Program-made: the position numbers and the translations under genes
Part shown: one piece after another, positions 1 through 21,853 of the stretch
Position numbering within the stretch: position 1 is the stretch's first letter
Layout of the letters: the number at the start of each line of letters is the position of its first letter
Source of the DNA: a virus
Reading direction: 5' to 3' (one strand)
Virus record (IMG/VR): IMGVR_UViG_3300048929_000518
Coordinates: 1-21,853 of that record
DNA: 21,853 bases
Notes under the pieces: generated by a model
What the model saw: the letters and a program-made list of their open reading frames with translations, nothing else
What the model was told of the DNA's origin: nothing
Databases searched by the model: none

Positions 1-140
1 ATTTTGACAACAGACGGTCGCCCCAGCACGAGCGTCGAGTTGTTCGTCGCCGCGCTGAGATAATGCCTTGGACTGGACTGTGCATTGGCGGACGCACAGC
101 ACAGGATCGTGATGAGAAGTGCGATAACAGTGCGAATCAT
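1..140 (-). CDS. Secreted phage protein, N-terminal 46 residues only (runs off the window)
   Basis: The ATG at 140-138 overlaps the TGA of the upstream 78-aa gene (ATGA) and has an AGAGGTGA ribosome site ahead of it. The visible protein starts MIRTVIALLITILCCASANA followed by QSS. That is a textbook Sec signal peptide: a short basic start, a hydrophobic core, and ANA-Q as a likely signal peptidase I site after residue 20. The exported part seen here is short and polar (about 26 residues) and matches nothing I recognise. It is the last gene visible in the leftward packaging/head operon, so it may be a virion-associated or envelope-directed protein. The gene is cut by the window edge, so its length and C-terminal domains are unknown. 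High confidence that it is a gene, none about its function. Confidence 0.75.
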   Translation of the reverse strand, partial: MIRTVIALLITILCCASANAQSSPRHYLSAATNNSTLVLGRPSVVK

Positions 141-373
141 GAGATCATCACCTCTCTACTCAGCAAGACATGTAGAGTGCTTGCGCTGAGGTCACCGGCA
201 TTCGGGTTCTGGATAATCTCATCATCCACTAAAATGATCTCGCCAAAAACACCGAGAGTGTTTATGCCGTTGTCGAATATAGTGGCTTCGATCTTATCTC
301 CGGCCTTTACACCAGATACCGAGATAACACCACTGGACGCACGCCCAGTGAATGACCTTACAAGACGAGCCAT
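137..373 (-). CDS. Small conserved-looking phage protein, 78 aa, unknown function
   Basis: The ATG at 373-371 follows AAGGA at a normal distance, and the TGA overlaps the next start by ATGA, so the gene is coupled to its neighbours on both sides. The protein opens MARLVRSFTGRASSGVISVS and continues with alternating hydrophobic residues and Gly/Asp turns, as in a small beta-rich domain. There is no signal peptide, membrane segment or cysteine. Its place between an exported 205-aa protein and another secreted protein, downstream of portal and head morphogenesis genes, fits a small structural or accessory virion protein such as a decoration or head-fibre component. This is inference from position only. 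Confidence 0.7.
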   Translation of the reverse strand: MARLVRSFTGRASSGVISVSGVKAGDKIEATIFDNGINTLGVFGEIILVDDEIIQNPNAGDLSASTLHVLLSREVMIS

Positions 374-387
374 AGTTTGTTTTCCTT

Positions 388-1005
388 TTAGCTCTCTGTC
401 CAGGTCACGTTGCAGCTCATCGACACCTGATTGGCACCGCCGAGCGCTACGCCGTTGCCGCTGATCGCCAGTGTCTGTGCAACACCGCGAAGAGTGACAG
501 GCTGCTCGAATGGAGAATCGCCGAACTGCCATCGAACGAGCAGGAGATTCGCAGTGGGCAGCACGGGCAGTGGGAACTTGACTGCTCGAATGGTACCGAC
601 AGCAGTACCGAGCGTACCGGGGTTCACGGTGTACGCCTTCACGACCGCGGTCGCAGCAGCACTGCTGCTGTCCACAGGAACTCCGGTCGGGCTGGTACTC
701 GTGCCGGTCAGGTTCGCCGTGCTCCGCTTGATGATGAGAACATCTGGGTTCGTAGCTGTGGTGAGGACGCTTCCAATGCAACTCATCTCCGTCACAGTTA
801 CGAGCTTGGTTGCACTCCCCTGAATGGTGAAGAAATCAGTGGTCGTCGCGATCTGCACCTGCAGATTGACGATCGACGCCTGATAGGTTGGCCGAAACGC
901 CTTGGGCGCGGGAGTCGGCATGAACTGCGCCATCGCGGCGGCGGTCCACGCGATAGTCAGCAGGGCCGCGACAGCAAGGGTCTTGATGGACTTGATAGAC
1001 TTCAT
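388..1005 (-). CDS. Exported 205-aa protein in the head gene cluster
   Basis: The start ATG at 1005-1003 is preceded by AGGAGACACGAG; this ribosome site overlaps the TAG of the head morphogenesis gene. Residues 1-27 (MKSIKSIKTLAVAALLTIAW then TAAAMAQ) form a clear Sec signal peptide with an AMA-Q cleavage site. The mature part is Thr/Ser/Val/Gly-rich, has two Cys (in EMSCIG and SMSCN) that could form a disulphide outside the cytoplasm, and looks all-beta. Phage structural proteins normally lack signal peptides, so a secreted protein directly after the Mu-F-like gene is unusual. It could be a periplasmic or envelope-targeted accessory, or the annotated start could belong to a fibre-like protein that uses the envelope. 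No family is recognised. Confidence 0.75.
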   Translation of the reverse strand: MKSIKSIKTLAVAALLTIAWTAAAMAQFMPTPAPKAFRPTYQASIVNLQVQIATTTDFFTIQGSATKLVTVTEMSCIGSVLTTATNPDVLIIKRSTANLTGTSTSPTGVPVDSSSAAATAVVKAYTVNPGTLGTAVGTIRAVKFPLPVLPTANLLLVRWQFGDSPFEQPVTLRGVAQTLAISGNGVALGGANQVSMSCNVTWTES

Positions 1006-1015
1006 CTCGTGTCTC

Positions 1016-1825
1016 CTAGATGTTGTCCGGAATAACCGGCTCGGGATAGCATCTGCAGTTGTAGATCTGGCCGGCGTGAGTAACCGTGCCGTCGCTCAGC
1101 GTGGGAGGCTTGTCCCATCGCACGAACTTGCCCTCCATCTTCTTGTGGCTCTTGCGCACGTCCTGATCTAGCGATGTTCGCCAGATGTAGCCCTCGGAGC
1201 CGATGGTCTTGGCGCGAGCCTCGGTCAGCAGGGACGACGCGCGAGCAACCTCGGTCCTCGCGATCAGAGTAGCCTGCGACTTGCTGACCTCGCCCTGCCG
1301 CATGATCTCCCTCGCGATGTCGCTCGCGCGACCCGGGCTCTCGAGATTCTTGAGCGCGAGCTCGTGAACGCGCTGGGCAGCCTTTCGCGGGATGCTGGTG
1401 ATCAAGTCCACCTGCTCCGCCTGCAGACGCCGCAGCAGGGAGCCGACCGGACTCGTGCGACGGATCTCCGCGCGCACACCCTCGGACATGGAGAGACCGA
1501 CCTTCTTCCACGCCTTCTCGTCCTTGCGCGACACGTCCGTCAGAATGCGCTTGGAGACGGCTCGCGCCCACGGCTTGATCAGCTCGGCGTACTGCTGGAG
1601 CATGTGCTCGAGCTCGGTCATCTCGCTCTGGTTGCTCGGGTCGAACTGCTCGACGAGGTGGCCCACCTTCGCGGCGATCTTCCGAAGATGCACACCAAAG
1701 TCCTTCTCGAGCCTGATCGAGGCCGAGAACGCGGCGCGCTCCTTGCGGGTCTCGCGACCGGTGCGCTTGTCGACTGTCTGGTAGCGGAGAGTCACCGTCC
1801 CCACCACCACCGAAGCTGACGCCAC
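1016..1825 (-). CDS. Phage head morphogenesis protein, SPP1 gp7 / Mu gpF family
   Basis: This is a minor head protein of the kind that joins the portal and procapsid during assembly. The family signature fills the C-terminal half: QATLIARTEVARAS (about 184-197), SEGYIWRTSLDQDVRKSHKK (210-229) with the following EGKFVRWDKPP, and THAGQIYNCRCYPEPV (249-264). The terminal C-R-C-Y-P is the hallmark of the Mu-F domain. Residues 20-170 are charged and helical. At 269 aa the size is typical for a stand-alone member, with no toxin or other domain appended. The start is GTG at 1825; an ATG two bases upstream is out of frame and stops after 11 codons. GAGGGG lies upstream. The portal gene is just upstream, as usual for this pair. 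Confidence 0.9.
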   Translation of the reverse strand: MASASVVVGTVTLRYQTVDKRTGRETRKERAAFSASIRLEKDFGVHLRKIAAKVGHLVEQFDPSNQSEMTELEHMLQQYAELIKPWARAVSKRILTDVSRKDEKAWKKVGLSMSEGVRAEIRRTSPVGSLLRRLQAEQVDLITSIPRKAAQRVHELALKNLESPGRASDIAREIMRQGEVSKSQATLIARTEVARASSLLTEARAKTIGSEGYIWRTSLDQDVRKSHKKMEGKFVRWDKPPTLSDGTVTHAGQIYNCRCYPEPVIPDNI

Positions 1826-1841
1826 ATGCGACAGATTCCCC

Positions 1842-2006
1842 TCACCTTGTCAGCACCGCGACAGTCACGGTTGGCTTGCCGTCGATACCGAGCGCGGCGG
1901 CGACCTGCACGTGGTAGCCCTGCTCCTTCGCCTGAGCGATCAGCTCCTCGACCGGACGCATGCGCTCGCGAATGAGCTTCTCGAAGTCTTTCTTGCCATT
2001 GGCCAT
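1842..2006 (-). CDS. Small charged protein between portal and head morphogenesis genes, 54 aa
   Basis: The frame after the portal stop codes for MANGKKDFEKLIRERMRPVE followed by a helical Ala/Glu/Gln segment and a C-terminal strand-like DGKPTVTVAVLTR. The ATG at 2006 has GGAG eight bases upstream. A second in-frame ATG at 2024 forms a TGATG overlap with the portal stop and adds MNGDGP; either could be used, giving 54 or 60 aa. There are no cysteines and no membrane segment. The position suggests a small assembly accessory, but nothing in the sequence identifies the function. Confidence 0.65.
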   Translation of the reverse strand: MANGKKDFEKLIRERMRPVEELIAQAKEQGYHVQVAAALGIDGKPTVTVAVLTR

Positions 2007-2023
2007 CGGCCCGTCTCCGTTCA

Positions 2024-4081
2024 TCACGCCGCCAACTCCATCTTTTTCACGGGCCGCGTGTGATTGCCGGATCGCAGCCACGCGCTGAACTTGTCCGCTC
2101 CCATGTGCGTGAGACCGGTGATGCGTCTCGCATGGTCGTCTGGATAAGCGAGCTCGAGACACTCCCGCGCCTCGTCCTCGCTGGTGAAACCCATCATGCA
2201 CTTGTGCTCGTCGAACTTGCCCGTGCGCGGGTCCACCATGTCGGCGACCCAGATGTCCTGCGAGTCGCGGGCGGGACCCACGAACGCGTCCATCCACTCC
2301 ATATCGCCCTCCGCACTCCCGACTGCCGGGATGTGACCATAGTCCGCGGGCATCACGACGGCCCAGCCCGGTCCCGTTCGCGTGGACCCGGCCATGTTCT
2401 CGATCGCGACCTGGATGCCGGCCACGTGGTAGGAGGGAAGGGAGTCGTATCCTCTCGCACGTCTCCTGTCGTTGCTCGGCTTGGTTGTCGTTCCGGCCTG
2501 CCCATTCTTCGACCTGAGGTGCTGGGGATTCACGCGCGGGTTGCCGGCGTGCGGCAGCTTCTCGAGCGCCGACTGAGCATTGTTTGGGTTCTCGTGAGTG
2601 ATGTGCTCGGGATTACCCCCGTGCGCCGCGATCTCGTCGTCCCCGAGGCCGATGTCCCCGAGCTCGCCCATCAGGGGCGTCGGCTCAAGTTCGGCCTTCT
2701 TGATCATCTCATCGGTCACGTTGTCGAACCGCGAGGTGGTCTTGCTGTTCTGCTTCAGCTCCTTCATCGCAGTCGGCGTGTCGATGAGCTGAGCCTCGTG
2801 CGCCTCGATGATGGACGTGGTGTCGCGCGCACTGATCTCGGACTTCTGTCCCTCGTCGAGCTGCCACAACGGCGCGAACTGCCAGTTGAAGTCCTCCGGC
2901 AGAACGACGCCCTCCGACTGGGCCATGGCGCGCTGGAACACGTCGATCGGTCGCCGAAGCACGCGCTCCTGCTGCTGCTTGATCCCGTCGTAGTAGGTTC
3001 GCAGATCACTCTCGCCGCTCGAGTTCAGGCCGGCCGGGCTCTGGCCGAACATTCGCACCAGCGGGATCTGCAGTGTCCCGGACATCTGCTGCGCCTGCTG
3101 GAGGATCACCTCACTGATTCCCGTGAACGCGCTACTCGACTGAACGGTGATATCGTCCTTCCCATCGATGACCGTCAGTCCCTCGTTGTTCTGGAACCGA
3201 CGCACCATGTCCATCTTCTTGAGCATGGTCGCGATGCCAGCGTCCCCTCCCTGCGACATCAGGTCGGTCATGCCGTCCATCTTGTACGTGCGGAGGAACG
3301 ACTTGTAGACAAGCTGGGCCGCGCCCTGAGTGCTGCTGTCGAGTGACACCATGCGGTCGTACAGACGCTCGAACACGCTCAGTCCCCACAGATTCTCCTG
3401 AACTCGCTGCCAGTAGGGCAGGTCGACGCCGACCATGCGAAGCACGCGCGAGTAGTGAATGAGCTTACCGCGAAGGGCGGGGGCGTCGCTGTTCACGCGA
3501 TAGTGCACGGGAAGACCGATGTCCGGCCCGAATGCACTGACCAGACGATCCAGCTTGGCCTCGACCTGCCACCTGTCCAGGACCAGGAATCCCTTGAGCT
3601 GACCCCTCATCAGCGGGATGTCGCCGAGCCGCAGCGGAGTGCTGAGGTCCTGGCCGTCGATGAGCATGACCATGATCGCGCCGCCGTACAGCCGCGACCA
3701 CTTGATCGTCTCGTTCACGCATCCCCAGAAGTTGAGATTGACCTCGCACTTGCGGAGGCGGTCCATCTCGTCCGGCTGAAGCTGCGTCGTGATATCGATG
3801 CCGGCGCGCGTCATGTCGTCGGCGATGATGTCCACCGCGATACCGCCCATCCACGATCCGCGATAGATCCACTCCAGGAGCGTGCGGATGCGGGTGATCG
3901 GGTTGAAGCCATAGGTGCTCGCCGTCAGTGGATTGTCCGTCCCGATGCCGAGCTTGAGGACCGCGTTGAGGTAGCTGTCCTTCGTCGACTGGGCACCGCG
4001 CCTCTGCGAGTCGCGCGTCAGTTTTCGCTCCTCGACACCGGCCTTCGCGATGGTCGACTTCTTGATGGAGGCGCGTGCCAT
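2024..4081 (-). CDS. Phage portal protein (DUF1073/PF06381 type) fused to a C-terminal inorganic-pyrophosphatase-like domain
   Basis: The portal forms the dodecameric ring through which DNA is packaged. Residues about 40-460 carry the portal body; the most telling stretch is IPLVRMFGQSPAGLNSSGES (339-358) followed by DLRTYYDGIKQQQERVLRRP, typical of DUF1073-type portals. After a low-complexity linker (about 480-543, including KNGQAGTTTKPSNDRRRAR), residues 544-685 form a second domain: VAIENMAGSTRTG, MPADYGHIP (578-586), EGDMEWMDAFVGP (591-603) and GKFDEHKCMMGF (621-632). This is the pattern of the pyrophosphatase-like (InPase) domain of phage polyvalent and Mu-F-linked proteins, with aspartates 593 and 598 and the FDEHK motif retained. 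At 685 aa it is longer than a plain DUF1073 portal. The ATG shares one base with the upstream TGA (TGATG). Portal identity is firm; the second domain is a motif-based call. Confidence 0.92.
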   Translation of the reverse strand: MARASIKKSTIAKAGVEERKLTRDSQRRGAQSTKDSYLNAVLKLGIGTDNPLTASTYGFNPITRIRTLLEWIYRGSWMGGIAVDIIADDMTRAGIDITTQLQPDEMDRLRKCEVNLNFWGCVNETIKWSRLYGGAIMVMLIDGQDLSTPLRLGDIPLMRGQLKGFLVLDRWQVEAKLDRLVSAFGPDIGLPVHYRVNSDAPALRGKLIHYSRVLRMVGVDLPYWQRVQENLWGLSVFERLYDRMVSLDSSTQGAAQLVYKSFLRTYKMDGMTDLMSQGGDAGIATMLKKMDMVRRFQNNEGLTVIDGKDDITVQSSSAFTGISEVILQQAQQMSGTLQIPLVRMFGQSPAGLNSSGESDLRTYYDGIKQQQERVLRRPIDVFQRAMAQSEGVVLPEDFNWQFAPLWQLDEGQKSEISARDTTSIIEAHEAQLIDTPTAMKELKQNSKTTSRFDNVTDEMIKKAELEPTPLMGELGDIGLGDDEIAAHGGNPEHITHENPNNAQSALEKLPHAGNPRVNPQHLRSKNGQAGTTTKPSNDRRRARGYDSLPSYHVAGIQVAIENMAGSTRTGPGWAVVMPADYGHIPAVGSAEGDMEWMDAFVGPARDSQDIWVADMVDPRTGKFDEHKCMMGFTSEDEARECLELAYPDDHARRITGLTHMGADKFSAWLRSGNHTRPVKKMELAA

Positions 4082-4650
4082 CAGGCGGTGACCTTGCCGA
4101 TCAGAACCTTCGGAATGGGAAGCGAGAACTCGTCACTGACCGTGATCTTCACGTACGGATCAACGCGAACCTCCTCACCATGCGTGGCGACGCCGTCCGG
4201 ATCGCGACAGACAACGTGAACCTTGACTTCCCCGGCAACCAGCGCATAGTACACGCGCTTGACACCGGGCTGCGGCGGAAGACTGTAGATCACGTTATCC
4301 GCGATCAGCTTGGTGATGGCGGCCTGCCACTTCATGGTCTCGCCGGAATCGCCGATATCCGCGCGGCACAGCCGACCTCCGTGCTGCCTGATCTTCTCGA
4401 CCAGGAGTTCACACCGCTTCTTGAGCGACACGCGTCTGCTGACCAGAGGCGGAGCGGGCAGAGCAGGGACCAGAGTCGTTTTCTCCGGTAGTCCACCGTC
4501 GTCCAGGACCGCCAAGAACATCTTGCTCTGTAGCACCATCGCCATGGTCCTGTCCATCAGCTCGACTACCGAGATGTCGCGCATCCTGGCCTGCTGCATG
4601 ACGTACTCCACCCGGTCACTCGGGACTTTCACTTCCAGGTCGATCTTCAT
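4081..4650 (-). CDS. 189-aa phage protein of unknown function upstream of portal
   Basis: The ATG at 4650-4648 overlaps the stop of a tiny membrane-protein gene (ATGA), and its TGA shares a base with the portal start. The N-terminus MKIDLEVKVPSDRVEYVMQQ is followed by amphipathic helices to about residue 45. A Pro-rich linker (VPALPAPPLVSRR) leads to a helical stretch with KKRCELLVEKIRQHGGRLCR and ETMKWQAAITKLIADNVIYS, which resembles a winged-helix layout, and the C-terminal 45 residues are strand-rich. No catalytic motif is visible. Its place between terminase and portal would suit a packaging or portal-assembly accessory, or a small DNA-binding regulator; both are guesses. Confidence 0.75.
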   Translation of the reverse strand: MKIDLEVKVPSDRVEYVMQQARMRDISVVELMDRTMAMVLQSKMFLAVLDDGGLPEKTTLVPALPAPPLVSRRVSLKKRCELLVEKIRQHGGRLCRADIGDSGETMKWQAAITKLIADNVIYSLPPQPGVKRVYYALVAGEVKVHVVCRDPDGVATHGEEVRVDPYVKITVSDEFSLPIPKVLIGKVTA

Positions 4651-4787
4651 TTCATTCTCCTGAGAATTCCCGTCGTGATGCTACAGTCCCCCTCCAGCCG
4701 ATCACAGACAATGCCGATGCCGACCCACGCCGCCCAGACAAGCGACAGGGGTGCCGCGACCAGGATCATGAGATACTGGACGATCAC
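4647..4787 (-). CDS. Tiny single-pass membrane protein, 46 aa
   Basis: The GTG at 4787-4785 overlaps the TGA of the preceding tiny gene (GTGA), and its own TGA overlaps the start of the 189-aa gene (ATGA). GGGGG lies at a workable distance upstream. The protein reads VIVQYLMILVAAPLSLVWAA then WVGIGIVC, one long hydrophobic helix, followed by a charged tail DRLEGDCSITTGILRRMK. An earlier in-frame ATG (4839) would add a basic leader but would overlap the upstream gene deeply. Two consecutive membrane microproteins beside the terminase could be holin-like or envelope accessories; the lysis genes are not otherwise visible here. Confidence 0.6.
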   Translation of the reverse strand: MIVQYLMILVAAPLSLVWAAWVGIGIVCDRLEGDCSITTGILRRMK

Positions 4788-4903
4788 CACCGCGCCGCCC
4801 CCACGCCGGTTGCGATGCCCCACACCAGAACAGACCATGGTATGATGAAGCATCCAACCCAGATGCAGGCCTGAGTGAACGGAGTCGCGTCCCAGCGGAT
4901 CAT
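4784..4903 (-). CDS. Tiny membrane protein, 39 aa
   Basis: The ATG at 4903-4901 overlaps the TGA of the Cys-rich 70-aa gene (ATGA) with CGGAGT about ten bases upstream. The sequence begins MIRWDATPFTQACIWVGCFI and ends IPWSVLVWGIATGVGAARW. The stretch from about residue 10 to 35 is hydrophobic and Trp-rich, enough for one membrane span. Its stop is nested in the GTG start of the next membrane microprotein, so the two are probably translated as a coupled pair. Function unknown. The coupling on both sides is the main reason to believe it. Confidence 0.6.
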   Translation of the reverse strand: MIRWDATPFTQACIWVGCFIIPWSVLVWGIATGVGAARW

Positions 4904-5112
4904 GCGCATCCGACTCCGTGGACCGGGCACAGGTCAACGTCCATGCCGAAGGACGAGTTCGAGCAGGTGCAGGCCGGCCGCGCGGCGAGTCGCGCTCTGT
5001 GCAGCTTCTCCTCACGTCGACGCGTCTCGTGTCTCTCGTTCTCCTCGGCCTCGCGCTGCGTGAGGGATCGTGATCCCTCCGAGTATCCGCGACCAGTCGC
5101 GCTCTCTGTCAT
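4900..5112 (-). CDS. Cys/His-containing small protein, 70 aa, coupled to TerL
   Basis: The ATG overlaps the terminase stop (ATGA) and AGGG lies seven bases upstream. Residues 1-47 are polar and strongly charged, helical and Arg/Glu-rich (TQREAEENERHETRRREEKL). The C-terminal part, ACTCSNSSFGMDVDLCPVHG followed by VGCA, has a C-x-C and a C-P-x-H pair spaced like a small zinc-binding knuckle. The long helix plus metal knuckle would fit a protein-protein or nucleic-acid adaptor acting with the terminase. The product is supported by coupling and spacing; the role is inference. Confidence 0.65.
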   Translation of the reverse strand: MTESATGRGYSEGSRSLTQREAEENERHETRRREEKLHRARLAARPACTCSNSSFGMDVDLCPVHGVGCA

Positions 5113-6809
5113 GCTAACGCCCTCATGAGTTTCTCCGCCGTGGTCTCCGGCACGAACGTCAGCATCAGCCCGTCGGCGTGGTCCGGGCTGCTTATGCCGC
5201 GCTTGGCAAGATCCTTCTTGCTCTCGATGATAATCTTTCCGCCCACCGTGGTCTGCCACTTGACCAGCGACAACTGCGAGTTCATCGTCATCGCGTCCGG
5301 GCTCTCGGAGTCGGCCGGCAGAACGAGTATGTCGTCGAGCTCGTGCTCGATGGCGTCCGGACTCTCCGGATTCTCGAGGAACTGCAGGAGCTCGTACGAG
5401 TTCTTGGCGCGCTCGCGGCACATCCACCACGACTCGGCCTTGATGTTCGCGAATTTCTCGTTCGATTTCTTGCCGTCTGGCCACAGACTGTCGGACGCCG
5501 GGTTGCCGACGAGAACGGCGTGCGACATGATACCGTCCGTGCTGCGACGAAGTACCGAGCCGACGCCGTGTCCCACGCCGGTAGCGTCGAACCGCAGATT
5601 CTTGACGCCCCCGATGAAGCCGTCGTGTGTCGGCTTGATGCTGCCGGCCGCGATGAGCATGCGGTTCGCGGTGTCGATCGTGTCCGGATCGCTCCAGCTC
5701 GTCGGAGCATGCACCACGCTGCCGAAGCGAGGGACGAGCACCGACTTGGCCTTGCCCGCGCCAACATCGCCTCCCGCGACACCCTGCATGACCACGGGCA
5801 TCGGGATACCGCGCTTCGCGAGTGCAGAGCGGATGCGCTTGCACGCCTCCACCCACTTGGCCTCGATGCAGATGCCCTCGACGGATGCCGAGTAGTCGAT
5901 GTCGTACTCGCTCGCAAACTTGTGCTTCTCCATCTTGGAGCGAGTGGCCTTCTCCCAGGACACCACGACGATGGGCTGACCCGGCACCCGGAGCTCGACC
6001 ATGCCGTCCCGCTTGCGGGGGTCGTCACTCCAGTGAAACCTGAACAGCTGATCGGGGCGCATGCTCCCGTCGTGCGCCTTTCGGAAGAAGAGATTGCCCT
6101 GACCGTTGACAGTCGAGCCGAAGAGTCTGCAGTCGGCATTCGCCACGCTCGCCGCGTCCACGCTGTCCGCGTGTTCGACGAAGGCGAACTCGTCGAACAC
6201 GTAATCGGTGGACCGACCGCCGCGTCCCATGTCGTCGCCGGCCTCTCCGCGAATAACACTGCCGCGCTCCTCATTGATGAGAAGCATCGAGTTGTCGTGC
6301 ATGGCGTTGGACGAGGGGAGCATCCAGTGCGGTAGCCCGCGCCTGAGCATGCGAAGTTTCTCGAAGATACTGTCCGGATCACCGATGCGATCGACGTACT
6401 CGGCCTTGCGACTACCGAAGTTGGCCTTGTACCCATCCTGGAAGAGCCACTTGTTGAGCGTGACTCCGCCGGCCATCCACGTGAACCCGATATCACGGGA
6501 CTTCGCGCAGTGACCATCCTCCTTGTTGTCGCTGATCCGCAGGAACCACCGAACGAACTCCTCCTGCTTGGGGAAGAGATCCATGGGCATCCACGCCATG
6601 GCGTCCTTGACGCCGACCAACTTCGGGTTGAACGTCCAGACCCACGTGTTGAACCAGTGAACGACGTCCTTCGCGCAGATCGCCTTCTCGATAAGGCGAA
6701 GCTCCTCGACGCGAATCCTCTCTACGAGTGGTGCACCCTCAGGCGGATCCATGAGTTGGCGTGCCCGCTCTAAGCGTCTCAGCATAGAGCTGCGCAAGCT
6801 GTCCAACAT
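5109..6809 (-). CDS. terL: Terminase large subunit (TerL), ATPase-nuclease
   Basis: TerL powers DNA translocation into the prohead and cuts the concatemer. The N-terminal ATPase has a deviant Walker A, AKSRDIGFTW (102-111), a Walker B with catalytic glutamate, DYVFDEF (202-208), and a coupling motif GSTVNGQGN (231-239). The C-terminal RNase-H-like nuclease supplies acidic residues in GGDVGAG (D348), RFDATGVG (D408) and SPDHADGLM (D543, D546). At 566 aa it is full length and intact. The start at 6809 is supported by AAGGA five bases upstream even though it overlaps TerS by 71 bases; the in-frame ATG codons at 6785 and 6752 lack ribosome sites. Confidence 0.95.
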   Translation of the reverse strand: MLDSLRSSMLRRLERARQLMDPPEGAPLVERIRVEELRLIEKAICAKDVVHWFNTWVWTFNPKLVGVKDAMAWMPMDLFPKQEEFVRWFLRISDNKEDGHCAKSRDIGFTWMAGGVTLNKWLFQDGYKANFGSRKAEYVDRIGDPDSIFEKLRMLRRGLPHWMLPSSNAMHDNSMLLINEERGSVIRGEAGDDMGRGGRSTDYVFDEFAFVEHADSVDAASVANADCRLFGSTVNGQGNLFFRKAHDGSMRPDQLFRFHWSDDPRKRDGMVELRVPGQPIVVVSWEKATRSKMEKHKFASEYDIDYSASVEGICIEAKWVEACKRIRSALAKRGIPMPVVMQGVAGGDVGAGKAKSVLVPRFGSVVHAPTSWSDPDTIDTANRMLIAAGSIKPTHDGFIGGVKNLRFDATGVGHGVGSVLRRSTDGIMSHAVLVGNPASDSLWPDGKKSNEKFANIKAESWWMCRERAKNSYELLQFLENPESPDAIEHELDDILVLPADSESPDAMTMNSQLSLVKWQTTVGGKIIIESKKDLAKRGISSPDHADGLMLTFVPETTAEKLMRALA

Positions 6810-7197
6810 CCGCGTCCTTTATCCGCTCGTGTGTCTTGGTGAGACGCGCGAACTCAAGCGCCTGCTTATCCGTCTCGTCCTGCGGCACGAACGCCACGGT
6901 CGAGATGGCAGATCCCTCGATGCGATCAGCGATGAACTTCAGCGCCTGCATGTCGCCCTGAAAGGCGAGCTCGAACAGCTTCTCGCAGTAGTATGCGAGG
7001 CGAGTGTTGCGCTCGCGAAGCTTGTTCTTCGGATCAACATTGGGATCATAGATCTCCTCATGCATCATCGCGATCAATCGCTGCGTGATGAAGCGGCCAC
7101 GAGGATGCGAGCTCTTCGACGCGAGTTGGTTTCCAGTCTGAAACGGCGTAAAATCACCGTGTTTCTTCCTGGATCCATTCGTCGTAGCTTTCGCCAT
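6739..7197 (-). CDS. terS: Probable terminase small subunit (TerS)
   Basis: This is a 152-aa protein directly upstream of and overlapping terL, the usual place for the DNA-recognition subunit. Near its N-terminus, GDFTPFQTGNQLASKSSHPR then GRF resembles the basic F-x-x-G-N-x-x-x-K...G-R leader seen in many phage TerS and DUF5681-like proteins. The rest is helical, with LRERNTRLAYYCEKLFELAF and QALKFIADRIEG suiting an oligomerisation core. The ATG at 7197 has AGGA about ten bases upstream. Assignment rests on position, size and the basic leader rather than on a decisive motif. Confidence 0.75.
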   Translation of the reverse strand: MAKATTNGSRKKHGDFTPFQTGNQLASKSSHPRGRFITQRLIAMMHEEIYDPNVDPKNKLRERNTRLAYYCEKLFELAFQGDMQALKFIADRIEGSAISTVAFVPQDETDKQALEFARLTKTHERIKDADVGQLAQLYAETLRAGTPTHGSA

Positions 7198-7284
7198 GGT
7201 CTTCTGGTCCTAAGTTGTTGAAAGCGTTTAGCTGCCGCACACCGCGACAGAAGCGCAGTGCATTCAGCGACAACGGCGATGCGA

Positions 7285-7806
7285 TCAGGCAGCAGCCAGA
7301 TCGTAGACAGAGACGTCGAGCTCAAGCTCCCGCCCGAACAGCGCGTACACGATGCGACGCGTATTCGAGCGAGAACCGAGGCCCTTGAAAACCGCAATCG
7401 TCGAGGTCGACCGCACGGTGACGAGATCATCGACGCTGAAAACGGGGGTGGCCGCGTGGTCGACCACGTGATCTGGCACCACGTACCCGAGTTCATCCTC
7501 TCGGTCGCGCAGGTACTCGATGTAGACATTGCTGATCATGGCCGGCTCGCCGCTGCACAGAAACACGCGAGCAACGCCGCGCGTGGAGCACAGACACCGC
7601 CACTCGCCGCGAGGATCCACCAGCACGAACAGGTAGTTCGGGAAGAGCGCCCTGATGCGGCGAACACCCGCGCCGTCCTTGCGACGAGCAGGCTCTCGGA
7701 ACTTGGGATGATAGTACTCGAAGCCCTGCTGCGAAACGTGCCTGACGGCCTCGGCGGATGATGCCGATTTGGTTTCGAGAACTGTCCAGTGTGATTTGCC
7801 AGCCAT
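7285..7806 (-). CDS. NusG/RfaH-like transcription elongation (antitermination) factor
   Basis: NusG-family proteins bind RNA polymerase and suppress pausing or termination. The 173-aa product has an N-terminal NGN-type domain: HWTVLETKSASSAEAVRHVS, QQGFEYYHPKFRE (27-39), IRALFPNYLFVLVDP (51-65) and CSTRGVARVF (73-82), the same order as the NusG core. The C-terminal part (about 122-173) fits a KOW domain, with FSVDDLVTVR and IVYALFGRELELDV. I start at the ATG 7806 because the NGN fold begins there; a GTG at 7851 would add 15 residues. It is first in the leftward late operon, so it is well placed to push polymerase through the terminase-head genes. Host NusG is universal, so a phage copy implies specialisation. 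Confidence 0.8.
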   Translation of the reverse strand: MAGKSHWTVLETKSASSAEAVRHVSQQGFEYYHPKFREPARRKDGAGVRRIRALFPNYLFVLVDPRGEWRCLCSTRGVARVFLCSGEPAMISNVYIEYLRDREDELGYVVPDHVVDHAATPVFSVDDLVTVRSTSTIAVFKGLGSRSNTRRIVYALFGRELELDVSVYDLAAA

Positions 7807-8076
7807 GGGCAACGCTTGTACGCCCAATCTGCAGCGATTGGCAAGCCCCACCGGATTTTCCAGGATATTGGAATCCTACGCAGCCGGGCAGGCACGAGCA
7901 GGCGCATATCCGCGACCCGCGCAAGGCAAATCAATAATCCAATAACTGCGAGCGCAACCCCCCGTAACCATTGCGGAAATTGCTTATTACTTTCGCAGAA
8001 CGAGTCCAATAAACCAATAGCCCCCGCTGCGACACCTAAGCCAATGCAACTACTGCACTTTCGCTGTATACCAGTT

Positions 8077-8105
8077 TTGCATTTTTGGATACGCCTCCGT
8101 ATCAT
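8077..8105 (+). promoter_or_regulatory. Candidate sigma70-type promoter for the rightward operon
   Basis: TTGCAT (8077-8082) and TATCAT (8100-8105) are separated by exactly 17 bases and point toward the plus-strand genes starting at 8253. Each hexamer matches the consensus in four of six positions. A palindrome covers the spacer and most of the -10 box. No transcript evidence is available. Confidence 0.4.
8088..8103. promoter_or_regulatory. Palindromic operator-like site overlapping the promoter
   Basis: GATACG-CCTC-CGTATC is a perfect inverted repeat with 6-base arms and a 4-base centre. It overlaps the spacer and four bases of the candidate -10 box, where a bound repressor would block polymerase. 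Confidence 0.4.
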
Positions 8106-8175
8106 GGCAGAATTGTGTTGAAAAAACCGGGTGCTAAAACCAATAGTGCGATGTGACTGCATCCAAACCAATAGC

Positions 8176-8215
8176 CCCCCGCGCGGCCCCCTTGCCAGTC
8201 GCCCCCGCGCGGCCC
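8176..8215 (+). repeat. Direct repeat of CCCCCGCGCGGCCC
   Basis: The 14-mer CCCCCGCGCGGCCC occurs at 8176-8189 and 8202-8215, start-to-start spacing 26 bases. The first copy abuts the last CCAATAG box. It lies between the candidate promoter and the first plus-strand gene, so it would be in that gene's leader. Confidence 0.6.
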
Positions 8216-8218
8216 ACG

Positions 8219-8233
8219 TTTGCCACGTGCAAA
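8219..8233. promoter_or_regulatory. Palindrome TTTGC-CACGT-GCAAA ahead of the first rightward gene
   Basis: This inverted repeat has 5-base arms and a 5-base centre and ends about 20 bases before the ATG at 8253, just upstream of the AAGGA ribosome site. It could be an operator or a leader hairpin. Confidence 0.3.
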
Positions 8234-8252
8234 ACACCAAGGAACTCGCAAC

Positions 8253-8525
8253 ATGACTCTTCAGATCAAGCTGGGAATGCTCGTGCGTCACAGGGACCGC
8301 AGTGATGATATTAGATACAAGGTGATCTATCGCGCCAAGCTGATCATTGACGAGAGGACGATTAATGATCTCAAGATAGCACCGCGTCAGTCCCCGCTCG
8401 CGTATCAGTTGGGACAGATCACCTGGATCTGCTACGTGTCTCAGCGGAGCAACGCCGCGTACTTCTGCCCGGAGACCGAGTTTCGGGACGGCCGCTTCGA
8501 GGAGGTGCCCCCGGCGGAGGCGTAG
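8253..8525 (+). CDS. 90-aa protein with PExEFxDGRFEE motif (paralogue A)
   Basis: The first rightward gene. The ATG at 8253 follows AAGGA with a 9-base gap; an upstream in-frame TTG at 8220 has no ribosome site. The protein opens MTLQIKLGMLVRHRDRSDDI then RYKV, and ends with WICYVSQRSNAAYFCPETEF then RDGRFEEVPP. The layout of an early V-R-H box, a Y-x-V strand, and a late P-E-x-E-F-x-D-G-R-F-E-E motif is shared with the protein at 9476-9778. The fold looks like a small SH3-like barrel of the DUF1653-like type often found in phage accessory regions (similarity judged by eye). The function of that group is unknown to me. First place in the operon suggests early expression. Confidence 0.75.
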   Translation: MTLQIKLGMLVRHRDRSDDIRYKVIYRAKLIIDERTINDLKIAPRQSPLAYQLGQITWICYVSQRSNAAYFCPETEFRDGRFEEVPPAEA

Positions 8526-8566
8526 AACAAAACCCCTTGCGCCTCGCCAGCCGGGGGCGTATGCCT

Positions 8567-8580
8567 TGCTATACATAGCA
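8567..8580 (+). promoter_or_regulatory. Extended -10 element inside a 14-base palindrome
   Basis: TGCTAT-AC-ATAGCA has 6-base arms and a 2-base centre in the 77-base gap between the first two rightward genes. It contains TG-C-TATACA (8567-8575), an extended -10 arrangement that can work without a good -35, pointing toward the gene at 8603. The overlap of palindrome and -10 suggests a regulated promoter for the main part of the operon. Flanking CCCCTTG (8533-8539) and CAAGGGG (about 8588-8594) form a wider inverted repeat. Confidence 0.4.
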
Positions 8581-8602
8581 CGCAACCAAGGGGAAACTAC
8601 GC

Positions 8603-9088
8603 ATGCTCCGCAAGCACATCGCAACCATGGTCAAGATGAACAGGTACCCGCTCCTGAAGGAGCTGATCAGGGAGTACTTCGGCCTGCCCGCTCAGGTGGC
8701 TCTCACTCCGGCGCTCTACCAGCGCGGCCTCGGTCAGGCCGATCTCGTCCTGTGCCTTCTGCGCACGGACCACTTCATGGCCCGGGAGTTCGTGGCCATG
8801 CTCATCGGACACCCCATCATCATCGGTCCGCCCTGCCTTCTGCACTACCGGACGAACGGGGGCAGACCCACGGTGTGTCACCCTCGCAGTTTGCTGGACC
8901 GACGAATTATATTCGTCGCTCCTGCAAATCCCCGCCAACCGTGCACCGAGGCCCACCTGCGCTGGAGCGACTTCAAGGCAGGCAGAACCCCGAGACAAGT
9001 GATGACTCGGGGTTCTACCAAGCGCGACGTGCGCCGCGCACTGCGGATGGGCTGGATCAGGCTGGAGGAGGTGAGTCATGCTGGTTAA
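8603..9088 (+). CDS. 161-aa protein of unknown function
   Basis: The ATG at 8603 is preceded by AAGGGGAAACTACGC. The codons are GC-biased at the third position through the first two thirds, so the frame is real. The N-terminal half is helical and hydrophobic (LLKELIREYFGLPAQVALTP, then ADLVLCLLRTDHFMAREFVA and MLIGHPIIIGPP). The C-terminal 60 residues are Arg-rich (KRDVRRALRMGWIRLEE) and could contact nucleic acid. Codon bias weakens around 8890-9016, where two perfect inverted repeats lie in the coding sequence. The end overlaps the next gene by 11 bases. No family recognised. Confidence 0.7.
   Translation: MLRKHIATMVKMNRYPLLKELIREYFGLPAQVALTPALYQRGLGQADLVLCLLRTDHFMAREFVAMLIGHPIIIGPPCLLHYRTNGGRPTVCHPRSLLDRRIIFVAPANPRQPCTEAHLRWSDFKAGRTPRQVMTRGSTKRDVRRALRMGWIRLEEVSHAG
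8900..8918 (+). repeat. Inverted repeat in coding sequence, 8-bp arms
   Basis: CGACGAAT (8900-8907) and ATTCGTCG (8911-8918) are perfect complements around a 3-base centre. In the plus-strand mRNA this would fold as a compact hairpin within the 161-aa gene. Confidence 0.5.
8984..9016 (+). repeat. Inverted repeat in coding sequence, 11-bp arms
   Basis: AGAACCCCGAG (8984-8994) pairs perfectly with CTCGGGGTTCT (9006-9016) across an 11-base loop. It lies about 60 bases before the ATG of the next gene. No T-run follows, so it is not a standard terminator. Confidence 0.6.
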
Positions 9089-9479
9089 GATCGCACTGGG
9101 ACTGGTTGGAACGGCCATGCTCATGATGGCCGTTGGCGCTGGCCTGCTGGCGCTGGCGCACGCCCAGCGCCCCGACCATCAGACGAACCTGCCCTATGGT
9201 CTGTGGGCGCGCACGCGCGGCGGCGTGCTCGAGATCGGGCACTACCGGGAGCCGGCCAACCAGCACAGCGGCGGTTGGACGGGTCTCGTGATGTGGACGA
9301 GTCCCCACGCGGCCATGATGTCTGTCCCCATTCTCGGCGGAGCCTGCGGCGTGGCGGCTACGCTGGAGGCTCCGTACCGCGTGCGAATCGCGGGTCACCA
9401 GTTCGACACGCGGGACGGCCCCCGCGTGATTCTGCACGACAAGCACTATCACGGAAGCATCTGCGGAGAACTACTATGA
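9078..9479 (+). CDS. Exported or membrane-anchored protein, 133 aa
   Basis: The ATG at 9078 has a very strong ribosome site (GGAGGAGGTGAGTC) located inside the end of the previous gene. Residues 1-29 (MLVKIALGLVGTAMLMMAVG then AGLLALAHA) form either a Sec signal peptide ending in AHA or an N-terminal membrane anchor. The outer part has WTGLVMWTSPHAAMMSVPIL and a Gly/His/Asp-rich C-terminus (HDKHYHGSICG) with two cysteines. No catalytic motif is recognised. The stop overlaps the next start (ATGA). Probably acts in the periplasm or at the membrane. Confidence 0.7.
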   Translation: MLVKIALGLVGTAMLMMAVGAGLLALAHAQRPDHQTNLPYGLWARTRGGVLEIGHYREPANQHSGGWTGLVMWTSPHAAMMSVPILGGACGVAATLEAPYRVRIAGHQFDTRDGPRVILHDKHYHGSICGELL

Positions 9480-9778
9480 GAACGCCCCACTTCGGCCAGC
9501 GAGTCCGTCATCTCGCACGCGGCTCCAGCTACATGGTGCTGGGCCGCCAGAAGATTCAGATCTCGCCGGGGACGCTGGAGAGAATCATGGCCAATATCCC
9601 GGGCAAGATCACTCTCAGTGCAGTCTGCGAGGCCCTCGAGCGGATCACCTTCATCATCTACTGCGCCGACGAGGACAACGCGAAGTGGGCGAGGCCCGAG
9701 TCCGAGTTCGTCGACGGGCGATTCGAGGAGATCGAGCGACCCGTCACTCCGGTGCCCATGCCGAGCGACCGGACATGA
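9476..9778 (+). CDS. 100-aa protein with PExEFxDGRFEE motif (paralogue B)
   Basis: ATGA overlaps on both sides and GGAG seven bases upstream support the start at 9476. The protein has QRVRHLARGSSYMVLGRQKI near the N-terminus and WARPESEFVDGRFEEIERP near the end. These match the 90-aa protein at 8253 in the V-R-H box, the Y-x-V strand and the P-E-x-E-F-x-D-G-R-F-E-E box, with a different middle (about residues 25-60). Duplication within one operon followed by divergence of the central segment is the simplest explanation. Function unknown; probably a small cytoplasmic beta-barrel protein. Confidence 0.75.
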   Translation: MRTPHFGQRVRHLARGSSYMVLGRQKIQISPGTLERIMANIPGKITLSAVCEALERITFIIYCADEDNAKWARPESEFVDGRFEEIERPVTPVPMPSDRT

Positions 9779-10008
9779 TCACGTATCGCGGCAATCGCGC
9801 CGGCACCGTGTTCGCGGCGTATCGCGGTGATGTTCGCGTGGGATACGTGACGAAGGGCGATCTGGGATGGCGATGGGAGCTGAATCTCCTGCGTCCCAGC
9901 GGCGGTCACTATCTCGGAACATCCTCGACGTACGAGCAGTCCACGGGCATGCTCGAGACGGCCCTCAGGGAGTGGATGGTTTACGCCCGACTACAGGAGA
10001 TGACATGA
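9775..10008 (+). CDS. 77-aa protein, unknown function
   Basis: The start ATG at 9775 overlaps the previous stop and its own TGA overlaps the next ATG. The ribosome site is weak, so translation probably depends on coupling. The sequence is strand-rich (MITYRGNRAGTVFAAYRGDV, then RVGYVTKGDLGWRWELNLL) and ends with a helix (STGMLETALREWMVYARLQE). It could be a compact alpha/beta domain of the kind seen in small phage accessory proteins. No cysteines, signal sequence or known motif. Confidence 0.65.
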   Translation: MITYRGNRAGTVFAAYRGDVRVGYVTKGDLGWRWELNLLRPSGGHYLGTSSTYEQSTGMLETALREWMVYARLQEMT

Positions 10009-10205
10009 TAGACCCGAACAGCACGTCCTATCCCTACCTCGCCGTCGCGCAGCATCACGGCGTTCCCTACGGCGAGGTGCTCGCGCTGGCCGATCGACTG
10101 GCGTCCGGGGATCGTGCCAAGCCGTGGATCGCGTGGCACTTCGACGCGAATGCTGCGTACGAGCGCGAGACATATCGCCAGGAGCAGATCAGGAGATCAG
10201 CATGA
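10005..10205 (+). CDS. 66-aa soluble protein, unknown function
   Basis: The ATG at 10005 has AGGAGATGAC upstream and overlaps the previous TGA. The N-terminal half, YLAVAQHHGVPYGEVLALAD then RLA, looks like a short helix-turn-helix (a helix, the turn HGVPYGE, a second helix). The second half is Trp/Tyr/Arg-rich (KPWIAWHFDANAAYERETYR). That suggests a possible small DNA-binding protein, but the evidence is slight. Its 3' end encodes the ribosome site of the next gene. Confidence 0.6.
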   Translation: MIDPNSTSYPYLAVAQHHGVPYGEVLALADRLASGDRAKPWIAWHFDANAAYERETYRQEQIRRSA

Positions 10206-10450
10206 TATACCGCCTCGCACTGTTCTGCGCGCTTCTGCTCCTCTTCGTGGGAGCCGTGGCCACCACTCTCGTTCGCGCCGAGACGATCACGATTCAGCGT
10301 GTCGTCGAGGTGCCGGCGGACGCGACCCTGACCTACTCGGTCGGGGGTCGCGTCCTCCAGAGCATGACGCTGCCCGTCGGCACCGCTCGCATCACCATTC
10401 AGCTCACATCGCCGAGCGGCATCAGGCTCGGCCACGGGAGGCGAAAGTGA
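10202..10450 (+). CDS. Exported 82-aa protein
   Basis: The ATG at 10202 follows AGGAGATCAGC and overlaps the previous TGA. Residues 1-26 (MIYRLALFCALLLLFVGAVA then TTLVRA) are a Sec signal peptide with LVRA-E as likely cleavage site. The remaining 56 residues are Thr/Val/Ile-rich strands (TITIQRVVEVPADATLTYSV, ITIQLTSPSGI) with no cysteine. A small exported beta protein in a phage accessory operon could modify the envelope, for example in superinfection exclusion, but nothing specific shows this. Confidence 0.65.
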   Translation: MIYRLALFCALLLLFVGAVATTLVRAETITIQRVVEVPADATLTYSVGGRVLQSMTLPVGTARITIQLTSPSGIRLGHGRRK

Positions 10451-10767
10451 GGCGACCACCGGCCTCGCAGTTTCTGCGCGATCACTACGTCGACCCGACC
10501 CCCATCAGCAAGGAGCACCACCACATGCCGCCCAGCAAGTACGATCAGGCAAGACTTCCAGAGACCGCCGAGGAGGCCATCGCCATGGCGGAGATTCACG
10601 AGATCTCGGCAAGACAGGCGCGTGACCGGGACCTGCACGGCAGCGCGCGACATCTCGAGCTCGTGGCTCTGCTGCTCCGGCACTACGCGACCACCATGGG
10701 GGTCGTGGAGAGTGCCCCCACCAGCTTCGATGGGACAACATACGGCGATGCGGAGAAGACCACGTGA
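10447..10767 (+). CDS. Soluble helical protein, 106 aa (alternative start gives 80 aa)
   Basis: The GTG at 10447 overlaps the previous TGA (GTGA) and has GGGAGG five bases upstream. A second in-frame start, ATG at 10525, has an equally good AAGGAG nine bases upstream and gives 80 aa beginning MPPSKYDQ. Either or both may be used. The shared part is mostly helical: LPETAEEAIAMAEIHEISAR, then HLELVALLLRHYATTMGVVE. The N-terminal extension is basic and His-rich (RRPPASQFLRDHYV, EHHH). No family recognised. Confidence 0.65.
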   Translation: MRRPPASQFLRDHYVDPTPISKEHHHMPPSKYDQARLPETAEEAIAMAEIHEISARQARDRDLHGSARHLELVALLLRHYATTMGVVESAPTSFDGTTYGDAEKTT

Positions 10768-10982
10768 AGATCATCGGCAACCCCGGCAGCGTCCGTCCGC
10801 CCTGCCCGGTGGTCAGGACGAAACGCGGCACGGCTGGCGGCAAGCGGGTGGCGCTCAGCAAGCCGTGCGGCGCGGCCACCCGCGTCGTGCGCACGCGGCC
10901 CGGCCCGCGCGGCACCGTGCGCCGCACGTGCAGATGCGCGAAGGGACACGAGTTCACCACCATGGAGGCACCGGAGCTATGA
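10764..10982 (+). CDS. Zinc-ribbon-like basic protein, 72 aa
   Basis: The GTG at 10764 overlaps the previous TGA and follows GGAGAAGACCAC. The protein is strongly basic and has cysteines at about 14, 35, 56 and 58 with a nearby C-A-K-G-H-E-F, a layout resembling a zinc ribbon with widely separated halves (PPCPVV ... KPCGAA ... RTCRCAKGHEFT). Basic charge plus a metal knuckle suggests nucleic acid or ribosome contact. The coding sequence is GC-rich. Metal binding is inferred from cysteine spacing only. Confidence 0.65.
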   Translation: MKIIGNPGSVRPPCPVVRTKRGTAGGKRVALSKPCGAATRVVRTRPGPRGTVRRTCRCAKGHEFTTMEAPEL

Positions 10983-11197
10983 TCATTCTCGCATTTCTCA
11001 TCGCCATCAACTGTGCCGAGCCGCGCCTGACCTTTCGCGAATTCTACTCCGTGCAGACTGGAATTCCGCAGGGTCCAAAGTGGCCGACTTGGCCATACGA
11101 GGAGACGGCACCCGTGCTCTCTCGCCTCGCCAACAACTTCGCGGCATACGCGGACTACGCCGAGCAGTATCGAGACCAGTGCGGAGCAGCGCGATGA
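10979..11197 (+). CDS. Small protein with hydrophobic N-terminus, 72 aa
   Basis: The ATG at 10979 overlaps the previous stop. Residues 1-11 (MIILAFLIAIN) are hydrophobic and followed by CAEPRLTF; this is short for a signal peptide and the N at -1 is wrong for a standard lipobox, so export or lipidation is uncertain. The rest is aromatic-rich (FREFYSVQTGIPQGPKWPTW) and ends in a Tyr/Ala helix (NNFAAYADYAEQYRDQ). No family recognised. The 3' end contains the GGAG used by the next gene. Confidence 0.6.
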   Translation: MIILAFLIAINCAEPRLTFREFYSVQTGIPQGPKWPTWPYEETAPVLSRLANNFAAYADYAEQYRDQCGAAR

Positions 11198-11493
11198 TCA
11201 CCCGTCGAGGCATCATCACCGGACTGATCAGTCTCGCCGCCGCGCCGGCCGTCGTGCGCGCGTCCAGTCTCATGCGGTGCTCGCCGACCGAGCCGGAGCT
11301 CCTGGGTCTGTCTGAGTTCGCGTCGTCGAGCACGTGGCCGCTCTCAACACCGGAGCAGATCCTCGACGACATTCGCCGCACACTGGTCGAAGCGACCGGA
11401 CTTCCGGCGCGACTGCTGTTCGGCGAGGGACTTCCGCCGATGACCAGTGACGAGATCGAGCACTGGCAGCGCGTGGCCAGATATAGCCAGTGA
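11194..11493 (+). CDS. Exported protein with Tat-like signal, 99 aa
   Basis: The ATG at 11194 overlaps the previous TGA and has GGAG seven bases upstream. The N-terminus MITRRGIITGLISLAAAPAV then VRAS has a twin arginine directly before a moderate hydrophobic core, the pattern of a Tat signal peptide, with an A-x-A-like cleavage region. The mature part is acidic and helical (PEQILDDIRRTLVEATGLPA then RLLFGEG), ending DEIEHWQRVARYSQ. Tat export carries folded proteins, often with cofactors, but none is evident here. A Sec route is equally possible. Confidence 0.6.
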   Translation: MITRRGIITGLISLAAAPAVVRASSLMRCSPTEPELLGLSEFASSSTWPLSTPEQILDDIRRTLVEATGLPARLLFGEGLPPMTSDEIEHWQRVARYSQ

Positions 11494-11948
11494 CCGTCGA
11501 CAATGGCCTCCGTCCCCTCTTCCGCAAGTATCTGCCGGACTTCGACTGGTGCACGATCGAGACGGGCATGACGACGCAGGGTGTGCCGGACAGCAACTAC
11601 TGCGCGCGGCCCCTGACATCGCGCGGCCCCGGCTTCGAGGGCTTCGTGGAGTACAAGGCCACCGATGGCTACGTGGTGGACCTGCGCCCCGAGCAGATCG
11701 GCTGGATCTGCCGGCGCGTGCGCTGGGGCGGGCGAGTGTGGATCGCCGTGAGACGTCAGTCAGCAGCCGGTCCCAGGAAGGGGGCGGCTGCTGACGAGCT
11801 CTGGCTGTTCTGGGGCGGGCTGGCGCGGGAGGCTAGGCTGGGCGGGCTGCGCGACCCCGCTGTGGCTCGGGCCGCCAAGGTGTGGCACGGCGGCCCGGCG
11901 CGTTGGGACTGGCGGGCCGTGGGCGCTAGGCTGCGGCTGCGGGGCTAG
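11490..11948 (+). CDS. VRR-NUC-like PD-(D/E)XK nuclease, 152 aa
   Basis: Last gene of the rightward operon; GTG at 11490 overlaps the previous TGA. The N-terminal 90 residues carry the nuclease pattern: an early glutamate (IETGM, E24), GVPDS (31-35, D34), then FEGFVEYKATDG (49-60) with the E-x-K pair E54/K56, LRPEQIGWI (65-73) with Q69, and GGRVWIAVR (80-88). This is the order in VRR-NUC proteins (G-V-P-D, E-x-K, Q, G-x-x-V-x-V), which act on branched DNA or as repair and recombination nucleases. The C-terminal 50 residues (LAREARLGGLRDPAVARAAK) are a GC-rich, Gly/Ala/Arg/Trp extension joined by a linker that contains a large DNA inverted repeat. Likely role: resolving or trimming phage DNA during replication or packaging. 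Confidence 0.7.
   Translation: MTVDNGLRPLFRKYLPDFDWCTIETGMTTQGVPDSNYCARPLTSRGPGFEGFVEYKATDGYVVDLRPEQIGWICRRVRWGGRVWIAVRRQSAAGPRKGAAADELWLFWGGLAREARLGGLRDPAVARAAKVWHGGPARWDWRAVGARLRLRG
11759..11795. repeat. Inverted repeat, 11-bp arms, inside the nuclease gene
   Basis: GTCAGCAGCCG (11759-11769) pairs perfectly with CGGCTGCTGAC (11785-11795) across a 15-base centre, itself partly self-complementary (TCCC with GGGG). It sits exactly in the linker between the nuclease domain and the C-terminal extension. No T-run on either side, so no simple terminator. Confidence 0.6.
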
Positions 11949-11969
11949 TGGGCGAGGCTGGGGACGTCC

Positions 11970-12089
11970 CTACGGTGCCCCGGCAAGCCAGCCGGCAACC
12001 ACGCACCCGGCCAGAAACAGGCCACTGCCGACCGCCCCGGCCCACCACGGCAGCGGCACGCGCGGGCTGCTGCACTTTCTCCAATGCAT
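11970..12089 (-). CDS. Tiny membrane protein, 39 aa, last gene of the leftward accessory operon
   Basis: The ATG at 12089-12087 has an ideal ribosome site (AAGGAGG six bases upstream). The protein begins MHWRKCSSPRVPLPWWAGAV and ends GSGLFLAGCVVAGWLAGAP. It has a basic N-terminus then one membrane span rich in Gly/Ala/Trp. It ends only 21 bases from the stop of the converging nuclease gene. Too short for standard ORF cut-offs; the ribosome site is the main support. Function unknown. Confidence 0.6.
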   Translation of the reverse strand: MHWRKCSSPRVPLPWWAGAVGSGLFLAGCVVAGWLAGAP

Positions 12090-12106
12090 CCTCGTCCTCC
12101 TTTTCC

Positions 12107-12259
12107 CTAGTCCTGGTTCAGATCATCCTGCTGCGCGGCCCACTTGACCGTTTCCTCGAACTCTCGTTTCTCGCGGCGAGTGCTCTCCGCCACGCGCCGC
12201 TTGTAGTCGTCAAAGTTCGCACTTGCGAGAAGGATTCCCACGAGATCATCAGTTGTCAC
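12107..12259 (-). CDS. Small charged protein, 50 aa
   Basis: The GTG at 12259-12257 overlaps the TGA of the 421-aa gene (GTGA) and has AAGGAG eight bases upstream. The product starts MTTDDLVGILLASANFDDYK and continues RRVAESTRREKREFEETVKW then AAQQDDLNQD. It is a single long charged helix after a short hydrophobic patch, probably a coiled-coil or adaptor protein. The longer open frame upstream of this start is only a shadow of the 421-aa gene. Function unknown. Confidence 0.65.
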   Translation of the reverse strand: MTTDDLVGILLASANFDDYKRRVAESTRREKREFEETVKWAAQQDDLNQD

Positions 12260-13521
12260 AGCCTGTACTCCTTGTCCACGAACCCGAGGTCCGGGTCCCC
12301 GACGGGCATCCAGTTGATCCAGGTCTTCGACCGCGAGATACCCTCCGCGTCGATGTACGGCACCTGTCCACCCTTCGTGTGAAAGTGACGCCAGTGCCCG
12401 CGTCGCCAGTGAAACTTGACGTGTCTGCCCGACGGGACAGCATCGCCTCTCGGCGCGTGCTGTCTCGTCCTTCTGACAAGCGAAACGACCCTGTAATCGT
12501 TCTGCGCCGTGCGCCCCATCCTTGCTCGATGCTCCCTCAGCTCCCTCGACACGCCGCGCGTCTCGGCCTCGGCCACCCGCGAGTCGAGCATGATACACAC
12601 CGCGCGCACCTGCTTGAGGATGAAATCGAACGGGCGGTTCCACAGTGGATCGGGCGCGTCGCCCGGATCCGATCTGGGATACACGATATCGCCCACGATC
12701 CTGAACTGCCCCGGCATGACGTGCCACTCGCGATGAATGCCCATGGCCACGCAGTTGGAGTGGATCTCGTCGCCTCGCTGTTCGAGAAACGCGATCACTC
12801 GCACGTTGCTGATTCTGAACTCGAACGCGCACTCGTCGTATGGAAGACGCCACTCGCCTCCGAGGAAATCCTTCGACTTGTCGGCGAATGCCGCGTGCCA
12901 GTCGTGCTCGACCACGAAGTCCTCGAAACCGCCGAAGTCTATCACCTTGGCGGGGAAGTACTCTCGGTGAAATGCCGCGAGGTGATGCATCGATGATCCT
13001 TGAGGCTTTTCAAGGATCATCAATCCAGCCGCCCAGCGCCGCAGCGCGTCGGCGTGCAGGCTGGGGATGTCCCTGACCGGCCTGACCGTGTTATCCGGGA
13101 ACGGGCAGGCGTTCTGCTCCGCCCGAAGCTGATGCACCTCGCGCAGCAGCTTGCGCGCCAGCTTGGCACGCTTGCTGAGCGACGAGCGCATCACGAGCAG
13201 CGGGTCGTGACCCCACTTCCTCAGTGTCTCCAGCACGAACTCGGACTCGAGTACGGTGTTCTGATCTAGCACGACATCGGAGATCAGCTTCTGGAGATCA
13301 CTGTCCACCGCCGTCTTGTAGTTCCTGCCGGTGTAGTCCAGCACGGACTTCTCGCCCGGAGCGATATTCGCGCCGGGCGGCGGGGGGACACCGAACATGA
13401 CCGAGTCGATGGAGTTGAACGGGTCTGTCGCGATGAAATCGCCGGTCCTGGGGGCGAATCTCTGCACCCCCGGCTTGCGGCCGCTTGGACCCTGGAACGC
13501 GGGGGGCTTGATCATGGCCAT
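12256..13521 (-). CDS. 421-aa phage protein of unknown function, with possible internal start
   Basis: The ATG at 13521 follows AGGG six bases upstream; a second ATG at 13515 overlaps the previous stop (ATGA) and is equally possible. Residues 1-60 are Pro/Gly-rich and probably disordered; about 60-165 is helical. From about 178 the protein is alpha/beta: KVIDFGGFEDFVVEHDWHAA, CAFEFRISNVRVIAFLEQRG, PFDFILKQVRAVCIMLDSRV. The last 50 residues have HVKFHWRRGHWRHFHT and TWINWMPVGDPDLGFVDKEY, an R-R-G-H-W-R plus G-x-x-x-L-G-x-V/F-x-K-x-Y pattern I associate with uncharacterised phage proteins. A perfect RNA hairpin at 12992-13021 precedes Met178, which has its own ribosome site, so a 244-aa C-terminal product is possible. 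No enzymatic motif recognised. Confidence 0.8.
   Translation of the reverse strand: MAMIKPPAFQGPSGRKPGVQRFAPRTGDFIATDPFNSIDSVMFGVPPPPGANIAPGEKSVLDYTGRNYKTAVDSDLQKLISDVVLDQNTVLESEFVLETLRKWGHDPLLVMRSSLSKRAKLARKLLREVHQLRAEQNACPFPDNTVRPVRDIPSLHADALRRWAAGLMILEKPQGSSMHHLAAFHREYFPAKVIDFGGFEDFVVEHDWHAAFADKSKDFLGGEWRLPYDECAFEFRISNVRVIAFLEQRGDEIHSNCVAMGIHREWHVMPGQFRIVGDIVYPRSDPGDAPDPLWNRPFDFILKQVRAVCIMLDSRVAEAETRGVSRELREHRARMGRTAQNDYRVVSLVRRTRQHAPRGDAVPSGRHVKFHWRRGHWRHFHTKGGQVPYIDAEGISRSKTWINWMPVGDPDLGFVDKEYRL
12992..13021 (-). promoter_or_regulatory. Perfect 12-bp hairpin covering an internal ribosome site
   Basis: On the coding (minus) strand GATGATCCTTGA (13021-13010) pairs perfectly with TCAAGGATCATC (13003-12992) around a 6-base loop. 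The 3' arm contains AAGGA, and an in-frame ATG follows at 12990-12988 with a 7-base gap. Folding would hide the ribosome site; passing ribosomes would open it. Confidence 0.5.
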
Positions 13522-13913
13522 TTCTTTCCCTGAAGCGCGGCGGCAACCCGGTGGACATCCGGCGGTCCGCCGTACACGTTGTCGTAGAACGTGATCTTGA
13601 TGGTGGAGTTCGGCATGTGCAGAACGATGTACCCGTCGCGACCACCGTAGCTCTCCACGCTGCAGATCTGCGACGTGTCGATGGCAAGACCGCCCGGCGA
13701 CCTGATCTGTGTTCCGGGAGGGCAGAAGGCGGCGATGGAGCGGAGCTTGGTCGGCACCAGGACGGGCTCCGGCACTGGTGCCGGCGGATCAAGCGACAGT
13801 ATCAGATCCGCGACCTGCTCAGCATTGGTCACGTGTGGCGCGATATCGTCACTGCCGCTGTACGTGTCGATGCGGCTTCTCAGGATAGTGATGATCTCAT
13901 CTCGTCTGCTCAT
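13512..13913 (-). CDS. 133-aa protein of unknown function
   Basis: The start is ATG at 13913 (MSRRDEIITILRSRIDTYSG), with GGGGAG eight bases upstream. A GTG 36 bases earlier lies inside the terminator hairpin and is discarded. The N-terminal 45 residues are helical and include TNAEQVADLILSLDPP; a Pro-rich linker (PPAPVPEPVLVP) follows. The C-terminal domain is all-beta with QIRSPGGLAIDTSQICSVES, DGYIVLHMPNSTIKITFYDN and a final helix (VHRVAAALQG). The layout suggests a small beta-barrel domain such as an SH3- or PilZ-like fold, not identifiable here. First gene after the intrinsic terminator, so it either has its own promoter or depends on read-through. Confidence 0.75.
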   Translation of the reverse strand: MSRRDEIITILRSRIDTYSGSDDIAPHVTNAEQVADLILSLDPPAPVPEPVLVPTKLRSIAAFCPPGTQIRSPGGLAIDTSQICSVESYGGRDGYIVLHMPNSTIKITFYDNVYGGPPDVHRVAAALQGKKWP

Positions 13914-13931
13914 GTCCTCATCTCCCCATAG

Positions 13932-13960
13932 AAAAAGGGACCGGCCCACTGCCGGTCCCT
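13932..13960 (-). terminator. Intrinsic terminator on the minus strand
   Basis: Reading leftward: AGGGACCGGC (13960-13951), loop AGTGG, GCCGGTCCCT (13945-13936), a 10-bp perfect stem running directly into TTTTT. It lies 28 bases after the stop of the H1-like gene, so it should end or attenuate transcription from the right. The next ribosome site begins only a few bases later. Confidence 0.8.
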
Positions 13961-13987
13961 CATTGTAGCACGCAATCGAGGCGAACG

Positions 13988-14602
13988 TTACTTGATGGTG
14001 ATGACCTTGGCCGCGCTGGCATTGATCAGCGTGGCACTGGGCACCCCGGCCGCTAGCACCTTCTCCACGGTCTTGCCGCTGGCCTTGCGCAGCTTCTCGT
14101 ACCGCTCCCAGCGCGCGGTGTCCTTGCGGCAGGGGTTCTCCTTCGCGATCCAGGTCACGACCTGATCGCCGGCGAACTTGCTGCGCGGCGCGCGGGCCTC
14201 GCCGGTCGCCGCCTTCTTGGTCACCTTCTTCGCTGCCTTCTTGGCAGGCTTCTTCGCGGCCTTGGTCGCCTTCTTCGCCGGTTTCGCCACTGTCGTATCT
14301 CCTTCTGCTCGCGGCGGATCGGTCACGGCCGGTGCCGCCTTGGTGGACTTCTTGGACGCTGCCTTCTTGGCCGGAGCCTTTTGCGCCTTTTCCGGTGGAC
14401 TTGCAAGCGCTTTCTCGGAGCCGCCCTGATCCAGGCCGGCGCGGAACTGCTTGATCAGCTTGTCGATGTCCTTGGTGATCCGCTCGCCGACGGTGCTGAC
14501 ATCGAAGTCGACCATCAGATCCGCGGGAAGCTCGAGACCGAGGTCGATGGCGGTCGCGATCATCTCGGCCTGCTCCTGCTGCAACTGCTCAAGTGTCTTC
14601 AT
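13988..14602 (-). CDS. Histone-H1-like Lys/Ala-rich protein, 204 aa
   Basis: The ATG at 14602 (MKTLEQLQQEQAEMIATAID) follows GGAG; the longer upstream frame has no support. Three parts: an N-terminal helical domain (1-60); a central Lys/Ala/Pro-rich tail (about 65-135) with KKATKAAKKPAKKAAKKVTK, like the C-terminal tail of eukaryotic H1 and bacterial Hc1/AlgP-type proteins; and a C-terminal domain (141-204) with FAGDQVVTWIAKENPCRKDT, RWERYEKLRKASGKTVEKVL and AAGVPSATLINASAAKVITI. The basic tail should bind DNA without sequence specificity. The C-terminal domain resembles the end of the 299-aa protein at 16765-17664. Possible roles: phage DNA compaction or regulation of host DNA. It ends 28 bases before the terminator. 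Confidence 0.75.
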   Translation of the reverse strand: MKTLEQLQQEQAEMIATAIDLGLELPADLMVDFDVSTVGERITKDIDKLIKQFRAGLDQGGSEKALASPPEKAQKAPAKKAASKKSTKAAPAVTDPPRAEGDTTVAKPAKKATKAAKKPAKKAAKKVTKKAATGEARAPRSKFAGDQVVTWIAKENPCRKDTARWERYEKLRKASGKTVEKVLAAGVPSATLINASAAKVITIK

Positions 14603-14688
14603 GTGTAGTTCTCCACGTGGGGTTGGATGCGTCTCTCTGTAGCGCATCGTACTGCGTCGGCCCGTCTTGCCGGCGCAGGGTCGATGAG

Positions 14689-14802
14689 CTAGGGATACAA
14701 CTGGCGCAGGAAGATGAGAAACATTGCTGCCCACGCCCATCTCGGGTTGATGACACCCGTGGCGGAGACGATCATCATCGCGATCCAGAACTCGTGCGAC
14801 AT
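14689..14802 (-). CDS. Tiny membrane protein, 37 aa
   Basis: The ATG at 14802-14800 shares one base with the previous TGA (TGATG), and AGGAG lies six bases upstream. The product, MSHEFWIAMMIVSATGVINP then RWAWAAMFLIFLRQLYP, has two hydrophobic stretches separated by NPRW, enough for a hairpin of two short spans or one long one. Below usual length cut-offs, but the coupling and ribosome site are convincing. Function unknown. Confidence 0.6.
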   Translation of the reverse strand: MSHEFWIAMMIVSATGVINPRWAWAAMFLIFLRQLYP

Positions 14803-15011
14803 CACTGACTCCTACTCGGCCGCACCTCGATCAGGTGCAGTCCCAGTCCATTGCCGGGCCATCCCTTGGTGGGTGGCCCCCAGAAGTGAGCCATGGCCGC
14901 GCGCCGGGCCGCGTCCTCTCCCATGCGGGACGAGATCGTCACTATGTTGCCACCCTTCGCCGACCTGTACGTGTAGCTGAGTTTCTCGTTCATTTCAACC
15001 TTGCCCGACAT
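14802..15011 (-). CDS. 69-aa protein of unknown function
   Basis: The ATG at 15011 has AAGGAGAGGATCG upstream; a second ATG at 14993 with a weaker site is possible. The protein starts MSGKVEMNEKLSYTYRSAKG and has GNIVTISSRMGEDAARRAAM then AHFWGPPTKGWPGNGLGLHL. It is a small alpha/beta polypeptide with a Gly/Pro/Trp-rich loop that resembles no motif I know. It overlaps the preceding Cys-rich gene by 17 bases and is coupled to the membrane microprotein that follows. Confidence 0.65.
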   Translation of the reverse strand: MSGKVEMNEKLSYTYRSAKGGNIVTISSRMGEDAARRAAMAHFWGPPTKGWPGNGLGLHLIEVRPSRSQ

Positions 15012-15315
15012 CGATCCTCTCCTTCTTGTACCAGCCTCTTCGCCGGTCGTAGTCGATCCTGCCCGCGAACACCTCGTCGTGCACGATCATCTCGCACTTC
15101 ACCTGCGGACAGTCTGTCGTGAGACTGCCCTCGAACCCGCCGCACGTGACGCAGGCACCGAGTCCGCCGTGACAGAACATGCAGCCGTAGCACGTGGCCG
15201 GGTTGCAGTGGAACCACTTGTGACCCGGGAACCGGATCACGACGCTGTTGTCCGGCAGCAGATATCCGGGAAATCTCACGCCGGAGTACGGGAACTCGAC
15301 GATCTCCGCACTCAT
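14995..15315 (-). CDS. Cys-rich zinc-binding-like protein, 106 aa
   Basis: The ATG at 15315 overlaps the previous TGA (ATGA) and has GGAG eight bases upstream. After an N-terminal strand segment (MSAEIVEFPYSGVRFPGYLL), residues 36-58 carry FHCNPATCYGCMFCHGGLGA then CVTCGG, followed by Cys 69 and 74. Eight cysteines in C-x4-C-x2-C-x2-C ... C-x2-C ... C-x4-C spacing can hold two zinc ions or an iron-sulphur cluster. The tail is basic (DYDRRRGWYKKERI). It could be a nucleic-acid-binding zinc protein; iron-sulphur binding cannot be excluded from sequence. Confidence 0.7.
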   Translation of the reverse strand: MSAEIVEFPYSGVRFPGYLLPDNSVVIRFPGHKWFHCNPATCYGCMFCHGGLGACVTCGGFEGSLTTDCPQVKCEMIVHDEVFAGRIDYDRRRGWYKKERIDVGQG

Positions 15316-15470
15316 CGTCGCTTCTCCGCGTCGATCCACGACGACTCATCCTCGTCCGGTGGCGTGGGTTTATCCACGCTGCACCCCACGCACAGCAGCC
15401 GCTCGCCGTCGTGCAGCGGGCGACCGCACTCGCGACACTCGCGTCGCTTGTGTGGAAGGTGATGGGTCAT
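15312..15470 (-). CDS. Small double-CxxC zinc-ribbon protein, 52 aa
   Basis: The ATG at 15470 overlaps the methyltransferase stop (ATGA) and follows GGGGAGG. The product MTHHLPHKRRECRECGRPLH then DGERLLCVGC has two C-x2-C knuckles (C12/C15 and C27/C30), a classic four-cysteine zinc ribbon, followed by an acidic tail (VDKPTPPDEDESSWIDAEKR). Such small ribbons often bind RNA polymerase, ribosomes or nucleic acid. Zinc binding is well supported by the spacing; the target is unknown. Confidence 0.7.
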   Translation of the reverse strand: MTHHLPHKRRECRECGRPLHDGERLLCVGCSVDKPTPPDEDESSWIDAEKRR

Positions 15471-16105
15471 GGTCGCCTCCCCAGTTTCATCACCGTCCAC
15501 TGCCCGGTGCCCCTGTCGGTCCCGATCGGGATCTTCTCCTCCACGCACCAGCCGAGGTTCTTGACGAGCCTGTTGAAGTCGGCCCGCCCGTGCGTGGCCG
15601 TGTTGACCCGAGGCACGTACGAGTCGCCCAGCCGGATGGTCAGGATGACAGCCCGTCGAGCGATCCTGCACATCTCGCGAACGACCTGCCGCATGGACGC
15701 CTCCTCGATCAGGTCGAGGAACCGCACGCACACGGCGACATCCATGTTGCGGTCGCCCCACCGCAGCGCGTCGGCGTAGCCGCGCTCAAGAACGATCTGC
15801 GGCTTGACCTTTCCGATCAGCTTGTACGTGCGCATGGCGCGGGCCACCTTGTGCCGCGCCAGATCCAGCATCTCGTCGCTCACGTCGACACCGTGCACGG
15901 TCGGGATGCCGCGATCCGCGTACAGCGGCAGGAACCGTCCCGTGCCCACCGGGCAGTCGAGCACGCTCATGGTGTTGGCCGGGAGAAGCTTCTCCACGGC
16001 CCGGTTCTCGAGCGACCACCGTCGCTGCTTCTGCCGCACCGCCTCGTACGTCGCGGCCTTGCGGCCGCGATACTTGCGGCTGGTCTTCTCCATGGAGACG
16101 GTCAT
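15467..16105 (-). CDS. Class I SAM-dependent methyltransferase, 212 aa
   Basis: The Rossmann-fold motif I is SVLDCPVGTGRFLP (47-60), with cysteine-proline in place of the usual small residues; the acidic end of strand 2 is VHGVDVSDEMLDLARHK (70-86), with D74 for the ribose. A DVAVCVRFLDLIEEA segment supplies the motif IV/V region but lacks the DPPY/NPPF signature of N6-adenine DNA methyltransferases, so the substrate is more likely a small molecule, RNA, protein or a modified base than plain adenine. The N-terminus is very basic (SRKYRGRKAATYEAVRQKQR), compatible with nucleic acid binding. ATG at 16105 overlaps the previous TGA; its GGAG lies in a hairpin. Confidence 0.8.
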   Translation of the reverse strand: MTVSMEKTSRKYRGRKAATYEAVRQKQRRWSLENRAVEKLLPANTMSVLDCPVGTGRFLPLYADRGIPTVHGVDVSDEMLDLARHKVARAMRTYKLIGKVKPQIVLERGYADALRWGDRNMDVAVCVRFLDLIEEASMRQVVREMCRIARRAVILTIRLGDSYVPRVNTATHGRADFNRLVKNLGWCVEEKIPIGTDRGTGQWTVMKLGRRP

Positions 16106-16118
16106 GAGGCGTCTCCAT
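16092..16118 (-). promoter_or_regulatory. Hairpin enclosing the methyltransferase start codon
   Basis: On the minus strand ATGGAGAC (16118-16111) and GTCTCCAT (16099-16092) are perfect complements. The 5' arm contains the GGAG ribosome site and the loop contains the ATGA start/stop overlap. Initiation would depend on ribosomes finishing the upstream gene and opening the stem. Confidence 0.45.
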
Positions 16119-16431
16119 CCGTCACGTCCCGAACATCGATCACGACGTTCCCGACCGGGTCCTTGTCCATCTTGATCGCGGCGAAGGACGACGGGTGCTG
16201 CGTCCAGAACACGTACTTCCAGTCGTCGCGGTCGAAGTCGTCCAGCAGCATGACCGGACTGGCGCGGCCCCCGTCGCCCCAGAACGTGATGGCCGACAGC
16301 GCGCCGTCAGCCTTGAAATCAGAGTCGCGCGACGGGTACGCGGCCTTGTAGAAGAACCCGTTGAGGTTCGGGTGCGTGAACATGGCGGGCCGGCCGTCGC
16401 GCAGTTTCTCGATGATCTCTGCGAATGTCAT
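16102..16431 (-). CDS. DUF2829/Tad2-like protein (tentative), 109 aa
   Basis: The ATG at 16431 overlaps the previous TGA and follows GAGGAGAAGAAGTC. The N-terminus MTFAEIIEKLRDGRPAMFTH matches the opening of DUF2829-type proteins (F-x-E-A-l-x-x-L-k-x-G-k-x-x-x-R), and MLLDDFDRDDWKYV (61-74) matches their closing D-L-L-A-x-D-W-x-x-V box. DUF2829 includes Tad2, a phage protein that sequesters the signal of Thoeris defence. Unlike compact members there is a 30-residue tail after the DW box, and the middle (NLNGFFYKAAYPSRDSDFKA) is poorly matched. The fold call is plausible; the anti-Thoeris role is speculative because many DUF2829 proteins are untested. Confidence 0.65.
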   Translation of the reverse strand: MTFAEIIEKLRDGRPAMFTHPNLNGFFYKAAYPSRDSDFKADGALSAITFWGDGGRASPVMLLDDFDRDDWKYVFWTQHPSSFAAIKMDKDPVGNVVIDVRDVTDGDAS

Positions 16432-16622
16432 GACTTCTTCTCCTCGCTCACCGCGGTTGTGATCTTGAACGAGGGCACGCCGCCCGCGTCCATGTAGTTC
16501 AGCAACTGAGCCACGGCATCGGCCTGCTCCCTGCTGAACTTCGCCTCGGGCGCAACGCCGCGCACCTGCCACGACTTGCAGGTCGGCCAGCCGCACTGAC
16601 ACGGTATGGCTAGATAGCTCAT
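16428..16622 (-). CDS. Small Cys-containing protein, 64 aa
   Basis: ATGA overlaps at both ends. The N-terminal MSYLAIPCQCGWPTCKSWQV has C-x-C-x4-C (C8, C10, C15), a possible metal knuckle, and a helix follows (SREQADAVAQLLNYMDAGGV). The C-terminus ends FKITTAVSEEKKS and encodes the GGAG site of the next gene. No family recognised; probably a small cytoplasmic regulator or metal-binding protein. Confidence 0.65.
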   Translation of the reverse strand: MSYLAIPCQCGWPTCKSWQVRGVAPEAKFSREQADAVAQLLNYMDAGGVPSFKITTAVSEEKKS

Positions 16623-16768
16623 GGTTTCACCTCCACATTGTCATTGTCGAACACGAGCCTCGACTCGGGGATATAGCCGCACAGCACCATCATGGCGCTG
16701 ATCTCCCACGACGTGGTATGCATGCCGTACCTGAGACGAATGCTATAATCGGAACCGGGTATCTTCAC
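16619..16768 (-). CDS. 49-aa protein of unknown function
   Basis: The GTG at 16768-16766 overlaps the previous TGA (GTGA) and has GGAGG seven bases upstream. The product MKIPGSDYSIRLRYGMHTTS then WEISAMMVLCGYIPESRLVF ends DNDNVEVKP. It reads as two strands, a short helix and a last strand, a compact mini-domain. Too short for routine listing; the ribosome site and the coupling on both sides support it. Confidence 0.6.
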   Translation of the reverse strand: MKIPGSDYSIRLRYGMHTTSWEISAMMVLCGYIPESRLVFDNDNVEVKP

Positions 16769-17664
16769 GGCACCACCTCCACGTTGCCCTTGGTCATCGC
16801 GTTGGCCAGCGTCTCCAGATTGCCGCCTGCCGCCGCGAACTCGGCCACGGTCTTGCCGTCGTGGCTGAACAGCAGGTCCCACCGCTTGGCGGCCCCGCTG
16901 CCCGGCTTCTTGGGATTGGCCCCGTTCAGCACCTTAATGGTGCCCGTGGGGACGTCGCCCGTGCGCTTGGCGCGGGTCGGCTTTGCCGTGCTGCCCCCGG
17001 CGTCCTCCACCAGCGCAGCCCTCGCCCGCGCGGCGGCAGTGGCCGGCACCACGGGCACCCCCGCCCCGCCCACGGCCTTGGGCGCGCCCACCACGGCCCG
17101 TGGCTGCGGCGGGTGGCGCAGCCAGTACTCGGCGCGCTCCTCCGGCGTCAACTGCAGGAACGGGGGGAGCTCGTCGGGATGGGCGTGCTCCCAGAGTTGC
17201 ATGACACGGTTCTTGTCGCTGCGGGTGCCCAGCGCCGCGCGCTTCTGGGCGAGCTCGAGCGTGGCCTCGGAGCCGAGATACTGCCCGTCGCGGTACACCG
17301 CGAAGGTCTTCTTGTCGAGCTCCCGGATGCGCTGAGGCAGCTTGCTGTCGCCCTCGGGCGGTGCGCGCCACTCCACCTTGTCCAGCTTCTCCCACTTCGC
17401 GACCTTGAGCTTGTTCGCCTTGAACTGCTCCTCGGTGGTCTCGATCACTCCCATCACGTAGTCCCTCCGCTTGCCGGTCTCGCACAATCTCCGGGCCGCC
17501 TCCACGGTCGGCTCGGTTCCCAAGTACTCCCCATCGCTGTAGCAGAACACGTGGGGATGGCCCACGCTCAGGTACAGCACGCGGCCCGCGTGGTACGCGC
17601 GCTGCTCGCAGTGCCGCACGTCGCGCCACTCGGGGGCCGGCCATACTCGCTCAGGGGTCGACAT
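16765..17664 (-). CDS. 299-aa protein with internal repeats and a GKTV-type C-terminal domain
   Basis: The start is ATG at 17664 (MSTPERVWPAPEWRDVRHCE) with GGGGG upstream; the TTG two codons earlier is unlikely. Two similar units occur at 38-64 (HVFCYSDGEYLGTEPTVEAA) and 119-146 (KTFAVYRDGQYLGSEATLEL), each a Y-x-D-G-x-Y-L-G-x-E strand-turn followed by a helix. Residues 186-240 are a Pro/Ala/Val-rich linker. The C-terminal domain, KRWDLLFSHDGKTVAEFAAA (260-279) then GGNLETLANAMTKGNVEVV, resembles the end of the H1-like protein at 13988. It may be a multidomain adaptor that binds nucleic acid or protein. No enzyme motif. Confidence 0.7.
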   Translation of the reverse strand: MSTPERVWPAPEWRDVRHCEQRAYHAGRVLYLSVGHPHVFCYSDGEYLGTEPTVEAARRLCETGKRRDYVMGVIETTEEQFKANKLKVAKWEKLDKVEWRAPPEGDSKLPQRIRELDKKTFAVYRDGQYLGSEATLELAQKRAALGTRSDKNRVMQLWEHAHPDELPPFLQLTPEERAEYWLRHPPQPRAVVGAPKAVGGAGVPVVPATAAARARAALVEDAGGSTAKPTRAKRTGDVPTGTIKVLNGANPKKPGSGAAKRWDLLFSHDGKTVAEFAAAGGNLETLANAMTKGNVEVVP

Positions 17665-18001
17665 GCGCAATCCCCCTGGACTTCATCTCGTGCACCAGCC
17701 GCCGCGCGGCGCGGCGCTGGCGGCCTCGCTCAGACTTGTTGAACGGCGCGGGATGTGCGATCTCCGCCGGCCGCGTCCAGCCCATCAGCATCAGGTGCTG
17801 CTCGCACTGGATCTTGGCCATGTCCAGCGGCTCGTTGCTGATCAGCAGCGTCTGCGCCGCGTATCCGTCCAGGTTCAGGAGGCTGGCACGCCACCCGTCG
17901 CTGCTCTGCTTCAGCGCGCACACGGGCTTGCCGTGCCAGCGAAGGAGCTCCTGCTCCTCCAGTCCCATGCCTGCGTTTCCCGCCACGTGGATCCAAGTCA
18001 T
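17651..18001 (-). CDS. 116-aa protein of unknown function
   Basis: The ATG at 18001 has a perfect ribosome site (AGGAGG seven bases upstream). The protein begins MTWIHVAGNAGMGLEEQELL and has a strand-rich middle (KPVCALKQSSDGWRASLLNL, then DGYAAQTLLISNEPLDMAKI). It ends in a basic helix (KSERGRQRRAARRLVHEMKS). The basic tail suggests nucleic acid contact. It overlaps the 299-aa gene by 14 bases. No family recognised. Confidence 0.7.
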   Translation of the reverse strand: MTWIHVAGNAGMGLEEQELLRWHGKPVCALKQSSDGWRASLLNLDGYAAQTLLISNEPLDMAKIQCEQHLMLMGWTRPAEIAHPAPFNKSERGRQRRAARRLVHEMKSRGIAHVDP

Positions 18002-18116
18002 TTCCAGTCCTCCTTTTGCTGACGAACCTGCGGAGCGCGGCGAGCGCCTCGTGGTCGATCTCGCCGCGCATGAAGGAGGCGCAGTAGCGCGCCCGTATCT
18101 CGTCGATGTCGCTCAC
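17998..18116 (-). CDS. Small protein with a probable one-base frameshift (about 38-40 aa)
   Basis: The GTG at 18116-18114 overlaps the stop of the preceding gene (GTGA) and has GGGAG seven bases upstream. Codons are strongly GC-biased for about 33 codons (MSDIDEIRARYCASFMRGEI then DHEALAALRRFVSK) and the bias then vanishes. As given, the frame has no nearby stop and runs antisense-like through the next gene to 17730. Adding one A to the coding-strand AAAA (18017-18014) restores ...RRFVSKKEDWK and a TGA at 18000-17998 that overlaps the next ATG exactly as elsewhere in the operon. So this is probably an intact small helical gene with a sequencing or assembly indel, a real mutation, or a programmed slip. 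Confidence 0.5.
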
Positions 18117-18925
18117 TCATTATCTCCCACGTACTGGGCCATGGTCTTCTTGAGCCATGCCACTGGATCTCTGAGAAGAGGGTCCGCGCCGTGAATGGGC
18201 CTCACGTACAGGACATCGTTGCCCAGCAGCATCCGCATTCGCTCCTGCCCGGTGCGCGTGGCCAGTTTCGGGCTGCGAAACGCCCAGTGACCGCCCGCGC
18301 TGTTCACGGCGTGGTTCATGCCGTACCCGAAGCGACGCGCCATGGCGGTCGCGCCGATCTGGTACGCGGCCCGCGCCAGATCCAGGGGCACCGTGTCGAT
18401 GCGCCACGCCACGGTGCCCGCGCCCATGCCAACATCCTGCGAGATGCCGGCCCACAGCGTGACCGCGCGATGCTCGACCAGCAGCCGCGCCAGCGCCAGC
18501 AGCACCACGGCGCGTCGGCCGACCACGCTCGCGTCGATGTCGGCGCTGCTGGTCAGGTCCATGTAGATGGACAGCGGGGCCGTGTCTCGCGACACCCGCT
18601 CTCGGCGACGCATGTGCTGCGGATGCCCCGCGAGAAACGCGGGGACATTGGGCATCGCTCCAACCACGTCGTCCATGTTGCGCCACGCGCTGGTGACAGG
18701 CATCTGGTCCTCGATCTCGGATAGGAACCTGTCCGAGGCCTCGACCAGCGACTGGTCCCCGAGATCGGCCTTGCGTCGCATGTCTGCGACGCTGTCGCCA
18801 CACCACGAGTCGCCATATTTCCCCATGGAGATGGAGTACTTGTCCATCAGGGGGACGATCTCGGACGCGTCCATGAGGACGTAGTGCTCCGGTCCCCACT
18901 GCGTCGTCTGCTTGCCCTGTCGCAT
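18113..18925 (-). CDS. Probable VWA-like partner protein of the AAA+ ATPase, 270 aa
   Basis: The ATG at 18925 shares one base with the ATPase stop (TGATG) and follows GGAGGG. The N-terminal 110 residues are helical and basic (AWRNMDDVVGAMPNVPAFLA then GHPQHMRRRERV). From about 114, APLSIYMDLTSSADIDASVV (116-135) is a hydrophobic strand ending in D-L-T-S-S, close to the D-x-S-x-S metal-site motif of von Willebrand A domains; a helix and strand follow (RRAVVLLALARLLVEHRAVT then LWAG). The later KLATRTGQERMRMLLGNDVLYV part fits the end of such a domain. MoxR/CobS-type ATPases are classically paired with VWA proteins (as CobS with CobT), so both motif and neighbour point the same way. The metal-site motif is imperfect. 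Confidence 0.65.
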   Translation of the reverse strand: MRQGKQTTQWGPEHYVLMDASEIVPLMDKYSISMGKYGDSWCGDSVADMRRKADLGDQSLVEASDRFLSEIEDQMPVTSAWRNMDDVVGAMPNVPAFLAGHPQHMRRRERVSRDTAPLSIYMDLTSSADIDASVVGRRAVVLLALARLLVEHRAVTLWAGISQDVGMGAGTVAWRIDTVPLDLARAAYQIGATAMARRFGYGMNHAVNSAGGHWAFRSPKLATRTGQERMRMLLGNDVLYVRPIHGADPLLRDPVAWLKKTMAQYVGDNE

Positions 18926-20040
18926 CACTTTCCCTCCACTTGTCGCCGCTGCTCGGGTCTCAGGTTCGCGAGGTAGGTCATGTCCGCCGCCTCGTCCGGA
19001 CCGTAGCCCGCCGCTATCAGTGCCGCGCCGGCCTGCGCCGCGCGGGTGTCGATCAGGACCTTGAGTCCGCACGCGCGGGCACGCAGCCGCGCGGCGCGCA
19101 CCCGCGCCAGCCACTCCGCGTTCGACACGATCGCCGACTCCAGCTCCGGGTCGATGTCCCAGTTGATGCGAACCGGGAACCGCGACAGGAACGCCGCGTC
19201 CAGCTTGGTCGCGCCGCTGTAGTTGGCGTCCGCGCCGAGTCCCCACGTGTTGGCCGTGCACACGATCACGCAGTCCTTGTGTCGCTTGACCTGCTTGTCG
19301 GGGAAGGTGGCCACGCCGTTCGCGGTGTGTGGATTGACCGCCAGCAGCGCTACCGGGTCGGAGCGATCCACCTCGTCGAAGGTGTAGATGCCGCCGTGCT
19401 CGTACGCCTCGCGGAACGGAGTGCGGTGATACTTGCCGGCCCCGTCGATGAAGCCGAGCATCTCGTGAGGGAACGAGATGGCCCCGTTGAAGTGCCACTT
19501 GAGACCGAGCGACTCGGCCAGCATCCGCGCGCCGGTGGTCTTGCCGCTGGAGGCCTCGCCCTGCAGGAAGATGCCCGGTGCGTAGCCGGTCGGAAGACGC
19601 GTGGCCGCCGCGCGTGCCAGATGCTCGAACTGCCGATGCACGGGGCCGGTCACCTTCTTCAGCTTGCCGGTCTCCGGCTGCTGGACGTGGATCTCCACCT
19701 TGCGCGGTGCCCGCGCCTCCATCTCCGCCATCACGACCTTCACGACGTCGTCGATGTTCACCGACGCCTTGCCGATCTTGGACATCACCTTGTCGGTGAT
19801 CGCGTCGATGTCCACCGGCGCGGACGCGGCCGTGACGTGGATGTCGGCCTTCTTGTGCTTGCGGTTCGCGCGCAGAATGAGACGACCGACGAAGAGCTCC
19901 TGCTTCTCGGTCAGCGGCTTGCCGCGCTTGACCCATGCGATCAGGTCCTGCGCCTTTGCCACGCTCGGCAGAATGAGTCCGGCCTTCTCCTTCTCGATCA
20001 GGATCGGGAGAACCTTCTCCAGTTCTTCGATTTGAGTCAC
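18925..20040 (-). CDS. CobS/MoxR-like AAA+ ATPase, 371 aa
   Basis: Residues 156-300 form the ATPase: Walker A GEASSGKTT (161-169), Walker B YTFDEVD (219-226), sensor-1 VIVCTANTWG (258-267) and a putative arginine finger in AFLSRFPV (283-290). The insert FPHEMLGFIDGAGKYHRTPF then REAYEHGG before Walker B is typical of CobS/MoxR ATPases, which remodel partner complexes with VWA proteins. The N-terminal 150 residues are specific: a helical region with KPLTEKQELFVGRLILRANR and a linker (AASAPVDIDAITDKVMSKIG). Start is GTG at 20040 with GGGGG upstream. Phage copies of this pair are known in other large tailed phages and their substrate is undetermined; cobalamin synthesis itself is unlikely here because no other cob gene is present. 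Confidence 0.88.
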   Translation of the reverse strand: MTQIEELEKVLPILIEKEKAGLILPSVAKAQDLIAWVKRGKPLTEKQELFVGRLILRANRKHKKADIHVTAASAPVDIDAITDKVMSKIGKASVNIDDVVKVVMAEMEARAPRKVEIHVQQPETGKLKKVTGPVHRQFEHLARAAATRLPTGYAPGIFLQGEASSGKTTGARMLAESLGLKWHFNGAISFPHEMLGFIDGAGKYHRTPFREAYEHGGIYTFDEVDRSDPVALLAVNPHTANGVATFPDKQVKRHKDCVIVCTANTWGLGADANYSGATKLDAAFLSRFPVRINWDIDPELESAIVSNAEWLARVRAARLRARACGLKVLIDTRAAQAGAALIAAGYGPDEAADMTYLANLRPEQRRQVEGK

Positions 20041-20066
20041 GATAAACCCCCGTGCTTGAGTTGTCG

Positions 20067-20111
20067 GATTGCTTCGTGGAGCGTCGCTGCGCGGCGCTCG
20101 TCGAAGAAATC
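20067..20111. repeat. Intergenic hairpin element, copy 1
   Basis: Constant arms GATTGCTTCG (20067-20076) and CGAAGAAATC (20102-20111) pair with one mismatch. Inside, GAGCGTCGC and GCGGCGCTC form a 9-bp stem with one non-Watson-Crick position. The right end overlaps the stop codon of the 30-aa gene (TGA at 20112-20110). It separates that gene from the AAA+ gene. Confidence 0.8.
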
Positions 20112-20202
20112 ACCAGCCCACGAATAGAAGGCCGAGCAGCATGGTCGCGGCCCCGGCGAACACCACCGGGGCCATCAGGCAGTAGAACTGAGTGTCGGTC
20201 AT
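20110..20202 (-). CDS. Membrane microprotein, 30 aa
   Basis: The ATG at 20202-20200 overlaps the previous TGA and has GGAGG seven bases upstream, an ideal site. The product is MTDTQFYCLMAPVVFAGAAT then MLLGLLFVGW: a 9-residue polar start and one 20-residue membrane span. Far below usual length cut-offs but as well supported as its larger neighbours. The stop codon forms the edge of hairpin copy 1. Function unknown. Confidence 0.65.
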   Translation of the reverse strand: MTDTQFYCLMAPVVFAGAATMLLGLLFVGW

Positions 20203-20477
20203 GACCGCACCTCCGTTGGGATCGCAGACTTCATGGTCTCGATCCACACCTTGAGATCGGCGCGGGCCGCGTCGTACTGCCCGCGCTTGTACTTCTTGCC
20301 GGTGTAGCGCTCGCACATGGCCAGCGCCTTGGTGCCGGTGAAGCCGCGCGTCGGCGTGATACCGGCCTTGAGAAGGCCGATCGCGCTGCTGAGCGCCGCT
20401 GCTCGAACCAACTCCACGGCGTCCGGGCCGGCGAACATGGTGCCTCCCGGACCCGTGGTGATGCTGCTCTCGCTCAC
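20199..20477 (-). CDS. 92-aa helical protein of unknown function
   Basis: The GTG at 20477 overlaps the previous TGA (GTGA). The protein has a disordered start (MSESSITTGPGGTMFAGPDA) then helices AVELVRAAALSSAIGLLKAG, TGTKALAMCERYTGKKYKRG and QYDAARADLKVWIETMKSA. The RYTGKKYKRGQYDAARADL segment is reminiscent of small uncharacterised proteins found in many phages. It is basic and alpha-helical, perhaps a nucleic acid or protein adaptor. No catalytic motif. Confidence 0.7.
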   Translation of the reverse strand: MSESSITTGPGGTMFAGPDAVELVRAAALSSAIGLLKAGITPTRGFTGTKALAMCERYTGKKYKRGQYDAARADLKVWIETMKSAIPTEVRS

Positions 20478-20683
20478 GCCGACACCCGCACGAGCTCGTT
20501 GAGAACGCAGAAGCGCACGGTCGAGATGGCAGCGCCGCGCCCGAGGGCGAGCTCGACCCGCTTGGACTTGAGCACGTGGTTGATGCGCTCGTGACGCCCG
20601 CTGCCCTCGCGGGCCGGATTGACCGCGCCCTTGACGGGGATGATCTTCATCTCGGGCGCGATTGCGATGGTGGACTTGGCCAT
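20474..20683 (-). CDS. 69-aa basic protein of unknown function
   Basis: The ATG at 20683 follows AGGAG six bases upstream. The product MAKSTIAIAPEMKIIPVKGA continues VNPAREGSGRHERINHVLKS then KRVELALGRGAAISTVRFCV. The segment GSGRHERINHVLKSKRVELA is basic and helical and NPAREGSGRHERIN is a distinctive motif, but I cannot assign a family. A short hairpin (20709-20734) lies in its leader. Confidence 0.7.
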   Translation of the reverse strand: MAKSTIAIAPEMKIIPVKGAVNPAREGSGRHERINHVLKSKRVELALGRGAAISTVRFCVLNELVRVSA

Positions 20684-20708
20684 GATGGTCTCCTGTTGTT
20701 GCCGTGAG

Positions 20709-20734
20709 TTGACAGTGGCGAATGCCACCGTCAA
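20709..20734 (-). promoter_or_regulatory. Leader hairpin, 11-bp stem
   Basis: On the minus strand TTGACGGTGGC (20734-20724), loop ATTC, GCCACTGTCAA (20719-20709) gives ten Watson-Crick pairs and one G-U; the plus strand would have an A-C mismatch there. It lies between hairpin copy 2 and the ribosome site of the 69-aa gene, consistent with a leftward RNA structure. Confidence 0.5.
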
Positions 20735-20741
20735 GAAGCGT

Positions 20742-20784
20742 GATTGCTTCGTGGAGGGTCGCGTGCGGCCCTCGTCGAAGAAAT
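20742..20784. repeat. Intergenic hairpin element, copy 2
   Basis: Arms GATTGCTTCG (20742-20751) and CGAAGAAAT (20776-20784). The inner stem is GAGGGTCGC with GCGGCCCTC: relative to copy 1, one pair has changed on both sides (C-G to G-C). It follows the TAG of the 77-aa gene by four bases. Confidence 0.8.
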
Positions 20785-20788
20785 TCGC

Positions 20789-21022
20789 CTAGTCGTTGTA
20801 GACGCGGAGCTCGATGCAGCCCGCGCCCTGCCAGTAGTCGACCCAGAGCAGGTCACCGTCGCGCACCTCGCGACGCTGGGCCAGCAGCATGATGCCGTTG
20901 CCCAGAGTGGTCTCCATGGTGCGCGGCCACTCGCCCGGCCGGAGGCCAATGTCGGAGGCCTCGACCGAGAACTTGTGCGGCTCGTACTCGTGCAGCCCGC
21001 ACGTATCGCGATCGATCCTCAC
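20789..21022 (-). CDS. 77-aa protein of unknown function
   Basis: The GTG at 21022-21020 overlaps the previous TGA (GTGA) and has GGAGG five bases upstream. The protein opens MRIDRDTCGLHEYEPHKFSV and has ASDIGLRPGEWPRTMETTLG then NGIMLLAQRREVRDGDLLWV, ending DYWQGAGCIELRVYND. Strand-rich with a Gly/Arg/Asp pattern (RPGEWP...LGNG...R-D-G-D) like a small beta barrel; a Cys occurs near each end. Function unknown. It is the gene carried between hairpin copies 2 and 3, together with two smaller ones. Confidence 0.7.
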   Translation of the reverse strand: MRIDRDTCGLHEYEPHKFSVEASDIGLRPGEWPRTMETTLGNGIMLLAQRREVRDGDLLWVDYWQGAGCIELRVYND

Positions 21023-21189
21023 TTGCCCCTCCTCTTCACCGGCTTCTTGGCCGGCTTGGGCAAGCGCTTGGTCACCGCCTTCTTGAAGGCCGCGAGGACC
21101 TGCTCGACCTCCGCCACCTTGGCGTCGACCGCCGCACGCTGCGTCGATGGCATGTCCACGAAGGGACTCTTGGGAAGAGGCGTACTCAC
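21019..21189 (-). CDS. Small Lys/Pro-rich basic protein, 56 aa
   Basis: GTGA overlaps at both ends and AGGAG six bases upstream of the GTG at 21189. The product MSTPLPKSPFVDMPSTQRAA continues VDAKVAEVEQVLAAFKKAVT and ends KRLPKPAKKPVKRRGK. A helix is followed by a Lys/Pro/Ala tail resembling the tail of the H1-like protein at 13988. Such a tail should bind DNA or RNA non-specifically. Function otherwise unknown. Confidence 0.65.
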   Translation of the reverse strand: MSTPLPKSPFVDMPSTQRAAVDAKVAEVEQVLAAFKKAVTKRLPKPAKKPVKRRGK

Positions 21190-21254
21190 TTGCCGCTCCT
21201 GTACTTCTGGAGCTCCAGCTTGCGAAGCAGGATGATGATGTGATGCGGTAGCAT
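21186..21254 (-). CDS. Possible 22-aa micropeptide
   Basis: ATG at 21254-21252 with GAGG five bases upstream; its TGA overlaps the next GTG (GTGA). The product MLPHHIIILLRKLELQKYRS then GK has a short hydrophobic patch and a basic end. It could be a genuine microprotein or simply a leader that delivers ribosomes to the coupled 56-aa gene. Supported only by coupling and ribosome site. Confidence 0.4.
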   Translation of the reverse strand: MLPHHIIILLRKLELQKYRSGK

Positions 21255-21278
21255 TTGAACCTCACTGGTTGGAAGCGT

Positions 21279-21322
21279 GATTGCTTCGTGGAGCGCCGCG
21301 TGCGGCGCTCGTCGAAGAAATC
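21279..21322. repeat. Intergenic hairpin element, copy 3
   Basis: Arms GATTGCTTCG (21279-21288) and CGAAGAAATC (21313-21322); inner stem GAGCGCCGC with GCGGCGCTC, 9 perfect pairs. The right end overlaps the TGA (21323-21321) of the 68-aa gene. The left flank GAAGCGT is shared with copy 2. Confidence 0.8.
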
Positions 21323-21527
21323 AGGCAGGTTGTCCCGGAAATCGCACAATTTTCTCGAGACGAACCATCTGCTTCTCGACACGGGCGATCTTGGCGAGGA
21401 TCTTATCCTCGGCATTGGTTATCTCGCCATAGGCGGGACTGTTCTCAAATTCCCGGCTAAGACGCTTGTGATCACGACGCAGCTCAGCGCAGTACGCGCG
21501 CAACTCTTTTTCGTAAAAGAAAGCCAT
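21321..21527 (-). CDS. Coiled-coil protein, 68 aa
   Basis: The ATG at 21527 follows GAGGAGGTTAAG, which begins directly after hairpin copy 4. The protein MAFFYEKELRAYCAELRRDH continues KRLSREFENSPAYGEITNAE and DKILAKIARVEKQMVRLEKI. Two charged helices with heptad-like leucines form a likely antiparallel coiled coil, ending VRFPGQPA. Function unknown. The neighbouring 73-aa protein is also coiled coil, so the two may interact. Confidence 0.7.
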   Translation of the reverse strand: MAFFYEKELRAYCAELRRDHKRLSREFENSPAYGEITNAEDKILAKIARVEKQMVRLEKIVRFPGQPA

Positions 21528-21539
21528 CTTAACCTCCTC

Positions 21540-21584
21540 GATTGCTTCGTGCTGCGCGGCATGCCGCGCAGTGTCGAAGAAATC
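21540..21584. repeat. Intergenic hairpin element, copy 4
   Basis: Arms GATTGCTTCG (21540-21549) and CGAAGAAATC (21575-21584) as in copies 1 and 3, but the inner stem is different: CTGCGCGGC with GCCGCGCAG, 9 perfect pairs. The right end overlaps the TGA (21585-21583) of the 73-aa gene. Confidence 0.8.
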
Positions 21585-21804
21585 AGACTGGAAGTCTGCT
21601 TCGAATGTGCTCGGGCAATTTCTCGCCCATCGAATTTTCAAGCTGGCGCACTAGGTGGCCAATGCGCCGCTCAGTATTCGCCATGCTGCGCACGGTTTTT
21701 GCATAACGCGCTAACTTGGCGCGTTGCTCTTGCTGTTCTGGTGTACCATCACGCGCCTCGCGCAGTGCGCGCAACCTCGCATTTTTCTCGGCTATCGTTT
21801 CCAT
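21583..21804 (-). CDS. Coiled-coil protein, 73 aa
   Basis: The ATG at 21804 has GAGGAG six bases upstream. The protein METIAEKNARLRALREARDG, then TPEQQEQRAKLARYAKTVRS, then MANTERRIGHLVRQLENSMG is nearly all charged helix with coiled-coil character, ending EKLPEHIRSRLPV. It is the most upstream gene seen in the leftward accessory operon; its stop codon forms the edge of hairpin copy 4. Function unknown. Confidence 0.7.
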   Translation of the reverse strand: METIAEKNARLRALREARDGTPEQQEQRAKLARYAKTVRSMANTERRIGHLVRQLENSMGEKLPEHIRSRLPV

Positions 21805-21830
21805 TGTTGTCTCCTCGGTGCCAACGCCAT

Positions 21831-21851
21831 GGGGCCGGCACTGCCGGCCCC
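21831..21851. repeat. Perfect 9-bp hairpin at the window edge
   Basis: GGGGCCGGC (21831-21839) and GCCGGCCCC (21843-21851) around a 3-base loop. No T-run follows on the minus strand; the plus-strand flank is cut off by the window. On the minus strand its core CCGGCAGTGCCGG resembles the stem-loop of the terminator at 13932-13960, so it may be a terminator of a converging or upstream unit. Confidence 0.5.
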
Positions 21852-21853
21852 GT

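Follow-up and report, generated by a model that had tools for sequence, protein, structure and literature searches.

A repeated hairpin beside the stop codons of small phage genes has a third pairing segment and may act as an mRNA switch

We describe a family of imperfect hairpins, absent from Rfam, that lie between small genes in the operons of many uncultured phages and mostly carry, in addition to their 2 arms, a third segment that is complementary to the second arm. In the sense of the genes the order of parts is as follows: the stop codon of the preceding gene in or beside arm A, which is about 10 nt long and holds or touches the stop; an AC(N) loop; a GC stem, B, of 6–10 pairs with a short loop of its own; an NA loop; arm A'; and, in most cases, the third segment, A''. 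We propose, with a confidence that we would place at the midpoint of the scale, that the element is an intercistronic switch in the mRNA and that the ribosome standing on the stop codon before it determines its state. The collection on which this rests holds 46 elements from 30 sources, nearly all of them phage contigs and one a Bradyrhizobium genome; the elements are related, and the counts given below are not counts of independent events.

The element was recognized in a virus fragment from IMG/VR of 21,853 bases, analysed as a whole and referred to here as the window, in which the genes run leftward and include the portal and terminase genes of a tailed phage. The features needed for the argument are these, all on the minus strand:

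21583–21804, minus: small gene A, 73 aa; it precedes copy 4, which its TGA overlaps
21540–21584, minus: element copy 4, inner-stem type II; ACA loop, stem CTGCGCGGC/GCCGCGCAG; no 5-nt A'' found
21321–21527, minus: small gene B, 68 aa; it lies between copies 4 and 3, the latter overlapped by its TGA
21279–21322, minus: element copy 3, stem B GAGCGCCGC/GCGGCGCTC
21272–21276, minus: A'' of copy 3, GCTTC
21186–21254, minus: gene C, a 22-aa micro-ORF (MLPHHIIILLRKLELQKYRSGK), downstream of copy 3
20789–21022, minus: small gene D, 77 aa, presumed GTG start, upstream of copy 2; its TAG lies 3 nt before the hairpin
20742–20785, minus: element copy 2, stem B GAGGGCCGC/GCGACCCTC
20735–20739, minus: A'' of copy 2, GCTTC, able to pair with GAAGC of A'
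20474–20683, minus: small gene E, ATG start read from the sequence, downstream of copy 2
20199–20477, minus: small gene F, 92 aa; its homologue in phage contig G019 lies directly behind an element
20110–20202, minus: small gene G, 30 aa; it precedes copy 1, which its TGA overlaps
20067–20111, minus: element copy 1, arms A/A' GATTTCTTCG / CGAAGCAATC, stem B GAGCGCCGC/GCGACGCTC; no A'' found
18925–20040, minus: AAA-type ATPase gene, downstream of copy 1
14689–14802, minus: 37-aa gene; its TAG forms the first three bases of copy 5
14640–14691, minus: element copy 5; arm A, TAGCTCATCG, contains the TAG stop; stem B CTGCGCCGGC/GCCGACGCAG, A' CGATGCGCTA
14626–14631, minus: A'' of copy 5, CGCATC, which pairs with GATGCG of A'
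13988–14602, minus: 204-aa gene, lysine/alanine rich, downstream of copy 5

Some other features of the window may be recorded here. The 22-codon frame of gene C may encode a real micro-protein, and look-alikes of it were seen in 2 other phage contigs, G010 (MTRKQILILLRKQELLSYRSGK) and G017 (MSRKQIIALIRKLELQRYRNGK), in both cases near an element. The portal protein (2024–4081, minus) has a C-terminal inorganic-pyrophosphatase-like domain, PF18823. After copy 2 and before gene E there is a second strong hairpin (20703–20733, minus; TTGACGGTGGC ATTC GCCACTGTCAA), and a GC-rich inverted repeat at 21826–21853 reaches the end of the window, which may cut it.

The initial annotation had placed 4 hairpins in the cluster from 20067 to 21584, where all surrounding genes read leftwards, and had described 3 of them as overlapping the preceding stop codon. 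We found the hairpins at 20067–20111, 20742–20785, 21279–21322 and 21540–21584, each 44–45 nt long and on the minus strand in the gene sense; the TGA of the preceding gene shares its GA with the start of copies 1, 3 and 4, and copy 2 begins 3 nt past a TAG. Each of the 4 hairpins is followed by the next gene's ribosome-binding site and start. Hairpins of this strength were absent, or nearly so, from shuffled sequence. Other details of that description needed amendment. The length of 43–45 nt is correct for the whole element and not for the distance between the arms, since a search with a gap of 35–60 nt finds nothing. The outer arms are constant within the cluster but not between phages or in copy 5, where they change with compensation; even within the cluster, copy 2 lacks the outermost pair because its start reads AATTTC. 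Similarly, the 2x2 internal loop does not extend to copy 4, whose loop is 3x2 (ACA/CA). Two features are additional to what had been noticed before: copy 5, at 14640–14691, and a third segment past the hairpin that takes part in pairing. A C-A mismatch at position 6 of stem B recurs in 6 elements from 4 sources, in stems of differing sequence (window 20067–20111, 20742–20785 and 14640–14691; loci L338, L352 and L368).

A covariance model built from the 4 copies alone, as the initial annotation had suggested, recovered copy 5 (E 2.6e-5) together with elements from other phages at E values down to 7e-15: contig G017 at that value, G016 twice, then G010, G020, G019, copy 5 and weaker matches. On a second contig set the same model matched 29 places, one of them on the antisense strand. 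A structural descriptor carrying no sequence rule, applied to both strands of 1.09 Mb, gave 61 matches as compared with 3 in shuffled sequence, and a scan with loop sequence rules gave 55 unique matches as compared with 10, of which the 46 elements in 30 sources were retained; such searches favour elements that obey the rule, and AC and A in the loop were a condition of entry to the final curated set. When nothing but the loop and the inner core (CGACACTGCG ... CGCAGCACG) was specified, the search gave 34 viral DNA stretches, 29 of them distinct and about 24 of these resembling full members. The outer arms formed no part of that search, and the next 8 outer positions paired in 76% of cases in register and in 36–41% when slid by 1–3 nt. 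Matches to our model R1 below about 30 bits were accepted only if supported by A'', a stop codon or the descriptor; bacterial loci, which reach 29 bits with R1, are an unfair negative control, because a pattern derived from the element itself had served to choose them.

The nearest relatives of the window itself may have escaped the searches. No Rfam family matched above its curated threshold, and the matches below threshold look like chance; searching by sequence gave nothing above chance in plasmids or among 50,697 deposited phage records; the exact arms of the 4 copies had 10 matches in IMG/VR, all chance occurrences within genes; and in one viral scan there were, among the matches listed, no members beyond one contig already known. 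In bacterial genomes the element is rare. The type I inner-stem pattern had 99 matches there, none a full hairpin, and the type II pattern occurred in 2 of 392 and 2 of 397 genomes (one family and order). One of the 2 Bradyrhizobium-family cases matches viral contig L344 at 100% over 3,030 bases and is probably a prophage; our term "Bradyrhizobium-type" for the corresponding phages is taken from this one matching bacterial genome and is to be read as provisional. At 27029–27111 of contig G019 (L312), two tandem elements appear to share an arm, and a single segment could then pair with either neighbour. Intergenic hairpins at G010 23871–23918 and G017 63727–63767 have a like inner stem (GAGCGCC...), unrelated outer arms and no A''; these are possibly decayed or different elements.

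Across the family the 2 arms vary with their pairing kept, with compensated changes between A and A' at position 1 (GC/CG/AT), position 3 (TA/CG), position 4 (TA/AT) and position 5 (CG/UG/UA), and the sequence of stem B is free to vary while remaining paired. In G017, for example, 3 copies have a single A'–A'' sequence, and 2 of them also the same arm A, with 3 different stems. Against two of the refuting conditions set out in the initial annotation, complementarity was retained in the further copies, and the copies lie between genes, not confined to conserved coding sequence.

In 31 of the 46 elements (23 sources), positions 2–6 of A' are perfectly complementary to an A'' lying 4–15 nt downstream, mostly with a loop of 4–6 nt. 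Shuffling the downstream sequence gave a mean of 1.1 such cases and a maximum of 5 in 500 shuffles; swapping A' between elements gave a mean of 1.2 and a maximum of 3; and moving the test stretch of A' by a single base reduced the count to 6 or less, so that the complementarity is specific to the register. Tests on single elements are weak by themselves (2 of 22 at p 0.05), and the case rests on this pooled, register-specific test. From phage to phage A, A' and A'' change together, the A'/A'' pairs being GATGC/GCATC, GAAGC/GCTTC, GGAGC/GCTCC and GGAGT/ACTCC, with GGTGC/GCACC and CTTGC/GCAAG found outside the 46-element set. A full-length A'' is missing from 15 of the 46, including copies 1 and 4 of the window and the whole sub-group with GGAAC/GAAAC arms.

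The alternative pairing may also give a reason for an imperfection in the first one. In 30 of the 31 elements with A'', the A:A' helix is defective at position 5 or 6, where A':A'' has a Watson-Crick pair. The conserved mismatch remarked on in the initial annotation may therefore have a reason, because the same A' base is Watson-Crick paired in the alternative helix; it may weaken one fold in favour of the other.

Folding calculations and the position of the stop codon are consistent with an exchange of partners. The fold in which A pairs with A' (S1) is the free minimum in 34 of the 46 elements. When A and the loop were held unpaired, A' paired downstream in 41 of 46 (27.6 when the sequence beyond it was shuffled), and the median cost of the change was 3.9 kcal/mol; the next ribosome-binding site usually lies outside the stretch covered by A''. 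Among the 41 elements with a clear upstream reading frame, the distance from the first stop base to the start of stem B is 13 nt in 22 and 12–15 nt in 32, a spacing that depends on arm length too, the stop being part of arm A. Judged by ribosome toeprints, this would be where a ribosome whose A site holds the stop codon has its front edge. The position of the stop codon relative to the stem speaks for the gene-sense strand as the folding strand. The initial annotation had left the strand unsettled, and wobble pairs alone do not in fact decide it: in the sense strand there are G-U pairs in A:A' and in B, and also A-C oppositions (G-T in the antisense strand) at position 8 and at position 6 of B.

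Because of the folding results and the stop-to-B spacing, we interpret the element as a switch in the mRNA that responds to termination at the upstream gene. With no ribosome at the stop codon, A would pair with A' around stem B to give one long hairpin (S1). A ribosome at the stop would cover A and the loop and leave B uncovered; since it would cover A but not B, A' would be freed to pair with A'' just downstream (S2), giving hairpin B followed by hairpin A':A''. A cut in the short linker between B and A' would then leave a hairpin on each side. The S1 fold, the presence and covariation of A'', the repair of the S1 defect in S2 and the stop-to-B distance are computed; that the terminating ribosome is the toggle, and that the start of B sits at its front edge, we infer from them. 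The most likely candidate output, on this model, would be to tie translation of the upstream gene to processing or stability of the intergenic mRNA, or to the start of the downstream gene. Of the 3 options raised in the initial annotation (gene-cassette exchange, mRNA element, protein-binding RNA), the mRNA element is accordingly the one best supported, by the alternative pairing, the fixed stop-to-stem distance and the location before the next ribosome-binding site.

An mRNA element need not be a switch. The hairpin could be a static processing or stability signal, such as an RNase III site or a block to 3' exonucleases of the kind found between T7 genes, in which only A:A' and B matter and A'' is a by-product. 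A helix of about 20 bp with an internal loop, placed between operon genes with no promoter or terminator using the stem, would suit this role, as would the predominance of S1 as predicted minimum in 34 of 46. However, the occurrence of A'' in 31 of 46 elements and the repair in S2 of S1 defects are left unexplained, and the loop and arm sequences are more conserved than a double-strand nuclease requires; we judge the static signal rather unlikely. There is less to be said for a hairpin that stalls or slows the terminating ribosome and so lowers expression of the upstream gene, as bacterial REP elements no more than 15 nt from a stop codon are reported to do. The start of B 12–15 nt from the stop and the REP precedent (PMC12306157) agree with it, but a simple stall requires neither A'' nor a fixed defect, and the elements are unlike REPs in not being a chromosomal repeat, so that we rate it as improbable.

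Gene content around the elements bears on a further explanation, namely, that the hairpin is a DNA-level site at which small genes are swapped as gene-plus-hairpin units. Five related phage contigs of the Bradyrhizobium type have the upstream gene and the hairpin in common, and in 9 of 10 pairs their downstream genes are different; the sharing of downstream genes among these phages partly reflects lysine-rich composition, and we have left it out of the argument. Hairpins also occupy corresponding positions next to gene C and next to the ATPase gene in the window phage and in G010, with arms that differ between the two phages. These sites fit gene-plus-hairpin units in a comparison that covered element borders only, and small phage genes swap at many borders. 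Alignment of the related phages, a check named in the initial annotation, thus bore out the change in downstream gene content, but not its location: the blocks of similarity stop about 28–41 nt past the hairpin, and not within it or at its boundary. The earlier cassette option has some support in that the hairpin stays with its upstream gene; there is no attC core and no evidence of recombination at the hairpin itself, and a DNA site would explain neither the stop-codon spacing nor A''. We give the exchange site only a slim chance. That an RNA-binding protein of phage or host recognizes the element, contacting the conserved AC(N)/NA internal loop, is to our minds equally doubtful, for although that loop was mostly returned too by the descriptor search and the covariance model, neither of which demands it, the arms and inner stem vary, no candidate protein was identified and A'' is not accounted for.

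The proposal of a termination-set switch makes a clear prediction: A' should swap partners when a ribosome occupies the stop codon. Phage genomes are crowded with uncharacterized short genes arranged in long operons, and how these are kept separate on one mRNA is poorly known; the element provides a searchable RNA marker at the borders of such genes. If the proposal is true, a dispersed switch that reads ribosomes would be a routine part of phage operon design. The broader claim, of a widespread phage-borne class of RNA switch that senses the preceding termination, resets intergenic folding, occurs several times per genome, gives each small gene its own stop-codon sensor and is traded between phages with that gene, we put forward only tentatively and think less likely than its converse. 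Ribosomes that block or unwind hairpins and thereby couple neighbouring genes are well known (PMC12548453), and the switch idea rests on such behaviour; the two-way stop-codon hairpin itself is undescribed in the papers searched, where we found no dispersed phage element of this build.

Several known systems share features with the element. Integron attC sites resemble it in having an imperfect hairpin after each gene, with constant ends and a variable middle. Sites of that class carry core sequences of the type GTTRRRY / RYYYAAC at their ends; the elements have no such core, their arms being GATTTCTTCG / CGAAGCAATC in copies 1, 3 and 4, AATTTCTTCG in copy 2 and TAGCTCATCG / CGATGCGCTA in copy 5. 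The PeSLs of T4-type phages are likewise repeated hairpins between small exchangeable genes. They differ in that the elements have neither a sigma-70-like promoter nor a U-run terminator on their stems: a promoter test restricted to sigma-70-like sequences found 0 in the region, and none of the terminator-like sites has an element for its stem. PeSL sequences are presumably unrelated to ours. Nor are the elements intrinsic terminators, as no U run follows their stems.

REP/BIME sequences are repeated intercistronic imperfect palindromes close after stop codons, and an effect on translation is reported for some bacterial REP hairpins that stand no more than 15 nt from a stop codon (PMC12306157), a position that the elements share. 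In contrast to these, the elements are phage-borne, have A'', and by exact patterns form no dispersed chromosomal repeat in bacteria (99 matches in bacterial contigs without a full hairpin; type II in 2 of 392 and 2 of 397 genomes). The ESAS of cluster K mycobacteriophages are attached to a 13-bp start-site repeat, SAS (GGGATAGGAGCCC), at the downstream start (PMC3203893). They too are repeated inverted repeats before small phage genes, with arms that differ between sub-clusters, but the elements are attached to the upstream stop codon and have A''; the 13-bp GGGATAGGAGCCC did not occur in the stretches inspected between elements and gene starts.

The trp- and erm-type attenuators operate through mutually exclusive RNA pairings, one segment of which is masked by a ribosome. 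Two mutually exclusive helices sharing one strand were found by computation in 31 of the 46 elements, and the masked segment would, under our proposal, be A. The element differs from attenuators in that its toggle would be termination at an ordinary upstream gene, in that there are several copies per phage, and in that the downstream ribosome-binding site usually lies outside the pairing.
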